Counted from the stretch's first letter, positions 1 to 64,000 are shown. The stretch: DNA of 64,000 nt from Nitrospira sp. (GCA_029194675.1 JARFXP010000001.1:496001-560000); one strand, 5' to 3'. The notes: generated by a model not told the origin, from the letters alone. Made by a program: numbers and translations.

Positions 1-1
1 C

Positions 2-625
2 GATGGGGATGTCGTTGACCTCTCGAATTTGCAACGGCAGATCATGCACTCGACCGCGACGCTTGGGCAACCAAAGGTTGAGTCCGGCCGGAAGACCTTG
101 TCGGCCATTAACCCTGAAATTACGATCAAGCCCTATCACCAGTTGGTCGATGCAGAAAATATCCTCCCCCTCGTCTCGCAATATGACATCGTGCTGGACG
201 GATCAGACAACTTCACGACAAGATTTCTGGTGAACGACGCCTGTTTCTTTGCCAAGAAAACATTGATCTCCGCCAGCATGTTTCGGTTCGAGGGGCAACT
301 GACGACGATCAAGCCACACCAAGGCTATCCTTGCTACCGATGTCTGTATCCTGAGCCTCCACCGGCCGGGTTGGTTCCTAATTGCCAGGAAGCCGGTGTG
401 CTTGGCGTCTTAGCCGGCACAATGGGAATCCTCCAGGCGTCGGAAGCGATCAAAGAAATTCTCGGCATCGGCGAGACGATCGCCGATAAGTTGCTGATCT
501 ACGATGCGCTCGAGATGAAGTTCAGAAAAGTTGGTCGCCCGAAAGATCCGGCCTGTCCGCTGTGCGGACCAAATCCCAAGATCAAAGATCTGAGTCTGGA
601 CTATACCGTCACTTGCACAATTTAA
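2..625 (+). CDS. HesA/MoeB/ThiF-family E1-like adenylyltransferase, 5' end outside window
   Basis: C-terminal ~207 residues of an E1-like enzyme that adenylates the C-terminal glycine of a ubiquitin-fold sulfur carrier (MoaD/ThiS/CysO type) in the cytoplasm. The frame is open to the window edge, so the N-terminal nucleotide-binding loop is missing; it enters at DGDVVDLSNLQRQ, a family motif just after that loop. Also visible are DGSDNF (ATP/Mg contacts in MoeB), NCQEAGVLG with the conserved cysteine of the crossover region, and two CxxC pairs (CYRC, CPLC) that hold a structural zinc. The next gene is a JAMM peptidase, a partner often found with such E1 enzymes in sulfur-carrier or cysteine pathways. 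MoeB, ThiF and CysO-activating subtypes cannot be told apart here because the carrier gene is not in view. Confidence 0.9.
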   Translation, partial: DGDVVDLSNLQRQIMHSTATLGQPKVESGRKTLSAINPEITIKPYHQLVDAENILPLVSQYDIVLDGSDNFTTRFLVNDACFFAKKTLISASMFRFEGQLTTIKPHQGYPCYRCLYPEPPPAGLVPNCQEAGVLGVLAGTMGILQASEAIKEILGIGETIADKLLIYDALEMKFRKVGRPKDPACPLCGPNPKIKDLSLDYTVTCTI

Positions 626-749
626 CAGGATGTTGAAAACGACCGCCAGCTTCGTTCTCGCATCGCTCAGGCCCTCAACGTACCTCGAACTGTACGCCTC
701 GGCCCTTCGCTCGCTGCGGCCTTGCTGGACAGCCGTTTTGACCATCCTG
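626..749. repeat. REP/MITE-like intergenic element with imperfect terminal inverted repeats
   Basis: The element begins one base after the E1 stop codon. Its left end (caggatgttgaaaac, 626-640) is an imperfect reverse complement of its right end (gttttgaccatcctg, 735-749), and the inner parts gaccgccagc and gctggacagc continue the pairing. A second inner dyad sits around acgtacctcgaactgtacgc. The whole can fold into one long hairpin. No convincing protein is encoded. I interpret it as a dispersed non-coding repeat of the REP/BIME or MITE kind; only a genome-wide copy count would prove that. It may also terminate or process the upstream mRNA. Confidence 0.6.
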
Positions 750-829
750 CACACGCATCAACCAATATTCCTCCAATCCCCTCCACCACTGACTCAAGAT
801 CGTTTCAGCTACATGAGGATCGACTGATC

Positions 830-1339
830 GTGGCCGACCTCATTATTTCCCGACAGATTCTCGACAACATCATCGTCCATGCCAAGGAACTCACTCCGTA
901 CGAATGTTGTGGGCTCCTGGCTGGAACCAATGGGGTGGTCAGCCGTCTCTATCGCATTAAGAACATTGTCGCGATGGAAGGCGCACAAAACCTGTCGTCA
1001 TTCGATTCGGCCAAAGCTGCACATCTTGAACGGCTCTCCCCCGCTGAACGGGCAGAAATCGCCTTCGTGATGGACATGCAGGACTTCTCCACCGCGAAGA
1101 AAGACATGCGCACCCAAGGACTCGAACTCCAAGTCGTCTACCACTCGCACCCCCACGATCCAGCCCGTCCGTCGGTCACCGACATAAAAATTGCCACCGA
1201 CTACGAGGAGATTTGGCCCAAGATCAACCTGCCCCTCCCCGCCTATCTCCTGGTCTCGCTCATGAATCCGGAACCGGACGTAAAGACCTATTGGATCAAA
1301 TCCGGTCGCGTCACTCCCGCCGACGTGCTCATCCGCTAG
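830..1339 (+). CDS. M67/JAMM-family metallopeptidase (JAB domain)
   Basis: 169-residue zinc metalloprotease of the Mpr1/Pad1 N-terminal type. The JAMM signature is complete: the upstream Glu in PYECCGLL, then YHSHP, seven residues between the second His and Ser, and SVTD ending in the zinc-ligand Asp. Known bacterial relatives (Mec of M. tuberculosis, QbsD) trim the tail of a sulfur-carrier protein or release cysteine from it, which suits the preceding E1-like gene. I chose the GTG at 830 because the homologous core begins within ten residues of it and AGGA lies about ten bases upstream; an ATG at 722 would place a non-conserved leader inside the hairpin element. Predicted cytoplasmic. Confidence 0.85.
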   Translation: MADLIISRQILDNIIVHAKELTPYECCGLLAGTNGVVSRLYRIKNIVAMEGAQNLSSFDSAKAAHLERLSPAERAEIAFVMDMQDFSTAKKDMRTQGLELQVVYHSHPHDPARPSVTDIKIATDYEEIWPKINLPLPAYLLVSLMNPEPDVKTYWIKSGRVTPADVLIR

Positions 1340-1412
1340 GCTAAATTTTACGGTTCACATCGTCGTCAGAATATACTAATCTGCCCTTGCAGCTTGCATG
1401 AGGAGCGGTGCG

Positions 1413-1754
1413 GTGGGCGTTCAACGACGATTGTTCAGTTATGGTTTTTCCATCGTGCTGTACGTGACCGTCTCAATGGCGGCTGCGGTCTTTGCCGAAG
1501 ACCGTAGCTTTTACAGCCCCGTCATTTACGTCGACAAAGAGAACGATCAAATTCTAATTTCCACGAGCGGACGCGTGTTCTACATCGAAGTACCGGAAGC
1601 CGCGAAGCCACACATGGAAAAACTTCCCATTTCCGGCCTTGTGGATTTCGTCGTTGAGATGCGGGGTGAGGATCAACGTCCGCTGATCAAAACCTGGAAG
1701 GTCAAATCAGGCGAATCGACCTGTATGTACTTCAATGGGGAAGAGTGCAAATAG
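1413..1754 (+). CDS. Small secreted protein of unknown function
   Basis: 113 residues. A positively charged start (QRR), a hydrophobic stretch and an AVFA-ED junction form a clear Sec signal peptide of about 28 residues, so the mature protein of about 85 residues is probably periplasmic. The mature part is rich in short beta-type segments and ends with a CMYFNGEECK tail whose two Cys could form a disulfide. I do not recognise a domain. The GTG at 1413 is preferred to the ATG at 1398 because AGGAG (1401-1405) lies at proper spacing before it. It is single in context, after the JAMM peptidase and facing a converging frameshifted gene. Confidence 0.7.
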   Translation: MGVQRRLFSYGFSIVLYVTVSMAAAVFAEDRSFYSPVIYVDKENDQILISTSGRVFYIEVPEAAKPHMEKLPISGLVDFVVEMRGEDQRPLIKTWKVKSGESTCMYFNGEECK

Positions 1755-1784
1755 GGCAATTACTCTCATGGGAGATAAAACGTT

Positions 1785-2386
1785 CTACTTTTCAAACATG
1801 CGCTCCAATCTCGCGACTCGTTCTTTAAGATCCCCGCTCGACTCAACCTCCAGAAGCTTCTCAATCTGACCTAGGTGTTGGTTAGCTGCCTGCTCGTTTT
1901 TCGCTTTGTAACCCTCAGAATCCTCGGCCAAAGCAAGTGTTGCTCGTTTCTCCCACTGCTCAAGTGTCCAACCATCATGCAGAACAACAAACTTGGCACG
2001 TTCAAAGAGCTCGCGTTGCAACTCGACAACAGTAGGCTGCCATTGCCATCTTGCAATTTGATCCCGACGCCGGTAAGAAGCCACACCAGCGAGCCGACAA
2101 CTACAAGGCCTATCACACTGAAGACAGTGTAGTAGCTTGAATCATACAGACGATCTGGCAAATTCTCTCCCCAGATTTCCGCCCAAATTTGCAATACCAA
2201 TCCAAGACTAGCTACTAACGTGAACATCCATTTCATCGTGTTATCTATTGCATCCCGTTTGACGGCATAAGGGTTCTCACCCCAAAAGCTCATATTGAGT
2301 TCCGGAACATTAAACCCTGTGAGCACCGTAAAGAGACCAGCACCCCCAACAAGGATTGAAAGGAGGTTGATAAGGGTACGGTCCAT
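1785..2386 (-). pseudogene. Frameshifted small membrane protein with C-terminal coiled coil
   Basis: Two overlapping minus-strand frames look like one gene. The upstream frame (2386 to about 2095) gives an N-terminal membrane segment (NLLSILVGGAGLFTVL), a central one (WMFTLVASLGLVLQIW) and a third (YTVFSVIGLVVVGSLVW). The downstream frame (about 2100 to 1785) continues naturally with LAGVASYRRRDQIARWQWQ, a charged helical region and a C-terminal heptad-like stretch (DLKERVARLERMFEK). The upstream frame after the third helix reads as non-coding sequence. A one-base indel near 2085-2105 would restore a protein of about 200 residues. It could be a natural pseudogene or a sequencing error. Function unknown; three helices plus a cytosolic coiled coil are all that can be seen. 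Confidence 0.6.
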
Positions 2387-2580
2387 TCGGATCTCTTATC
2401 TGTCCATTTCGTAAGTCATCGTGTACTTTCTGAATGCCTATCCCCAAAGTGTCCAGTATCGATGTTTCTTGTCATACGGTTGGAATCTACCGCAAACAAT
2501 ATCCTCTTTCATTCATCGGGATCGAAATGTATCTGGAATCAAGCTGCTATTTGTAGGACCACGACTGAGGGCTTTACAGC

Positions 2581-2650
2581 CACTTCACTCGCCGCTACCG
2601 GCCATGTCGTCGATGAGGAGCCGATTAATGTCAGTGCAACTGGATGATGA
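2581..2650 (-). pseudogene. Degenerate copy of the 3' end of the small Cys-pair gene at 3180-3341
   Basis: About 70 bases match 3177-3246 with only scattered substitutions; the run ccggccatgtcgtcgatgag is identical in both. In the intact copy this segment encodes the C terminus DINRPLIDDMAGSGE. Here no start, Cys pair or upstream part remains, so it is a broken duplicate. The two copies flank the DUF2283 pair. The rest of the 2387-2665 spacer shows nothing I can support as a gene. Confidence 0.55.
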
Positions 2651-2665
2651 CCCGCTCAAAGCAAA

Positions 2666-2863
2666 CTATGCCGCAATGCCTTCGACTAATACATGACTGA
2701 CGTCCGTGCGCTGGCTTGCATGCTCAAAAGTAATTGCGCAGACATTGCCTTTCGTATCCACATCAAGAATGGTATTTTCGTCCAGATCTTTAGATTCGGC
2801 GATGTCACCGGCGCGGAATTCAATATACAATGTGTCGGTATCTTGAAAATAACTGATTTTCAT
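2666..2863 (-). CDS. DUF2283-family small protein
   Basis: 65 residues with the family pattern: MKISYFQDTDTLYIEF at the start, a central ENTILDVDTKGNVCAI segment and a short helix near the C terminus. DUF2283 proteins are small beta-rich proteins of unknown biochemical role, commonly encoded next to a second small protein as here. The start codon overlaps the stop codon of the upstream gene by four bases, so the pair is translationally coupled. The two-gene layout resembles toxin-antitoxin modules, but no toxin motif is visible. The pair lies between two copies of an unrelated small-gene fragment, consistent with insertion or local duplication. Confidence 0.8.
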   Translation of the reverse strand: MKISYFQDTDTLYIEFRAGDIAESKDLDENTILDVDTKGNVCAITFEHASQRTDVSHVLVEGIAA

Positions 2864-3096
2864 GGCGCATACCTTCTATCAAAAAATGCATTGTGAACGG
2901 TCTCCCCATCGCGCAGCAAGATGACTCGTAAATATCGGTTGTCCATTTCTTCGATTCTGGCCCATCGCCTGATTCGACCATCCGTTTGTGTGTACTCCTT
3001 TTCCGGAGAACGGACAACAAACTCGATCCATTCGTCCTTAATGAGCTTTCTATCAGGCCTGGTCCTGGTTGCTCGGAAATAACGCGTTGTTTTCAA
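2860..3096 (-). CDS. Small protein partnered with DUF2283 (possible TA-like module)
   Basis: 78 residues, basic (MKTTRYFRATRTRPDRK) with a conserved-looking core: KDEWIEFVV, TDGRIRRWARIEE, RYLRVILLRDGETVHNAFFDR. I recall proteins of this pattern upstream of DUF2283 genes in many bacteria, without an assigned function. The C-terminal His-Asn-Ala-Phe-Phe-Asp segment could be an active or binding site, but this is only a guess. It is first of a two-gene operon and its stop overlaps the next start. An RNase-like toxin is possible by size and layout only; nothing catalytic is proven by the sequence. Confidence 0.75.
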   Translation of the reverse strand: MKTTRYFRATRTRPDRKLIKDEWIEFVVRSPEKEYTQTDGRIRRWARIEEMDNRYLRVILLRDGETVHNAFFDRRYAP

Positions 3097-3179
3097 TCGG
3101 GTAGACCCAGGCGAGGATCAGCTATTCCAAACCCCTCATCATGTCCATCGATGAGGAAATGGTTGATATCGAAGCACTC

Positions 3180-3341
3180 TCACTCGCCGCTGCCGGCCAT
3201 GTCGTCGATGAGGGGTCGATTGATGTCGGTGCAGCCGGGACAGATCCTATCCAGCAGGGCTTCGAAGTCGGCCACGAAGTTCTTCGCGTCTGGAAGTTTT
3301 TCGTTGACGACTTGAGCATAACAGGTATCGCACAGCATCAT
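3180..3341 (-). CDS. Small protein with two Cys pairs (zinc-ribbon-like), unknown function
   Basis: About 53 residues. It carries two CxxC pairs about 30 residues apart (CDTC near the N terminus, CPGC near the middle), the layout of a small zinc ribbon. The tail DINRPLIDDMAGSGE is duplicated as a remnant at 2581-2650. I start at the double ATG near 3341 because GAGG lies 4-7 bases upstream; a longer frame to 3389 adds a basic leader without a better ribosome site. It could be a redox or zinc adaptor; the function is unknown. Confidence 0.55.
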   Translation of the reverse strand: MMLCDTCYAQVVNEKLPDAKNFVADFEALLDRICPGCTDINRPLIDDMAGSGE

Positions 3342-3394
3342 CAGGCCTCGCGAAACCCCTACCGTTTTTCTCCCCGCGCTCCTGGTCATTGGTC

Positions 3395-3589
3395 CTACAC
3401 CGATCCTTTTTGAAGGGCCACGAAGAAATCGTCGGCTTCGAGATCAATTCCGCACTGTCGGCACTCATAAGGACGATCTGGTTCCGGGACATTCAAGGGC
3501 GTACGATCGATTCGTCCCCGGCAGACGTGGTAGAAACGACCTCGCGCATGTTCGTCATCCATGGGATCGCTCTCATACAGCAAGACCAT
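3395..3589 (-). CDS. Small Cys-containing protein, unknown function
   Basis: 64 residues, acidic N terminus, a single Cys in HVCRGR and a later CRQC pair within RPYECRQCGID, again suggesting a small metal-binding knuckle. It lies directly upstream of the other small Cys-pair gene in the same direction, so the two may be co-transcribed. The ribosome site is weak (GGAG about 13 bases before ATG 3589), and an internal ATG ten residues in is possible. I do not recognise the family. Confidence 0.5.
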   Translation of the reverse strand: MVLLYESDPMDDEHARGRFYHVCRGRIDRTPLNVPEPDRPYECRQCGIDLEADDFFVALQKGSV

Positions 3590-3701
3590 TGACTAACCAT
3601 ACTCCCATTGTCGCTTCAAAGAGTATACCGAGCTCTGCTTCGAACCCGCAACTACCCAAGGCGACGCGTGCTGAAGTTGAAATCAACGAATGTCTCTTCC
3701 A

Positions 3702-5426
3702 TTACACCTGGAACTGAGCTTCGTACAGACCTGCGTACACTCCTCCCCGACTGAGCAGTTCGTCATGTCGGCCTTTCTCCACTAAACGACCTTTATCGAG
3801 GACCAAGATCCGGTCCACATCATGGAGCGTTGATAACCGATGGGCGATGATGAATGTGGTTCTACCCATTGTGAGTTCGGCCAATGCTTCGCGGATCTTC
3901 ACCTCGGTCTCGGTGTCGATGTTCGACGTGGCTTCATCAAAAATGACGATGGGAGGGTCTTTCAACAACGTTCGTGCGATTGACACTCGCTGCTTTTGTC
4001 CGACCGACAGCTTGACACCCCGCTCACCGATCCATGTATCGTATCCCTCCGGAAGCGCCGCGATAAACTCATGTGCCCGCGCGGCACGGGCCGCCGCTTC
4101 CACCCGATCTCGGTCCGCATTCAAATCGCCGTACAGCAGATTGTCCTTCACCGTTCCGTTGAACAAGAACGGCTCCTGCTGTACAAACCCGATTTGCTGC
4201 CGTAGGTACGCAATCGGCAGATCGCGGATATCCTTTCCATCGATAAGGATTGCCCCGTCCGTGACGTCATAAAATCGCATCAACAGCTTCAGCAGTGTAC
4301 TCTTCCCCGCCCCACTCATCCCGACCAGTGCCACACGTTCTCCTGCCGGTACAGTCGCAGAGAATCCTTTCAGCACTGGAACATCGGCTCGATAATGGAA
4401 CCGCACCTGGTCGAAATGAACTGCTCCATGGGCACGATGGACCGGAGCGACTGCACGAGGACGATCGGCGACTTCCGGAACCGTATCCAGCACCTCAAAG
4501 ACCCGCTCACTCGCCGCCAACGCATGTTGCAACATATGATTGACCGAATGAATCTGGTTAATAGGCACGTAGAACATTGCCAAGTAGGACAGAAACAACA
4601 CCAACTCGCCGAGCGTGAGACGGCCTTCCATGACCTCCCCTGCACCGTACCAGAGGATCAAGATGGTTCCAAAGGCGGCCACCAGAATCATTCCCGGCGA
4701 ATACACCGACCACAACACCATCGCTTGAAGGTTCTTGTCGCTATAGGCTTGACTCAGCCGGTCGAACCTGGCTTGTTCATGTCCCTGGCGGCCGAATCCC
4801 ATCGTCTCTCTAATACCGGACAAGGCATCCTGTAAGTAGCCATTCAGCTCAGCTGCGCTCTGCCTGGTCTCTCGATAATATCCGTGTACTTTTGAGGTAA
4901 ACCAACTCGCGGACAAGGCAAGCAATGGGATCGGCAAAAGCGAGAGCGCTGCCAGTTTCCAGTTGAGCATGAATAAAAGCCCCGTGATCCCGATCAGCGT
5001 GAGCGACGCCGTCAACATACCTTCCAGCCCATCGATAAAGATCCGCTCGACATGCTCCGTGTCGTTGGTCACCCGGGACATGATCTCCCCAGTCGATCGA
5101 TCCTCAAAATAGGTGATGGACAATCGTTGGAGGGCGGAGAAGACATGCCGGCGAAGATCGTGGACGACCGTCTGCTCCAGTTGATTATTCAGCCGGATTC
5201 TGAGGGAGGCAAACAGGTTTTTGAGCACATAGGCGCCCACCAGAAGACCGATCACCCATGACAGCAATGACGCCTGCTTCGCCTGAATCACATCGTCGAT
5301 GATGATTTTGATGACCCAGGGAGGCACCAGCTCCATCGCCGTCGCACCAGCGGCACAGACAAGTGTCGCAATCGCAAGGGCGCGATGGGGACGAAGGTAT
5401 TGTAAGACGCGAAGAAGCGCTTTCAC
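3702..5426 (-). CDS. ABC-type lipid/multidrug exporter, fused permease-ATPase (MsbA-like)
   Basis: 574 residues, a half-transporter that would homodimerise in the inner membrane. Residues 1-310 hold the six-helix exporter domain; 330-574 are the nucleotide-binding domain with Walker A GMSGAGKST (369-377), Q-loop in GFVQQEPF, signature LSVGQKQR (473-480; the canonical LSGGQ Gly is Val here), Walker B VIFDEA and the H-loop IIAHRLST (about 529). The length is normal for MsbA/LmrA-type exporters; the substrate (lipid A, glycolipid or drug) cannot be read from sequence. It ends the minus-strand run after peptide deformylase, with a short gap, so they may share a transcript. Confidence 0.92.
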   Translation of the reverse strand: MKALLRVLQYLRPHRALAIATLVCAAGATAMELVPPWVIKIIIDDVIQAKQASLLSWVIGLLVGAYVLKNLFASLRIRLNNQLEQTVVHDLRRHVFSALQRLSITYFEDRSTGEIMSRVTNDTEHVERIFIDGLEGMLTASLTLIGITGLLFMLNWKLAALSLLPIPLLALSASWFTSKVHGYYRETRQSAAELNGYLQDALSGIRETMGFGRQGHEQARFDRLSQAYSDKNLQAMVLWSVYSPGMILVAAFGTILILWYGAGEVMEGRLTLGELVLFLSYLAMFYVPINQIHSVNHMLQHALAASERVFEVLDTVPEVADRPRAVAPVHRAHGAVHFDQVRFHYRADVPVLKGFSATVPAGERVALVGMSGAGKSTLLKLLMRFYDVTDGAILIDGKDIRDLPIAYLRQQIGFVQQEPFLFNGTVKDNLLYGDLNADRDRVEAAARAARAHEFIAALPEGYDTWIGERGVKLSVGQKQRVSIARTLLKDPPIVIFDEATSNIDTETEVKIREALAELTMGRTTFIIAHRLSTLHDVDRILVLDKGRLVEKGRHDELLSRGGVYAGLYEAQFQV

Positions 5427-5448
5427 GGTCGGCTCTGCCGGGCAGGTG

Positions 5449-5973
5449 TCAGATGACCTTCGTAGGTTCTTTTTTCCAATACTGCGAGAACTCGTGCAGC
5501 TGAGTGAGGGTGGACAGATCGGTCATGCGATCAAGAAAGACTTTGCCGATCAAATGGTCGAGTTCGTGCTGAATACAGACCGCGTACAATTCTGTCGCCT
5601 CGAAATCCAGAGGTTTGCCCTTTCGATCCAGGCCTTTGACCCGCACCAGGGAAGGCCTCGTGACTTTCCCTCGCAAGCCGTCGACACTCAGACATCCTTC
5701 CCAAGTTTCCACTTGTTCAGGCCCGTAGTAGACGATCGATGGATTGATGAGAACGGTCTCAGGGAATCCGCCCTCGCCCTGGCACCCCATCACGACCAAT
5801 TGAATCGAGCGCGAAACCTGGGGCGCGGCCAATCCGATGCCCGGCTCATCGTACATCGTTTCAAACATGTCGTCGATCAACCGTTGCAGGTCGGAGGACT
5901 TGATCTCCCTCGGATCGACCGGAGCGGCGATCTTGCGAAGAATAGGATTCCCCAGCTTGGCGATTTTCAGCAT
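5449..5973 (-). CDS. def: Peptide deformylase
   Basis: 174 residues; removes the N-formyl group from nascent proteins in the cytosol. All three family motifs are present: GIGLAAPQ (45-52), EGCLS (92-96, Cys metal ligand) and HELDH (136-140, two His ligands and the catalytic Glu). The ATG at 5973 is chosen because AGGA stands just before it and the protein then has the usual length; an ATG at 5994 adds seven residues without a ribosome site. It lies between the HEAT-repeat gene and the ABC exporter on the same strand, not next to fmt as in many genomes. Confidence 0.95.
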   Translation of the reverse strand: MLKIAKLGNPILRKIAAPVDPREIKSSDLQRLIDDMFETMYDEPGIGLAAPQVSRSIQLVVMGCQGEGGFPETVLINPSIVYYGPEQVETWEGCLSVDGLRGKVTRPSLVRVKGLDRKGKPLDFEATELYAVCIQHELDHLIGKVFLDRMTDLSTLTQLHEFSQYWKKEPTKVI

Positions 5974-6049
5974 CGTTCCTGTCTTCAGTTTCATTACGTG
6001 ATATTCGTAACATAGGAGTCTTCCGGCCCGCAACCTCCCCGGCTTGTCG

Positions 6050-6844
6050 CTACAAGCTCCGTTTCGGACGCCGCGGCTCCGGAATCTCAAAAACGTCTTT
6101 GTTGGCGTCCCACCACTCAACCCATTCGTTCGACCACACCGCCCGATCCTGCTTGGTCGAGGTATCCCAATCGTGGAATTCGGTTTCGTGGCGGGTCAAG
6201 ATCCAGAGCGATTGCAGTGCCGACAGCGCCACGAACCGTTCGTCGTCGCTCACCATGGGAATCAAGATGGGGATGACGGCCTTCTGCCGGACATACCGCG
6301 CCTCGAATGCCGCTGCCTTTCTGACGGACGGATTTGGATCTTTTGCCATCACTTCGATCGCCTCGGGTGCCTTCGACGGATCCAGACGAATGGCGACTCG
6401 TAAGGCGTGTTCTCGCACACGGGAAATTTCGCTCGGTTCCTTGGCTGTAGAGACGAGTGCGGGAACCCCCGCAACTCCTTTCATCATCAGTAACGTTTCG
6501 ATCGCATTGTACCGAATGCGTGGGCTCGGCATGGTCAAGGCCTTGACGAGAACCGGAACAGCCGGCTCTCCCAGATGCACGAACTCTCCCATCGCCCAGA
6601 ATTCCTGCTTGCCCTCAAGCAACGGCAGCAAGGCTTCAGCCCGCTTGAGCTCTTCGGGGCTCAGCGGATTCTTATTTGGAGGAATTGAGACATCAGGAAT
6701 ATCCTGATTCGTGGGCGGTGTCTCATACGGCACTTGGACCGGCCATACCGGGGACGGACCGGCCCATCCGGAATGCGGTGCCGTTCCACCAGCCAGTGCG
6801 ATCGCCAGGATAACCCAGATCCTGAGTGAAGAAGAATGGTTCAC
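6050..6844 (-). CDS. Secreted HEAT-repeat protein
   Basis: 264 residues. A Sec signal (RIWVILAIALAGG, cleavage near GWA-GP) leads into a Pro-rich linker and then helical repeats in which short paired helices recur: AVPVLVKALTMPSPRIRYNA, then VPALVSTAKEPSEISRVREH, then APEAIEVMAKDPNPSVRKAA. This spacing and the Pro/Arg pattern are HEAT/PBS-lyase-like and usually serve protein-protein contacts. The GTG at 6844 is preferred because GGAGG lies ten bases before it; ATG 6865 would contain that GGAGG inside the coding region. It follows the RND pump gene by 45 bases and may be its last co-transcribed partner, but a role in efflux is not shown. Confidence 0.8.
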   Translation of the reverse strand: MNHSSSLRIWVILAIALAGGTAPHSGWAGPSPVWPVQVPYETPPTNQDIPDVSIPPNKNPLSPEELKRAEALLPLLEGKQEFWAMGEFVHLGEPAVPVLVKALTMPSPRIRYNAIETLLMMKGVAGVPALVSTAKEPSEISRVREHALRVAIRLDPSKAPEAIEVMAKDPNPSVRKAAAFEARYVRQKAVIPILIPMVSDDERFVALSALQSLWILTRHETEFHDWDTSTKQDRAVWSNEWVEWWDANKDVFEIPEPRRPKRSL

Positions 6845-6889
6845 GATGTGGGCGCCTCCTTTCATCCTGCTAGGAAATTCTTGACGGCT

Positions 6890-9800
6890 CTATTCAATTT
6901 CTTCACGCACATCCCGTTTGTGCAAGATCTCGTAGAGAACCGGCAATACCACGAGAATTAAGAATGCCGCCGTCAGCATCCCACCGACCACCACACGGGC
7001 CAACGGCTGTTGCGCCTGAGCACCGATCCCGGTCGCGAGGGAGGCGGGTAGGAGTCCGATCGCCGCGCCCAAGGTGGCCATCAGAATCGGGCGCATCTGT
7101 ACATCGACACCGCGTAACACGGCCTGCCGCAAGTCGAGCCCGGTCCTTCTGAACTCTTCAATGCGTGAGATCAACAACACACCGCCCAATATCGCGACTC
7201 CCAACGTCGAAATCATCCCCACCGCGGCCGAAATACTGAAATGGGTATGCGTGATCACCAACGACAGAACACCACCCACCAACGCGAAGGGAACAGCCGC
7301 CAACACCAGCAACGCATTTTTTACTGAGTCAAATGTCGTATAGAGCAGGAACAGCATGATGACGAGGCTCACGGGAACGATTGTGGTCAGCCGTTTCTGC
7401 TCCTCCTTGAGTTGATCGTACTGCCCGGCCCATTCCATGTGGTAGCCCTCTGATAGGGTGACGTGCTGCGCCAACTTCTCCTGAGCTTCTTCAATCGTAC
7501 TCTGAAGATCGCGGTCCCGCACACTGAACTTGATCGGGATATACCGGTGGTTGTTTTCGCGGTAGATGATGAAGGCTCCGGTCTGCATGGTGATGGCCGC
7601 CACCTGTTTGAGCGGAATGCGTGCCCCATCCGGCGTGCTCACCAGAATATTGCCGATGGAATCGATATCCCGACGATACTCCGGAAGAAACCTGACGACC
7701 AGATCGAACAGCTTCTCTCCTTCATACACTTGGGTTACCGCTTGACCACCGACGGCGGCCTGAACGACCGCATTCACATCGGAGACCCGCAACCCATAAC
7801 GAGCGCTCGCTTCGCGATCGACTTGAATCAGCACATTCGGTTGACCGATCAGCCGGAAGATGCCCAAGTCCTTCACGCCGAAAACCGTTTTCATCACCGA
7901 TTCGATCTCGACGGCGCTCGCATCCATGATTTTGAGATCGGACCCGAATAATTTGATCGAGTTCTCGCCCTTCACTCCGGACATCGCCTCTTCCACGTTA
8001 TCTTCGATGACCTGAGAGAAATTGAAAATAACACCGGGTATGGTTTTCAGCCGATGCTCGATTTCTTCAATCAGATCATCTTTGCTCAATCCTCGACGCC
8101 ATTCCGATTCGGGTTTAAGATTCGCCAAGAATTCCCCATTAAAAAAACTGGTAGGGTCCGTCCCATCATCCGGCCGTCCCAGCTGTGAAACGACCGTTTC
8201 CACCTCGGGCGAGTCCTTGAACATGCGACGGATGTCGTTCGTCAATCGATCGGCCTGATCGAAAGAAATATCCACCGGCATCGTGGCTCGAACCCACAGA
8301 TTCCCTTCCTCCAGAGCCGGCATGAATTCACCACCCAACGATTGCAACGCAAGAAACGCGAGCATCACCAGGCCTGTCGCAAACCCGACCACCATGATCC
8401 TATGCTCCAACGCCCATACGACAATCCTGGCATTGGCCTTGCGTAGGGCGCCGACCACGACCGTATCGGTTTCTCTGATCGACGACCGCAGGAGGAATGA
8501 ACAGAGCACGGGCGCGAGTGTAAACGCGATCAAGAGTGCGCCACACAGAGCAAACCCATACGTAATGGACATGGGTGCGAAGATCTTTCCAGGCACTCCG
8601 GTCATCGTAAAGAGCGGCACGAAAGCCACCACGATGATCGCCGTGGAAAAGACAATAGGCCTTCCGACCTGGCGAGCGGCCCGGATGATATGGTGGTGAA
8701 TCGTGAGCCCCTGTGCCTCCCGATGCGCCAACTGGAAGAAGATGCTTTCGACCATCACCAACGTTGCATCCACGATGATCCCGAAGTCGATCGCGCCCAA
8801 TGATATCAGGTTAGCTGACTGTCCGACGAACACCATCATCGTGAAGGTAAACAGCAGCGAGAGCGGGATGGTCAGCGCGACGATAAACGCCGCACGGAGG
8901 TCGCCGAGAAATACGATCAGGAGTATAAACACGAGCGCCATACCGCTGATAAGAATGTCGGTAACCGTCTTCACGGTCGTGTTGATCAAAACTGTTCGAT
9001 CGTAGAACGTCTTGATCTTGACCCCGGAGGGCAGTTTCAACCCATTCAACTCCTCAACCTTGGCCCGTACTTTATCGAGGACCGTTAAGGCCTTGTAGCC
9101 ACGCTGCTGGAGCACGACGCCTTCCACCACGTCATCTCGATCATCGATCCCTACTTTTCCAAGTCGCACGCGATGCCCTACGGTCACCGTTCCCAAGGTC
9201 TTGACGAAGATCGGAGTTCCATCTTTTTCAGCCACCATCACGTTTTCAATGTCATCGAGATCATTGATGAGGCCCAGCCCTCTAATGTTGTAGCTCTGCG
9301 CACCGATCGTCAAATAGTTGCCCCCGACATTGGCGTTGCTGTTCGCCAAAGCGGCCATGACTTGCGAAAGATTGACGCCGTAGCTGATCAGTTTCCCCGG
9401 ATCAATATCGACATGATATTCTTTCGTGATGCCGCCGAACGTCGTCACGTCGATGACACCCGGCACACGTTTGAACGCCCGCCTGACCTGCCAGTCCTGA
9501 ATAGTCTTGAGATCGGTCACACTCGTGTCCCGGCCCATCAACTCATACCGATAGATCTCGGCAATGGTCCACCAGGGAGACAGCACGGGTTGCACACCTT
9601 GAGGCAGTTGAACGGAGTTAAGCCGATTCAACACTTCCTGGCGGTCTTGAAAGAGGTCGGTGTCGAAGTCGAAGTACACCTTGACATCGCTGAGACCGAA
9701 AATCGAGAGCGACCGGATATCGATTAATCCGGGGGTCCCGTTCAAGGCGACTTCGATGGGAATGGTAATTTGCCGCTCAACCTCCTCGGCTGAATATCCA

Positions 9801-9961
9801 GGAAGTTGGGTGATCAACTCCACCATTGGAGGGGAAGGATCAGGATAGGCCACAATGTCGAGGAGATGAAATGCGTAGAGACCACCGAATACGAGCAGAA
9901 ACCCGAACGTGCAGACCAAGAACCGCTGTACCAGTGAGATCTCGACGATTCTAACGATCAT
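6890..9961 (-). CDS. HME-RND family heavy-metal efflux pump, inner-membrane subunit (CzcA/CusA type)
   Basis: About 1023 residues, the proton-driven inner-membrane trimer of a tripartite metal exporter. The order is typical: TM1 near the N terminus, a large periplasmic loop beginning PGYSAEEVERQITIPIE, a TM2-TM6 bundle with GAIDFGIIVDATLVMVES (the HME signature DFGxxxD and downstream Glu of TM4), then TM7, a second loop and the TM8-12 bundle. The variant DATLVMVES, where CzcA commonly has DGAVVMVEN, leaves metal specificity open. I start at ATG 9961 (MIVRIVEISL, like other family starts); an upstream TTG at 10000 has no ribosome site. It is third in a TolC-adaptor-pump operon. Confidence 0.92.
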   Translation of the reverse strand: MIVRIVEISLVQRFLVCTFGFLLVFGGLYAFHLLDIVAYPDPSPPMVELITQLPGYSAEEVERQITIPIEVALNGTPGLIDIRSLSIFGLSDVKVYFDFDTDLFQDRQEVLNRLNSVQLPQGVQPVLSPWWTIAEIYRYELMGRDTSVTDLKTIQDWQVRRAFKRVPGVIDVTTFGGITKEYHVDIDPGKLISYGVNLSQVMAALANSNANVGGNYLTIGAQSYNIRGLGLINDLDDIENVMVAEKDGTPIFVKTLGTVTVGHRVRLGKVGIDDRDDVVEGVVLQQRGYKALTVLDKVRAKVEELNGLKLPSGVKIKTFYDRTVLINTTVKTVTDILISGMALVFILLIVFLGDLRAAFIVALTIPLSLLFTFTMMVFVGQSANLISLGAIDFGIIVDATLVMVESIFFQLAHREAQGLTIHHHIIRAARQVGRPIVFSTAIIVVAFVPLFTMTGVPGKIFAPMSITYGFALCGALLIAFTLAPVLCSFLLRSSIRETDTVVVGALRKANARIVVWALEHRIMVVGFATGLVMLAFLALQSLGGEFMPALEEGNLWVRATMPVDISFDQADRLTNDIRRMFKDSPEVETVVSQLGRPDDGTDPTSFFNGEFLANLKPESEWRRGLSKDDLIEEIEHRLKTIPGVIFNFSQVIEDNVEEAMSGVKGENSIKLFGSDLKIMDASAVEIESVMKTVFGVKDLGIFRLIGQPNVLIQVDREASARYGLRVSDVNAVVQAAVGGQAVTQVYEGEKLFDLVVRFLPEYRRDIDSIGNILVSTPDGARIPLKQVAAITMQTGAFIIYRENNHRYIPIKFSVRDRDLQSTIEEAQEKLAQHVTLSEGYHMEWAGQYDQLKEEQKRLTTIVPVSLVIMLFLLYTTFDSVKNALLVLAAVPFALVGGVLSLVITHTHFSISAAVGMISTLGVAILGGVLLISRIEEFRRTGLDLRQAVLRGVDVQMRPILMATLGAAIGLLPASLATGIGAQAQQPLARVVVGGMLTAAFLILVVLPVLYEILHKRDVREEIE

Positions 9962-10009
9962 GAATTCATCGTACTCGGCGAAGCTGTGGAGGTAGGACAA
10001 ACTGGGTGA

Positions 10010-11179
10010 TTATGTGCCCTTGACCTGTTCCCCTTTTATCAAGACGGCGCCCTTGGTCACGATCCGCTCTCCCTGCGTCAGCCCTTCGAGGACGCGAGTC
10101 TGATTCGGCGAGATATTCGCGGTCTTCACTTCCCGCTTTACGTACCGGTTTTCTGCTTCAACGACATAGACAAACTGCTTGCCGTCGATTTCCAGTACCG
10201 CTTCACGCGGCACGGTGAGAAATGGTCCGGTACCGCTGACGTCGAGTTGCAGCCGAGCAAACATTTCCGGTTTCAGTTCGTGCGCCTCATTTTTGACGAG
10301 AGCCCGAACCTTGATCGTTCTGCTCACAGGATCGACCACGTCTCCCACCGCTATGACTTTGGCCGGAAAATCAGCGTCAGGGTACGCTTCAACTTTCACG
10401 ACAGCCGACTGGCCTTCCCGTACAAGCGCGAGGTCCCGCTCGTAGACATCGGCCACAACCTCTAGCACGTCGAGATCGGCGATAGTGAACAGCACATGGT
10501 CGGCATCTCCGGTCACCGACTGACCAGGCGTGACGGTACGTTCGACGACGACCCCGGTCAACGGACTCTTCATCTCGAATCGTGACGTGATCCGTTGCTG
10601 ATCCAGCGGCTTACTCAACTCTTGCGGCGCAACCCTCAGCGAAAGCAATCGTTCTTTCGCACGGCGAAACTCCGCTCGAGCCTTGACCAATTCATTTTCG
10701 GCCAGTTTCAAATCTTTCAGCGAAAGCGCCTTGTCCTCATAGAGATCCTTGGCTAATTCATACGCTCTCGTGGCATATTGCAGATCAGAGACTTCCTTTA
10801 CATATTCCGAATATGCCTGGGCGATATCCGGACTATCCACGATGAGTAAAATATCCCCGGCTTTTACCCTCCCCCCCAGACGGGCTCGCACTTCCACAAC
10901 ACGCCCCTGTAAAGGGGAGGAAATCCGCGAGTACCGGTCCTCGCCATAGGCGATCTTACCCGAGAGGGTTAAGCCTTGCCGAGATGGACCAAGTTCGACG
11001 ATCATCGTCTCGACATGCGACAGAGTCTCGTTCTTGATAGGCTGGTGTGTCGCCGCATCGAGCCTTGGAGGCTGGTCGCTTTGACCGCATGTGGAGAGCA
11101 AGAAGTGGATCAAGGTCAAGGTGAGGACCAAGGAAAGATTGGGGAAACACTTGCAGGAATACCTCTGAAAGACGTTCAT
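10010..11179 (-). CDS. RND efflux periplasmic adaptor lipoprotein (CzcB/CusB type)
   Basis: 389 residues. The N terminus is a lipoprotein signal (LTLTLIHFLLSTC, lipobox Cys in LSTC), so the adaptor is anchored to a membrane by lipid. Then follow a barrel-sandwich segment (ISSPLQGRVVEVRARLGGRV), a helical hairpin (about 140-200), the second half of the lipoyl-like domain (MKSPLTGVVVERTVTPGQSV) and beta-barrel/membrane-proximal domains ending at KGAVLIKGEQVKGT. It bridges the pump and the outer-membrane factor. ATG 11179 fits the signal peptide; a GTG at 11248 would extend into the upstream gene. No His-rich or Met-rich metal site stands out. Confidence 0.9.
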   Translation of the reverse strand: MNVFQRYSCKCFPNLSLVLTLTLIHFLLSTCGQSDQPPRLDAATHQPIKNETLSHVETMIVELGPSRQGLTLSGKIAYGEDRYSRISSPLQGRVVEVRARLGGRVKAGDILLIVDSPDIAQAYSEYVKEVSDLQYATRAYELAKDLYEDKALSLKDLKLAENELVKARAEFRRAKERLLSLRVAPQELSKPLDQQRITSRFEMKSPLTGVVVERTVTPGQSVTGDADHVLFTIADLDVLEVVADVYERDLALVREGQSAVVKVEAYPDADFPAKVIAVGDVVDPVSRTIKVRALVKNEAHELKPEMFARLQLDVSGTGPFLTVPREAVLEIDGKQFVYVVEAENRYVKREVKTANISPNQTRVLEGLTQGERIVTKGAVLIKGEQVKGT

Positions 11180-11219
11180 CTGTGAATCTGAGCCCTCAAC
11201 CCGATCCTTGTCGGCTACC

Positions 11220-12545
11220 TCAGGATGCAATGTCCTGTCCGACGGCACTCTCCAGTTGAATCACATTCCGTTGGTAATTGAACAAGGCCTCAATATAGTT
11301 TTGCTGGATCGTCCTCGACGTCCTCGCCGCATCGAGCAAATCAAGCAGAGTGACTCCACCCCGTTCATAGGCTCGCTCCACGATCGCAATCGCCGACCGC
11401 GCATCATCAAGCACCCCTTCCAGGAACGCTTCGACCAATCGACGACTTTCGATTAAGTTGCGATAGGCGACATCCACTTGATTCTCGACTTGGTTCAGCG
11501 TCTTGTCGAGGTCCGCCCCCGCAACCTGCATCGCGACTTCCGCCTGCATGATACCGCCTTGATTGCGATTGAACAACGGCAGCGGCACACCAAGACTGAA
11601 GGCCATCTGATTAGGGTTGTCAGGTCCTTGCGAGCCTTGGGTGCCATAACCCGCCCCGATGGTGACATCGGGAATCCGGTACGCTTTGGCGAGCTTCAGT
11701 TCGGCCGCGCGCTGTGAGAGCGTCATTCGCTTTGTACGAACATCGGGTCGCGTGTCGATAGCCGCGGCACGGAGCTTGGCGATGTCGGGATCCAACCGTT
11801 TGTAGTTCAGCTCGGTTGTGAGTTCCATCTCACTCGCCGGGGATACTCGTAACAATTGCCGAAGGTCCGATCGGGCCGACTGCGCTTCTTGAATGGCCTG
11901 AATCACTTGCGAGTGAAAATCGATAAACTGGAGCCGGATACGGATCAAGTCGACCTCGGCAATATATCCCTTCTTGAAGCGAATCGTATTGACATCGAGA
12001 ATACGCGAAAACCGGTCCCTATTTTCTTCCGCCAAAACCAGCCGTCTCCGCGCTAATTGAACGCGATAATAGGCGTCCTTGAGGGCGAAGCTGAGTTGCC
12101 GAACTGCGTCTTCGAAAGCGGCCTCGGCAGAGTGGAGTCCGAAGTCGGCGCTTTCGATCCGATAACCCCGTTTGCCCGCCAATTCGAACAGCTGTTGAAT
12201 TTGCGAAGTTATCTGTCCGCTGCTACCCAGTGTGCGTCCCTGAACCGGGGAACTGACCAGCCCCATAGAGGCAACCGGGTTCGGGAACAATCGGGCGGTA
12301 ATCTGCTGTCCCTTGCTGAACTCAATCCCGTATTTCGCGATCAGCAGATCGAGGTTCTGACGTAAAAAGAGCCCGATCGCCTCTTCGAGGCTCAATCGTA
12401 GAGCCGGTGCCGACGCTGGGAAGACTCGTGCAGCCGGACCTGGACCGACACTCGTCGACTGCGCCGCTGAGAGGGATTCCCCGGTAACGATACCGCTGCT
12501 CGCCATCGCGAGGCAGAAAAAAGTACTACACAGTCGTTGAAGCAT
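11220..12545 (-). CDS. TolC-family outer-membrane efflux protein
   Basis: 441 residues with a Sec signal (CLAMASSGIVTG, cleavage near SAA-QS) and two repeats of the outer-membrane-factor fold: LSLEEAIGLFLRQNLDLL opens the first and RTKRMTLSQRAAELKLAKAY the second; the GAGYGTQGSQG and LPLFNRNQGGI segments are typical CzcC/CusC features. It forms the outer-membrane and periplasmic tunnel of the pump. It is the first gene of the operon; GGGAGA stands immediately before ATG 12545, and a perfect palindrome lies 18-36 bases upstream of the start codon. It stops 40 bases before the adaptor ATG chosen here. Confidence 0.92.
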   Translation of the reverse strand: MLQRLCSTFFCLAMASSGIVTGESLSAAQSTSVGPGPAARVFPASAPALRLSLEEAIGLFLRQNLDLLIAKYGIEFSKGQQITARLFPNPVASMGLVSSPVQGRTLGSSGQITSQIQQLFELAGKRGYRIESADFGLHSAEAAFEDAVRQLSFALKDAYYRVQLARRRLVLAEENRDRFSRILDVNTIRFKKGYIAEVDLIRIRLQFIDFHSQVIQAIQEAQSARSDLRQLLRVSPASEMELTTELNYKRLDPDIAKLRAAAIDTRPDVRTKRMTLSQRAAELKLAKAYRIPDVTIGAGYGTQGSQGPDNPNQMAFSLGVPLPLFNRNQGGIMQAEVAMQVAGADLDKTLNQVENQVDVAYRNLIESRRLVEAFLEGVLDDARSAIAIVERAYERGGVTLLDLLDAARTSRTIQQNYIEALFNYQRNVIQLESAVGQDIAS

Positions 12546-12562
12546 TCTCCCAGCACGCCATT

Positions 12563-12581
12563 ACACCGCATAATGCGGTGT
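12563..12581. promoter_or_regulatory. Perfect 9-bp palindrome upstream of efflux operon (candidate operator)
   Basis: The sequence acaccgcat-a-atgcggtgt is a perfect dyad with a one-base centre, placed just upstream of the TolC-family start and downstream of the best promoter match. That position suits a repressor operator in the 5' leader. No regulator gene is adjacent, so the protein that binds it is unknown. A hairpin role is unlikely because there is no loop. Confidence 0.5.
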
Positions 12582-12624
12582 CTATGCAAAGACGTACCTT
12601 CTCCGTCCGTAAAAAGGGCAGCAA

Positions 12625-12655
12625 ATTATACTCGATGCGCTCGTGGATAGGGCAA
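12625..12655 (-). promoter_or_regulatory. Possible sigma-70-type promoter of the efflux operon
   Basis: On the minus strand TTGCCC (12655-12650) and a perfect TATAAT (12630-12625) are separated by 19 bases, slightly wider than ideal. It is oriented towards the TolC-family gene, with the palindrome between it and the start codon. Only the -10 hexamer is strong, so this is a tentative call. The remaining 12582-12738 spacer shows nothing else I can support. Confidence 0.35.
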
Positions 12656-12738
12656 GGAAAGAGGTTCTCAGAAATCCTGATTTGCACGAGGTTGAGAATG
12701 TAGAGCAGCGAAGTAGCCGGCAGGGCGTAGTTCTTCAA

Positions 12739-13038
12739 TCAACGTTCTCTGGAAGCGTCTACCTCCCGCAAATGTTTCCTCACCCGAACTTTCTCGTGAT
12801 GTTTACGGAGCAACTGTCGACGGATAATGTCGCTGTTTTCTGCGACGATCCTGACCAGCCGGTCCATATCCTCAGCATGATCCCGAACGAGTTCGGACAG
12901 TTTTTGCATCTGCCCTTCCAACCTCTCCAGACGCCCTGTCACGTCGTTCAAGGGACTGGCGGAGAGCTTCACCGGAAGCTTCGTCGCTCGCCTGTTGGTG
13001 CTCCGAAGTAGCCCGGTGACAACGACATCTCGCTTCAT
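12739..13038 (-). CDS. Small basic coiled-coil protein, unknown function
   Basis: 99 residues. After a basic N terminus (RSTNRRATKLPVK) there is a long amphipathic helix with heptad spacing (LERLEGQMQKLSELVRDHAEDMDRL), then a strongly basic tail rich in Arg, Lys and His. No membrane segment or known domain is seen. It is transcribed divergently from glgC with about 135 bases between the two starts. The coiled coil plus basic tail could bind nucleic acid or a partner, but this is only inference. Confidence 0.6.
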   Translation of the reverse strand: MKRDVVVTGLLRSTNRRATKLPVKLSASPLNDVTGRLERLEGQMQKLSELVRDHAEDMDRLVRIVAENSDIIRRQLLRKHHEKVRVRKHLREVDASRER

Positions 13039-13174
13039 GCTGACTCCTTTACCTCAGACTCTTTTCAACCCGCCGACCAGGACCAAATCCGACCCTAGTA
13101 TTATCCGCATGAAACGGGAAGTCAACGATTCCGCTTCCTTTCTATTTCCTACGGGTCCTGCTACAATTCGGCGC

Positions 13175-14413
13175 GTGAAGAACATTTTCACCATGGTCTT
13201 GGCCGGCGGCAAAGGCGAGCGACTCTTTCCGCTGACGGACCAACGCGCGAAACCGGCAGTTCCCTTCGGCGGGAAGTATCGTATCATCGATTTTACCCTG
13301 AGCAATTGCCTGAACTCAGGACTCCGTAGGATCGTCGTGCTCATCCAATATAAGTCGCACTCCCTCGATCGCCACATCCGGAGCGGCTGGAATGTTCTCA
13401 ACGCTGAACTCGGCGAATATATCGCCTCCGTCCCTCCTCAACAGCGCATCAACGAAGATTGGTATCGTGGCACCGCCGACGCCGTGTATCAGAACCTGTT
13501 CTTGATCGACGACGAACAGTCGGAGTTCCTGCTGATCCTCGCCGGCGATCACGTGTACAAGATGAACTATGCGGAGATGTACCACTGGCTCATCGCCAAA
13601 GGCGCGGATGCGGTCGTCGGCGCCATCGACATTCCCGTCCAGGAAGCCACTCGCTTCGGAGTCATCGCGGTGGACGAAGACTACCGGATTACTCGCTTCG
13701 ATGAAAAACCGGCGCATCCCATTTCACTACCCAATGACCCCGCCCATGCCTTCGGGTCGATGGGCATCTACTTATTCCGTACAAAGGCGATCCGGGAACA
13801 TCTGATCGCCGATGCACGAGAAGACAGTGCTCATGACTTCGGAAAAAACATCATCCCGCGGATGATCAAGCAAGGGCGTGTCTATGCGTTCAAATTTCAA
13901 GACGCGAATAGAAAGGCTGTCCAGTATTGGCGCGACATCGGGACGCTCGATGCCTATTGGGAAGCGAATATGGACCTGGTGGCCGTTGACCCACAATTCA
14001 ACTTCTACGACTCCGAGTGGCCGATTCGCACCTACCAAGGCCAGTTCCCCCCGGCTAAGTTCGTCTTCGCGCAGGACTATCAAGGAGGCCGGATGGGCGT
14101 CGCTCTCGACTCGATCGTCTGCGGCGGCTGCATCGTCTCGGGAGCTCGCGTGCAGAACTCCGTGCTTTCCCCGAACGTGCGCGTCCAGGATCATGCCGAC
14201 GTCCGGGAATCCATTCTCATGGAAAACGTGACGATCGGGGAACATAGCCGCATCAGGCGCGCCATCATCGATAAGGATGTGACGATCCCTCCTCATACTG
14301 AAATCGGCTACAACCCAGAGGCCGATGTGCAACGGTTCACGGTCACCGACTCGGGGCTCGTCGTGATCTCAAAGGGAATGAAACTGCATGCCGCCGTCGA
14401 TCCATCCGGTTGA
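13175..14413 (+). CDS. glgC: Glucose-1-phosphate adenylyltransferase (ADP-glucose pyrophosphorylase)
   Basis: 412 residues; makes ADP-glucose from glucose-1-phosphate and ATP for glycogen synthesis in the cytosol. The N-terminal nucleotidyltransferase domain has the pyrophosphorylase loop [28 protein letters not shown], the WYRGTADAV motif and the [10 protein letters not shown] segment; the C-terminal third has hexapeptide beta-helix repeats ([20 protein letters not shown]). The GTG at 13175 gives the normal family start ([12 protein letters not shown]); longer in-frame ATGs add non-conserved residues. The 3' end overlaps the next gene by 26 bases, so the two are almost certainly co-transcribed. 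Confidence 0.95.
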
Positions 14414-16247
14414 TCTCATCACTGCGCTCCGTCACAAACATCTCACGCCGGCCATCGTGTTTCTCACCTCACGCCGGGCCTGCGACGAGGCCATGGAGAC
14501 CTTTGACCATGCCGATCTCGTACTCCCTCCGGCACGACAAGCAGCGATCGCCGCCGCACTTGAACGGATCACGGTTCAGCACCCCAGCATTGCCGAGCAC
14601 CCGTTGATTCCTATCGTGCGACGGATCGGGATTGCCGCCCATCATGCCGGACATCTACCTTCTTGGAAAATCGCGATCGAGGAGCTGATGCGACAAGGTC
14701 ATCTCGATGCGGTATTTGCAACGACAACCTTAGCGGCGGGCGTCGATTTTCCAGCCCGCACGGTCGTGATTACCCAATCGAGCATCCGCAAGTCCCGTGA
14801 CTTCACCGACCTGACCATCGGCGAAGTCCAGCAAATCGCCGGACGTGCCGGCCGCCGCGGAAAAGATCACGTGGGGTTTGCGATCGTGACTCCTTCTCCT
14901 TATATCGATCTGGCGGTTCTGACCAAAGGGTTGACCGGACAGCCGGAAGCCATCAACAGCCAGTTTACAATCAGCTACCCGATGGTCTTGAACCTCTTGA
15001 AGGCTCATCCGCATGAGCAGATTCAAGGAATCTTGGCCAAGAGTTTCGCTCAATTCCAGCTGAATCAGCGCGCTGAACTCCTCGAGCAAAAACTAGACGC
15101 ACTCCATGTGCAGATGGAACCGTTCGGTCCTCGCGTCTGTACGGACTGGATCACCCAATGGCACACCTTCGACCATGCGCGAAGACACCGTCACACGCGA
15201 CATCAGACGCACCGATCGGAATCGCCGGAGATTTCGGCCCGGCTGCCGTTCCTGACGCCGGGGCGTGTCGTAGGGCTCGGCAGAGGCCGCGGGATTGTGC
15301 TCCGGCAATATCGGAGTAAGGGCCAAAAGAATTCCATGCTCACCCTTCTACGACCGGACAGCGCCGTCACCGAATGTCCTGTCACCGGCGTGAAAGAAGT
15401 CTACGATCGCACGTACGACTGCGCGGAGACGCCGACCTATCCCTGGTGTTCTACTGACACGTTCGATCGACTCAGCCATCAATTAGAAGAACTGCCGTCG
15501 CAGGTGCCCGTGCTTCCGATACTCGTATCTCTCGGCATCGAACCACTGCCTGATGCCATCGTCCAATCGTTGGGTGACTTCCCCTGCCCAACTTGTCCTT
15601 CGCGACCGGCCTGCCAGAAGGACTTCTCGACGGCATCGCGACTTCGTCAGGAACAACAGCGCCATACGAAATCCATACAAGCGCTGCGGACCAGTTTGTG
15701 GCACCGCTTTCAAGAGCGCGTAGAAGTGCTGCAGAAATTCGGGTATCTCACCCCGGCGACACAATTAACGATCGACGGAGAATGGGCAAGGCTGATCCGC
15801 ATCGATCATTCGCTCCTGATTACCGAACTGATCCGCGCCGAAGCCTTTACCGGAGCAGACCCGTCCCTCCTCGCCGGCATCTTGGCCAGTTTGGCACACG
15901 ATGATGATCGTCCCGGGGCATTTCCACGCATCAGTCCTGGGCTGAGTTCCCTTCTCGGACAAGTTCGAAAATTGGCGGAGAGTTTATCTCCCTACGAAGA
16001 TCCTCCCCTCCTACGCGCCGATGTGGCGGCGTTGGTTGAGCGCTGGGTCAGCGATCCCGCCCTCACATGGATCGGACTCTGTCGACTGACCACGATGGCG
16101 GAAGGCGATATCTACCGATTACTGGCTAGAACCTTGGAGTTTCTGTCGCAGGTGCAGGCCTTAAAATCTACGCATCCTGGTCTCGCTGAATCCGCTTCGC
16201 AAGCGATCACGTTGATCCGACGCGGAGTGTTGGAGGAATTGCCGTGA
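14388..16247 (+). CDS. Ski2-like helicase, RecA2 and C-terminal half (split, permuted gene 1)
   Basis: 619 residues beginning directly in the second RecA-like domain of a Ski2/Mtr4/HelY-type RNA helicase. It has motif IV-like AIVFLTSRRACDEA, motif V ATTTLAAGVDFPARTVVI and motif VI QQIAGRAGRRG, but no Walker A or DExH box. Then follow a winged-helix-like region, a small beta segment (GRVVGLGRGRGIVLRQY), a Cys cluster CPTCPSRPAC and a DSHCT-like C-terminal domain (WARLIRIDHSLLITELIRAE). On its own it cannot hydrolyse ATP. The missing RecA1 half is encoded by the next gene. The ATG lies inside the end of glgC in another frame, and the first residues ([13 protein letters not shown]) read like the natural junction between helicase halves. 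Confidence 0.88.
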   Translation: MPPSIHPVDLITALRHKHLTPAIVFLTSRRACDEAMETFDHADLVLPPARQAAIAAALERITVQHPSIAEHPLIPIVRRIGIAAHHAGHLPSWKIAIEELMRQGHLDAVFATTTLAAGVDFPARTVVITQSSIRKSRDFTDLTIGEVQQIAGRAGRRGKDHVGFAIVTPSPYIDLAVLTKGLTGQPEAINSQFTISYPMVLNLLKAHPHEQIQGILAKSFAQFQLNQRAELLEQKLDALHVQMEPFGPRVCTDWITQWHTFDHARRHRHTRHQTHRSESPEISARLPFLTPGRVVGLGRGRGIVLRQYRSKGQKNSMLTLLRPDSAVTECPVTGVKEVYDRTYDCAETPTYPWCSTDTFDRLSHQLEELPSQVPVLPILVSLGIEPLPDAIVQSLGDFPCPTCPSRPACQKDFSTASRLRQEQQRHTKSIQALRTSLWHRFQERVEVLQKFGYLTPATQLTIDGEWARLIRIDHSLLITELIRAEAFTGADPSLLAGILASLAHDDDRPGAFPRISPGLSSLLGQVRKLAESLSPYEDPPLLRADVAALVERWVSDPALTWIGLCRLTTMAEGDIYRLLARTLEFLSQVQALKSTHPGLAESASQAITLIRRGVLEELP

Positions 16248-16294
16248 GCAATGTGGGACTGAGGGCCAAGGCTTCACGACTGAGGTGGCCTGCG

Positions 16295-16322
16295 ACTCAG
16301 TCCTCAGCACTCAGTCCTCAGC
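16295..16322 (+). repeat. Short exact tandem repeat between the two helicase halves
   Basis: Two exact 14-base copies of actcagtcctcagc lie head to tail in the short spacer between the helicase genes, followed by the start of a third. They could be a scar of the rearrangement that reversed the gene order, or a simple slippage repeat. An upstream ATG at 16285 would translate the repeat and is therefore less likely as the start of the next gene. Confidence 0.6.
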
Positions 16323-16332
16323 ACTTCAACTC

Positions 16333-17388
16333 ATGACTACCGACGAGCTTGAACAACTGCTTGCACAACAACCCGTGGCACTCTTGCATCGCCTTGCCCG
16401 GGGCCGTGTCCATCGGCACTTTCGTGCCGGCAAGCGGCGACTGATCGAGCTGCTTCTTCAGCATTCAAGCCAGAATCGTGCCGGCCTCGAATCCGATCTG
16501 CAGACCTTGATCGGCGAACGGCACTCTCAACTAGAGTTCGGATCGCCCCGCATCCATCATCCTTCAGCGATCGCTCCCAAGAAAGCATCGCCACGTGGAA
16601 CAGAGCCGGACTCCGCTGAAACCGCCATCTCACTATCGGCCTGGCTGGAAGGCCTCGGCGTTCCTTCTCCGCAACCATTTGTTCCGGACCCATGGCAGAA
16701 CGAGGCTTTGTCCGCTCTGAATGAGACCGACGTCGTCATCAGCGTCCCCACCGGCAGCGGAAAGACGTATGTGGCCGTTGAAGCTGCCCGCCGAGCCATG
16801 GAGGACAATCGCACGGTCATTTACACGTCGCCGCTCAAAGCTTTGTCCAACACAAAGTATACGGAGTTTTCTCGGATCTTCGGTCCTGATACAGTCGGCA
16901 TTCTTACCGGAGATCGCCAGGAAAACGGGCAGGCGCCCTTGCTCATCATGACGACGGAAATCCTGCGAAACCTGCTCTATGATGCTGCCGGTGGAGAAAT
17001 CGATGTGCGGTTGGACACGCTGGGGCTTGTCATTTTGGACGAGTCCCAATATCTCGCGGACGCTGAGCGAGGAGTCGTGTGGGAAGAAACCATTATCTTC
17101 TGTCCTTCACAGGCCAGGTTACTGTTGCTCTCCGCCTCGATCGGCAATCCGCAGGACATCGCCGATTGGCTGACCTCAATCCGATCCACTGTCTGCCGGC
17201 TCGTGCGTCACAGCAAACGCACCGTGCCCCTCAGAGCCGGTTATCTGCATCCAAACGGGAAATTGACGCCGCTGTTTAGGACATTGGGAATCCCCTACGG
17301 TCACCCAAACCACCTTCATCCAGAGACCAAGCACCTCTTTCTTGAGTATGAAGCAGAAACCCTACCGACCGGACGTCCGAGGCGATAG
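16333..17388 (+). CDS. Ski2-like helicase, RecA1 N-terminal half (split, permuted gene 2)
   Basis: 351 residues. After a helical N-terminal domain of about 110 residues comes a complete first RecA domain: Walker A PTGSGKT, motif Ia YTSPLKALSNTKY, Ib TTEILRNLL, motif II DESQ (Ski2 proteins usually have DEVH or DEAH) and motif III SASIGN. It ends after LRAGYLHPNGKLTPLF and a short tail, just where the second RecA domain would begin in full-length relatives. That second domain is encoded by the gene upstream. Together the two products would rebuild one helicase as a heterodimer. ATG 16333 is chosen because 16285 would read through the tandem repeat. It converges with the outer-membrane gene at 17409. 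Confidence 0.88.
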   Translation: MTTDELEQLLAQQPVALLHRLARGRVHRHFRAGKRRLIELLLQHSSQNRAGLESDLQTLIGERHSQLEFGSPRIHHPSAIAPKKASPRGTEPDSAETAISLSAWLEGLGVPSPQPFVPDPWQNEALSALNETDVVISVPTGSGKTYVAVEAARRAMEDNRTVIYTSPLKALSNTKYTEFSRIFGPDTVGILTGDRQENGQAPLLIMTTEILRNLLYDAAGGEIDVRLDTLGLVILDESQYLADAERGVVWEETIIFCPSQARLLLLSASIGNPQDIADWLTSIRSTVCRLVRHSKRTVPLRAGYLHPNGKLTPLFRTLGIPYGHPNHLHPETKHLFLEYEAETLPTGRPRR

Positions 17389-17408
17389 GTTCCCACTTTT
17401 TCAAGGGC

Positions 17409-18392
17409 CTAAAAAGAACCGGTCAGTCCAACAATGACACCGTGGCGGAGAGTTTGAAGCTCGGTGAGAGGAGCGGTCACCGGAGCGCTCCCGATGGGAT
17501 AACCTTCCCATCTGCCATAATAGGTCCTGTTCCACATGACGCGGTACCCACCTGTAAGCGAAAGATGACGGGTCAGCCTGATGCCTATTGAGGGTTCGGC
17601 ACTCGCACCTAATCCGAGGCCCCACATGGAAAAACTCGGGTCCTGTTGCAAATCGCTGCGTTGATAATGGATATCCTCGTTGAAGACGACGCTGACCGGC
17701 GAAAATGTAAACCTTAAATTTGCGCTGACTCTCCGCATGACTTGATATTCGAGTTGCCCCCCAACATGTAGCGGCGTAATCCAATGGGTCGTATTCTTGA
17801 CCACAGGAAAGCTGGACGTAGGAGGATTGCAACTAATGACCGACGAATCGCAGACAATTCGGCTAAACCCGGTTGCCTCGTACGTCGTGCTCCAATACTG
17901 GAACCCTGCCAGCACATCGAAATGTCCGCGGCCCTCAGGAAATTCGACTGCGCGATACCCCGCATTGGCCTGGACATACCAGGTTCCCTTTCCAGTTATG
18001 TCGCTGCTCGTGCGCGAGAACAATCGTTGTCCTGCCAGATAATCATCATCGATCAATGAGCCTCGATCCATGTCCACGGAAAAGGCGAACTCTCCCTGTA
18101 AAGACAATCGTCGAGTCACATGCACGTTCGCTCCAAGCCCGACAAGCTGGGTATCGTTGTCCTTATACGTGAGTTCAGAGGTAGGATTGCCAAGTCGTGG
18201 GTCCAGCCCAGATGCATTATGGCTCCATTGAGTCTCGCCCGTCGTGAACAACCATGATCCCACTGATAATTCCACGCGCGGCCGTACTTGAGGTTCAGAG
18301 TCTTGCCCCCAGCTTGGAACGGACGATGTAAGCACCAACAGAAGAGCAATCGATGAACGTACCGTAGCATGTACCTGCCGTGCTTCCCTCAA
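17409..18392 (-). CDS. Outer-membrane beta-barrel protein, unknown function
   Basis: About 327 residues: a signal peptide (SSIALLLVLTSSVPSWGQ), then alternating amphipathic beta strands with aromatic girdles and a C-terminal strand ending GVIVGLTGSF, the terminal Phe recognised by the BAM complex. A pair of Cys (CDSSVISC) in a long loop may form a disulfide. I prefer a TTG start at 18392: it overlaps the TGA of the upstream small gene (TTGA) and has GGGGAGAG ahead of it; ATG 18434 lies inside that gene with no ribosome site. Porin, adhesin or protease-like barrels are all possible; no catalytic motif was recognised. Confidence 0.7.
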   Translation of the reverse strand: MREARQVHATVRSSIALLLVLTSSVPSWGQDSEPQVRPRVELSVGSWLFTTGETQWSHNASGLDPRLGNPTSELTYKDNDTQLVGLGANVHVTRRLSLQGEFAFSVDMDRGSLIDDDYLAGQRLFSRTSSDITGKGTWYVQANAGYRAVEFPEGRGHFDVLAGFQYWSTTYEATGFSRIVCDSSVISCNPPTSSFPVVKNTTHWITPLHVGGQLEYQVMRRVSANLRFTFSPVSVVFNEDIHYQRSDLQQDPSFSMWGLGLGASAEPSIGIRLTRHLSLTGGYRVMWNRTYYGRWEGYPIGSAPVTAPLTELQTLRHGVIVGLTGSF

Positions 18393-18658
18393 CGCAGTAT
18401 CTCTCCCCTCTGAATGACCACCGTATCGAAGCATCGGTCAGTCGTCTCCGGCATGGCACGTCGGCAAGCTGCTCGAAAATTTTCTTCTTGAAGATTCCGC
18501 TGAATAAACGCCGAGAACCAGACCAGCCATGTACCGATGATCCCAAGCAGCACTGCACCGACGGCAATATATCTCCAGACTCTGCCCGGAGCGATTGGTG
18601 TGCTCGTGACAACGGCGGATGAGGTTTCCTCTTCTGTCACAAGACGAACAGTCGGCAC
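18389..18658 (-). CDS. Small single-pass membrane protein, unknown function
   Basis: 89 residues with one clear membrane helix (YIAVGAVLLGIIGTWLVWF) after a hydrophilic N terminus, and a C-terminal part with two Cys (ACRRAMPETTDRC) likely outside the cytoplasm, which could pair in a disulfide. The GTG start at 18658 is supported by GGAGG at ideal spacing. It overlaps the beta-barrel gene by four bases, so the two form a coupled operon and may act together at the envelope. I do not recognise the family. Confidence 0.65.
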   Translation of the reverse strand: MPTVRLVTEEETSSAVVTSTPIAPGRVWRYIAVGAVLLGIIGTWLVWFSAFIQRNLQEENFRAACRRAMPETTDRCFDTVVIQRGEILR

Positions 18659-19235
18659 GTGAGACCTCCGTCGTAATGCCCAAAGATAGAAATTTAACTA
18701 GACAGTAGAAATCATAGCTGAGACCGCGTTTGCTGAATAGATTTTTCTGCCCTCTCAACTGGGCAGTGAGGGGAAAGTGTGTGAGAGGAGGCCACCGGTC
18801 TACCCAATGTTTTTACGCCATCAGATCGAGCGTGAGTACGAAATGGCTTGTTCCGTGCGCACCGTTCAAAAAACGTGAGACCATCCCGACCTGCATCAGG
18901 ATGGCCTCATGACTGTACGATTCGCTGAAAAGTAGACGGATCAGAAGAAGGACGAGAAGAACCAGGAGGAGCCATCGAGCATCTTCTTGTTCATTCTTGA
19001 TCTTTTCGAAGGTTCAACCCTTCACACTGTACACTTTCAGTTCTCGACCAACCACTCAAAGCACCTAAAAATCAAACCTATCGACCATTTCCTCTTGGCA
19101 TCGCTCTTGCTGCGTCACTATTTGTATAGGAACACTAATAGTTTGGTTTCGCTCTCTGTTTTGTACAGTGATCGCCATCAGGCACAAATTTAATACACCA
19201 TAGATCATCACCAATTCACCTAGAGGAGTGTCTCT
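18659..19235. other. 577-bp intergenic region with leader of the first duplicated module
   Basis: No supported gene. The left part (18659-18960) is the divergent upstream region of the small membrane gene. From about 18964 the sequence is homologous to 20670 onwards and carries the sigma-54-type promoter at 19096-19110 and a leader of about 113 bases ending in gaggag before ATG 19236. Confidence 0.6.
19096..19110 (+). promoter_or_regulatory. Sigma-54 (-24/-12) promoter, module copy 1
   Basis: The 15-mer tggcatcgctcttgc matches the consensus TGGCAY-N5-TTGC at every fixed position, with GG and GC twelve bases apart. Transcription would begin near 19122, about 113 bases before the lipoprotein ATG. 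The same element at the same distance is kept in copy 2 although surrounding bases have changed. The PrsR-type activator encoded at 23141-24535 is the obvious candidate partner. Confidence 0.75.
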
Positions 19236-19796
19236 ATGTCGCCGGTGAAGACGTTGGCCAGCGTTGTCATTCGGAAACTGAGCTTCTCGATGGCTCAGCT
19301 GATACTTGTCATTCCCCTACTTATGCCACTGGCTGGTTGCACAAATGATGGAGCGGGAGGACCGATAATTTCGAGCCTTTCTAAGCCAACCGACGATGCA
19401 GCAGGATTGGACTCGGACCAAGCCACTAATCCCGAGGCGGCAGATTTTGATGGAGAAGAAGATCCCACGATTACGATGACTCCGACACCAACGGGAGTGA
19501 CCGCGCATGTGACTTGGGATCGTCCCTCTGACTTCAAAGCAACTGGTTACTCCATCCACTATGGGAAACGCTCATCCGAAGAACCACGATCAGAAGAATC
19601 AGGTTCAGAAGAGTTAAGTTCAGAGGAGCCAAATTCATGCGCTCACGGGGAAAGCCAAACCGTCGAGGCTCCACCTGCCACGATCACCGGGCTTGAACCC
19701 AACACACCATATTTTTTCGCGATCCGTGCGTTCAATGAGTCGGAGAGTACCTGCTCGAACGAGATCACGGCAGTGACGCCTTCGACTCAATCTTAA
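19236..19796 (+). CDS. Lipoprotein with FN3-like domain and pentapeptide repeats (copy 1)
   Basis: 186 residues. A lipoprotein signal (LILVIPLLMPLAGC, lipobox LAGC) is followed by a Gly/Asp-rich linker and one fibronectin-III-like domain: TPTGVTAHVTWDRPSDF ... TGYSIHYGKR ... ATITGLEPNTPYFFAIRAFN ... SNEITAVTP. Between two strands of that domain a loop of four SEE-containing pentapeptides is inserted (19575-19634), very acidic. Predicted anchored in a membrane with the domain exposed. A sigma-54-type promoter lies upstream and GAGGAG precedes the ATG. The next gene also carries an FN3 domain; the pair is duplicated downstream. Role unknown, perhaps matrix or cell-surface binding. Confidence 0.8.
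   Translation: MSPVKTLASVVIRKLSFSMAQLILVIPLLMPLAGCTNDGAGGPIISSLSKPTDDAAGLDSDQATNPEAADFDGEEDPTITMTPTPTGVTAHVTWDRPSDFKATGYSIHYGKRSSEEPRSEESGSEELSSEEPNSCAHGESQTVEAPPATITGLEPNTPYFFAIRAFNESESTCSNEITAVTPSTQS
19575..19634 (+). repeat. 15-bp coding repeat, 4 copies (SEE pentapeptides)
   Basis: Four head-to-tail 15-base units encode S-E-E-x-x pentapeptides in frame. The paralogous gene has six units at exactly the same offset (339 bases from its ATG), so copy number has changed between paralogues. Confidence 0.8.
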
Positions 19797-19848
19797 GCGG
19801 GAGACTCCTTAGTGCAACATCTCTCACCGAGGAAAGGCTAGGACACTG

Positions 19849-20547
19849 ATGAGGCACTTCATTATAGAACATACCCACCACACGGCACGGCGGCTTCGCG
19901 GTAACGAAAACCCTTTGGCCGCAACTTGGTTCTGGCAGGTTCTAGGGGTCACGACGTTCTTCTGTCTTTGGTTCACCTCTGAGGGTTTAGCGGCTACGAC
20001 TATTAGCCCGACATCGTTGACCTATTATGCTGTGCAGGGTGCGACCAACCCACCGAACCAGACGATATCCGTCTCCAGGACTAGTTCTACACAAGCGACG
20101 CTCACGGCCTCAGACAACGCAACCTGGCTTTCGGTATCCCCGGCTACAACATCCATGACCAGAAGTGCGACGCTCACGGTCGCTGTCAATACGAATGGTC
20201 TCGCAGCAGGGACCTACCAAGCCACCATCACCATCAAGAGGGGCACCTGGTACACTATGACAGCCCCTGTGACGTTGATTGTATCGCCCGCAACTCAGCC
20301 ACCACCATCAACCACGTCCTCGGCCACCCTCACGTGGGACGCGGTCACCGGCACCCCAATCAGCGGCTACAAAGTCTACGTTGGGGAGTCCCCCCGCCTC
20401 TATACACGAACTATTGACGTGGGCACCGTCACCTCCTCGACCGTGAATAGTTTGACCGTGGGCCGGACGTACTATTTCGCCGTCACAGCATATAACAGTG
20501 CTGGCGAGAGCGCCCAGTCTAACGAGGTGAGTAAGAGCATCGATTGA
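19849..20547 (+). CDS. Secreted BACON-like + FN3 protein (copy 1)
   Basis: 232 residues. A long N terminus leads to a hydrophobic signal (VLGVTTFFCLWFTSEGLA-A). A BACON/Ig-like domain follows: ISPTSLTYYAVQGATNPPNQ, then TISVSRTSS, TASDNATWLSVSP, LAAGTYQATITI. After a Pro/Ser/Thr linker comes an FN3 domain (ATLTWDAVTGTPISGYKVYV ... GRTYYFAVTAYNSAGES). The combination suggests an extracellular carbohydrate- or matrix-binding protein; no enzyme motif or PEP-CTERM tail is present. It lies 52 bases after the lipoprotein gene and probably shares its promoter. Confidence 0.8.
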   Translation: MRHFIIEHTHHTARRLRGNENPLAATWFWQVLGVTTFFCLWFTSEGLAATTISPTSLTYYAVQGATNPPNQTISVSRTSSTQATLTASDNATWLSVSPATTSMTRSATLTVAVNTNGLAAGTYQATITIKRGTWYTMTAPVTLIVSPATQPPPSTTSSATLTWDAVTGTPISGYKVYVGESPRLYTRTIDVGTVTSSTVNSLTVGRTYYFAVTAYNSAGESAQSNEVSKSID

Positions 20548-20936
20548 TCACCAGAATGATCTCCAGGGAGCGAGGACATACCTCCTTCATGGCTGAGTGG
20601 GACCCTGCTCTACAGTAGCAACCTACACCATCTTGTTGATCGTCATCGTGGTGCAGGGCGAGGAGAACTAAGAGGAACCATCGAGCATTTTCTTATCCTG
20701 AGCTTTCTGAAGGTTAAGCCCTTCACAGTCTACACTTTCAATTCTCGACGAACCACTCAAGCCACTCAAAAATCAAAGCCGTCAGTTATATTCCTCTTGG
20801 CATCGCTTTTGCTGTACCACTCTTCGCCTAGAGAAACGACCACTATGGTGGTGCTCTCTGTATTGTAGTGATCACCACTAGGTACGAGTTTAATACGATC
20901 ATAGCTCTATACCAATTCATTTAGAGGAGTGTACCT
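20548..20936. other. 389-bp intergenic region with leader of the second module
   Basis: No supported gene. The first ~120 bases are unique; from about 20670 the sequence repeats 18964-19235 with substitutions and small indels and contains the second sigma-54-type promoter (20798-20812). No clear terminator separates the two modules. Confidence 0.6.
20798..20812 (+). promoter_or_regulatory. Sigma-54 (-24/-12) promoter, module copy 2
   Basis: tggcatcgcttttgc matches TGGCAY-N5-TTGC fully; only one spacer base differs from copy 1. The inferred start near 20824 gives a leader of about 113 bases before ATG 20937, the same as in copy 1. Confidence 0.75.
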
Positions 20937-21527
20937 ATGTTGACGATTGAGGATTCGGTTCGCTTTGTCTCTCGGAGACCGAACATCTCGATGGCCCATC
21001 TGATACTTGTTAGTTTCCTACTCATGCCACTGGCTGGTTGTGCAGATGATGGAGGGGGAGGACCGATGGTTTCTAGCCTTTCTACGCCAACGGACGCTAC
21101 GGCAGGATCGGACTCGGATCAAGCTCCTCATTCCGCAGCGGCAGATTCTGGCGGTGAAGACGACCCGATGATTACCATGACTCCGACTCCAACCGGAGTG
21201 ACCGCGCATGTGACTTGGGATCGCCCCTCTGACTTCGAAGCGACTGGTTACTACATTTACTATGGAAAACGTTCACCAGAAGAACTACGGTCAAAGGAGT
21301 CAAGTTCAGAAGAACCAAGCTCAGAAGAATCTAGCTCGGAAGAGTCAAGCCCAGAAGAACCAACTTCATGTTCTCGCGGGGAAAGCCAACCCGTCGAGGG
21401 TCCACCCGTCACGATCACCGGGCTTGAACCCAACACACCATATTTTTTTGCGATCCGCGCGGTCAACGACTCTGAGAGCATTTGCTCGAACGAGATCACG
21501 ATGGTAACGCCTCCGGTTGAATCTTAA
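20937..21527 (+). CDS. Lipoprotein with FN3-like domain and pentapeptide repeats (copy 2)
   Basis: 196 residues, paralogue of the gene at 19236. It keeps the lipobox (LLMPLAGC), the FN3 strands (VTAHVTWDRPSDFEATGYY and ITGLEPNTPYFFAIRAVN) and the two Cys that flank the repeat and the last strand. Its acidic insert has six SEE-type pentapeptides instead of four (21276-21365), which explains the extra ten residues. The start is supported by GAGGAG. It stands first in the second copy of the module under its own sigma-54-type promoter. Confidence 0.8.
   Translation: MLTIEDSVRFVSRRPNISMAHLILVSFLLMPLAGCADDGGGGPMVSSLSTPTDATAGSDSDQAPHSAAADSGGEDDPMITMTPTPTGVTAHVTWDRPSDFEATGYYIYYGKRSPEELRSKESSSEEPSSEESSSEESSPEEPTSCSRGESQPVEGPPVTITGLEPNTPYFFAIRAVNDSESICSNEITMVTPPVES
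21276..21365 (+). repeat. 15-bp coding repeat, 6 copies (SEE pentapeptides)
   Basis: Six in-frame 15-base units encode P/S-E/K-E-x-x pentapeptides. They start at the same codon offset as the four-unit tract of the paralogue, so this is a length-variable coding tract, not a CRISPR or regulatory repeat. Confidence 0.8.
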
Positions 21528-21774
21528 GAGTACACATCTTTTGCCTGAAGGAGACTACGTGATCCAGGAGCCCTTCTCCTGCGACAAGAGAATTGAACCG
21601 TGCGAGGAACTGAACTTTTTCACAGCCCATCACACACAGAATCCTGTGATGCCTCATTCCGCTGCAGAGGGTTGGTGGTCCATCAAGCCATCTCAACTGA
21701 GGTGACCTGCGACTTGTCCAGGGGCTGTGACAGACGAACATCCATAGTGAAACGTCCATCATCGAAGAAAGGCC

Positions 21775-22482
21775 ATGACACTGATGCGACACTTCTTACC
21801 GACACACATCACCCAAACGGCTCGGTCTCATCGTACGCCTACGTCCACACCTCGGTTCTGGCAGATGCTTGGAATCACGGCGTTCCTCTGCCTGAGCCTC
21901 GCTCCTGAGGGCTTGGCGCAAACGACTGTTAGCCCGACATCGCTGACCTATAATGCGGTGCAAAACGGAACAAACCCAGCCAACCAGACGATATCCGTCT
22001 CCCGGACCCGCACTAGTACAGTTACGCTCACGACCTCAGACAATGCGACCTGGCTGACGGTGTTGAATGCACCAACATCCATGACAACAAAAGCGACGCT
22101 CACGGTGGGTGTCAATACAAGTGGGCTCAAAATGGCGGGCACCTATAACGCCACCATCACGATCAAGGTGGGCACCTGGTACACGAAGACAGTCCCGGTG
22201 ACGTTGTATCTATCCCCCTCTCTCACGTCCACCACGCCACCGCCATCAACCACGTCCTCGGCGACCCTCACATGGAATGCGGTCACCAGCACACCGGTCA
22301 GCGGCTATAAAGTCTGGTTCGGCACGATATCCAACCAACTCCAATCCATTAACGTAGGCGCCGTCACATCCTACACTGTGAACAGTTTGACCGTGGGCCG
22401 CATGTACTATTTCGCCGTCTCGGCCTATAACAGTGCTGGCGAGAGCCCCCTCTCTACCCAGGCCAGCAAAACCATCCAATGA
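21775..22482 (+). CDS. Secreted BACON-like + FN3 protein (copy 2)
   Basis: 235 residues, paralogue of the gene at 19849. Signal region LGITAFLCLSLAPEGLA-Q, BACON-like domain (VSPTSLTYNAVQNGTNPANQ ... SDNATWLTVLN ... AGTYNATITIKVG), Ser/Thr/Pro linker, then FN3 (ATLTWNAVTSTPVSGYKVWF ... GRMYYFAVSAYNSAGES). No anchor or sorting signal, so probably released or held by binding. The spacer 21528-21774 before it holds no supported gene and lengthens this copy. A hairpin terminator follows the stop. Confidence 0.8.
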   Translation: MTLMRHFLPTHITQTARSHRTPTSTPRFWQMLGITAFLCLSLAPEGLAQTTVSPTSLTYNAVQNGTNPANQTISVSRTRTSTVTLTTSDNATWLTVLNAPTSMTTKATLTVGVNTSGLKMAGTYNATITIKVGTWYTKTVPVTLYLSPSLTSTTPPPSTTSSATLTWNAVTSTPVSGYKVWFGTISNQLQSINVGAVTSYTVNSLTVGRMYYFAVSAYNSAGESPLSTQASKTIQ

Positions 22483-22517
22483 CCCACCTAGCTATATCAA
22501 CATCAGCCCTAAAAACA

Positions 22518-22549
22518 AAGGGTCATCTCCCGACCGGGAGATGACCCTT
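22518..22549. terminator. Hairpin terminator between convergent genes
   Basis: aagggtcatctccc pairs perfectly with gggagatgaccctt across a gacc loop: a 14-bp GC-rich stem. On the minus strand it is followed by tttgttttt, so it is a good intrinsic terminator for the PEP-CTERM gene. The plus-strand side has a weaker T run, so it may also stop the duplicated module. Confidence 0.8.
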
Positions 22550-22580
22550 CTACTCCGTTTGCTTTATGGACAAAGTCTGG

Positions 22581-22883
22581 TTAGTTTTTCCGTGAAGTCC
22601 GCTTCCAAATTCCAAGCCCAGCTAACCCAGCGCCCAGCAGGATCAAGGATGCTGGTTCAGGAACGGCCTTGCACCTTAGGCAAGGGCTAGGTATGGGTGT
22701 AGGTCCAGGTATAGGTCTACGTCGAGCAAGGTTGGTGCTGTCAGTAGTAACGCTAATGCTTTGACTTGTAATGCTGATGCTACTGGTCGTTTGGGCCATC
22801 GCAAGATTCCCTGAGAAGCCGAGAATAATTAGGACGGCTCCCAAGAGAATAGAGTGAATCGACCTACCCTCTTTCTTCATCAT
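22581..22883 (-). CDS. Small PEP-CTERM sorting-domain protein
   Basis: About 100 residues. A Sec signal (SILLGAVLIILGFSGNLAMA-Q) is followed by a Ser/Thr-rich segment, a Pro-rich hinge with a CLRC pair, and a C-terminal sorting signal: VPEPAS, a hydrophobic helix (LILLGAGLAGLGIW) and the basic tail KRTSRKN. This is the substrate type of exosortase, which is encoded about 3 kb upstream on the same strand. The mature exported part is only about 50 residues. GGGAGG lies six bases before the ATG at 22883, which decides the start. A possible sigma-54 element sits 53-67 bases upstream of the start. Confidence 0.85.
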   Translation of the reverse strand: MMKKEGRSIHSILLGAVLIILGFSGNLAMAQTTSSISITSQSISVTTDSTNLARRRPIPGPTPIPSPCLRCKAVPEPASLILLGAGLAGLGIWKRTSRKN

Positions 22884-22935
22884 TGCCATCCTCCCAGTTA
22901 CACACCGATATCCTCGCACTGTAGCCTTAGCTTAC

Positions 22936-22950
22936 GCATAACTTGTGCTA
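22936..22950 (-). promoter_or_regulatory. Weak sigma-54-like promoter of the PEP-CTERM gene
   Basis: Read on the minus strand tagcacaagttatgc keeps the -12 GC and most of the -24 box with correct 12-base phasing, but has TAG instead of TGG and ATGC instead of TTGC. The start would be near 22925, about 42 bases before the ATG. The rest of 22951-23140 is an AT-rich stretch that could hold activator sites. Confidence 0.4.
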
Positions 22951-23140
22951 GCTGAATGTTCATCATAAGCGACTGAAAGTATTGCGGCTGTCTGTAGGCT
23001 TCTTCATTCACAAAGCACAGGTTGTAAAAAAACATTACATTACTTTTCTCAACAACGTAGAAATGAAAATTTATTTCAATGTTTTCAATGGTTCATGAAA
23101 TACATACGTTGTAAAATAAATTTGCACACCAGGGGTTACT

Positions 23141-24535
23141 TTATGCACCTCTTTCTTCTAATTTATCGGCAAATTTTGATGCTCTTAACCCATACCGAGA
23201 GAGCAACTGGTAGAGGGTGGGACGGCTGATCCCCAAGTCAACAGCTGCTTTGGATAGATTGCCATTGGCTTTTTCCAGTACCAACTGCACCAGCTCCTTT
23301 TCCCGAAGGTCACGGGCGCCTCGGAGTGTCGTGGAACCACTGTCAATGAGGGGGAGATTTTTCAATTCCAAATTCTCGGGGCTGACGTATTTCCCTTCCG
23401 CCATCACAACCGCCCGTTTGACCCTATTTTCCAATTCTCGGACATTGCCAGGCCAATTGTGCGCCAGCAACGTTTCGATAGCTTGTGGTGTAAACCCTCT
23501 CAGCACTTTTTGTTGTTCTTCCGCAAACTTCATCAAGAACGTTTTCGCGAGGAGAGTAATATCAGACCCCCGTGCCTTCAGGCTAGGTACGGAAAGAGCC
23601 ACCACACAAAGCCGATAAAACAAATCTTCCCTGAATCGACCACTGTTGATAGCTTCTTGCAGATCAACATTCGTCGCAGCAAGAATCCTGACATTGACGG
23701 AGACCCCATCCTTTCCTCCCAACCGATGGACCTCATGATCTTGCAAAAACCGCAACAACTTGACCTGCAGGCTGAGCGGAACATCTCCGATTTCATCCAG
23801 GAAAAGTGTGCCGGCTTGCGCGGATTCGATTCGGCCTTTTCGTTGCTGGACGGCCCCGGTAAATGCTCCCTTCTCATACCCGAACAGCTCGCTCTCCAAT
23901 AGTGTCTCTGGGATCGCTGCGCAGTTGATGGTGATAAAGGGCGCCTCTTTCCGCCCGCTCAGTCGGTGAATCGCACGAGCCACGAGTTCTTTCCCCGTCC
24001 CGCTCTCGCCGGTGATGAGGACCGGCACGTCGGACGGTCCGACGCGGCGAATCATGCCGAACACGTCTTGCATAGGCTTGCTGTTCCCCACAAGACCGTC
24101 AATTCCAATGCCGACGGTCCTGTCCTGAATGGCTCGACTCTCCCGCTCCAAGTTAAAGAGGTACGTCGCCCGCTGCAACACCACCTTCAATACATCGAGC
24201 TGTACCGGCTTCTCAAGAATGTCATACGCGCCACTTTCCATAGCGACAAAGGCTTTCGCTCGATCGCTGTTGCCTATGACAACGATCACCTTCGCCCCAG
24301 GATTCAGTCGAAGGGTCTCCTGCAGAATTACCAACCGTTCGGAGACCTCGTCTGCCTGGGGGGGCAGCCCCCAATCCAGCATTACCAGCGACGGCATGGC
24401 CTGGCGAATCTGTGATAGTGCAACCGCGCGATCCGATGCCTCAAGGATCTCGTAATCCGGCGCGAGCGCCCATTTGATTTTGTTGCGAAGATCGGCATCA
24501 TCGCCGACAAGGAGTAAGATAGGATAGGTTGTCAT
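23141..24535 (-). CDS. prsR: PrsR-type sigma-54-dependent response regulator (PEP-CTERM system)
   Basis: 464 residues, NtrC-like. Receiver domain 1-125 with the acidic pair in LLVGDDAD, phospho-acceptor Asp in VMLDWGLP and Lys in LEKP; the usual switch Thr is replaced (VIVVIGNSD). The AAA+ domain has Walker A GESGTGKE, the sigma-54 loop FTGA in EKGAFTGA, Walker [10 protein letters not shown] and the arginine-rich [12 protein letters not shown] region. The Fis-type HTH is at the C terminus ([20 protein letters not shown]). Family members sit in exosortase/exopolysaccharide loci and switch on sigma-54 promoters; several such promoters are seen nearby. The cognate kinase PrsK is not in the window. 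Confidence 0.9.
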
Positions 24536-24625
24536 GGCTTAGCGCTCTGCTCCACAATCTGTCGAGAGCTTGTTCACTGCCCTCGAAGAGATCACATCCT
24601 CTAATTCCACGCTGGGCCACGTCGG

Positions 24626-25762
24626 TCAGCCGACATGCCGATACATAAGCCGACCCACCGAAACCAGCATTCTGTTAGGAATGCAGGCACAAATGGTTTT
24701 CCCTAGATGCACCTTCAGACGTTCCAAGTGGGGAGACACCTCACCGGCAGGACCGCGCCACAGAGTGAGCCGCCTACTGTGTGCTCCCCAACGTTCCTTG
24801 AACCTGATCAGTCCTCGGTGATCGAGTTCCGACCGACCCAAATCGAGCTCTTCCATCCCTGCCGCTTTCGCTGCTTGGATGGCCTGCCAGAAAAGCATCG
24901 GGGTCGCCCCCAGATTGTTATACCGGGCATCGGAGCCGCCGTACTTGTAATACATCTTCTTGCGATGATTCATGGTCAAGATTCCTGCGACGGGTTGGTT
25001 TCCCTTGAACGCAACACGAATACAAACATCTTTTCCCATACAGGCAACGAGATTCAGGAACCATTCGAACGGCTGCGGCGGAAGATGCTTACGCAATCTC
25101 GACAGCACGATGAGATCATAGAATGACCGCACCAGGGGTTCGCTTCGGCCCTCCTCATACCTCAGTGCTTGGCGTTCCGCGTGACGGATTCTCCGTCTAA
25201 TACAATTTTTATGGAATCCCTCATATAACGCATCAAGGCTGGGCCGAAGGTCGAGTCGATGCCATCGATAGACTTGACATTCTCTAAGGCCCTCCTCGAC
25301 GCCGAGGAAGGCGCCGCTGGTTCGCATTTCTGTATACTTCCATCGATTTGTTCCTCGGACTGTTGCGAGATGAGTACAGAGCGCTCCGAGTTGCTCGCTG
25401 TTTTCGACAAGCGGTTCGCAGTGGTCCGTGAAGGGCAGCGAAACCAGCCGGTCGCGCGTCACCAGACTTCGCACGATGCAAAACAGGAGAGCGTTCGTCA
25501 GCTTCTCAGATGGCGCAGAGGTCGTAAAAGCGACCGGCTCATACCCATAGGTAGTGCGCAACGCACTCAGCCAGCCGATCGTATGGAAGACGGACGAGTT
25601 CGGATGTCTATCGACAAATTCGGACCACCGATCATCTCGAAGAGGGTTTATCGTCCAAACACCATCCTGTGCCAAGCCCATCGCATCCTCTCGCGCGATC
25701 GAAGCTGGCCCAAAGCATGTGGCCTCGGTATGCTGATCAGGCTTGAGCACAAGACCCATCAT
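24626..25762 (-). CDS. FemAB-related GNAT-fold protein of the exosortase locus
   Basis: 378 residues of the FemAB/peptidoglycan-bridge-like acyltransferase superfamily that recurs in exosortase/exopolysaccharide clusters. Visible features: SSVFHTIGWLSALRTTYGYE at the start of the fold, an Arg-rich region (NCIRRRIRHAERQ), VAFKGNQPVAGILTMNHRKK and YYKYGGSDARYNNLGATPML, the hallmark of the second GNAT subdomain. The acyl donor and acceptor are unknown. ATG 25762 overlaps the exosortase stop codon by four bases, so the genes are coupled. The same frame stays open up to 26269, but that part is antisense-type noise inside the exosortase gene. Confidence 0.85.
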   Translation of the reverse strand: MMGLVLKPDQHTEATCFGPASIAREDAMGLAQDGVWTINPLRDDRWSEFVDRHPNSSVFHTIGWLSALRTTYGYEPVAFTTSAPSEKLTNALLFCIVRSLVTRDRLVSLPFTDHCEPLVENSEQLGALCTHLATVRGTNRWKYTEMRTSGAFLGVEEGLRECQVYRWHRLDLRPSLDALYEGFHKNCIRRRIRHAERQALRYEEGRSEPLVRSFYDLIVLSRLRKHLPPQPFEWFLNLVACMGKDVCIRVAFKGNQPVAGILTMNHRKKMYYKYGGSDARYNNLGATPMLFWQAIQAAKAAGMEELDLGRSELDHRGLIRFKERWGAHSRRLTLWRGPAGEVSPHLERLKVHLGKTICACIPNRMLVSVGRLMYRHVG

Positions 25763-26727
25763 GAGGCATACCCGAACCGCTGTTCTATCTTGCGTAGCAG
25801 CCAGACAACGGAAAAGAGCACCGCGAGCGAAAGGACAAAGAAGGGAATGCCGCCATTCCGGTGGAGAGCGCTGTCCGTAATGAAGCTGGGGTCGACATAA
25901 TTCGCGAGCAGTGACAATCCGACGATCCGCACGGCGTTCTTCACGATCGTCAACGGAATAACGATCGACACAAGTCCCATTTTCCCCCAAGTCGATCGGA
26001 GAATCAGATGGCCAGCCGCGAGACTGGTAATGAATAACGCGAGAGCAGATCGGATGCCGCTGCATTCTTCTGCTATATAAATCGTGAAGTCCGACAGGCT
26101 GAACACAAACCCCTCTCGAAAGACAGGAACGCCGAGTATAGAGAACAGGACATCGGTTGCTTCCGCCGAGCCATGCTGCAAGAAGCCGATAACCGCATCC
26201 AGAAGAACAGTTGGGAACGGAACCATGAAGAGGAGCATCACCAGCGAAAACAAGTTCGTTCGAAAGCACTCAGCCCCAAAACTGAAGAGAAACAGGCCCC
26301 AGCACATCACGACAAAGGCTAAAATCAGCACAGCTAATCGATCCGGTGTCTCCTCTTGTCCATCGGCAAGCCGGTAGCAGACCGCAGCACCGGTCATGAC
26401 CAACGCGCCGACCATCGGACTCCATGCGTGGGAAGTCAGTATGACGGTTCGGCTCAAGAACAGCAGATAGCAAGTCAGCGCCGGGATCAACAACACGTGG
26501 GAAAAATGCTCATTTCCCAAGGCAAGAGCGACGAGCTTCACGAGCGGCGCCCAAAACCACGCACACACACCGACGAACAATAGAAGAACAAGGACGTTCC
26601 GCCGACCAGGTCGCCACGGCAGGGCGTGGTTCACCAGCCCAAGACCGGTGCGGCCTACCGACGAAGCCGCTTCATCCAAACCGGTTCCGCTTTTGTCCGA
26701 ATGCGGCCCCCTCACGAGCGTTTGCAT
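25759..26727 (-). CDS. Exosortase (PEP-CTERM transpeptidase-like membrane protease)
   Basis: 322 residues with about eight membrane helices. The three catalytic positions are visible: Cys222 in AEECSGIRS, Arg267 in KNAVRIVG and His289 in LHRNGG. The enzyme cleaves PEP-CTERM tails at the inner membrane and probably links the protein to a surface polymer or lipid. The C-terminal EpsI-like (DUF3485) domain of many exosortases is absent. A PEP-CTERM protein, PrsR and FemAB genes adjoin it, as is normal for the XrtA type, but the subtype is not certain from sequence alone. The N-terminal 35 residues are hydrophilic and possibly over-annotated. Confidence 0.92.
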   Translation of the reverse strand: MQTLVRGPHSDKSGTGLDEAASSVGRTGLGLVNHALPWRPGRRNVLVLLLFVGVCAWFWAPLVKLVALALGNEHFSHVLLIPALTCYLLFLSRTVILTSHAWSPMVGALVMTGAAVCYRLADGQEETPDRLAVLILAFVVMCWGLFLFSFGAECFRTNLFSLVMLLFMVPFPTVLLDAVIGFLQHGSAEATDVLFSILGVPVFREGFVFSLSDFTIYIAEECSGIRSALALFITSLAAGHLILRSTWGKMGLVSIVIPLTIVKNAVRIVGLSLLANYVDPSFITDSALHRNGGIPFFVLSLAVLFSVVWLLRKIEQRFGYAS

Positions 26728-26773
26728 GCGATTCCTTGCACCCCTACCTAATCCACACGGAGATATCCGCCCC

Positions 26774-27898
26774 TCAGCATGCCCCCTTTCCGGTAATCAT
26801 CGCGGCTGGTGTCGCCAGTAGGATCTTGATGTCGGACCTCAGGGACATAGTCCTGGCGTACCGTAAGTCGAGACGTACCATCTCGTCGAAGGTGGTCCGA
26901 CTTCGACCGACCACTTGCCAAAGACCGGTCATGCCAGGCTTGGCCTCCAACACGCGACCTCGGTGCCACGGTTTGTATTGTTCCAATTCATACGGGAGCG
27001 GCGGCCGTGGCCCTACCAAAGACATGTCGCCGACCAGCACATTCCACAATTGGGGCAGCTCATCGAGACTCGTTCTCCGGAGAAACCGGCCGATGGGAGT
27101 GATCCTGTCATCGTTCGTGAGTTTGAAGACAGCCGGCTTCTCTTGCGACTGCGCCTGGTCGCTGGCTGTGATGAACCAGCTCACATAGTCATGGTGAACA
27201 TGGTGATCTGCCGTCGCATACATCGTACGGAACTTGCCCATTGCAAAGGGTTTCATCATATACCCGACCCGCATCTGCCTGAACAGGACCGGCCCGGGCG
27301 AGGAAAGCTTGACAAGGACGGCAATGAGGGCAAACGCCGGCAAAAGCAGAACCAACAACAAGGCGCTGAGCACAACATCCATGCTTCGCTTGAAGATCTG
27401 AAAATTTTGAAGGACCGGCCTATTCACCGAGAGTTCCGGATACAGCAGTGGATCAATTGAGGACGCCGGCCTCTCGTTTGAGGCACTCTGCTCTGGATAT
27501 ACACGCATTCTTATCGAGAGATGTTGCGCAATCTCTTCATCGCCATGAATCGCGATCGCGCTCCGGACTGCCCTTTCGAGCCGATCGCAGGTTGCGGTCA
27601 GATCGGCGGGATCGATCTCGGGCACGATGAGACCCATGACACACGGCGGTTCAAACCACCCCAGGATATCGAGTTCCGATGCGACCGCCGACAAGGCAGT
27701 CGCCACGACAGCCCCATCAGTCATCCCCTGCTCGCCTGACCTGTTCGGAAGGCTGACTAACAACATGGCCATGGATGAGCCGGAACGGTCTGCCCGCTTT
27801 CGTTCCTGCGTCACCGCCTGTTTGAAGAGCTGCTCGTCGAGCAGCATCGAAAGTTGTCTCATCATGTCGATGTCCGCGTATGTGGCGGTCCCCATCAT
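26774..27898 (-). CDS. Sugar transferase (initiating glycosyl-1-phosphate transferase) with degenerate GGDEF-like domain
   Basis: 374 residues. The C-terminal half is a bacterial sugar transferase of the PglC/WbaP type that puts the first sugar phosphate on undecaprenyl phosphate: membrane helix (LSALLLVLLLPAFALIAVLV), KLSSPGPVLFRQMRVG, FRTM, SLDELPQLWNVLVGDMSLVG and KPGMTGLWQV. The first 150 residues look like a diverged GGDEF fold (ERKRADRSGSSMAMLLVSLP ... VMGLIVPEIDPADLTATCDR) in which the signature is EPPC, so it cannot make c-di-GMP; it may sense a nucleotide or partner. AGAGGAAAG precedes the ATG. A related stand-alone domain is encoded at 28956-29534. Confidence 0.9.
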   Translation of the reverse strand: MMGTATYADIDMMRQLSMLLDEQLFKQAVTQERKRADRSGSSMAMLLVSLPNRSGEQGMTDGAVVATALSAVASELDILGWFEPPCVMGLIVPEIDPADLTATCDRLERAVRSAIAIHGDEEIAQHLSIRMRVYPEQSASNERPASSIDPLLYPELSVNRPVLQNFQIFKRSMDVVLSALLLVLLLPAFALIAVLVKLSSPGPVLFRQMRVGYMMKPFAMGKFRTMYATADHHVHHDYVSWFITASDQAQSQEKPAVFKLTNDDRITPIGRFLRRTSLDELPQLWNVLVGDMSLVGPRPPLPYELEQYKPWHRGRVLEAKPGMTGLWQVVGRSRTTFDEMVRLDLRYARTMSLRSDIKILLATPAAMITGKGAC

Positions 27899-27925
27899 CT
27901 TTCCTCTCTGTCCTGGCCACGAAGC

Positions 27926-28927
27926 CTAGGCCAATACAATATCCTTGTGTTGGTTGAGCGACTGTTCGGCCGCCTCAAGTATGCGCACGACTCGGAGGCC
28001 CGCCAGCCCATCGTTGATCGGTTTCGTCCCGTTTGTGACGCAGTCCAAGAAATAGCGTGTTTCCACCTTCAACGCCTCGGTCTCTTCTATTTTCGGTGCA
28101 TACATATCGCCGGTCCTGTAGCTGACCAATGCCGCATGCATTCCCGATTCATTCTTCACGTCCGCGCCCTTGTCGTAGATGCGGAGTTTTTCCGCCAGAT
28201 CGAGGTCGTTCCAGACCAGCATACGCTTTTGTCCACCGACCAGCGTCGTGCGCACTTTCACGGGTGAGAGCCAATTGACGTTGATGTGCGCCAGGACATT
28301 GTCGGGGAAATACACGGTGAGGTAGGCGATATTTTCGAGATTGTTCACGTGGGCTCCGCCGGTCGCCACAACCAACTCGGGCTCGACCCCGATCAGATAA
28401 TCCATAATAGCCAAGTCATGCGGCGCGAGATCCCAGAGCACGTTCACGTCGTGCTGAAAGAGCCCTAGATTCACGCGTGTCGAATCATAGTAGTAGAGGC
28501 GGCCCAACGTGCCGTCATCGATGAGTTGCTTGATCTTGCGGACGGCTCCGGTAAAGAGGAAGGTATGGTCCACCATGATCTGGAGCCCCCGGCGCTCCGC
28601 GAGCTCGATCAGCTCCTCGGCTTCGGCAGAGGTTGCGGTAAAGGGTTTCTCCACGAACACATGCTTTCCGTTCTCAAGCGCTTTCTTGGCGAGTTCGTAG
28701 TGGTACGACACCGGCGTGATGATCGCCACAGCATCAATGTCCGTGGCGAAAAGAACCGCTTCCGGCTCAGTCGTCACACCGATGCCGGGATACGCCGCCA
28801 TCACACGAGTCAATGCCGCGGGCGACTTGTCGCAGATCGTGACGACTTTGCAGTCGTGATGTGCGAGAAAATTCCTCACTACGTTGGGCCCCCAATAGCC
28901 ATACCCGATCACACCGAGTCTTAGCAT
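27926..28927 (-). CDS. Gfo/Idh/MocA-family NAD(P)-dependent sugar dehydrogenase (WlbA-like)
   Basis: 333 residues. The Rossmann motif GVIGYGYWGPNVVRNF, the EKPFTATSAEAEEL segment with the catalytic Lys, and WDLAPHDLAIMDYL with the catalytic His of the C-terminal domain mark the family. The closest pattern I know is WlbA/WbpB, which oxidises C3 of a UDP-GlcNAc-uronate in the route to 3-acetamido sugars. The aminotransferase (57404) and acyltransferase (58612) that would complete that route are at the other end of the locus. AAGGAG stands seven bases before the ATG. Substrate assignment is inference. Confidence 0.88.
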   Translation of the reverse strand: MLRLGVIGYGYWGPNVVRNFLAHHDCKVVTICDKSPAALTRVMAAYPGIGVTTEPEAVLFATDIDAVAIITPVSYHYELAKKALENGKHVFVEKPFTATSAEAEELIELAERRGLQIMVDHTFLFTGAVRKIKQLIDDGTLGRLYYYDSTRVNLGLFQHDVNVLWDLAPHDLAIMDYLIGVEPELVVATGGAHVNNLENIAYLTVYFPDNVLAHINVNWLSPVKVRTTLVGGQKRMLVWNDLDLAEKLRIYDKGADVKNESGMHAALVSYRTGDMYAPKIEETEALKVETRYFLDCVTNGTKPINDGLAGLRVVRILEAAEQSLNQHKDIVLA

Positions 28928-28955
28928 GATTCACTCCTTGAAAGAGGTTATAGGA

Positions 28956-29534
28956 CTAGTCTGTGGAACGAGGAGACGGAGCAGAATGGTCGGCTGCATT
29001 GAATACTGCGAGATCACTCTGCTCCAGCACACGTATCTGAAGAGAGTGGTCATCCGTGAAATTCGGGACACCGTGTAAACGGTCTATCAAACGGGTCCTC
29101 AGATTGTCGTACCCATCTCTGGAAGAATCCGGTCGTAGAGCCGTCATCAAGACCCCCACGATCCGGCCTTGTCGATACCACCCGATGTAATCGGTGTCAC
29201 GGCAACTGCTGGACAATACCGAGAGAGTCTTCTCGGCAAGCTCGGATCCGAAAGGCACGACTCGTCCTTGTGCGTTGGTGCGGTAGACGAGCAAGATCCG
29301 GCACAGATGGCCCGATCGCTCAGAACGCTTGGATTCTCGCTGGACGAGGTCGCGATATGCCGTTTCAGAATAGACGTTTGCGGAAGAAGTAGATTTCTTG
29401 CTCTTGGTCAGGCCAAGCAAGTAAGAGCGTATATCCCGCCACCGAATTGCTAAATGCATGAGCAGGTTGTGAAACGGAAGGGATGATCCCTCCCTAGAGT
29501 AAGGCCCTTGGGCGACTAGTTTCCTAGCGATCAC
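28956..29534 (-). CDS. Stand-alone degenerate GGDEF-like domain protein
   Basis: About 192 residues. Its core matches the N-terminal domain of the sugar transferase at 26774: QRESKRSERSGHLCRILLVY against QERKRADRSGSSMAMLLVSL, then DTDYIGWYRQGRIVGVLMTA against ELDILGWFEPPCVMGLIVPE. The catalytic GGDEF is RQGR(I), so no cyclase activity is expected. There is no membrane segment. The start is uncertain: GTG 29534 has no ribosome site and ATG 29459 is possible. The gene lies between the Gfo/Idh oxidoreductase and the deacetylase in the same direction. It may be a regulatory partner of the sugar transferase; this is inference. Confidence 0.7.
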   Translation of the reverse strand: MIARKLVAQGPYSREGSSLPFHNLLMHLAIRWRDIRSYLLGLTKSKKSTSSANVYSETAYRDLVQRESKRSERSGHLCRILLVYRTNAQGRVVPFGSELAEKTLSVLSSSCRDTDYIGWYRQGRIVGVLMTALRPDSSRDGYDNLRTRLIDRLHGVPNFTDDHSLQIRVLEQSDLAVFNAADHSAPSPRSTD

Positions 29535-29635
29535 AATAGTGCGAAGATCAGCTCATAAGACAATGAACGAGAGGGAGCGTCGATGCATCGGTCGCATGGT
29601 CGGCAATGCCTGGTAGGGGACACTCAGCAGAGAAA

Positions 29636-30598
29636 TTATGTGACGCTCTCGTCGTCGGGCCTGCGATCGAAAGTGAGCGTACCGTGAACTAGTCGCGGCT
29701 TAATCTGCGCGGCAAATGCTGCCACCTCTCGTGGAAGGGCATACCAACAGGCATCGCCATAGCGGGTGATAACGTACTTGAGAAGACGTTCATACAGATC
29801 GACCTGATATTCCGAGGAGCTCGGTTTTCCATTAAAAGAAATGTAGTCCGGATGGACGACCGCCAAAACCATCCCACCATGCGAAGCCACCCAATCAAGC
29901 TTCTTCGTCCACAGGTCGATCGTCGTTTCCTTCAAGAGCACGAACAACGTGGAATCCTGCGGAAGCGTATAAGGGAGTTCGACGTAGCCCTTCGAGCCGT
30001 TGCGCTGAACCCAGAACGGGAAAATCGTCCCGACTCCATCCGGTTGCGGCTCGAATGGATCGGTATCAAATGTCGAGGTATCGTAGAGCAGATCGAGCGC
30101 GTGAAGCCAATCGAGGTTATGGAACATGTAGCCAGACCGGAAACCTGATGCTCCCCACACTTTAAGATAGTGATTGATTCTCTGAGCTTGCTTTTCAAAG
30201 TGCCGCGACGAGCGATACAGCGACCCATCGTGAGACAGATCATGGACACCGATTTCAAAGCCCTCCCGTTCAAGGTCCGCTCGAAGCGAGTCCGGCACAC
30301 GGTACTCGCCCTCTGGAACGAAATTGAAAGACGCGCGGATGCCCAAGGCCTGGTCGAGCTCTGCCAGCTTCCGGCACCGTGCTAATCCCCGCGCACCTTC
30401 GACATCATGCGTGATCACAAATGCAAACTTCTTCCCGTTCGGCCACCCGGGCCAGCCCTCCGGCGGCCGAGCTGCAGACGGCAAAATAGGCCAGGAATCA
30501 CTGAACTGCCTCCCTAAACGATTCGCAATCAGGCGACGTACTCGTATTCTAATGGCCCAGGGGATAGCCGGCTTCAGAAAATAGTATATGTTCGTCAT
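29636..30598 (-). CDS. Polysaccharide deacetylase-like (NodB-fold) protein
   Basis: About 320 residues. NodB-like features: the first strand FAFVITHDVEG carries the catalytic-type His-Asp, IGVHDLSHDG holds the His-x-x-x-His metal pair, and FRSGYMF carries the substrate-binding Arg; a late VVHPDYIS supplies the last His. It would remove acetyl groups from the exopolysaccharide, in the periplasm or at the membrane. No clear signal peptide is seen. ATG 30598 is chosen because conserved-looking sequence starts there; an ATG at 30700 adds a basic, low-complexity leader, and neither start has a strong ribosome site. Confidence 0.82.
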   Translation of the reverse strand: MTNIYYFLKPAIPWAIRIRVRRLIANRLGRQFSDSWPILPSAARPPEGWPGWPNGKKFAFVITHDVEGARGLARCRKLAELDQALGIRASFNFVPEGEYRVPDSLRADLEREGFEIGVHDLSHDGSLYRSSRHFEKQAQRINHYLKVWGASGFRSGYMFHNLDWLHALDLLYDTSTFDTDPFEPQPDGVGTIFPFWVQRNGSKGYVELPYTLPQDSTLFVLLKETTIDLWTKKLDWVASHGGMVLAVVHPDYISFNGKPSSSEYQVDLYERLLKYVITRYGDACWYALPREVAAFAAQIKPRLVHGTLTFDRRPDDESVT

Positions 30599-31254
30599 AC
30601 GCGATGTGGTCTTACTTCGTTTTCTTCCCACAGGTCCACTATGGCGAACCGCACGCCCCCTCGCTTTGTCCCTCTGAAACGTGGAGCCCAAACCATTCAT
30701 ATGCCTATGCTTCTTGATCAGTCCGCTTATTCCGCTTATGAGGAGCCCCTTTCATAGACAGCTACAGAAGACGTTCTGAGCCGCCGTCGATTCGTACATG
30801 AGGAATGCTGACGACTAGAACCACCCGACATATGACCAGCCATCACCAGGTCAGCTTCCAAGCTTCACAACGATACCAACGAATGTCGTCAAAACAACGC
30901 CCTTGAGCTAATATGGCGTGTCTCAATTGTGGTGACTTATGACCCGTTGAACCATTCCCTGTCCCTTTATTGTAGGTGTCTCCCTACACGATTGAACGAT
31001 CATGGTATCACCTTCAACCAGCGCTATATATTGCCTACCGTTAAGAAACCACATTATCTTTCATTAGGTTAATAACGCAGGTAGCAATCTTAAATGCTCC
31101 ATTGAAAACAGGCATCTGTTTTGCGTATCTGCAAGGGAAGATGTTATGGTGCTAAGCCAGTCAGAGAAATCTTCACTGGGTTATCTACCATCCAGCTATG
31201 CAACATGGCTTCTCAAACATAGGATCTGTTTAGCACAACGACAGGGGTAAAACT
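30599..31254. other. Intergenic region upstream of the beta-helix gene
   Basis: Up to 656 bases without a supported gene (555 if the deacetylase starts at 30700). It contains the divergent upstream region of the deacetylase, an AT-rich stretch around 31010-31110 and the sigma-54-type promoter at 31110-31124. No hairpin terminator or RNA gene was recognised. Confidence 0.55.
31110..31124 (+). promoter_or_regulatory. Sigma-54 (-24/-12) promoter of the beta-helix gene
   Basis: aggcatctgttttgc matches GGCAY-N5-TTGC, with only the first base off the TGGCAY consensus and correct 12-base phasing. The start near 31135 gives a leader of about 120 bases before ATG 31255, close to the spacing seen at the two lipoprotein modules. 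Confidence 0.65.
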
Positions 31255-32481
31255 ATGAAACGCTACTGTATTAAGATATTCATTGTCTGTGCAATTCTTT
31301 TGGGAACGTCTGAACTGGCCAATGCGGCATGTACTCAAACCCTCAGCCCTGGTGCAGCCCTCGCATCGGCCATTTCATCGGCAGCCGCAGGGTCAACGAT
31401 CTGCTTGAATTCCGGGAACTATGGGACGGTGATGCTGGGATCGTTTACCAAAAGTCCACCCGTGATTGTTCAATCTGTCACAGCCCAGGGCGCCTCGATG
31501 GGGTTAACAGCGCAGAATGGGGCCAATGGCGTGACGTTTGACAGTATTAACTTTAGCAGTGGCGGTGCCACGATTTCGAACAGCTCCACGAAAAACATCA
31601 CGATCAAAAATAGTGCATTTGGCACGAGTCAGCTTGTGATTGTGACCACCAACTTCAACAACAATAACATTCTCATCGACCACAATACGTTCGGAGCGTA
31701 CAACTCGACGGGGTATGAAGGGCGGCTCACGATAACCTGGGGAGCAGGCGCACCAGGGCCCACGCCATCCGGCGTGACCGTCACGAACAATACCTTTGGC
31801 CCTGGCGGGTGCTCCGATGGTATTCAGATTGGTGCGAAGAGCGTAATGATAGGCCCTGGAAATGTCTTCACCGGAATGGTGCAAGGTAGTTGTTCTGCGC
31901 ACGTCGATGCCATACAGGGATACGGGCAAGGCTCGACAAGCATCAACGGCAACTACTTCACTGGCAACACCATCAATATCGGCTTCTACGACGGAGGATC
32001 CTCCGAAACAATCACCAACAACGTGTTTGGCCCGCCAGCTACAGTGGCTCAGAATATCCAGCTCGGGGGCGTCGTGGGCATGACGCTTGCTCACAATACA
32101 TTCCGTAACACGATTGTGGCCTACGGGTCCAAAGCGGGGAATTCCCCCAATTCTGGATGGATCATACAAAACAATGTCCTCGTGAATAGTGACCTGATTG
32201 CCTCGGGGGATCAGCCAGGCTGTGGCGCGAACTGCATCGTGCGCTACAACCTTGTGGATGCACAAAGCAGTATTGCCCCAACTGGAACCAACATCGTCTC
32301 TGGTACTCCGACCTTCGTTGGCGGCAACCCGCCCACGACATGGGCGGGTTATCAATTAGCTGGAAGCTCTCTCGGATCGAAAGCAGGCAATGACGGACAG
32401 GACATGGGAGCCAACTATTTTGTTGGCTCCACCTCCGGCACACAGGCGCCTGTCGCGCCCACTAACTTGAAGGTGCAGTGA
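31255..32481 (+). CDS. Secreted right-handed parallel beta-helix protein
   Basis: 408 residues. Signal peptide FIVCAILLGTSELANA-A; then short repeating turns rich in Asn, Gly, Thr and Val (NITIKNSAF, NNILIDHNTF, VTVTNNTF, ETITNNVF, MTLAHNTF), the ladder of a pectate-lyase-like beta helix. Three Cys pairs may brace the helix. Members bind or cleave polysaccharide; no catalytic set was identified, so lyase activity is only possible. It ends with APTNLKVQ, which looks like the beginning of a lost FN3 domain. It is alone on the plus strand under a sigma-54-type promoter, next to the exopolysaccharide genes. Confidence 0.82.
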   Translation: MKRYCIKIFIVCAILLGTSELANAACTQTLSPGAALASAISSAAAGSTICLNSGNYGTVMLGSFTKSPPVIVQSVTAQGASMGLTAQNGANGVTFDSINFSSGGATISNSSTKNITIKNSAFGTSQLVIVTTNFNNNNILIDHNTFGAYNSTGYEGRLTITWGAGAPGPTPSGVTVTNNTFGPGGCSDGIQIGAKSVMIGPGNVFTGMVQGSCSAHVDAIQGYGQGSTSINGNYFTGNTINIGFYDGGSSETITNNVFGPPATVAQNIQLGGVVGMTLAHNTFRNTIVAYGSKAGNSPNSGWIIQNNVLVNSDLIASGDQPGCGANCIVRYNLVDAQSSIAPTGTNIVSGTPTFVGGNPPTTWAGYQLAGSSLGSKAGNDGQDMGANYFVGSTSGTQAPVAPTNLKVQ

Positions 32482-32580
32482 GCACATAGAGCGGGTGCGC
32501 AATCTCATATTCATCCCGCCCCGATCACCGACGGGACGCAACAATAACTTCGGCAAGTCGCGTGCCATATTGGCAGGACG

Positions 32581-32690
32581 ACGTCGGCGTCGGACACGCC
32601 AGGCCTTAAGACTCTTTACGCCAAGATCGGCCAACTGGCACTTTAATGGGACAACTGCCTACTGCGAATTGAGATGGGAATTTCCCATTT
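32581..32690 (+). pseudogene. IS3-family OrfA remnant (C-terminal fragment)
   Basis: A plus-strand frame reads PGLKTLYAKIGQLAL and then a stop. YAKIGQL is the characteristic end of IS3-type OrfA proteins, where it is followed by an NDFL motif that is degraded here. No start, HTH or inverted repeat is present. The 32482-32703 spacer between the beta-helix gene and the methyltransferase holds nothing else supported. Confidence 0.5.
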
Positions 32691-32703
32691 CACTCAGCAT
32701 CGA

Positions 32704-33696
32704 TCATAACGAATCGGCATCCACCCGCGATAAGATTAGGTCGATTTGATCCACCGGCTCATCAGGCCATTGGGTTATCCGTTGAGGCGGACTCTGCATG
32801 TTTCGTAGAATACAAGTGGATGCCAAATAATCGTTCCGGATTCGATAGCCTTGAAAGCCAAACACTGCGAAAACGGACAGGATGTCTTCGAGGGTCTTCC
32901 CTTGGCCCGCCATCATGCTCCTCGATATCTCTATGACGATTTCCAATTTCTCATCCGTCTGTGCAAGCCATGATGTCATTTCAGAAATGATGCGCGATTC
33001 GGCACCCTCGACATCTATTTTTATCAACCGGGCCGTTTTGATTTCTTCCGGTGTCAAAATGACTGCCAATGGCCTGGCTTCGATTTCCAGTTGCTCCCTC
33101 AATTGCCACTGGTTAGCCCATTCAAACATGAGGGTTGTAGCGCCGGAGGGTCTGCCTTGACGAGAAAAAATCTTTAGTTTCTCTGATTTATCCCAGGCGG
33201 CCATATTTACCGTACACACATTGTACACGCCGTTCCGCTTAAGATTGCGCTCGAGATTTCGGTAGGTCTGAGGCAGAGCCTCAATCGCCACCACTTTCCC
33301 TGAAACTCCCACCAGTTTTGATGCCAGGAGGCTGAAATAGCCGATATTGGCTCCTACATCTATAAATAAGTCACCGGGACGCAAACGACGCTCAATCCAA
33401 CGCGTCAAGATCGGCTCCCAGACACCGAGATAGTAAATGTGCTTCCCGATGATGTCGCTCGCATCAACTTCCAGCGTGCTCCCAAATACTGTGGTCCCAG
33501 ACACCTTGCCTTCAAGCCACCACAGATGATCAGCAACCGAGTTGTAGAGAAACACTTTCCCCAGAGACCACGGCCCGAAGCGAATACATGCTCTTAGTGG
33601 ACGAATGATAAGAAACCTCATAACCGTCCTTAGGAACGGTGGAAAGGACTGAAGCGTGTCCTTTACAATAGAATTTTTATAGACCATGCTTGTCAC
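32704..33696 (-). CDS. FkbM-family methyltransferase
   Basis: 330 residues. SAM-binding motif GDLFIDVGANIGYFSLLAS, post-I acidic residue in VVAIEALPQTYRNL, and the FkbM hallmark ARLIKIDVEGAESRII. Such enzymes O-methylate sugars in polysaccharides and glycolipids. It is the most downstream gene of the minus-strand glycosyltransferase series and would modify the polymer or its precursor. The base composition is more AT-rich than in the left arm, as in the following genes. Confidence 0.88.
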   Translation of the reverse strand: MTSMVYKNSIVKDTLQSFPPFLRTVMRFLIIRPLRACIRFGPWSLGKVFLYNSVADHLWWLEGKVSGTTVFGSTLEVDASDIIGKHIYYLGVWEPILTRWIERRLRPGDLFIDVGANIGYFSLLASKLVGVSGKVVAIEALPQTYRNLERNLKRNGVYNVCTVNMAAWDKSEKLKIFSRQGRPSGATTLMFEWANQWQLREQLEIEARPLAVILTPEEIKTARLIKIDVEGAESRIISEMTSWLAQTDEKLEIVIEISRSMMAGQGKTLEDILSVFAVFGFQGYRIRNDYLASTCILRNMQSPPQRITQWPDEPVDQIDLILSRVDADSL

Positions 33697-33833
33697 TTTT
33701 CGGCATGAAGGATTCGGATATCTGATTAATCGGCTTACACAATCAAGAAGTGTCTATTCTGACTGCCAAAATATTATTACATAAAGAAAAGCGCTAAGGT
33801 CTAGGAACGCATGGAGTAGACTTCTTTAGTGAC

Positions 33834-35165
33834 ATGGAACAAGAAAGCACCATAACCGGCATCAGCCTTTTTATCACGTTGAGCATGGGTTTTCTCTGGT
33901 TTGCATTGCCGCGACGACACGCATTTGTTCCCATGCTAATAGCTGGTTGCTATATGTCACTGGCGCAGGCCCTGCTCATCTCGGGGCTCCATTTCAACAT
34001 CATCAGGATCCTAATATCTTTCGGTATGCTTAGGATCGTTGTCAGGAAGGAAATATTCGATATAAAACTGAATCCGATCGATAAGGTTTTCATCGCTTGG
34101 CTTACGGCCAGCAGTTTTATTTCTGTCATTTTTAATAGCGAAACTATAAATCTGACCGGTTGCCTTGGTACTGTTTACGATGGACTCGGGATTTACCTGA
34201 TCGTACGAGCTTTACTACGCGACTTAGATGACGTTATGCATAACGTAAAGATGCTCGGAATCATGATTATCCCCCTCGCCTTCCTTTTCATAATAGAGCA
34301 TATAACCGGGACAAACTATTTTTCATACTTGGGCGGAGTGCCCATACTCTCAGAGATTCGTAATGGACGTATCCGCTGTCAGGGCCCGTTCAAACATTCC
34401 ATCCTCGCAGGAACTTTTGGTGCGACCGCCTTACCTCTTTTTGTGGGGTTGATGGTTTGCAGTACCCGCAATCGTGCACTTGCAACAGGAGCGATTGTGG
34501 CAGCTACAGTCATCATTTTTGCCTCATCATCGAGTGGACCTTTCCTGGCTTTTCTTGCATGCATCGTCGGATTGACCTGTTGGCACTTCAGGGCTCATGT
34601 GAGAGCCATCCGGTGGGGAATCGCGATTTTCTTCGTGGCATTGCATATCTATATGAAGGATCCGGTATGGTTCGTGATAGCGCGTATCAGTGATCTACTC
34701 GGAGGAGGAGGATGGTATCGCTCGGCCTTGATTAATGCAGCCGTCGTTCATTTTGACGAGTGGTGGCTCAGTGGGACAGCTTACACAAGACACTGGTTGC
34801 CGAGCGGTATTACAGGCAATCCTGATATGGTGGACATCGTGAACCACTATGTCGCTCAAGGGGTGAACGGCGGCCTTCTCGCGTTGGTTTTATTTATCTG
34901 GCTAATCGTCAAATGTTTTAAGGCCACCGGTTCGGCGGTTCATGATGAAACGCAATTTTCCTTTCCGGAGCGATTTTTTATCTGGTCCATGGGCTGTACC
35001 GTACTGGGTCATGTTGTATCTTTCTTTTCAGTGTCTTATTTTGATCAAATGATTCTCTTTTGGTACCTCATCATCGGTGCGAGTGCGGTCCTTGTCCAGA
35101 CAGGGACGGAGACGGTATATGAATATAGGGTCGGCCATACTACTTGTCAGCAGCAGGTGATTTAG
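33834..35165 (+). CDS. Wzy-like O-antigen/exopolysaccharide polymerase
   Basis: 443 residues with about eleven or twelve hydrophobic helices, a long periplasmic loop near residues 290-330 (VWFVIARISDLLGGGGWYRS, then HFDEWWLSGTAYTRHWLP), and no soluble domain. This layout is that of Wzy/O-antigen ligase proteins, which join lipid-linked repeat units in the inner membrane. Sequence identity in this family is always low, so ligase versus polymerase cannot be settled; the Wzx flippase and Wzz-like genes in the same locus favour polymerase. It is one of very few plus-strand genes in the locus. Confidence 0.78.
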   Translation: MEQESTITGISLFITLSMGFLWFALPRRHAFVPMLIAGCYMSLAQALLISGLHFNIIRILISFGMLRIVVRKEIFDIKLNPIDKVFIAWLTASSFISVIFNSETINLTGCLGTVYDGLGIYLIVRALLRDLDDVMHNVKMLGIMIIPLAFLFIIEHITGTNYFSYLGGVPILSEIRNGRIRCQGPFKHSILAGTFGATALPLFVGLMVCSTRNRALATGAIVAATVIIFASSSSGPFLAFLACIVGLTCWHFRAHVRAIRWGIAIFFVALHIYMKDPVWFVIARISDLLGGGGWYRSALINAAVVHFDEWWLSGTAYTRHWLPSGITGNPDMVDIVNHYVAQGVNGGLLALVLFIWLIVKCFKATGSAVHDETQFSFPERFFIWSMGCTVLGHVVSFFSVSYFDQMILFWYLIIGASAVLVQTGTETVYEYRVGHTTCQQQVI

Positions 35166-35310
35166 GAATCCGTAGGGCATAACGGCGATTTTGAGAGAGT
35201 GAGAACGACACGCCGAACAATGATGTTTAGTGTGCACACGTCACAACTTCGCCACAACCTGAAATATGTCCTGGAACTATAAGGTCTCGACTACACAAGC
35301 ACACGATTAG

Positions 35311-37203
35311 CTAGGATTGGTCGATGAAGCATCGATGCCATAGTTCAAGCACCACCAATAGAAATATTTCCTTCGAGTTTGTCTGTCTTCCGCTGTTCGG
35401 TTCAAGCAGCCTACCAATTGCCTTGCGCTGAAAATATCCTCTGTTTAGGGTCCTTTCGTCGCAGAGGAGATCATGGACGTATTCTTTAAGGTCATTTGCC
35501 AACCAATGCTCATACGGCACCGGAAATCCCGTCTTCTTGCGATGGAGGATCTCGTGCGGTATCCGTCCTTCAAAGGCCTTTTTGAGGATATATTTTGTGG
35601 TAGATCCTTTAAGTTTGAATTCAGGCGGCAGCGATGCAGCATATTCCAGAACAATATGATCCAGGAGGGGAACACGCAACTCAATTGAGTTTGCCATCGT
35701 CATCTTGTCCGCTTTGACGAGCAAGTCGTCCGGCAACCAGGTTTTTGTATCGATGTAGAGCATTTGGTTCAAGAGATGCAGATTTTTGATGTTGGGGAAT
35801 AACGCTTTTCGATATTTATCGAATTCGCCGTCACCGGCATTCGAATCTCTCAACTGGGGACCATAGAGGTTATTTGCGTTCTTGTTGAATAATGAGAATG
35901 GGTTTGAAGTTCTGCCATAATAGTATTCTTCAAATTCCATTGTCATGAGCCGACTATACTTATCGAACCTTTCCAAAGCTTCACTTTGTGTTAGGTACGA
36001 AGCGATCTGTCCGCAGCCGTGTCTTAAAAAACCTGCTACTTTTTTTATCTTTTCCAGCCACACAAGGTTGCGATAATTCTGATATCCTGCAAACGCCTCA
36101 TCCCCACCCTCCCCTGAAATCAGCACCTTAACGTGGTCCTTAGCCAATTTTGAAACATAATATAAGGCGATGCCGGGGGGCTCGCAGATCGGCTCTTCCA
36201 TATGTCTAACGTAGCCTGGAAGGAATTCTCTGAAATCATTCGCCGTTATAGAAAGGTCATAATGCTCCGTGCCAAACCTATTCGCGGCAATTCGCGCATA
36301 ATATCTTTCATCGGCAAAGCTTTCTCCTTCAAATCCGAGAGTAAACGTACTTACTTTTCTGTCAGTCTCTTCTACAGCAAAGCTAAGCAATGCGGTAGAA
36401 TCAACACCACCACTGAGGAGAAATCCGACCGGCACATCACTGATCATATGATCACGCACGGATTGCTGTATGATTTCGACGAGTCTTTCCTCAGCCTCAT
36501 TCATCGTGATGTTACTTTGGGGCGATGAGAATGAAAGGTCCCAATATGCTTTATCAACGCATTTACCATCTCTCGCAGTAAGATAATGACCCGGAAGGAG
36601 CTTCTTTATCCCTTTCAGGAGAGTGCCCTCACCAGGAATGTAGTGATACGCCAATAGCAGCCTTAGTCCCTTGAGATCGATTTCTCTAGGGACCACATTG
36701 TCCGCGAGAAGGGATTTAATTTCTGATCCGAATAAAAGGCAATCATCATTCATGAAATAATAAAGCGGTTTTATCCCTACCCTGTCTCTCGCAAGAATTA
36801 ACGTCTCACTCGTTTCGTCCCATAGAGCGATCGCAAACATACCACGGAGTTTTGACACAAACGCTTCGCCATAGTCTTCATAAAGGTGGACGATCACTTC
36901 TGTATCAGTATGGGTCTTGAAAGTATGCCCCCGTCTTACTAAGTCATTCCTGAGCTCGCGAAAGTTATAAATCTCTCCATTGAAGACCACCCAAACAGTG
37001 TCATCCTCATTGGACAGCGGTTGCTTGCCCGTCTGAAGATCAATGATAGAAAGTCGCCTGTGACCAAGACCTATTTTTCGAGAAGTATATACTCCCCAAT
37101 CGTCGGGGCCTCGATAAATCATGGCCGAACTCATTCTTTCGATAAGCGACGAATCCACTGACGATTCCTCTATGAGAAGCATTTTCCCACAAATACCACA
37201 CAT
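35311..37203 (-). CDS. asnB: Asparagine synthase (glutamine-hydrolysing)
   Basis: 630 residues. Cys2 (MCGICG) is the N-terminal nucleophile of the class II glutaminase; NGEIYNFRELR and the DTEVIVHLYEDYG region follow. The synthetase half has the PPi loop LLSGGVDSTALL and a GEGGDEAFAGY motif. It makes Asn, or amidates a related carboxylate. Such genes are frequent in exosortase/exopolysaccharide loci, where amidation of a uronic-type sugar is often supposed; this is inference. The gene is clearly AT-richer than the housekeeping arm. It converges with the wzy-like gene; the 145-base gap shows no strong terminator. Confidence 0.92.
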   Translation of the reverse strand: MCGICGKMLLIEESSVDSSLIERMSSAMIYRGPDDWGVYTSRKIGLGHRRLSIIDLQTGKQPLSNEDDTVWVVFNGEIYNFRELRNDLVRRGHTFKTHTDTEVIVHLYEDYGEAFVSKLRGMFAIALWDETSETLILARDRVGIKPLYYFMNDDCLLFGSEIKSLLADNVVPREIDLKGLRLLLAYHYIPGEGTLLKGIKKLLPGHYLTARDGKCVDKAYWDLSFSSPQSNITMNEAEERLVEIIQQSVRDHMISDVPVGFLLSGGVDSTALLSFAVEETDRKVSTFTLGFEGESFADERYYARIAANRFGTEHYDLSITANDFREFLPGYVRHMEEPICEPPGIALYYVSKLAKDHVKVLISGEGGDEAFAGYQNYRNLVWLEKIKKVAGFLRHGCGQIASYLTQSEALERFDKYSRLMTMEFEEYYYGRTSNPFSLFNKNANNLYGPQLRDSNAGDGEFDKYRKALFPNIKNLHLLNQMLYIDTKTWLPDDLLVKADKMTMANSIELRVPLLDHIVLEYAASLPPEFKLKGSTTKYILKKAFEGRIPHEILHRKKTGFPVPYEHWLANDLKEYVHDLLCDERTLNRGYFQRKAIGRLLEPNSGRQTNSKEIFLLVVLELWHRCFIDQS

Positions 37204-37299
37204 GGCCAGGAGTTCCTTAAACGGACCTTTGCATACAAAGGGTTACCGTGCACTGGTCCCAGGTTGACGGACACCTCAAATGGCCCTCAATAGTCCCGA

Positions 37300-37507
37300 G
37301 GAGGTGCGAGATGGGCCGGAGGGGTAACTGCTATGACAATGCCGCCGCGGCGCGCTTCTTCAGCAACTTGAAGTATGAATTTGTCCATCGCCACACAAGT
37401 CAGCCCCTGCGAGAAGTGAGAGCCGACCTTTGCGTTTCGAGGGAGTCTACAATCTCCAGCGACTGGATCGAAGTCTGGCGTATCTCTACCTCCTGGAGTT
37501 CGAGTGA
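37300..37507 (+). pseudogene. IS3-family OrfB (transposase) remnant, 3' end
   Basis: The plus strand reads MGRRGNCYDNAAAARFFSNL then KYEFVHRHTSQPLREVRADL, the conserved C-terminal core of IS3 integrases (RGNCYDNA, with the catalytic Glu of the ESFF motif lost to AARFF). A frameshift near 37435 continues as YNLQRLDRSLAYLYLLEFE and a stop at 37507, matching the usual YNRxRxHSxLGYxSPxEFE ending. It is a dead fragment. The rest of the 37204-37552 gap shows no gene. Confidence 0.8.
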
Positions 37508-37552
37508 CGGAGCAGTGGCTCTTAACCCAGAGTCCATAAAGCTAGGGCTAGC

Positions 37553-38497
37553 TCAATTCGCCCATTTTTCAATTCCGAGCGTCCAACGAATTATGCACTT
37601 CCATTTAATAAGCGAGGATCTGCATTCTGATTTCGTCCCTGTCAACAGGGAGACAACATACGCCAACGATAACAAACCAAATCTCATGACACCACTTACC
37701 AACATCGCCTTTTTGTATACGTCGGCATAACGTTGACCTCTCGTTTTCTTCAGGAATTTGAATATGGACTCCCGCATCTGGATATTTGCGTACGAATTTT
37801 CCTTTCGCTGACTTGAACTCCCCCCACCGTGATGAATAACTGAAAAGGCACCAGTGTAATAATTTGAATATCCGGCCTCACGCACTTTAAAGCATAGGTC
37901 TAGATCCTCGGTGTACATGAAATACTCGGGGCTGAATCTTCCCACCTCTTCAAACACTTTCCTCTTGATCATCATACATGCTCCCGAAATGACCTGCACT
38001 CTTGCTGGATCCTTATCCGAGTATCTTATTCGTCGTGTAGTAAGAACGGGAAACCATCGGTTGACCATTTCAGAGTCGAACACCTGATTTAATATGGTAG
38101 GAAATGGTTGGACGCAGCTTGTTTGAGTCGATCCATCAGAATTGAGCAATCTGCATCCCAAGACTCCAGCACTCGGTAGACCCTTAATAAGAGATGCCAT
38201 ACCTCGGATAGCATCATCAATGATTTCAGTATCAGGATTCAGAAAGAGCAGATACTCGCCTGTTGATTTTTCGAATCCCAAATTGTTGGCTTTTGCAAAA
38301 CCAAGGTTATCTCCGCTTTGGAAGAAACGCACCTTGGGGAATTCATTGAGAATTATTCGCTGGCAAGAATCAAACGAACCATTGTCAATAACGATGATTT
38401 CAAGATCTAGCCCATGGGCATATTTAGTCAACGAATAGAGGCATTTCCTGACATGCTCCGCTGAATTCCAGTTTATGATAATTATTGAGAGGTCCAT
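37553..38497 (-). CDS. Family 2 glycosyltransferase (rhamnosyltransferase-like)
   Basis: 314 residues. GT-A fold: LSIIIINWNSAEHVRKCL opens the nucleotide-binding half, IIVIDNGS and GYLLFLNPDTEI-like LLFLNPDTEI carry the acidic metal/nucleotide site, and YFMYTEDLDLCFKVREAGY is the acceptor-side ED motif. The C terminus has a membrane-associated hydrophobic stretch. It adds one sugar to the lipid-linked repeat unit on the cytoplasmic face. Donor sugar not readable. First residues are conserved, so the start is secure. Confidence 0.88.
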   Translation of the reverse strand: MDLSIIIINWNSAEHVRKCLYSLTKYAHGLDLEIIVIDNGSFDSCQRIILNEFPKVRFFQSGDNLGFAKANNLGFEKSTGEYLLFLNPDTEIIDDAIRGMASLIKGLPSAGVLGCRLLNSDGSTQTSCVQPFPTILNQVFDSEMVNRWFPVLTTRRIRYSDKDPARVQVISGACMMIKRKVFEEVGRFSPEYFMYTEDLDLCFKVREAGYSNYYTGAFSVIHHGGGSSSQRKENSYANIQMRESIFKFLKKTRGQRYADVYKKAMLVSGVMRFGLLSLAYVVSLLTGTKSECRSSLIKWKCIIRWTLGIEKWAN

Positions 38498-38535
38498 ACT
38501 ATCTCAAATCGTATCTGTCATTAAAATCTTACGGT

Positions 38536-40176
38536 TTAGTTCCGTTCGGCCTCATTGAAAAGTCGTACTCGCCTTATCACAGGTGCCAGCCTGTCTCTTG
38601 CCTCTGTAAGTTGTCTTCGCATCACAGGCCAGAAATGAAAGTGTTTACCTTTTTTTGCGTTAAACAGAGGGGATGCCGTCGGACCGGATGCAATTTCGAT
38701 TTGTCCCCCAGATAGCACAGGAATGGGTTCATCCGGAAGTTGATGCCTCCATTCTGAACCATCATTCATGCCTCTCCATACAAGAGGCATAGATTCGGCC
38801 TGTTGCCACGACGGACGTTCCACCAATATCTGATTTATCCCTTCGGGAATGCAAACATCAATACGTCTCGTGAACATCTTTATCCGAAGAATATTTCCTT
38901 CCAGCCTTCGGGCATAATGCGATCTGGAGATCCTCTTCATGTCGGCCCAATGAACCGTTCCCAGTGAATTGATGAATCTCGACAGATCTGCAAAAAGTTG
39001 AAGGCCCTCCGCAATATCATGGTGATGGCCTACAGGAATAATTGGATGATTCAGTAAGGCAGCTATGAGTATGCTATTGTGACAAGTCGTGGAGATTCGA
39101 AACCTAGGGAACACCACCAGCCCAGCAACTATCTCGGAAGGCTTCATACCGAGAGTTCGGAGCCAGGGGGATTTTTCGTTATAGTGGTACAGTGAACCGG
39201 TTGAAATGCAGGCAGCTTCGAATCCCAAATGTGCCATTTGGTCAAGAGCTCTCTCACTGCATGCTCCGTGTGGAGGAGCCATCACTCTTGAAACTTCCAC
39301 GCCATAACGGCGCTCAAATTTGTCAATTCGGCTGAGCGCTTGCTGTAAATTCCTTCTCATCCCTTCATCCATGTAGGGCCTGGCCAATTCCTGTGCGATA
39401 TGGTTATTCCCATGGATCAGCAATGATAATTGATCGCGGTACTTCCGAAATAACAAAGCTGTGGGCTTGTGGACAAACCACGTATCCAGTGGAATGGTTG
39501 CGAAGCTTACGTGGTAGCCATGCGTTTGCGCGTGTCTCGCAACTTTGGCGAAATCAACGAAGCCATAGGTTCGCCAGTGCAAGTTTGGATCGTCAAGCAT
39601 GAAACACGCCTGTGCGGGTGGCTGTTCCCAACGGTGATCTTCGGTCAAGCTACGCAAAAACATCACAAGGGGCAACAAGGACAAGAATTGGTTGCCATGG
39701 AAGAACTGAAATAGTGCCTCACCTTCGTTCAACTCGGGAACCGATGCAGCTACATAGTGATGCTGTCGCCCTGCTATTTCCTGCATCACCCAGATCGGGG
39801 CACTTCCTTTTGAGGCGAGAACTTCCATGTTGTCTACCAATTGAGGCAAAGCCATCAGGCTAACTGCTTCATTCGCATTGATCCGCCTCCCGGCTAGAAC
39901 GCTCGGAAGCATCGGGTTCCGGGAGAATTCGATGGTGGATGATCCCCCACACGGGACTCGTAGGCTACTTCGCACAATTGAATAGCTTGGACAGTCGCAA
40001 TTGGTAATGTGACGATAAATCTCTCGATCCGCTTCGGGGAGAAACCATGCGTCAATCCCAGTGGAGTCCCCAAACGTGCGCTCCTCAAAGCGAACGCCGA
40101 AAACTTCACCCAGGGCGTCAAGCATTCTCCGAAGCCCCGAAGATTCTACACGAGTTAAGATTCCTATAGTTTTCAT
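38536..40176 (-). CDS. NodB-fold polysaccharide deacetylase-like protein, long form
   Basis: 546 residues. The N-terminal ~190 residues are not recognised and look like a separate alpha/beta domain. The middle resembles a NodB deacetylase: ACFMLDDPNLHWRTYGFVDF with an Asp pair, LLIHGNNH as the His-x-x-x-His type metal motif, and VMAPPHGACSERALDQM near the substrate site. The C-terminal ~150 residues are another unknown beta-rich part. No signal peptide is seen, so it may act on a cytosolic or membrane-linked precursor. It lies in line with glycosyltransferases. Assignment as an active deacetylase is tentative. Confidence 0.65.
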   Translation of the reverse strand: MKTIGILTRVESSGLRRMLDALGEVFGVRFEERTFGDSTGIDAWFLPEADREIYRHITNCDCPSYSIVRSSLRVPCGGSSTIEFSRNPMLPSVLAGRRINANEAVSLMALPQLVDNMEVLASKGSAPIWVMQEIAGRQHHYVAASVPELNEGEALFQFFHGNQFLSLLPLVMFLRSLTEDHRWEQPPAQACFMLDDPNLHWRTYGFVDFAKVARHAQTHGYHVSFATIPLDTWFVHKPTALLFRKYRDQLSLLIHGNNHIAQELARPYMDEGMRRNLQQALSRIDKFERRYGVEVSRVMAPPHGACSERALDQMAHLGFEAACISTGSLYHYNEKSPWLRTLGMKPSEIVAGLVVFPRFRISTTCHNSILIAALLNHPIIPVGHHHDIAEGLQLFADLSRFINSLGTVHWADMKRISRSHYARRLEGNILRIKMFTRRIDVCIPEGINQILVERPSWQQAESMPLVWRGMNDGSEWRHQLPDEPIPVLSGGQIEIASGPTASPLFNAKKGKHFHFWPVMRRQLTEARDRLAPVIRRVRLFNEAERN

Positions 40177-40208
40177 GCTCTACTTGTGGCCGATCTCAAG
40201 TAATAGCA

Positions 40209-41081
40209 CTATTCCCAAATCGTCTCTCGCATTAATATTTTATTGAGTTGCTGTCGTCTGAGGTACGCGATTAATGCCCTGTCATCCACTCGAGGCAATC
40301 CCTTGAGGTATGCCGAAACATAGCCATAAAAGATCCCTATGGCACCTAGAAGAATGGGCTTATGTAAAACTCGTCGCAAGCACTTCAGGACTAGGAACAA
40401 TGGATGATAGCCTGTAATGTAATTTGCTCTTCCATATTTGACGTAAGATCGCCATTGCCCATCGGCAGCACCTGTATGCCGATAATGGATAACTTTGAGA
40501 TCTTGGAAGGTTCGCGATTTCCAGCCCAGCATATTTGCTTTGACCTCATCGAGGGTATCCCACCCAGGGGCAACTAACAGGCCTCCAATAGCATCCCAGC
40601 ATTCTCTCTTATAAATTTTCGTTGCCCCTCGAACATGAAAGAGAGGATGCTTTTCCATAACTTGCGCACCATTTACCAGGTTATAAATTGATCCTCCCCC
40701 GACTCCAAGATCCTGAGATTGCTGGAAATAGTTGAAGATCTTCTCGAAATAATCGGCATCAAAAGACAGATCACCGTCAAGTTTTACAATATAATTCCAC
40801 TCCTTCTCCTTCAATGTGGCATAGCCCGCGTAAAAAGCTTCTATGACTCCTCCTCCAGCACTGCGAAACCCTCGATTCTCTCTATGCACAGCATGAATCC
40901 ACGAATACTGGTCAACATAGTTATCGACTATATGTCTGGTGAGGTCGGTAGACCCATCATTTACAATGATCCACTCCACAGGAAGGATTGTCTGAGAGGT
41001 AACGGCTTTTATCGTCTTTTCTATAAAAGCTTCTTCATCACGAATAGGGGTAATTATTACATATTTATAGTCGAGGCACAT
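40209..41081 (-). CDS. Family 2 glycosyltransferase
   Basis: 290 residues. YVIITPIRDEEAFIEKTIKA, WIIVNDGSTDLT and YIVKLDGDLSFD (DxD-type metal site) define a GT-A enzyme; GGLLVAPGWDTLDEVKANML is the acceptor-side region. A C-terminal hydrophobic segment (LLGAIGIFYGYVSAYL) suggests membrane contact. ATG 41081 has GAGGGA ten bases upstream and begins just before the domain. The frame stays open to 41279, but that extension is the antisense strand of an IS3 remnant and is rejected. Confidence 0.88.
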   Translation of the reverse strand: MCLDYKYVIITPIRDEEAFIEKTIKAVTSQTILPVEWIIVNDGSTDLTRHIVDNYVDQYSWIHAVHRENRGFRSAGGGVIEAFYAGYATLKEKEWNYIVKLDGDLSFDADYFEKIFNYFQQSQDLGVGGGSIYNLVNGAQVMEKHPLFHVRGATKIYKRECWDAIGGLLVAPGWDTLDEVKANMLGWKSRTFQDLKVIHYRHTGAADGQWRSYVKYGRANYITGYHPLFLVLKCLRRVLHKPILLGAIGIFYGYVSAYLKGLPRVDDRALIAYLRRQQLNKILMRETIWE

Positions 41082-41147
41082 TGGCGATAATTCCCTCAAT
41101 GCGTACCCCAGAAGGGGCTCCGGAAATTCGGACAGTATGCAAAGTGG

Positions 41148-41395
41148 TAGTCTAGCTTCACCAAAGCCACCTTCAAGGTGCAGGTGGCGTTGGCTGCCGT
41201 CAAAGGCGACAAGACGTTGGCGAAATTGGCCGAACAGTTCCGTGTGCATCCCACCCAGATCACGGACTGGAAGCCACAACTGCTGACCCAGGCCGCTGAC
41301 GTATGTGGCAGATCAATACCACCATCCGGCAGCACCAGATCTGAAGATGCTGTATCGCCGCTACTGTCGTCTTCAACCTCAATTAATGAGTCCTG
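41148..41395 (+). pseudogene. IS3-family OrfA remnant (N-terminal HTH part)
   Basis: The plus strand reads FKVQVALAAVKGDKTLAKLA, EQFRVHPTQITDWKPQLLTQ and AADVCG, the typical helix-turn-helix of IS3 OrfA (the HPTQIT-W signature). It lacks a start codon and breaks up after AADVCG; a DLKMLY trace near 41343 may be the next conserved segment. The 41082-41452 gap contains nothing else supported. Confidence 0.8.
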
Positions 41396-41452
41396 ATCCT
41401 AGTTCTGACTTGCCGTCGTTTTCTGGGGAGAGGTCATTAGCAGCACTTCAAG

Positions 41453-42547
41453 TCAACGGAACGATGATGATATTCTTCTTAGGTAGCCTCCCGCTTTCCC
41501 GAGAGAAAGAAGAATATATTTAATGTGGACCAATGCCATCAAAGGATCAATTCTGAGCGCTGCTTTATAGGATTCTTTGGCCAAAACCGCACATCCTGCA
41601 AAGTAGAATTCATTGCCAATGTCGGCGTAAGTGAGTGCCCGAACCAAGTTGCGTTCTGTTTCATCCGTGATATTTCGGCAAAGGACATCCTCGAATTTCT
41701 GAAAGGTCATAACAGCCGATTCGCGATACCGTTCTGACGCGATGACTCGAGCATAGGTGTGAGCGATGGCAGGAAGAATCTCCTTTGCTAAGTATGCGTA
41801 TCCGGATTCCTGAGCTTTCTTTCTCATGATCCAAGGAATCGCAACATCCTCGACGGCGCAGGCTTCAAGACTTTCGTGCGTTAGCTTGGTCGTCATGCTC
41901 AGTGAATGGTCGCGATAACAGACCATGGGCTCCGCGAAATAGCCAACGTCATAATACAGTGCGAAGAGACACCATAAATACCAATCACCGGCCCACGGCA
42001 TATTCAACGGAAAAACACTCAGCTTATCGTAGCACTCGCGACGGACCAACCCCGAAGCGGCGAGCACGAAGTTTGATCGAAGAAGCTTTTTGAGCATCAC
42101 ATGGCCGGGGATAACATGGTCTCGGTCCTCGCGGACGGGATAGCGACCGATCACTTGAGACTCCATTCCATTTTGCACACCGAATCCAGCACAGAACGTA
42201 TATCCAATCCTCGGGTTTCTATCCAAAAGATCAACGTATCTTTCTAAAACATAGGATGCTCGTAGGTAATCATCTGCAGAAATGAGCCACACGTATTTTC
42301 CTCGGGCCAAATTGATTCCCTTGTTGTAATTGCGAAGGTGTCCCAAGTTCTGATTATTACGCACGTGCTTTACCCGTCTATCATGGAACGATTGAGCGAC
42401 TTCCGTCGTATTATCAGGGGAACAATCGTCCATGATAAGCACCTCGAAATCGCCATAACTTTGAGAAAGGATCGTGTTGATACATTCGGGTAAGAGATGC
42501 GCCAACTTGTAACACGGGACAATGAAACTAACGGTTGGAGTTATCAT
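41453..42547 (-). CDS. Family 2 glycosyltransferase
   Basis: 364 residues. TVSFIVPCYKLAHLLPECIN, VLIMDDCSPDNT, YVWLISADDYLR (the DD metal site) and AGDWYLWCLFALYYDVGYF mark a GT-A enzyme. The last ~100 residues are helical with TPR-like spacing (YADIGNEFYFAGCAVLAKES), which may mediate contact with other glycosyltransferases. It belongs to the AT-richer part of the locus. Donor and acceptor are unknown. Confidence 0.88.
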   Translation of the reverse strand: MITPTVSFIVPCYKLAHLLPECINTILSQSYGDFEVLIMDDCSPDNTTEVAQSFHDRRVKHVRNNQNLGHLRNYNKGINLARGKYVWLISADDYLRASYVLERYVDLLDRNPRIGYTFCAGFGVQNGMESQVIGRYPVREDRDHVIPGHVMLKKLLRSNFVLAASGLVRRECYDKLSVFPLNMPWAGDWYLWCLFALYYDVGYFAEPMVCYRDHSLSMTTKLTHESLEACAVEDVAIPWIMRKKAQESGYAYLAKEILPAIAHTYARVIASERYRESAVMTFQKFEDVLCRNITDETERNLVRALTYADIGNEFYFAGCAVLAKESYKAALRIDPLMALVHIKYILLSLGKAGGYLRRISSSFR

Positions 42548-42973
42548 GGCAATTTAATTGCACTTTAAGAACGGCCTACGCGAATTTGGCAAGCTGTGAA
42601 AGGTCGACTTTGCCTCAACCTCAATTGTTGGAGTTCCATACCATCCTGAAAAAAACGGTATACGCTCGACCTGCTCACTCAACACCTTCGGAGATCGAGC
42701 TGCAGAACAGCCACGGGCTAGCGATACTTGAACCGTGTCAGAAGGTCGGCATTACTGAACCGTTACTACCGCTGAAGGAAAGAGATACGGCGATTGAGAG
42801 TCGCGGAAATTAGATAGGTGTACGAATTAGTATTCGTTTCACAAAGGCCAGCAAAGGCTGGCGAACTAGGGAGCACGGCGCTGAAGAGAACGAGACGTCA
42901 TCACGGGGCGGAACAATATTCGGCCTACCACTCAAGCATCACTGGAGGGGCCCAAGGTACCAGGAAGGCCCAG
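42548..42973. other. 426-bp intergenic region with transposase debris
   Basis: No intact gene. The stretch 42690-42822 has IS3 OrfA-like traces (see separate entry). A small perfect hairpin gccagc-aaag-gctggc lies at 42847-42862 without a T run. Nothing else is supported. Confidence 0.5.
42690..42822 (+). pseudogene. Possible IS3-type OrfA remnant
   Basis: The plus strand reads CQKVGITEPLLPL and, after a frameshift, a GKRYGD / LRVAEIR trace. This resembles the GITEQTYYRWRKEYGGLRV segment of IS3-group OrfA proteins but is badly decayed. It fits the pattern of other transposase fragments in this locus; on its own it is weak. Confidence 0.4.
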
Positions 42974-43957
42974 TCACGAAAGGATGTTCCCTGACCTAGA
43001 AAAGCTTGAGGAAGAGAGGTTAATGCGATTGTTCTCAATATATATCCTTTTATTGAGAACCTGTTCCAATTGTTTTTGGTATGATCGATCGAAGAAGAAT
43101 TCTCTTCGATCGTCATGAAGAACCGGTAACATCTTCTTCCTTCCTGGCTTGTGTGTTGCTCCGAGTGAGGTCTTATGAACACGGTAACGAATGAGTGGCT
43201 CTCTTATCACTTGCCCTCGATAACCGCACTGAACCATATCGATCCAGAATACCCAATCTTCAAAATACCCATTATATCTGCTTAAGAATCCCGATCCATT
43301 CCGTTCTTTTACTTTTCTCCAGGCTTCCGTTCTAATGACACTTTGTGAAGGCGCTATACAGCGCTGTCTTAGGAGAAATGGATCTAGGTCATCCGTTTCC
43401 CATATAGATTCAAAATCGCCAAAACACCGCACCCAACTATAGCAACTTCCTAAACTTTCATCGGTTTCAAGAAGAGGCAAAGTCTTTTCTAAATAGGTGG
43501 AATCAAAAAAATCATCAGGATCTAGGTAACAGATATATTTTCCGGCAGCCAAGGCTGCCCCATTATTCCTGGTCTGTGCCAGTCCTTGATTTGCCTGATG
43601 AATAATCGTCGTCTTTTCATAACGAAGGTTTTGTAATATATCCGTCGTCAAATCATCCGTTGATCCATCATTGATCACAAGTATTTCAAAGCGTTGGAAC
43701 GTTTGGGCGAGAACGGACTCAATCGCTCCTTTGATGAATATTCCGTAGTTGTAGCAGGGGATAATAACGGATATCAGTGGCTTCTCAGTCGGCCATTCTT
43801 CCTGTTGTTTGTACCGACATTGTATTTGCTGCATCGCTTTCGATATCTTGTGCATTCGATAGTCAACAAACATCTCCAACCTTTCAAAAAAAGCACTACA
43901 TCCATCCTTTCTAATGATATCGATTGCCTCTCTGCCTCGTTGCAATATCGTCTTCAC
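42974..43957 (-). CDS. Family 2 glycosyltransferase
   Basis: 327 residues. After an N-terminal helical region (about 50 residues) comes the GT-A domain: PLISVIIPCYNYGIFIKGAI, ILVINDGSTDDLT, YICYLDPDDFFDSTYLEKTL (metal site) and FEDWVFWIDMVQCGYRGQVI. The GTG start at 43957 is supported by AGGAG six to seven bases upstream. The C-terminal tail is Ser-rich and may be unstructured. Strongly AT-rich for this window. Confidence 0.87.
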   Translation of the reverse strand: MKTILQRGREAIDIIRKDGCSAFFERLEMFVDYRMHKISKAMQQIQCRYKQQEEWPTEKPLISVIIPCYNYGIFIKGAIESVLAQTFQRFEILVINDGSTDDLTTDILQNLRYEKTTIIHQANQGLAQTRNNGAALAAGKYICYLDPDDFFDSTYLEKTLPLLETDESLGSCYSWVRCFGDFESIWETDDLDPFLLRQRCIAPSQSVIRTEAWRKVKERNGSGFLSRYNGYFEDWVFWIDMVQCGYRGQVIREPLIRYRVHKTSLGATHKPGRKKMLPVLHDDRREFFFDRSYQKQLEQVLNKRIYIENNRINLSSSSFSRSGNILS

Positions 43958-43980
43958 CGCCGTCTCCTGGTATGTTACAT

Positions 43981-45105
43981 TTACAAGGATGCTGTGGAAC
44001 AGCTTAACGCGCTCTTGAACTCACCGCGCATATCACGCTCTATGGCGAGTTCCAATGCTTGTTCGAACCTGTCCGTTGCATCATCCCAAGTGAAACTTCT
44101 TGCAGTGTTGTAGGCTGCATCCGACATTTTTCGCCATTCCTCTGGCTGCAATCTCAACACGCGCAACACCCGATCTGCGAGAGCATGTACATCGTTTACA
44201 TCTACTAAGTAACCGTTTAGACCCTCCTCAATCAAATCGATCGGCCCTCCAGCGCGCGTAGATACCACCGGACACCGGCATGCCATCGCCTCGAGCAGGG
44301 GCAAGCAAAATCCCTCCAGAATACTCGCGCTCAACCATACATCACATTGCGCATAGAGTTCCCTGAGCCTCTCCTGCGGCGGCCGATAATGGAATTCCGC
44401 AAAACGCGGAAGGCGCAGCCGCAAACTCGGATGTTCTGCCCCGAATGAGACGACACGAAGCGAAGGTATTTCCCTCGCAACCAGCTGGAGCACCTTGATG
44501 CTGATACCAACCCCCTTCACGGGGGAATTATGATGCAATACTCCTACGGTGGGAACCGGCATTTTCCATCTAGAAGCGGCATGGAACTGATTCAAATCGA
44601 CACCATTGGGCACATATGAAACTATGTTATCTCCAAATTCTTCTCGCGCCAGGTCGACCAGCCACCTGGACACCACGATCTTGTGCATCGGCATATGCCA
44701 TGTGTCAGATTCCAGGCTAGGTTTAATATTTTCCGTTTCGTAACCCTGAAGGAATAGTGCCTTCGCTCCTTTGGCAGGAGATAACCGCTGTACTCCCTCG
44801 GCAGTTCTATAATAAGTTGCCACTACAACATCGGCGTCCGGTACATCCGCATCCACCACTGGCCTAATCCGATCCAGTATTCGATGCTCCACTCCGATTC
44901 CATCAATATGTGAAACTACTTGGTGTGTTGTCGGCCAGGCCCGCTCAAGCAGAAATGATTTGATCTTGCTCCGCAATGCGATATGTAGCGGCGTCGAGAT
45001 GAGGACCACCTCGTGCCCGCGGCGTTTCAAACGTTCGGCGTAAATGGCAATTACTCGTATCCCACCTTGCAGCCCTGCGAATGGGAGAACTAGCGTGATT
45101 CTCAA
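43981..45105 (-). CDS. Family 4 glycosyltransferase (GT-B)
   Basis: 374 residues. N-terminal Rossmann half begins LVLPFAGLQGGIRVIAIYAE with the Gly-rich loop; the C-terminal half has VGVLHHNSPVKGVGISIKVL and the E-x7-E motif in ASILEGFCLPLLEAMACRCP, then VVSTRAGGPIDL. A retaining enzyme using a nucleotide sugar at the membrane surface. The TTG start at 45105 has AAAGGG ahead of it and begins three bases after the methyltransferase stop codon, so the two are coupled. Confidence 0.9.
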   Translation of the reverse strand: MRITLVLPFAGLQGGIRVIAIYAERLKRRGHEVVLISTPLHIALRSKIKSFLLERAWPTTHQVVSHIDGIGVEHRILDRIRPVVDADVPDADVVVATYYRTAEGVQRLSPAKGAKALFLQGYETENIKPSLESDTWHMPMHKIVVSRWLVDLAREEFGDNIVSYVPNGVDLNQFHAASRWKMPVPTVGVLHHNSPVKGVGISIKVLQLVAREIPSLRVVSFGAEHPSLRLRLPRFAEFHYRPPQERLRELYAQCDVWLSASILEGFCLPLLEAMACRCPVVSTRAGGPIDLIEEGLNGYLVDVNDVHALADRVLRVLRLQPEEWRKMSDAAYNTARSFTWDDATDRFEQALELAIERDMRGEFKSALSCSTASL

Positions 45106-45108
45106 ACT

Positions 45109-45753
45109 TTACCCTTTCTTGGCCATGACCATGATTTGAGTAGTCAAAAACTCGGAAAACATGCCAAAGGTAATCAGATCCACGACTTTCTTCCTGCCAT
45201 GAACAACCATCGCTTCCCACTCAACTTTATAGTTTGCTTTATGCAGCATTTCAAAGAAGGTGCTTTTTGTAAAAAACCTCAGGTGTGTCGAATCAAGTAT
45301 CCCACTATCGGTATAATCCCATCGGCCATATAGTGTTAGATCCGCTATAATTTTCCAATATCGTATATTAGGGATCGAACAGATCAGGGCACCATCCTTC
45401 TTTAACATTTTTGCAATTCTAGACACCGTATTCCATGGATCGCTAAGATGTTCCAAGATATCCCCACATATCACATAGTCAAAATATTCTGAGTAAGGGA
45501 GGTCTAGTGATTCGACGTCATCGTGATACATTTTGTCATAATACTTTTCCGCCTGCACCGCTGCAGGTGCATAAAGTTCTATGCCGACCAGTTCGGAAGC
45601 CTTATTCATCTCGCGCAGTTTTCTGCCGAACTGCCCCGTGCCGCAACCTACATCGAGAATCGAATTTGGCTTTTCCGTAATAAGAGGGAGAAACTCAATT
45701 TTGACCATGTTGTAGTAACTTGAGTTACTGTCCTGGATAATCTTATTCTCCAT
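45109..45753 (-). CDS. Class I SAM-dependent methyltransferase
   Basis: 214 residues. Motif I ILDVGCGTGQFGRKLRE, acidic loop LVGIELYAPAAVQAEKYYD, motif II/III region YFDYVICGDILEHLSDP and DGALICSIPNIRYW: a UbiE/small-molecule type methyltransferase common in polysaccharide loci, here probably acting on a sugar or lipid-linked glycan. ATG 45753 is favoured by GGAGGG ten bases upstream over ATG 45774. It directly precedes the GT4 gene in the same operon. Confidence 0.88.
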   Translation of the reverse strand: MENKIIQDSNSSYYNMVKIEFLPLITEKPNSILDVGCGTGQFGRKLREMNKASELVGIELYAPAAVQAEKYYDKMYHDDVESLDLPYSEYFDYVICGDILEHLSDPWNTVSRIAKMLKKDGALICSIPNIRYWKIIADLTLYGRWDYTDSGILDSTHLRFFTKSTFFEMLHKANYKVEWEAMVVHGRKKVVDLITFGMFSEFLTTQIMVMAKKG

Positions 45754-45808
45754 TCCTGAATGACCCTCCGACATGTGCCAAAATGCCTGAACCTTTCGGT
45801 TACGGCAC

Positions 45809-46996
45809 TCAGGTTACCTTTGTTCTTATAACGTCACGATATACCTGAAGGAGATTTACGCCGGCGGCACTCCACGTGACTGACGGCCCAATACTCAATC
45901 CTCGGGCGCGAAGCTTGTCCAACAGCGCACGATCGTGATGGAGCATCGTAATGTGCTCTGTAAGGGCCTTAACATCCCCGACATGATGCACCAATGCATT
46001 TTCCATATGCTTACAAATGTCTGTACAGGCATCGGAAACTAAAGGGACACATCCACTTCCCATAGCTTCAGTGCACACCAAACCAAACCCTTCTTCTATG
46101 CTTGGTAGGACGAGAATGTCGCTGCTTCGCATTAGCTCTGGCACATCAGTCCGGTGTCCGAGAACCTGAACACTGGGATGAGCCAGCATCGGTGCTAATT
46201 TGTCACGGTAGGCAGGAACAAACTCTCCTGCAATTAAGAACGAGCCGTTTTGAGACGCTGGGGAGTTCAACCACGCTTCTAGAGCATAGTGTAGGCCCTT
46301 TCTCACTGCGCATACTCCTACAGAAATCATGGTCAATCCCCGGTCCCGTTCCCTCGGCTTGCTGTTAGGATAGAAACACTTCTCATCATATCCATATATG
46401 TGCCGGACGAGTTTTTTGTGTTTAAATCCTTGATCAAGAAAGGTTCGCACTACAAACTCAGACGGACACAAGAGACAATCGGTCAATTCATACTCCATTT
46501 CCTCCTTGGCAAGGACATCGGCCTTATAGGCGTGCTCATGGTTTGGCGGTAAGCTTACTCCCAAGCGATTACATTCTTTTTGGACTACCTCATAGGCAAA
46601 TCGGGTGTGTGCATTTGGTCTTTCCAGAACGGTCGGGATGCCTAATCTCGAAGCGGTTTTTATCGTTCGCAACGAGCCTAGCGGCCAGGCATGGATGATA
46701 TCGATCTGGCCTGCGAGCTTCTCAATTCTGCGTGACACAATGTAGTCGTGAAGTGCAAACGCTCGCATAGATCCTAGAAGTTTGTAGGGAATTCGAAACC
46801 TTCCCCGGGCAAGGGTCGGTTGAACTCTGACATTGGCGGGTACCCCTCTGCTGAGGGCTCCAGGAAAAACCAACAGATCAGCTCCTGCTGCGGCAAGACC
46901 ATTCACCTGTTGCCAGGCTGTATAACAGATCCTGTCGGCCCCCAGCTTATGTGGAAAACTGTACAGTACTCTGACTTTTCCCGTATTGAGTTTCAT
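45809..46996 (-). CDS. Family 4 glycosyltransferase (GT-B)
   Basis: 395 residues. Opens VRVLYSFPHKLGADRICYTA; IDIIHAWPLGSLRTIKTASR lies in the first half; the second half has TMISVGVCAVRKGLHYALEA, FLIAGEF, VQVLGHRTDVPELMRSSDIL and PSIEEGFGLVCTEAMGSGCV with the E-x7-E motif. ATG 46996 has GAAGG four bases upstream. The frame is open up to 47161, but the extension lies antisense to an IS3 fragment and is rejected. Sugar specificity unknown. Confidence 0.88.
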   Translation of the reverse strand: MKLNTGKVRVLYSFPHKLGADRICYTAWQQVNGLAAAGADLLVFPGALSRGVPANVRVQPTLARGRFRIPYKLLGSMRAFALHDYIVSRRIEKLAGQIDIIHAWPLGSLRTIKTASRLGIPTVLERPNAHTRFAYEVVQKECNRLGVSLPPNHEHAYKADVLAKEEMEYELTDCLLCPSEFVVRTFLDQGFKHKKLVRHIYGYDEKCFYPNSKPRERDRGLTMISVGVCAVRKGLHYALEAWLNSPASQNGSFLIAGEFVPAYRDKLAPMLAHPSVQVLGHRTDVPELMRSSDILVLPSIEEGFGLVCTEAMGSGCVPLVSDACTDICKHMENALVHHVGDVKALTEHITMLHHDRALLDKLRARGLSIGPSVTWSAAGVNLLQVYRDVIRTKVT

Positions 46997-47039
46997 TTGC
47001 CTTCTGTCCTCGGAAGCTTCCCCCATCAGAGACAGTCGA

Positions 47040-47128
47040 ACGGAAAGCTTTGGCAGTACGACATCAGTTCCGCGAGCTGCCACACGTGGAAGGCGAAGTA
47101 TGGGGAGCAGGAGACTTCGGACGAGTGA
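47040..47128 (+). pseudogene. IS3-type OrfA remnant
   Basis: The plus strand reads YDISSASCHTWKAKYGEQET then SDE and a stop, matching the GISxATYYxWKxKYGG(L)xxSD segment of IS3-group OrfA. It lacks both ends. The gap 46997-47238 between a glycosyltransferase and the Alg14-Alg13 fusion holds no other supported gene. Confidence 0.65.
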
Positions 47129-47238
47129 TTCAATCGCAGCTACCGGGCGGACGTGCTGCATGCATATGTGTCCGAGTAGCTGGATCAGTCCGAGAGTTCA
47201 GTCCAAAAGGATTGCGGAGTGATAGCGAAGAGCGCCTC

Positions 47239-48222
47239 TTATGCTTCCTGCACAACCTTATGCAGCGCCGAAATGGCCCGGCTATTGTCGAAACTGAATC
47301 CCACTTTCAAATCTTCTATGTGCTGAACAGCCTTTTCCAGCTCATAAGCATTTTTTACTACTTTGGTATAACCCAACCTTTCAAGCTCATGATGCAAATC
47401 TTCATTCATATCGCGCGGAGTTGGAAGCTCGCGATATCGGTATTCCCTCGGCATCACGATAAACCTCGTCTGATATCTGAGACACAAGGTGCCGATACCC
47501 GCACTCGCCTGGTTGATGACATATTTTGCATTTAAAATGAGCTCGGAAATCTTTCCGGGAGAACAAAAGTCAAACACCTCGGCATAACTTGATTCATATT
47601 TCGTATGCCCCGCTTGAATGATGACCCTATCTTTGATGAGTCCATTTTTCACCAACTCTTCAACCCCTTGCAGCAATCTCGGAAAGGGTTCTTCCCTGGT
47701 CCCTACAGCGACAAATACGTAGTTGGAGTTTTGGGGTTTAGTAATTTTCTCTTGGCGCTTCAGTACTGGTCCAATATAGATCGCATTTTTGTTTCGACGA
47801 TCTTCCCATTGTGTGTAGATCTTACTCCCTGTTGTGAGCAAAAGTGTCGCAAACATGGAACGCGCATTCACTCTGGAATAGGTTTCAATACAAATGATCT
47901 TTTTCCCTAATAGGCGCGAGAGCAAGAATGGAATGAACGCGGTTCGGCCCGATCCGGTCGAGATCACATGGGTCGGCTTTTCTTTAGCAAATATTTTCAA
48001 CACCGGTACGACCTGGCGTAAATAGGTCCAAGGCTTTTTAAAGTGTGCCATTTCTATATAATATGCCGATTCTTGACTTAGGGGACCCTCCGTTTGTTTA
48101 TTTCTGTTGGTGATCCAGAAATGATCATACCGGTTATAAAAATCTGACAGATTGGTCATCTGCTCAAAATGCCCACCGGTTGTACAGACCAGGGCAATTT
48201 TTATGTTCACATTTTTGCCCAT
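47239..48222 (-). CDS. Alg14-Alg13-type fused glycosyltransferase (PssD/PssE-like)
   Basis: 327 residues joining two parts usually encoded separately. Residues 1-165 are Alg14/PssD-like (ALVCTTGGHFEQM, VISTGSGRTAFIPFLLSRLL, IICIETYSR), which anchors and binds the acceptor. Residues 170-327 are Alg13/PssE-like (VFVAVGTREEPFPRLLQGVE, VIIQAGHTKY, VINQASAGIGTL, RFIVMPREYRYRE), the nucleotide-sugar half. The usual His of the Alg13 HGGAG-like motif reads NQASAG. As a GT28-type enzyme it would add a sugar early to the lipid-linked unit. Confidence 0.85.
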   Translation of the reverse strand: MGKNVNIKIALVCTTGGHFEQMTNLSDFYNRYDHFWITNRNKQTEGPLSQESAYYIEMAHFKKPWTYLRQVVPVLKIFAKEKPTHVISTGSGRTAFIPFLLSRLLGKKIICIETYSRVNARSMFATLLLTTGSKIYTQWEDRRNKNAIYIGPVLKRQEKITKPQNSNYVFVAVGTREEPFPRLLQGVEELVKNGLIKDRVIIQAGHTKYESSYAEVFDFCSPGKISELILNAKYVINQASAGIGTLCLRYQTRFIVMPREYRYRELPTPRDMNEDLHHELERLGYTKVVKNAYELEKAVQHIEDLKVGFSFDNSRAISALHKVVQEA

Positions 48223-48327
48223 TCATTTCCTCTTTGCTATGGATACTCGACTTTTAGTCCGTTGTCGTTACGAGTTTGCAAACTCAGCTGCGCCGAGAAT
48301 AATCATGCCATCCACATTAAGCAAAAT

Positions 48328-49872
48328 CTAAGTTGCAAGACGGAACCATACGAACAGCCTCAGTATGGGAGAGGGAATCCGATCCAAAGAAATGAGATTG
48401 ACGAGAGCTCGGATAGAGTAGACACTATACAAAATCATGGCCGATGTCCCCACGCCGATAGCTAATAGTGTTGGCAGAACGTAAAAACCGCAAAACACTG
48501 TCGCGATTAAGGAGAGGAAGAGCAGACCGATTTTACTGTTCGCAGCTGACCAGCGAAACCCGCTGAGTCGCCGGACGACTGGATAGATCAGAAGCCAGTG
48601 AAAGACATACGATGTAAAGAATGCGATGCCTGCTCCGTTCAAACCAAATGTGCTCACGCAGATCCACGAAAAACCGATGTTAACGACAGTCCAAGCCAGC
48701 TCGACCAAGAAAAAGATTCTTTTCGCTCCTTTTGCCACAATAACAAACCCCATCGGCCACGTGATCACCTGGAGGGTGGTGCCAAGACATATCCAACGCA
48801 GGACTTCCACAGCCGCACCAAACTCTGTGCTGTAGAACACAGCGATCACCACGGATGCAAAAGTAAGCGTGGCGATCACGCCGGGCCCCGCCAGCAGGAG
48901 GCTGATCTGCGTCTGTTCGTTCACCAACCGGTTGCACTCGGCATTATCCCCAGCCACGCCGGTCAAGCGAGGATAAAAGTCCGCTCCCATGGCCTGCAAA
49001 ATGAAGCCCACATAGAGGCCACCTAATGTCCATGCAGCGTGATAGTATCCGGCCGCCTCAAGTCCTACCATGCGGAGTACCATCGTGCGGACGGCGTATG
49101 CCGCCCCCAGCGTAAAAACTCCGCTTGCCATGAAAGCGAAGCCTAGTTTTAATAATGCGGCTGCTTCATGCCTGACCTGTGATCTCCTCATCGCAGGGAA
49201 CCCGATCTGTACCTTCCGGCTGTACCACCAAGAGGTAATGAGCGTCACCGCGGCAATGCCGATAAGGGATGGCACCACCCCCTTCTCGCGCAGGAAATAC
49301 ACCAGAGGTATGCTGATCAACAGGCCGAAAAAGGAACCCAAAATCCCCATCCTGGCGAGGTCAGCGATGTACCGCATACCCTGGATCAACGCCCCTTGAG
49401 CGCCGGATACTAAGCTGAAGTACACAACGAGAGACAATAGCGCCACGGCGACGGCGTGTTGGTCGTCGCCAAAAGTTACGGCAGATATCTGCCTGGAACA
49501 CACAACCAGCACAACAGCGCCCAATATTCCCAGGAAGACGGAGGTTCGTCTCAGCACAACAGCGGTTCGTGCGATCCGCTCTGTTTCACCTGAACCGACC
49601 GCCTCGGCGATCTGGCGCACGCCACTGCTGTTGATCCCCATGCCAGCAATGCTCTGCGCAAGATTGGCAATCGATCCATACACGCCCATCAATCCGAAAC
49701 CATCCGGTCCCAGAAGCACCGCCATCGCCTTGGTACGAATAATTCCGATGGCGATGTTGATGGCGGATGCACCGCCGATCACTGCCGAACTCTTTAGAAT
49801 CTGGCCGTAACTATCTTTCTCGACCGTGGCCACCTTCGTCGTTTCTGTCAAACAATGTGGTGAAGGAGACAT
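48328..49872 (-). CDS. Wzx-type polysaccharide flippase (MOP superfamily)
   Basis: 514 residues with about fourteen hydrophobic helices in two bundles (IGGASAINIAIGIIRTKAMA near the start, MASGVFTLGAAYAVRTMVLR in the middle, IATVFCGFYVLPTLLAIGVG near the end). The MOP/RfbX layout and GSIANLAQSIAGMGINSSGV are typical of translocases that turn undecaprenyl-linked repeat units across the inner membrane. With the Wzy-like and Wzz-like genes it defines a Wzx/Wzy-dependent pathway. It follows the giant secreted gene by 24 bases. Confidence 0.9.
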   Translation of the reverse strand: MSPSPHCLTETTKVATVEKDSYGQILKSSAVIGGASAINIAIGIIRTKAMAVLLGPDGFGLMGVYGSIANLAQSIAGMGINSSGVRQIAEAVGSGETERIARTAVVLRRTSVFLGILGAVVLVVCSRQISAVTFGDDQHAVAVALLSLVVYFSLVSGAQGALIQGMRYIADLARMGILGSFFGLLISIPLVYFLREKGVVPSLIGIAAVTLITSWWYSRKVQIGFPAMRRSQVRHEAAALLKLGFAFMASGVFTLGAAYAVRTMVLRMVGLEAAGYYHAAWTLGGLYVGFILQAMGADFYPRLTGVAGDNAECNRLVNEQTQISLLLAGPGVIATLTFASVVIAVFYSTEFGAAVEVLRWICLGTTLQVITWPMGFVIVAKGAKRIFFLVELAWTVVNIGFSWICVSTFGLNGAGIAFFTSYVFHWLLIYPVVRRLSGFRWSAANSKIGLLFLSLIATVFCGFYVLPTLLAIGVGTSAMILYSVYSIRALVNLISLDRIPSPILRLFVWFRLAT

Positions 49873-49896
49873 AACCTGATTATTGCCGGAGCTGGG

Positions 49897-52800
49897 TCAT
49901 GGTTGAAACACGACATCCACCCAGTAGTTGGCCGTAGCATACGTTTGAGTGGGAAAGAGGCTGGAGGATCCATATGCATAGACCCCGTTCCCGCCGGAGA
50001 CGCCGTTGGCCAGGGCATGGAGCGGCGGGCTGTCCACACCGGTTGTCGCGAAGTAGTTCACGTTCTCACTGTAATGGCCATTGTTCGCATGGTAGGACGC
50101 CACATAAACCGTGTTGGCGGTAATGGACACCGGGCTTGAGAAGAGTACCTGCTGCCAGCCGGAGGCCGTCTCTCCTGTGAAGGTGGCTGTCGCCAGCAAG
50201 GTTCCGCTGCTCGTCCAGAGGTGAGCGACGTGGGTGCCCGTATTGGTGCTCGCCTTGTAGAAACGGATGCCGGTAATGCTCCCGTTCACATCAGAGCGGA
50301 ATTTCACCCCTAGCTCCACCGGGCTGTCGGGTCCTCCGTCCACCACGCCAGGGACCATCGTGCCGGGCCAGAGCGTGACAACATTGCTCACAACGATGCT
50401 CAAGGGCTTGGTGACCGATTGCCCATTCGCAGCTGTCACCCGTACCGTGAAGTTGAATGTGCCGGTCGCCGTGGGCGTTCCGGAGATGACTCCTGTGCCG
50501 CCGGTGAGCGCCAGGCCCGTCGGCAGTGCCCCGCTGTCGATTGACCAGGTATATGGAGTGACTCCGCCGCTGGCTGCTAGCGTGGTCGTGTAGGCCACAT
50601 TTAGATTGCCAGCGGGCAGGGAGCTCGTGGTAATCGTCAGCGGGGTTGCCTGCACAGTAAGGGTCGTGCTGCCGGTGACAGTCCCCAGTGTAGCCGAGAT
50701 GGTAGTGCTACCGGCATTGACGGCGGTGGCGAGGCCGGCGCTACTAATCGTGGCCACACTCGTGCTCAAGGACGCCCACGCGACTTGGCTGGTCAAGTTC
50801 TGCGTGCTGCCATTGGAGTAGGTCCCGGTGGCGGTGAATGACTGAGTGGCCCCCGTTGAAATCGTGGGATTGGTCGGTGTTACCGCAATGGACGAAAGTG
50901 TCGGCGCTGGGCCAGGACTGAACACGACATCCACCCAGTAGTTTGTACTGTTAAATGTTTGGTTCGGAAAGGTGCTTGTGGATCCATACCTATAGACCCC
51001 GTTGGCGCCGGAGACGCCGTTGGCCAGAGCATGGAGCGGCGGGCTGTCCACACCGGTTGTCGCGAAGTAGTTCACGTTCTCACTGTAATGGCCATTGTTC
51101 GCATGGTAGGACGCCACATAAACTGTGTTGGCCGTGATAGTGACCGGGCTCGAGAAGAGCACCTGCTGCCAGCCGGAAGCGGTCTCCCCCGTGAACGTGG
51201 CTGTCGCCAGCTTGGTGCCGGCGCTCGTCCAGAGGTTGGCGACGTGGGTGCCCGTATTGGTGCTCGCCTTGTAGAAACGGATGCCGGTAATGCTCCCGTT
51301 CACGTCAGAGCGGAATTTCACCCCCAGCTCCACCGAGCTGTCGGGTCCTCCGTCCACCACGCCAGGGACCGTCGTGCCGGGCCAGAGCGTGACAACATTA
51401 CTCACAACGATGCTCAAGGGCTTGGTGACCGATTGCCCATTCGCAGCTGTCACCCGTACCGTGAAGTTGAATGTGCCGGTCGCCGTGGGCGTTCCGGAGA
51501 TGACTCCTGTGCCGCCGGTGAGCGCCAGGCCCGTCGGCAGTGCCCCGCTGTCGATTGACCAGGTATATGGAGTGACTCCGCCGCTGGCTGCTAGCGTGGT
51601 CGTGTAGGCCACATTTAGATTGCCAGCGGGCAGGGAGCTCGTGGTAATCGTCAGCGGGGTTGCCTGCACAGTAAGGGTCGTGCTGCCGGTGACAGTCCCC
51701 AGTGTAGCCGAGATGGTAGTGCTACCGGCATTGACGGCGGTGGCGAGGCCGGCGCTACTAATCGTGGCCACACTCGTGCTCAAGGACGCCCACGCGACTT
51801 GGCTGGTCAAGTTCTGCGTGCTGCCATTGGAGTAGGTCCCGGTGGCGGTGAATGACTGAGTGGCCCCCGTTGAAATCGTGGGATTGGTCGGTGTTACCGC
51901 AATGGACGAAAGAGTCGGCGCTGGGCCAGCATTGAACAGCGGATCCACCCAATAGTTTGTACCGTTATAGGTCTGGGTCGGTGCGGTGCTGGTAGCCCCA
52001 TACGCGTAGGTGCCGGCGATGGCCTGGAGCGAAGAATTGTCCGCGGCCGTCGTCGGGAAGTAGTTCTGATCGAAGCTGTAGTGGCCGTTGGAAGCGTGGT
52101 ACGACACCGTGTAGACTGTGTTGGCGGTGACACTCACTGGACTCGAGAAGAGCACCTGCTGCCAGCCGGAAGCGGTTTCTGCCGTGAAGGTGGCTGTCGC
52201 AAGCAACGTTCCGGTGCTCGTCCAGAGGTTGGCGACGTGGGTACCCGTATTGGTGCTCGCCTTGTAGAATTGGACGCCGGTAATAGTCCCGTTCACGGTA
52301 GGGCGGAACTGCAGCCCCAGTTCCACCGGGCTGTCTGGTCCCCCGTCCACCACGGCAGGGACCGTCGAGTCAGACCAGAATCCACATGTCGGGCATGGTG
52401 GAGCGGCCCCAACGACCGTCACGCCAATGCCCGCCGAAGGGGTCTCCAGATTAGCACTGTCGTCAACGGCTCGACTCTTGATGATTGTGGAACTCACAGT
52501 CGACGGCCGCCAGCTATAACTCCAGCTCTCACGGCCTGTGGCCGGATGCCATGTGGTTCCTCCGTCCGTCGAGATCTCGACTCCGCCCACGACTCCACCC
52601 CCGCTGTCCACAGCCGTACCGGTAATGGTTACGATAGTGTCGACTGTGACGGAGGAACCAGCCGATGGAGCAGTGATGCTCGAGTTTGGAGCAGCCTGAT
52701 CGGTAGAAGCGGTAGCAGCTATAAGCCCTGGCTGCCTGGTCGCTGGCTGCACACCCATATCAGCGAAGAGGTTGACGGTGGCCTGCTGCATACGAATGTC

Positions 52801-54324
52801 AGTCGTCTGGCCCAAGGTGTCGACATCGTGGTTATTGTCCAGTCCCCAGGCCCAGCGGTAGGTGCCCGCGCTGAATACCAGTGATCCGCTCGGGTGGCGA
52901 TACAATGTCAGGTGGTGAACCATGCTGCCCGACCCAACAGTGTTCCCGTAGTCCAACAGGATGTTCGACGAGTCGACAGCACTGGTGGTGAGGTGGAACA
53001 GGCCGGCTGGGCGAAAACCATTGTCCTCATCGGCATCCAACTCTGCTCCAAGGGACCCGGGAGCTAAGGTGGCGGTCTGCCCAGGATTCAGCGTCGCGAT
53101 GTTCGTATTGCGCCAGAAGCGCATCCGGCCGTCGGACTGAGGGACCGTCATGGTACCAGTATAGGCGCCAGCGACTTTGGTCAGGGCGCCTACCAGCGCA
53201 TTCTCCGGCCGTCCGCCATCGGCCGGAGGGCTGAAGCGCGGGTCGCGCCAGGTGCCGGTCCAGGTCGGTGGATCATTCGGATCGATGACGGCGTTGGCCC
53301 AGGTTTCCTTGTAGCAGACGAGCGTGCGGTAGGGGACGCTGGCACCATCGATGCTGCTCTCCCATCGCGTCTTCCAGTAGACCGTATTCCCGCTGAAGAA
53401 AGCCAAATGGACCCCGGCGGCGCGTGCAGCCTCCATCTTAGCCCGCTGGTTCCCGGACGTGTATTCGTCGTGGCCGTTTGCAAGAAACAACTTGTGATTC
53501 AGGATCAACGAGCCGCTGCGGTCTGTGTCCACGTCGGTAAAGTAGGTGACGTCGTACCCATTCGCTTCCAGCCAACGCACCATCGGATACTCGGCGTTGA
53601 AGACCCAGGTCTCGGGCTCGAACGCTCTGGTGTAAAAGGGGCGGTTGTAGCTGATCTTGAAGGCTCGGCAATCAGATGCGAAATTCCCATTGCAGCCGTA
53701 GAAGTTCTGCGAATAGGTGTTGTACGCCTGCCATGTGGCGTCTGCGGTCTTAAACAGGATATCGGAATGACTGGCGTCGTTACGAACGATGAAGAAAATG
53801 TGGCTGGCACCGCCTGTATCAGTGCGGATGACTTTGGCAAAATAAATACCCGATGTTGCATTTGCCGGTACGGCCCATAATGCTGTTTCCGTCCAGTTGC
53901 CGCAGTCGGTCAATCCCGTGGATGCAGCATAAATGCAGGGTGGTTGCTGAGGGAAGGCAGAGGGGAAGACTGTGGTAACTTTTCGAGCCCCCATCCCGCC
54001 ATAGTAGCCCATCCGGTAAATGTCGAGCTGGTAGTTGGAGGTGTTCGCATCGATTTTGAAGTGGACGGTGCCTCCTACATTCACACTAATTTCTGTCGCG
54101 AACCCCTGAATGGTCGTGTCACCGATATCGGAGTCGAGATCCCACGTGCTGCTTGGCGTGCCAGTCAGGCAATTCTCTGCTTCGATTGCATTCAGGGGTG
54201 ACGTGCATGAGCTCGATGCCTCTCTGACAGAAAATACCGACAGAAGCAATGTGATGGAAGAAATCGTTAGCAGCCACCCAGCTACTCGGCTAAGCTGTTG
54301 TTTCATGATAAAGTTTTTCTCCAT
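49897..54324 (-). CDS. Giant secreted multi-domain protein (DMFase-like + Ig + three DUF4082 domains)
   Basis: 1475 residues. Signal peptide (WLLTISSITLLLSVFSVREA). Residues ~60-540 resemble the large-subunit fold of N,N-dimethylformamidase-like proteins (LDIYRMGYYGGMGARKV, DILFKTADATWQAYNTYSQN, LFLANGHDEYTS, RWAWGLDNNHDVDT). An Ig-like segment follows (~550-640), then DUF4082 (~650-790), Big_2 plus putative-Ig (~795-980), DUF4082 (~985-1125), Big_2 plus putative-Ig (~1130-1318) and a last DUF4082 (~1320-1475). No PEP-CTERM or LPXTG tail. DUF4082 modules are thought to bind glycans, so it may be a surface or matrix protein made with the polymer. Second start ATG 54306 possible. Confidence 0.82.
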   Translation of the reverse strand: MEKNFIMKQQLSRVAGWLLTISSITLLLSVFSVREASSSCTSPLNAIEAENCLTGTPSSTWDLDSDIGDTTIQGFATEISVNVGGTVHFKIDANTSNYQLDIYRMGYYGGMGARKVTTVFPSAFPQQPPCIYAASTGLTDCGNWTETALWAVPANATSGIYFAKVIRTDTGGASHIFFIVRNDASHSDILFKTADATWQAYNTYSQNFYGCNGNFASDCRAFKISYNRPFYTRAFEPETWVFNAEYPMVRWLEANGYDVTYFTDVDTDRSGSLILNHKLFLANGHDEYTSGNQRAKMEAARAAGVHLAFFSGNTVYWKTRWESSIDGASVPYRTLVCYKETWANAVIDPNDPPTWTGTWRDPRFSPPADGGRPENALVGALTKVAGAYTGTMTVPQSDGRMRFWRNTNIATLNPGQTATLAPGSLGAELDADEDNGFRPAGLFHLTTSAVDSSNILLDYGNTVGSGSMVHHLTLYRHPSGSLVFSAGTYRWAWGLDNNHDVDTLGQTTDIRMQQATVNLFADMGVQPATRQPGLIAATASTDQAAPNSSITAPSAGSSVTVDTIVTITGTAVDSGGGVVGGVEISTDGGTTWHPATGRESWSYSWRPSTVSSTIIKSRAVDDSANLETPSAGIGVTVVGAAPPCPTCGFWSDSTVPAVVDGGPDSPVELGLQFRPTVNGTITGVQFYKASTNTGTHVANLWTSTGTLLATATFTAETASGWQQVLFSSPVSVTANTVYTVSYHASNGHYSFDQNYFPTTAADNSSLQAIAGTYAYGATSTAPTQTYNGTNYWVDPLFNAGPAPTLSSIAVTPTNPTISTGATQSFTATGTYSNGSTQNLTSQVAWASLSTSVATISSAGLATAVNAGSTTISATLGTVTGSTTLTVQATPLTITTSSLPAGNLNVAYTTTLAASGGVTPYTWSIDSGALPTGLALTGGTGVISGTPTATGTFNFTVRVTAANGQSVTKPLSIVVSNVVTLWPGTTVPGVVDGGPDSSVELGVKFRSDVNGSITGIRFYKASTNTGTHVANLWTSAGTKLATATFTGETASGWQQVLFSSPVTITANTVYVASYHANNGHYSENVNYFATTGVDSPPLHALANGVSGANGVYRYGSTSTFPNQTFNSTNYWVDVVFSPGPAPTLSSIAVTPTNPTISTGATQSFTATGTYSNGSTQNLTSQVAWASLSTSVATISSAGLATAVNAGSTTISATLGTVTGSTTLTVQATPLTITTSSLPAGNLNVAYTTTLAASGGVTPYTWSIDSGALPTGLALTGGTGVISGTPTATGTFNFTVRVTAANGQSVTKPLSIVVSNVVTLWPGTMVPGVVDGGPDSPVELGVKFRSDVNGSITGIRFYKASTNTGTHVAHLWTSSGTLLATATFTGETASGWQQVLFSSPVSITANTVYVASYHANNGHYSENVNYFATTGVDSPPLHALANGVSGGNGVYAYGSSSLFPTQTYATANYWVDVVFQP
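49905..50920 (-). repeat. 1014-bp coding repeat, copy A (DUF4082 + Big_2 + putative Ig)
   Basis: The DNA from 49905 to 50920 repeats at 50921-51934 with an offset of 1014 bases (338 codons). The Big_2/putative-Ig half is almost base-identical, including synonymous sites, for example 50606-50821 against 51620-51835. The DUF4082 half differs by more substitutions at its outer end. Confidence 0.9.
50921..51934 (-). repeat. 1014-bp coding repeat, copy B
   Basis: Second copy of the 338-codon unit. A further DUF4082 segment at about 51935-52375 is a third, more diverged partial copy without the Ig part, so the array is of the form C(partial)-B-A from N to C terminus. Confidence 0.9.
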
Positions 54325-54388
54325 TTTGCTTTAACTCTTCTTATCGTCCGAAGCTGCCTGGCAGGTATACCTCGCGTCAAAATCATTC

Positions 54389-55054
54389 CTACGAATCGTT
54401 GGAAAAACAGCTCATAATCGCTCTTGCGGGATTACCAACCGCAACGGTCTCTCTTTCAATATCCGAAATCACGTTCGAACCCAATCCGACAAGTGATCGT
54501 TCTCCAATCCGAATATTCTCGCGTATCTTGACACCGGACCCGATATAGCACTCGGAGCCAATGCAGACCGAACCCGAAATCGATACATTGGAGCCGATGC
54601 AACCATAATCGCTGATGCCGCTATCATGCGCGAGGACCGTATTCGGGAGAACGATGCAGTGATTGCCAATCCGACTCCCGCAACTGACGACCACATGGGC
54701 CATCAGCAGCGTGTTGTATCCGATTGTCGCGTCAGGGGCTCGCACCACCGAGGGATGAAGGATGGTTGCAAAGCGAGACTTGTCGAGGAACAGGCCGTCG
54801 ATGATGGTCCTACGCCTCAAGTATCCTCTTGGACTACCAGGGACTGCGAGAACGTACGCACCCTCATACGCATTCAGCAATTCCCTGCCACCCAATACCT
54901 TTATCCCGCAATAGTCTCTTCCGTGGACGGAGTGATCATCGTCGAGAAAGCCCACAATGTCCCATTCTGGTCGAATGCTGTTGATCGCAAAGACAGATAT
55001 GAGGGCTTCCTTTGCGTTGCCGCCGAAGGGAAAGAGAAGAAGCTTCTTAGACAT
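54389..55054 (-). CDS. Sugar O/N-acetyltransferase, NeuD/PglD-like hexapeptide protein
   Basis: 221 residues. N-terminal Rossmann-like part (LLLFPFGGNAKEALISVFAI, VGFLDDDHSVHG), then left-handed beta-helix hexapeptides (PDATIGYNTLLMAHVVVSCG, IGNHCIVLPNTVLAHDSGIS, IGSNVSISGSVCIGSECYIG). This is the PglD/NeuD architecture that acetylates amino groups of nucleotide sugars with acetyl-CoA. Its start overlaps the end of the DegT aminotransferase by eight bases, which supports a two-step amination and acetylation, as in bacillosamine-type synthesis. Confidence 0.87.
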   Translation of the reverse strand: MSKKLLLFPFGGNAKEALISVFAINSIRPEWDIVGFLDDDHSVHGRDYCGIKVLGGRELLNAYEGAYVLAVPGSPRGYLRRRTIIDGLFLDKSRFATILHPSVVRAPDATIGYNTLLMAHVVVSCGSRIGNHCIVLPNTVLAHDSGISDYGCIGSNVSISGSVCIGSECYIGSGVKIRENIRIGERSLVGLGSNVISDIERETVAVGNPARAIMSCFSNDS

Positions 55055-56294
55055 CTTTGATTCCCTTCATAACGGATTCTACTTCTGTCTGAGTCATGCC
55101 GGCGTAGAGCGGCAGAAGAAGCACCGAATCTCTCGCCTGCTCCGAGTATGGAAGCGAGAACTTCGAGGTGTAGGCGGGTTCTTGATGGGCATTCATGATC
55201 CCGCGGCGTGACGAGATGCCCACATCGAGCAAGCACTGCATCAACTCATCGCGACGCACCGGTGAGTGGTCCAATACCTTGACTGGATAGCTCTGCCAAT
55301 TGCTCCTACAATAGGAGGGTTCATGAGGCGGCTCCAGCCAAGAGATATCTTTCAATTTTTCACGATACAAGGCGGCAAGCTGTTTTCGCTGTTCCAGGAA
55401 TCCGGGCAACCTCTTGAGTTGTTCGATCCCTATGGCGGCCTGAACGTCGGTCATTCGGTAATTAAATCCCGTCGTGACATAGTCTTCAAAAATGATCTTG
55501 CTGGCACTATGTCTTACGGTATCCGGCACCGTCATGGCATGCTGGCGCAAGAGACGAAACTTTTTGTCATATTCGCTGTCGGCAGTCGTGATCATTCCTC
55601 CGTCGCCGGTAGCGACGATTTTCCGGGGGTGAAATGAGAAACAGGCGATGTCGCCATGGGGCTTCCCGATTCTTTCCCAATCGCCTGCCATGTTGATTTC
55701 ACTGCCTATCGCACATGCCGCATCTTCAATCACGGGAAGGTTGAACTCTTTGGCAAGAGCAAGAATGGCGCGTAAATCACAGGGCATTCCCATTTGATGA
55801 ACAGGCAGGACAGCTGCGACTCGCCCCATCTCGCCTTTTTGCACACCCGATGTCTTGGCAAGGAGGTGGCATAGAGGCGACTCGCCGACGGCGAGTCGTG
55901 CGACATCGCGATAGTAGAGTTTTCCGTTGACGACATCGCTTTCCTCCCGAAAGCACTGCTCCAGGCATTTCGCAGACATGTTATAGGTCCGCGGGTCGAT
56001 GTCGACAAAGACCGGCTCAGCGCCGCAATACCGAATTGCATTGGCTGTGGCGATAAAGGAGTGGCTGACCGTCATCACCACATCTCCCGGCTTTACGCCG
56101 ACGGCAAGAAGTGCAAGATGCAGGGCGGTCGTACAACTCGAAACGGCGCAAGCGTACGGCGTGCCTACGTAGGACGCGAAGGCTTCCTCAAATTGCCTTA
56201 CCTTTGGCCCCTGGGTCAGCCATCCCGAGAGAATAACCTCTCTTACCGCAGCAGCTTCTTCCTCTCCAAGGAATGGTTTAGCGATTGGAATCAT
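55047..56294 (-). CDS. DegT/DnrJ/EryC1-family sugar aminotransferase (1)
   Basis: 415 residues, PLP-dependent. IPIAKPFLGEEEAAAVREVI and LSGWLTQGPKVRQFEEAF open the family fold, SSCTTALHLALLAVG lines the cofactor pocket, PVIEDAACAIGSEI carries the PLP Asp, and FSFHPRKIVATGDGGMI holds the Schiff-base Lys. It transfers an amino group to a keto nucleotide sugar. The following NeuD-like acetyltransferase overlaps it by eight bases, and an SDR gene lies upstream, so the three likely make one acetamido sugar. Exact sugar unknown. Confidence 0.9.
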   Translation of the reverse strand: MIPIAKPFLGEEEAAAVREVILSGWLTQGPKVRQFEEAFASYVGTPYACAVSSCTTALHLALLAVGVKPGDVVMTVSHSFIATANAIRYCGAEPVFVDIDPRTYNMSAKCLEQCFREESDVVNGKLYYRDVARLAVGESPLCHLLAKTSGVQKGEMGRVAAVLPVHQMGMPCDLRAILALAKEFNLPVIEDAACAIGSEINMAGDWERIGKPHGDIACFSFHPRKIVATGDGGMITTADSEYDKKFRLLRQHAMTVPDTVRHSASKIIFEDYVTTGFNYRMTDVQAAIGIEQLKRLPGFLEQRKQLAALYREKLKDISWLEPPHEPSYCRSNWQSYPVKVLDHSPVRRDELMQCLLDVGISSRRGIMNAHQEPAYTSKFSLPYSEQARDSVLLLPLYAGMTQTEVESVMKGIKDV

Positions 56295-56344
56295 CTGTTT
56301 CTTGCCTCTACGTTACAGTTTCCTCGCATTCCCACAGAGACCTT

Positions 56345-57319
56345 CTATGCCCTATCCTTGGCTGCTAAGGCCTCTGTCCGCCAGGCGATCAGGCGCCTCA
56401 CCCCTTCTTCCACGCTGACCTTTGCCTTGAAGCCGAGAAGGTCTTCTGCTTTCTTGGTGTCGGCCAGCCGACGGGGAACCGGATTGACCGCACGCGCGGG
56501 GAGAAACTCCGGCTTCAGGACAGACCCCGTGACGTTGAGGACCGCAGTAAGGAGTCCCAGGAGGCTTGTCTCGGTCCCACTCGCGACGTTGAACACTTCG
56601 TCGGTGATCTCGGATTCCATTGCGGTGATATTGGCGTCGGTCACGTCATCGATATACACGAGATCCATGGTTTGAAGGCCGTCTCCGTAAATCACGGGAG
56701 ACTCACCGACAGCAATCTTGTCGAGCCATCGAATGAGGACCTCTGTATACTTGCCGTGAATGTCCATACGGGGTCCATACACGTTGAAGTAGCGTAGTGC
56801 GACATACTGCAGGCCGTACATATCTGCGAACGAACGCGCCATTCCTTCACCAGCCATTTTGGCGGTCCCATACAGCGTGCGGTTGTTGAAAGCATGATGA
56901 TTTTCGCTGGTGGGGAACACATCAGCCAATCCATACACGGAGGCCGAGGAGGCATAGACAAGCCTGCCGACTTTCTGCTCCGCCACAGTTTGGAGCACAT
57001 TGTGGGTGCCGACCAGCATCACCTCCATCGCCTCCCGCGGGTTGTCGGCACAGGCGGTAATCCTCAATGCGGCCATATGAAAGACTCCGTCAACTCCGGT
57101 CGCGAGTTCTCTCAACAGATCGAGGTCACGAATGTCCCCCTTCACCAGCCTGACCCGTCGATCCTTCAGCGCAGATTCGATATTGTGTATGCTTCCCCGG
57201 ACGAAATTATCGAGCAAGATGATCTCAGAAGCTCCTTTTGCCAGGAGCCGATCGGTGATATGAGACCCCATCAATCCCGCGCCGCCCGTGATCAAAAACC
57301 TATTGCCTTTGATTTGCAT
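56345..57319 (-). CDS. NAD-dependent epimerase/dehydratase (extended SDR)
   Basis: 324 residues. NAD motif LITGGAGLMGSHITDRLL, acid residue LLDNFVRGS, catalytic set in YASSASVYG and YGTAKMAGEGMA (Tyr-x-x-x-Lys), and RYFNVYGPRMDIHGKYTEVL typical of nucleotide-sugar enzymes such as UDP-glucose/UDP-GlcNAc C4-epimerases. GAGGAG stands seven bases before the ATG. It lies between the two DegT genes. Epimerase versus 4,6-dehydratase cannot be decided; the pattern favours epimerase. Confidence 0.88.
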   Translation of the reverse strand: MQIKGNRFLITGGAGLMGSHITDRLLAKGASEIILLDNFVRGSIHNIESALKDRRVRLVKGDIRDLDLLRELATGVDGVFHMAALRITACADNPREAMEVMLVGTHNVLQTVAEQKVGRLVYASSASVYGLADVFPTSENHHAFNNRTLYGTAKMAGEGMARSFADMYGLQYVALRYFNVYGPRMDIHGKYTEVLIRWLDKIAVGESPVIYGDGLQTMDLVYIDDVTDANITAMESEITDEVFNVASGTETSLLGLLTAVLNVTGSVLKPEFLPARAVNPVPRRLADTKKAEDLLGFKAKVSVEEGVRRLIAWRTEALAAKDRA

Positions 57320-57403
57320 GGTTGCTCCTCGAAGCTATCACGACAAGGTCTATTCGAATCAGGTATCCTTCGAACGACAAATCATCAGGAAGCTTGGTCT
57401 ATC

Positions 57404-58615
57404 TCAGCTCAATTCACTGATGGAGTTGACGGAAAGAGACTTCAGAACCTCCGTCGCCACTCTCTCCTGCTGGTCCGGGGTGAGTCCAGGGAACATCGGT
57501 AGCGACAAAATATGTGCCGCTGACTTCTCGGCGATCGGAAAGTCCCCGAGCCGGAGACCGAGCTCTTCATAGGCTTTCGTCAGGTGCAGCGCCACCGGAT
57601 AGTGAATCCCCGTTCCGATGCCCACCTCGCTTAGCTGCTGCTGAAGCCGAGCACGGTCCTCGACCTGCACAACATAGAGGTGGTAGACCGATCGCGCCCA
57701 GCTCGGCTGATGCGGCAACGTCACGATGCCTTCTGCCCCGGCGAATAATTTGTTGTAACGCTCCGCCACCTGTCGGCGCTGTTCATTCCATTTCGCCAAA
57801 TGCTGGAGTTTCACGCGCAGGAATCCCGCCTGGATAGCGTCAAGGCGACCGTTGTAACCTTCAATATCGTGGAAATATTTCTTTGATTGCCCATGGTCGC
57901 GCAAGAGTCGGCACGTATGGGCCAGCTGTTCGTCATTGGTGGTAATCGCTCCCGCTTCGCCGCAGGCGCCGAGATTCTTGCCGGGATAAAAGCTGAACGC
58001 GGCCGCCTGTCCCATCGAGCCGGCTTTGCGCCAGCGATTGTCCTTCTGTGAGAAATACTCTGCCCCCTGTGCCTGACAGGCGTCTTCTATCACCTTGAGA
58101 TTATATTGAGTAGCCAGGTCAAGGATGGCATCCATATCCGCCATCTGGCCGTAGAGATGGACGGGAACGACGGCCGTTACCGGCTTACCAGTCGCATTGT
58201 GAAAGATTTGTTGTGTCTTCGTATTCCACCTGCACTTGTGCTCCAGGTACTCACGCAATTTGCAAGGATCCATCGCATAGGTTTGTGGATCGATGTCGAC
58301 GAAATCCGGTTGAGCGCCCGCCTGGGAAATCGCCTCGGTCGTGGCGATAAACGTATTGGGAACCGTGATAACAATGTCGCCGGACCTCACACCGGCGGCA
58401 ATCAAGGCAAACCGAAGGGCGTCTGTGCCGCTGCCGACACCGACACAGAATCGGGCCTCGCAGAACCGGGCAAAGTCTTCTTCAAATCCCTGCACCATCG
58501 GCCCGCCGATAAATCCAGCGCTCTTCAGAGTGGCCTTCAACACGTCGACCAATTCATCTTGCAACTCCCGATGAACCGTGACCAGATCCAGAAACGGGAT
58601 GTTTTCGTTAGTCAT
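57404..58615 (-). CDS. DegT/DnrJ/EryC1-family sugar aminotransferase (2, WlbC/WbpE-like)
   Basis: 403 residues, PLP-dependent. IPFLDLVTVHRELQDELVDV, GVGSGTDALRFALIAAGVRS, KVIEDACQAQGAEYF (PLP Asp) and FSFYPGKNLGACGEAGAI with the Schiff-base Lys. The pattern fits enzymes that aminate C3 of a keto-sugar nucleotide. Its ATG overlaps the stop of the acyltransferase gene by four bases and has AGGGAG before it, fixing the start at 58615; the open frame to 58810 is not used. With the Gfo/Idh gene at 27926 and the acyltransferase it could complete a 3-acetamido-sugar route. Confidence 0.9.
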   Translation of the reverse strand: MTNENIPFLDLVTVHRELQDELVDVLKATLKSAGFIGGPMVQGFEEDFARFCEARFCVGVGSGTDALRFALIAAGVRSGDIVITVPNTFIATTEAISQAGAQPDFVDIDPQTYAMDPCKLREYLEHKCRWNTKTQQIFHNATGKPVTAVVPVHLYGQMADMDAILDLATQYNLKVIEDACQAQGAEYFSQKDNRWRKAGSMGQAAAFSFYPGKNLGACGEAGAITTNDEQLAHTCRLLRDHGQSKKYFHDIEGYNGRLDAIQAGFLRVKLQHLAKWNEQRRQVAERYNKLFAGAEGIVTLPHQPSWARSVYHLYVVQVEDRARLQQQLSEVGIGTGIHYPVALHLTKAYEELGLRLGDFPIAEKSAAHILSLPMFPGLTPDQQERVATEVLKSLSVNSISELS

Positions 58616-59220
58616 TGTTGCTCCCTTGGTTCGAAATATCGCACCACCTTGCCTGGATTTCCCGCGACGACGGCATGCGCCGGCACATCCTTTGTCACGA
58701 CCGCACCGGCCCCGATCAGCGCCTGTTCCCCGATCACCACATTGGCAAGAATCGTCGCGCCGGACCCGATGGATGCGCCCCGCCTCACCAATGTGGTTTC
58801 GACTCTCCAATCCGCCTCAGTCTGTAGAGAACCCGCTTCGGTGGTCGCTCGAGGAAAGGTGTCATTCACAAACGTGACGTTATGTCCGATAAAGACTTCG
58901 TCTTCGATCGTCACGCCCTCGCAGATGAAGGTATGGCTTGAGATTTTACATCGTTTGCCGACCTTGGCCTTCTTCTGAATCTCAACAAACGCCCCGATTT
59001 TGGTGTCGTCGCCCACCTCACACCCATAGAGATTAACGAACTTGGAGAATTTCACATTGCTCCCAACCTTGACATCGGGCGCGATGCAGAGATATCCGTT
59101 GATCGGTGGCGCGCTCATCTCCGATTCCACGGCGCGAAGCGGAAGATGGCTAGCCAATTCACTGTCAAGCTGGGTGCCAAGGTCCGTCTGTCCAGGTGCT
59201 CGCTCCGTCGTGTGTTCCAT
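58612..59220 (-). CDS. Hexapeptide N-acetyltransferase (WlbB/WbpD-like)
   Basis: 202 residues, left-handed beta-helix. Repeats YLCIAPDVKVGSNVKF, LYGCEVGDDTKIGAFVEIQK and FICEGVTIEDEVFIGHNVTF, then the loop FVNDTFPRA and RRGASIGSGATILANVVIGE, end with GAGAVVTKDVPAHAVVAGNP. The arrangement is that of WlbB/WbpD, which acetylates a 3-amino sugar nucleotide. ATG 59220 has GGAGG five bases upstream; an upstream TTG at 59232 overlaps that site and is rejected. The first ~40 residues are extra compared with short family members. Confidence 0.88.
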   Translation of the reverse strand: MEHTTERAPGQTDLGTQLDSELASHLPLRAVESEMSAPPINGYLCIAPDVKVGSNVKFSKFVNLYGCEVGDDTKIGAFVEIQKKAKVGKRCKISSHTFICEGVTIEDEVFIGHNVTFVNDTFPRATTEAGSLQTEADWRVETTLVRRGASIGSGATILANVVIGEQALIGAGAVVTKDVPAHAVVAGNPGKVVRYFEPREQQ

Positions 59221-59350
59221 CGAATCCTCCAAAAAGAATGAGTTCAGCCGCCATAAGGCCCTACGTATTACGAGTGGGCGCAGCTGATGTCGGAATTAGG
59301 AAGTGAGAATTATCGCGGGCGGTAACTGTCGACGTGAGCCGTCAGAACGA

Positions 59351-61711
59351 TTACCGCCTCACGCTTTCGATTGGACGGTCCTGATCGTAGGGCATCGTAT
59401 AACCGTACAAATGGTTCGGCATACTCCGGGCATCGAGTCCGTTGAGAATCACTTGCCGTTGCTCGGTCAGACCCAGCATCGTGAAGGCCTTTTGCACCAG
59501 GTGTTTGGGCGAATGTCCGGCGCGGATGACCAACACAAGCTCATCAGCCAAACTTGCCAAGATACCCATGGTCGCACTGGACAAGACAGGCGGCGTATTG
59601 ATGATGAGATACTGAAATTTCGCGCGAAGCTCCGGCAGCATCCCTCTCAGCTGTTGAATCCTTTCAAGCTCATTACATTCGCCACCCGCTCCGCCGGCCG
59701 CCAGGATAAAGCATGGATAGTCGTCGATCGCCGACACACAGTCTTCGAGTGAAGCCTGAGCTTCCAAGCACTCGATCAACCCTGCTCGCATGGGCACGCC
59801 GGCATAGTGATGGAGGGCCGGCCGTTGAAAGTCGCAATCGATGAGCAGGGTCTTTTTTTTGAAGTCTCGCGCAATGGTGTAGCCTAGATTTACCACCGTG
59901 GTCGTCTTGCCTTCGCCCATCAACGCGCTGGTGATTTCGACAACCGTAGACTGGCGTCCTTCGGTGGAAAGGACCAGTTTCGTGGCAGCCATCCGATATT
60001 GTTCGGCGGCAATCGAACGAGGTTGCCACTTGGCGACCAGATCCATGATTGCTGAGGTGATCTCATTCCTATTTCCGGATGAAGCCCAATGCATGCCATT
60101 CTCCGCTATTTTTACCGCCGGCACGGCGGGATTATCGTCGCCGGTCACCCGAGGGCCAACTTTCGACAGCGCGCTGATTTGAAGGCTCAAGGTAAAGAAC
60201 TGGGGCACAGTCGCCAACACGTGGATGCCGGGCAGAATTTCCACCTCTTCTCGACGTCGAAAGGTCGGATTTAACAGATCCAGGCCGATCGCAAGACCGA
60301 CGCCGAGTCCGCATCCTCCTACCAGACCTAAAATCATGATCACTAACCGATTTGGTTTCTCGGGCTTCTGCGGCAGATTCGCTTCGTCCAGCACACGGAA
60401 CTGTTCCCCTTGCTGACGCTTTTCAAGATTTTCCGCTACGCGGGCATTCAATCGTTTGTCCAGCAGAGCTTGGTAGTTCTTTTTCCTGTTTTCATAGTCG
60501 CGCACCAAGATCATCAACTCCTGCTCGCGAGACGGTATCAGTTCGACACGCCGATCCGTATCCTTGATTTGTTCCACGAGCCTGGTTCTACGATCCCTGA
60601 TCGCTGACAGATCAGCGCGCAAATCATTTTGCTGCTTCAATAGCTCTCTCAAATAAGGATCAAAGGTTTTTGAAGGATTATAGGTCCTTGCGCTCTCGCC
60701 GTCCTTGTCGGTCGTCTGCGCGCTGTATTTCTCTGCCAGCTGAGCCTTGACGTCTTCAATCTCCTGCTTCGTATCGGCGATGTCGGGATAGGTCTCCTTC
60801 CACTCGGCCCGGAGCGAGATCAGCCGCCGCTCCAATTCCTGCAATCGAACCGCCAGCGGATCCATCGCCGTATTCACCGTCTTGGGATTGTCGGAATTCG
60901 CACCGGTGCCCCCACTGACCTCGTACTCCTTGATCAACGTTTCGACCCTGCTCAGTCGATCGGTTTGACCGTGCAGCAGGTCATCCGTCGAGGTCAGTTC
61001 CATTTGCAGCCGATCCAGCGTTCGTAGATTCGTCTCCATTTGCTCCGGCAACTGGCCCATGTGTTTTGACTTATACTTGCTGATGGCCTCTTCTTGTGCC
61101 TCCAGAGCTTTCTTCGCCTCGAACAATTCTTGCTCGAGAAACACGGATACCCCGGTCACGAGCTGCTCCCGCACATTGACATTTTCTTCAATAAACAACG
61201 ACGCGAGTTTTGCCGTCACCTTCATAGCCGTCCTCGGATCTTCATGGGCAAAGGAAAGGGTGACCGCCTCGACGCTCTTGCCTGATGAACCGAGGGTGCC
61301 TACGGTCTCCACTTTGATCATTTTGCGGAATGTCTCAATGGCCGACTCGATGCCTTCACGCTCGACCTGTCTCTCATAGAGATTGTACTCGTCTAAAATC
61401 TGACTCAGGATGGTTCGGCTCATCACCTGTTGTTGAATCATCGTGAGGCGCTGTTCGACGTTGGCTCCTCCGATGCCCTTGACATAATCCTCCGGGATCT
61501 TCTGATTTTCAATCAGGATCAGGGTGTTGGAGCGATAGCTTCTTGGCAGAACTACGCAGAGCATTGCCGCGATGGCGATCCCGGCCACGATAGAGCCGAG
61601 CACGAGCCATTTCCGACGGAGGATGGTGCCCCAATACTCCCGTATCTGCACCGACAACGGCTCTCCCATTGACTCGTGCACAGCAGATCCCGTGGTTTTG
61701 TTCACACTCAT
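59351..61711 (-). CDS. Fused Wzz/GNVR chain-length protein and BY-kinase-like ATPase
   Basis: 786 residues. Residues 1-480 are a Wzz-type polysaccharide co-polymerase: TM1 (LVLGSIVAGIAIAAMLCVVL), a long periplasmic coiled coil and TM2 (VIMILGLVGGCGLGVGLAIG) after a Pro-rich LPQKPEKPNR. Residues 560-786 are a BY-kinase-type P-loop: Walker A MGEGKTTT (599-605), Walker A' LLIDCD, and IINTPP where the family has IIDTPP (Asn705). No C-terminal Tyr cluster is present. The Walker B change suggests weak or lost kinase activity. ATG 61711 overlaps the upstream stop (ATGA) and has GGAG six bases ahead. It controls chain length of the polymer. Confidence 0.9.
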   Translation of the reverse strand: MSVNKTTGSAVHESMGEPLSVQIREYWGTILRRKWLVLGSIVAGIAIAAMLCVVLPRSYRSNTLILIENQKIPEDYVKGIGGANVEQRLTMIQQQVMSRTILSQILDEYNLYERQVEREGIESAIETFRKMIKVETVGTLGSSGKSVEAVTLSFAHEDPRTAMKVTAKLASLFIEENVNVREQLVTGVSVFLEQELFEAKKALEAQEEAISKYKSKHMGQLPEQMETNLRTLDRLQMELTSTDDLLHGQTDRLSRVETLIKEYEVSGGTGANSDNPKTVNTAMDPLAVRLQELERRLISLRAEWKETYPDIADTKQEIEDVKAQLAEKYSAQTTDKDGESARTYNPSKTFDPYLRELLKQQNDLRADLSAIRDRRTRLVEQIKDTDRRVELIPSREQELMILVRDYENRKKNYQALLDKRLNARVAENLEKRQQGEQFRVLDEANLPQKPEKPNRLVIMILGLVGGCGLGVGLAIGLDLLNPTFRRREEVEILPGIHVLATVPQFFTLSLQISALSKVGPRVTGDDNPAVPAVKIAENGMHWASSGNRNEITSAIMDLVAKWQPRSIAAEQYRMAATKLVLSTEGRQSTVVEITSALMGEGKTTTVVNLGYTIARDFKKKTLLIDCDFQRPALHHYAGVPMRAGLIECLEAQASLEDCVSAIDDYPCFILAAGGAGGECNELERIQQLRGMLPELRAKFQYLIINTPPVLSSATMGILASLADELVLVIRAGHSPKHLVQKAFTMLGLTEQRQVILNGLDARSMPNHLYGYTMPYDQDRPIESVRR

Positions 61712-62934
61712 TTCCACTCCGCCACCAAGCTGAGTTGGACGATATTCCGATCAAACGGGAAGCTTCCGGACGCCGAGACCTGCTGGAATTGACTGCGGGT
61801 ATAGGACAGGGTGGTGGTGAAGGTCTTACTAATCACGTAATTGAGGCTGGGTGAAACTACATAAGATTGAAAGTGTAAGGGCGGACCACCCGACACGGAG
61901 TTGTTGACTGCGTAACTCCCGCTCACCGACAGAGACAAGGGATCGGTTATCTGACGCCTCACCGTTGCACTTACGACTTGGCTCACCACCGGCGTCGCCG
62001 CCCCCAGGAAGCTCGGTGCGATATTTCGCGAATAGGACACCTGAAGGGCCGTGTACTCTCCACTCCACTCCAGGGAGGCAGCGGCCACTGGCTGCACGGT
62101 GCTGTTCGGGCTTACCGCTACGAACCCTCCGGCGACTCTACCCTGAACTGCGGGACTCATCGATCTGGCCCAGTTTGCGGTGGCTCCTTGCAAGGAAAAT
62201 CCGCCTTGGGTACCCCCAGGACCGAACGTTCCCCGTTGATACTGGTGGACGAGCGAGACGGTGTCGGACGGCGATGGTTTGGCCTCCAGTCCTGATGCCA
62301 CAGATTGAAAATCGGTATCGATAAGGCTTGCCTGAGCGGATCCGCCCGGAGCGGCAATTGGCTCTCCAAATCGCAATCGTTGGTCGGTATAGGTCGAGGT
62401 GACGCTCATCCATGGAGTGAGGGAATAGGAACCCTGCACCCTGGCGGTATTCCGGAAGGAGTTCGCTCGCTGTGCTTGAATTCCCGGTACAAACGCTTCT
62501 GAAATTTGGCTCCCACTGGTTGGAGGACCAAACGCCACCAGTTGAGGTGTGTAGACGAAGGAGTCGGTCACGTGTAATCCCAGCCCCTGGACAAGCCGGT
62601 TCATCGCACCGTCCAGGTTCAGATCCACAGATCCATTGCCCCCCACGTAACTGAGGTCAGGGTTCTTGGCATAGACTTCCCCTGTCGCTCCTCCACTGAC
62701 CACTCCTTTCACCCACTGACTCCTGCGGATCACTCTCAACTGCGGCGAAACCGTCGTGACATAGTCCTCAAGATTCGACCCAGCGACAAAGAAGACGTTG
62801 CTGTCATACCGCTCAGCCATCCGAAGCGACGGGATGATCTGCGTATCCGGCTCGGTAGAGGATTGCGCCTGCACCCGATCAGGAATTTGGATCGTCATTC
62901 CATACATAGCAACCAGGACAAGGCAGATTCTCAT
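61708..62934 (-). CDS. Outer-membrane beta-barrel protein of the exopolysaccharide locus
   Basis: About 408 residues. Signal (ICLVLVAMYGMTIQIPDRVQ-AQ), then an early PSLRMAERYDSNVFF segment and alternating amphipathic strands down to a terminal strand NIVQLSLVAEWK. It has the look of PEP-CTERM/exosortase-associated barrels that sit beside Wza-like genes, though the last residue is Lys and not Phe. ATG 62934 (AAGG seven bases before) is preferred to ATG 62955, whose GAGG is too close. It overlaps the next gene by four bases. Likely aids polymer export across the outer membrane. Confidence 0.75.
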   Translation of the reverse strand: MRICLVLVAMYGMTIQIPDRVQAQSSTEPDTQIIPSLRMAERYDSNVFFVAGSNLEDYVTTVSPQLRVIRRSQWVKGVVSGGATGEVYAKNPDLSYVGGNGSVDLNLDGAMNRLVQGLGLHVTDSFVYTPQLVAFGPPTSGSQISEAFVPGIQAQRANSFRNTARVQGSYSLTPWMSVTSTYTDQRLRFGEPIAAPGGSAQASLIDTDFQSVASGLEAKPSPSDTVSLVHQYQRGTFGPGGTQGGFSLQGATANWARSMSPAVQGRVAGGFVAVSPNSTVQPVAAASLEWSGEYTALQVSYSRNIAPSFLGAATPVVSQVVSATVRRQITDPLSLSVSGSYAVNNSVSGGPPLHFQSYVVSPSLNYVISKTFTTTLSYTRSQFQQVSASGSFPFDRNIVQLSLVAEWK

Positions 62935-62961
62935 CCCACGGCCTTGCCATCCCATGCCTCT

Positions 62962-63585
62962 TTACCATGCTCTACCAGGCACTACGACCATGTCGCCGGT
63001 CTTCAACACAAAATCTTTGATTTCTCCGTCTCCAGACAGCAGATCATCATACCGAGCAGGAATCTTGAATTCTTTGGAGCGGCCATCTTGCCCAACCACC
63101 GTGCGGCGGACTTGCATGTTGTTCTTCGCGGCATAAGTATTGAACCCACCTGCCATGGCGATCGCTTGCAGGACCGTTGCGCGCGACTTGAATTGATACT
63201 TACCCGACTTCGCAACGTCTCCCAAGACATACACATAGTAACTGTTGACCTCTTTGACTTTGACATGCACGGACGGCTTCTCCTTATATTCTTTCAGCCG
63301 TTCAGCAATGTGTGCGGCTAGCTCCTGGGCTGTTCGTCCACTCGCCATGACTTCTCCGATCAACGGCATCGAAATATGGCCGTCGGGCCGCACGACGACA
63401 TCTTTCTGTGTCAGCTCTTCACTGTGCCACACTGCGATGTCGAGCACGTCCTCAGGTCCCAGTACAAAATCCTTCTTTGCGCTGTTAGCTTCGGCGATGA
63501 CTTCGGCAGATGGTCCGGCGCAACCGACCGCACTTATCGTTATTGCGAGAATCAGCACGCCGATGAACGCTCTGACCATGCCCAT
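62962..63585 (-). CDS. Wza-like polysaccharide export lipoprotein (Poly_export + SLBB)
   Basis: 207 residues. Lipoprotein signal (FIGVLILAITISAVGC), polysaccharide-export domain (DFVLGPEDVLDIAVWHSEEL, VVVRPDGHISMPLIGEVMAS, GRTAQELAAHIAERLKEY) and one SLBB domain (YYVYVLGDVAKSGKYQF ... ATVLQAIAMAGGFNTYA). The protein is shorter than Wza and lacks its C-terminal membrane helix, as usual for exosortase-type loci. ATG 63585 has AGGA five bases upstream. It opens the run of exopolysaccharide genes that continues for over 35 kb on this strand. Confidence 0.9.
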   Translation of the reverse strand: MGMVRAFIGVLILAITISAVGCAGPSAEVIAEANSAKKDFVLGPEDVLDIAVWHSEELTQKDVVVRPDGHISMPLIGEVMASGRTAQELAAHIAERLKEYKEKPSVHVKVKEVNSYYVYVLGDVAKSGKYQFKSRATVLQAIAMAGGFNTYAAKNNMQVRRTVVGQDGRSKEFKIPARYDDLLSGDGEIKDFVLKTGDMVVVPGRAW

Positions 63586-63709
63586 CTCATTCCTGTTCAT
63601 GGCGAGAGCACCATGGACTCCGAGGGCACGACGACTTGATCGCCCAATTTCATCGCTTCGCTCGATACCCACAGGCATAACCATTCAATTCTTTGACGAC
63701 AATCGCCTC

Positions 63710-63991
63710 CTAACAATCTCCCCTCACATCTCTGATCAAGGCTGCCCGGAGTGTCGCATAATCAAGCGTGAGCTCCGCAAACTGTTTTTTCAGCTGTCGA
63801 TGTTCATCCTCGAGTGAGCGTAACCGCTCTTTATTATCCAGTTGTCGTTCCTTGATCAACTTCGCCCGCCACCGGTAGAGAGTGCTTATGGAAATCCCAT
63901 ACCGACGTGAGATCTCTCCGGCCATGTGACCGGAGTCCAGTTCCGAGATCATGCGTTGTATCTGATCTCGAGTAAAGCGGAGTTTGGGCAT
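63710..63991 (-). CDS. Orphan IS3-type OrfA / HTH protein
   Basis: 93 residues. FTRDQIQRMISELDSGHMAG and EISRRYGISISTLYRWRAKL form a transposase-type helix-turn-helix, followed by a coiled coil (ERLRSLEDEHRQLKKQFAEL) and YATLRAAL. The layout equals IS3 OrfA, but no OrfB or inverted repeats are seen within the window. It is intact, unlike the other transposase traces, and stands immediately upstream of the exopolysaccharide genes in the same direction, so it could be a domesticated regulator or simply an IS cut by the window edge. Confidence 0.75.
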   Translation of the reverse strand: MPKLRFTRDQIQRMISELDSGHMAGEISRRYGISISTLYRWRAKLIKERQLDNKERLRSLEDEHRQLKKQFAELTLDYATLRAALIRDVRGDC

Positions 63992-64000
63992 GAGTGCTAT

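Follow-up and report, generated by a model that had tools for sequence, protein, structure and literature searches.

The closest described counterparts of the locus reported here are the PEP-CTERM/EpsH system with its PrsK-PrsR-sigma-54 circuit (Haft et al. 2006, PMC1569441) and the PepA protein of Aquincola (PMC9850573), in which, as here, secreted surface proteins and sigma-54 promoters are found with EPS and exosortase genes nearby. The PrsR box, reported for Proteobacteria only, is 17 nt long, ends in TTTACA, is sometimes repeated, and lies ~63 nt (32-92) before the sigma-54 site (PMC1569441). Sigma-54 has also been described as a controller of the bacterial exterior (PMC3162934), and the available part of that paper has, like the present locus, sigma-54 promoters before exported envelope proteins; the Nitrospira module differs in that its upstream site and its set of genes are defined, and these appear neither in that part nor in the other papers found.

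Nitrospira are key nitrite oxidisers, and little is known of how their surface and matrix are controlled. The gene pair described below encodes an FN3 lipoprotein and a BACON-FN3 protein, and we found no paper on it in the open-access literature. It lies in a stretch of 64,000 nucleotides from Nitrospira sp. (GCA_029194675.1 JARFXP010000001.1:496001-560000), referred to as the window. The source genome is of Nitrospira type, and its named relatives include the Nitrospira MAGs LK70, WA-bin32, ACE_NIT12 and UBA2083. With its named genes and its predicted promoter and enhancer site, the module makes sigma-54 regulation of the surface directly testable.

A Lipoprotein/BACON-FN3 Gene Pair Is Present in Two Direct Copies

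Four open frames follow one another on the plus strand of the window, i.e., lipoprotein A (186 aa; 19236-19796), the secreted BACON-FN3 protein A (232 aa; 19849-20547), lipoprotein B (196 aa; 20937-21527) and the secreted BACON-FN3 protein B (235 aa; 21775-22482). A direct-repeat search (families D1-D12) placed them in two plus-strand repeat units, A (18949-20547) and B (20655-22482), each with promoter region, lipoprotein gene and BACON-FN3 gene (bac). A sequence-only reading of the same DNA had proposed that such a segment exists twice with full reading frames in both copies, and both points held, although the repeat begins ~15 nt 5' of the 18964 that it gave. The repeats are colinear, in blocks of 40-300 nt with 72-88% identity to the reference copy. 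Their offset is 1701-1706 across the promoter and lipoprotein gene and 1926-1938 across bac, a shift from ~1701 to ~1930 that arises because the gap between the two genes is longer by ~195 nt in copy B (247 nt) than in copy A (52 nt). As the repeats stay in the same register over hundreds of nucleotides, chance is excluded.

Both lipoproteins have the features of bacterial lipoproteins, i.e., an N-terminal hydrophobic segment and the lipobox PLAGC with its Cys, so that lipidation is predicted. In lipoprotein A these are followed by a disordered linker and one FN3 domain, which has a loop of SEE repeats (longer in lipoprotein B) and two conserved cysteines. The lipobox Cys35 is invariant in 25/25 homologues, as are the FN3 cysteines 135 and 173. 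FN3 (PF00041) scored above the Pfam gathering cut-off of 25 bits in all four proteins (29.8-39.8 bits), bearing out the proposal of a lipoprotein and a secreted partner that each carry FN3. The BACON assignment stood for copy A, where BACON_2 (PF19190) scored 29.1 bits, and fell below the same cut-off in copy B (18.5 bits). At the level of domains the pair resembles known fn3 proteins and, in copy A, BACON_2 proteins, but differs from them in its two-gene lipoprotein/secreted layout and its SEE-repeat loop. None of the four proteins matched an NCBIfam model, and a PEP-CTERM motif, sought with Pfam and NCBIfam models, was found in none of them; BACON-FN3 protein A lacks a C-terminal sorting signal. 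The suggestion of an undescribed surface or matrix system is consistent with the lack of an NCBIfam family; an exosortase subsystem is not supported, the pair bearing no PEP-CTERM signal.

Structure prediction, which had been proposed as a check, was run on the A copies. The AlphaFold2 model of lipoprotein A has a disordered linker and then an FN3 core (strands 78 to 180), mostly above 90 pLDDT, and that of BACON-FN3 protein A has confident BACON (~50-146) and FN3 (~156-231) domains. In lipoprotein A residues 116-129 are modelled as disordered; they belong to a low-confidence loop between strands 104-111 and 139-143 made up of SEE(P/S)-like repeats. These repeats are encoded by 15-nt units, and the insert, in those copies that allowed a measurement, has a length of mostly 18, 23, 28, 33 or 48 residues, i.e., it changes in steps of 5. 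Fold searches with the A-copy models returned generic Ig-like/FN3 folds only; the top match of the bac protein was a Vpr peptidase fibril (8jmw), which we do not take as functional evidence.

Relatives Suggest an Old Duplication and Rearranged Arrays

Between copies A and B the lipoproteins are 71% identical and the BACON-FN3 proteins 67%. By the NG86 method, as rough values, dS was ~0.40 for the lipoprotein genes and ~0.56 for bac, with dN/dS of ~0.42; the full range of dN/dS was 0.20-0.46. On these figures the duplication is old, and all four open frames are under purifying constraint.

Array members were found in 23 of 79 genomes of the genus (source genome included), which are mostly MAGs, with several array loci stopping at contig ends. 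These genomes carry one or two pairs, and some have an extra, solo BACON-FN3 gene. Units of both A type and B type also occur in Nitrospira sp. LK70, so that the tandem duplication proposed earlier stands as two full direct copies, but not as a fresh tandem event. In the bac tree the A-type genes of the source genome, LK70, G134 and G167 form one clade (support 99/99), the solo genes form another (100/100), and copy B is placed weakly. The A-type units of all four genomes share an intergenic gap of 52-54 nt. The array opens with the A unit in the source genome and LK70, but in G134 and G167 this unit is second. From this clade and the differing order we conclude that the two-pair state is older than the species and that the arrays have been rearranged; the duplication predates the lineage of the source genome. 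A recent duplication as the whole story is ruled out, given the supported clade that holds the copy A bac.

Across loci of the genus the neighbouring helicase genes are ~83-98% identical and the module proteins mostly 50-80%, which indicates that the module evolves fast. Some copies have decayed, i.e., G167 has a truncated bac remnant and in G146 the solo bac is split. This decay and the varying copy number would fit a tandem expansion, selfish or neutral, at the edge of an island prone to recombination, in which extra copies have no special role. We consider such an expansion quite unlikely, because frames and promoters are intact in both copies of the window, dN/dS lies below 0.5, and the A-type bac has been kept in four species.

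A Predicted Sigma-54 Promoter and an Upstream Palindrome Precede the Lipoprotein Genes

Scanning of the upstream regions identified a predicted sigma-54 -24/-12 promoter before both lipoprotein genes, TGGCATCGCTCTTGCT in copy A (19096-19111, plus strand) and TGGCATCGCTTTTGCT in copy B (20798-20813, plus strand). The proposal that each copy has its own promoter can therefore be refined to the sigma-54 type, which, with the palindrome TGAAGG-N6-CCTTCA that precedes it, goes beyond the earlier reading. The palindrome is a putative enhancer-binding site. It lies on the plus strand at 20708-20725 in copy B and at 19007-19024 in copy A, where it lacks the outermost T (GAAGG-N6-CCTTC), and it is conserved in relatives, ~70-85 nt 5' of the lipoprotein promoter. 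The element GGCA[CT]-N5-TTGC was present 5' of every array lipoprotein gene examined in relatives, as in both window copies.

A bac gene directly 3' of a lipoprotein gene generally has no sigma-54 element, and the pair is therefore read as a bicistronic unit. Where the 5' end of a solo BACON-FN3 gene is intact, the gene has its own sigma-54 element, and the sequence upstream of that element differs. When the whole 5.2-Mb genome was searched by pattern for palindrome plus promoter, there were 3 matches, all before FN3 lipoproteins (the third before a solitary paralogue on contig 2), and none with a reversed-pattern control. Genus-wide, 42 of 55 motif matches were followed by an FN3 lipoprotein match within 800 nt. 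The features of a sigma-54-dependent operon are thus present as sequence matches, i.e., a GG-N10-GC element, a putative activator site upstream of it, and rpoN, of which the genome has one. It also has several candidate enhancer-binding proteins; no activator gene conserved beside the lipoprotein loci was seen among the loci examined.

Most of the inspected matches that do not precede FN3 lipoproteins lie before small Lys/Glu-rich secreted peptides of ~70-86 aa, in other Nitrospira and in one other genus of the family (L110, L117, L127, L131, L133, L218). Read by eye, the motif also precedes outer-membrane-barrel-like proteins in another genus of the family (L237, L238). A loose scan of distant BACON-FN3 homologues from other genera often found sigma-54-like elements near their starts.

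The leader of copy B contains an inverted repeat (GGTGGT..ATCACCAC; 20844-20879, plus strand), which is kept in most relatives and degenerate in copy A. We rejected it as an RNA structure: 84% of the cells were paired, yet covariation did not exceed that of shuffled alignments, and the fold of copy B had a z of -0.73. There was no Rfam match for it. The repeat may be an operator, or it may be nothing.

The Adjacent PEP-CTERM Gene Has PrsR-Type Boxes That the FN3 Pair Lacks

The minus strand 3' of the array encodes a short PEP-CTERM protein (pepS; 22581-22889), PrsR, FemAB and a small exosortase, and EPS genes, glycosyltransferases among them, adjoin the array. The earlier placement of the pair beside an exosortase/EPS locus was therefore accurate. 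PrsR (23141-24535, minus strand), the PEP-CTERM-box response regulator and sigma-54 activator, matched TIGR02915 with 574 bits against a cut-off of 502.6. The small exosortase (25759-26727, minus strand) matched PF09721 with 151 bits; its best NCBIfam model was XrtC, below the cut-off of that model. A second exosortase lies in a 527-aa frame at ~739.6-740.4 kb on contig 2 of the source genome, and this size class is widespread in the genus. Within the EPS island (28956-35165), long frames at 28956, 29636, 31255 and 33834 had no Pfam match.

Upstream of pepS, on the minus strand, are a sigma-54-like element (TAGCACAAGTTATGCG; 22935-22950) and a 17-nt box (TGTAATGTTTTTTTACA; 23023-23039) that agrees with how the PrsR box is described in the published text, with a second copy further out (TGCAAATTTATTTTACA; 23110-23126). 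The likeness to the PEP-CTERM/EpsH system thus resides in pepS, i.e., in 17-nt boxes ending in TTTACA of which the nearer lies 72 nt before the -24/-12-like site. PrsR-type boxes were found for 7/7 pepS genes adjoining PrsR (window included) and for 0/4 without an adjacent PrsR, a weak partial match in L075 being left out of the latter count. The 17-nt box was not found before the FN3 pair, which has TGAAGG-N6-CCTTCA instead, and pepS is probably regulated separately from the pair. Since pepS is the sole PEP-CTERM gene above the cut-off in the genome, this appears to be a single-substrate PEP-CTERM system with PrsR-type boxes in a Nitrospira genome. Two sigma-54 circuits would accordingly lie side by side, one of PrsR type with a single PEP-CTERM substrate and one for the FN3 pair.

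The Exosortase Cluster Often Adjoins the Array but Is Dispensable

A rival reading makes the pair an accessory of the exosortase/PEP-CTERM system that PrsR would co-regulate and that would work with the pepS product, e.g., as its outer-membrane receptor, and several observations favour it. The 3' flank could be read at 16 loci. At 11 of these (window included) pepS follows the array at a distance of 0.1-3.6 kb; by inspection, the flanks of the other five have other contents, e.g., transposase-like genes in G134. The small exosortase is present in 14/23 array genomes against 3/56 others (Fisher p 3e-7, uncorrected for phylogeny), and in three genomes the pair occurs with pepS, FemAB and exosortase where the OMP neighbour was not found. 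In several relatives a related short FN3 lipoprotein lies inside the exosortase locus. However, the small exosortase is absent from nine of the 23 array genomes, and PrsR above the cut-off from eleven, one of them a single contig, with array and sigma-54 promoter kept. In that single-contig genome (G099) pair, palindrome and promoter are present, with no PrsR above the cut-off and no exosortase within ~1 Mb. PrsR is therefore ruled out as a necessary regulator of the pair. Together with the different upstream site and the lack of PEP-CTERM on the pair, these absences make an accessory role unlikely. The proposed linkage, when checked, was thus non-random but incomplete, and the array, though often accompanied by the exosortase cluster, can do without it; the OMP/helicase/glgC block is a stricter neighbour (16 loci). 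Unlike the PEP-CTERM/EpsH system, the FN3 pair is retained where PrsR and the small exosortase are missing, and the array is most likely a copy-variable, sigma-54-controlled surface/matrix module that accompanies the exosortase system yet is independent of it.

The short FN3 lipoprotein mentioned above is a third type with the same cysteine pair, and was seen near exosortase genes or beside the array (L070, L071, L072, L075, L077, L087). It was not found in the window.

A Possible Role at the Cell Surface

On balance, if only just, we think it probable that each copy is a bicistronic, sigma-54-controlled operon whose products form a cell-surface module. An enhancer-binding protein bound to TGAAGG-N6-CCTTCA would activate the -24/-12 promoter, from which sigma-54 RNA polymerase would transcribe both genes as a single message. 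The first product would be a lipoprotein, probably of the outer membrane by the E. coli rule, as no Asp follows the lipobox Cys, and its disordered linker would hold out a single FN3 domain, whose acidic loop varies; the second would be a BACON-FN3 protein with Sec-type secretion. Where the cell surface meets the exopolysaccharide, both proteins most likely serve in binding or as structural components, and species would differ in dose and variant because copies are gained, lost and rearranged. An FN3 fold does not by itself fix function. The lack of an enzyme domain, the lipoprotein and secretion signals, the variable copy number and the EPS neighbourhood nevertheless make a surface/matrix contact module the best reading, from which we infer location, partner binding and a matrix or adhesion role. 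The solo bac genes in arrays and the lone lipoprotein paralogue elsewhere in the genome count against strict coupling of the two genes.

The BACON domain received its name as a presumed binder of carbohydrates in proteins of Bacteroidetes. With EPS genes near, the pair might instead bind carbohydrate, BACON holding the glycan and the lipoprotein providing the anchor, for capture or retention in nutrition rather than for a matrix. This we regard as very unlikely: directly beside the array we recognised neither a glycoside hydrolase nor a transporter, the Nitrospira way of life is mainly chemolithoautotrophic, and BACON is not known to bind glycans in general.

Beyond the contact module itself, we suggest tentatively, as a possibility rather than an expectation, an undescribed Nitrospira sigma-54 regulon with the TGAAGG-N6-CCTTCA enhancer and its own activator, parallel to the PrsR-driven, single-substrate exosortase system. 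It would comprise small, fast-evolving FN3 surface lipoproteins, BACON-FN3 partners and charged secreted peptides, and the acidic, minisatellite-coded loop together with copy number would yield species-specific surface variants for floc or matrix contacts.

A further BACON-FN3 paralogue lies at ~748 kb on contig 1 of the source genome (L092:7964-9067); it has a sigma-54-like site, and its BACON-like repeat occurs twice. The paralogue adjoins pilin-like (GFTLIEL) genes, and an enhancer-binding regulator is encoded ~3.6 kb away.
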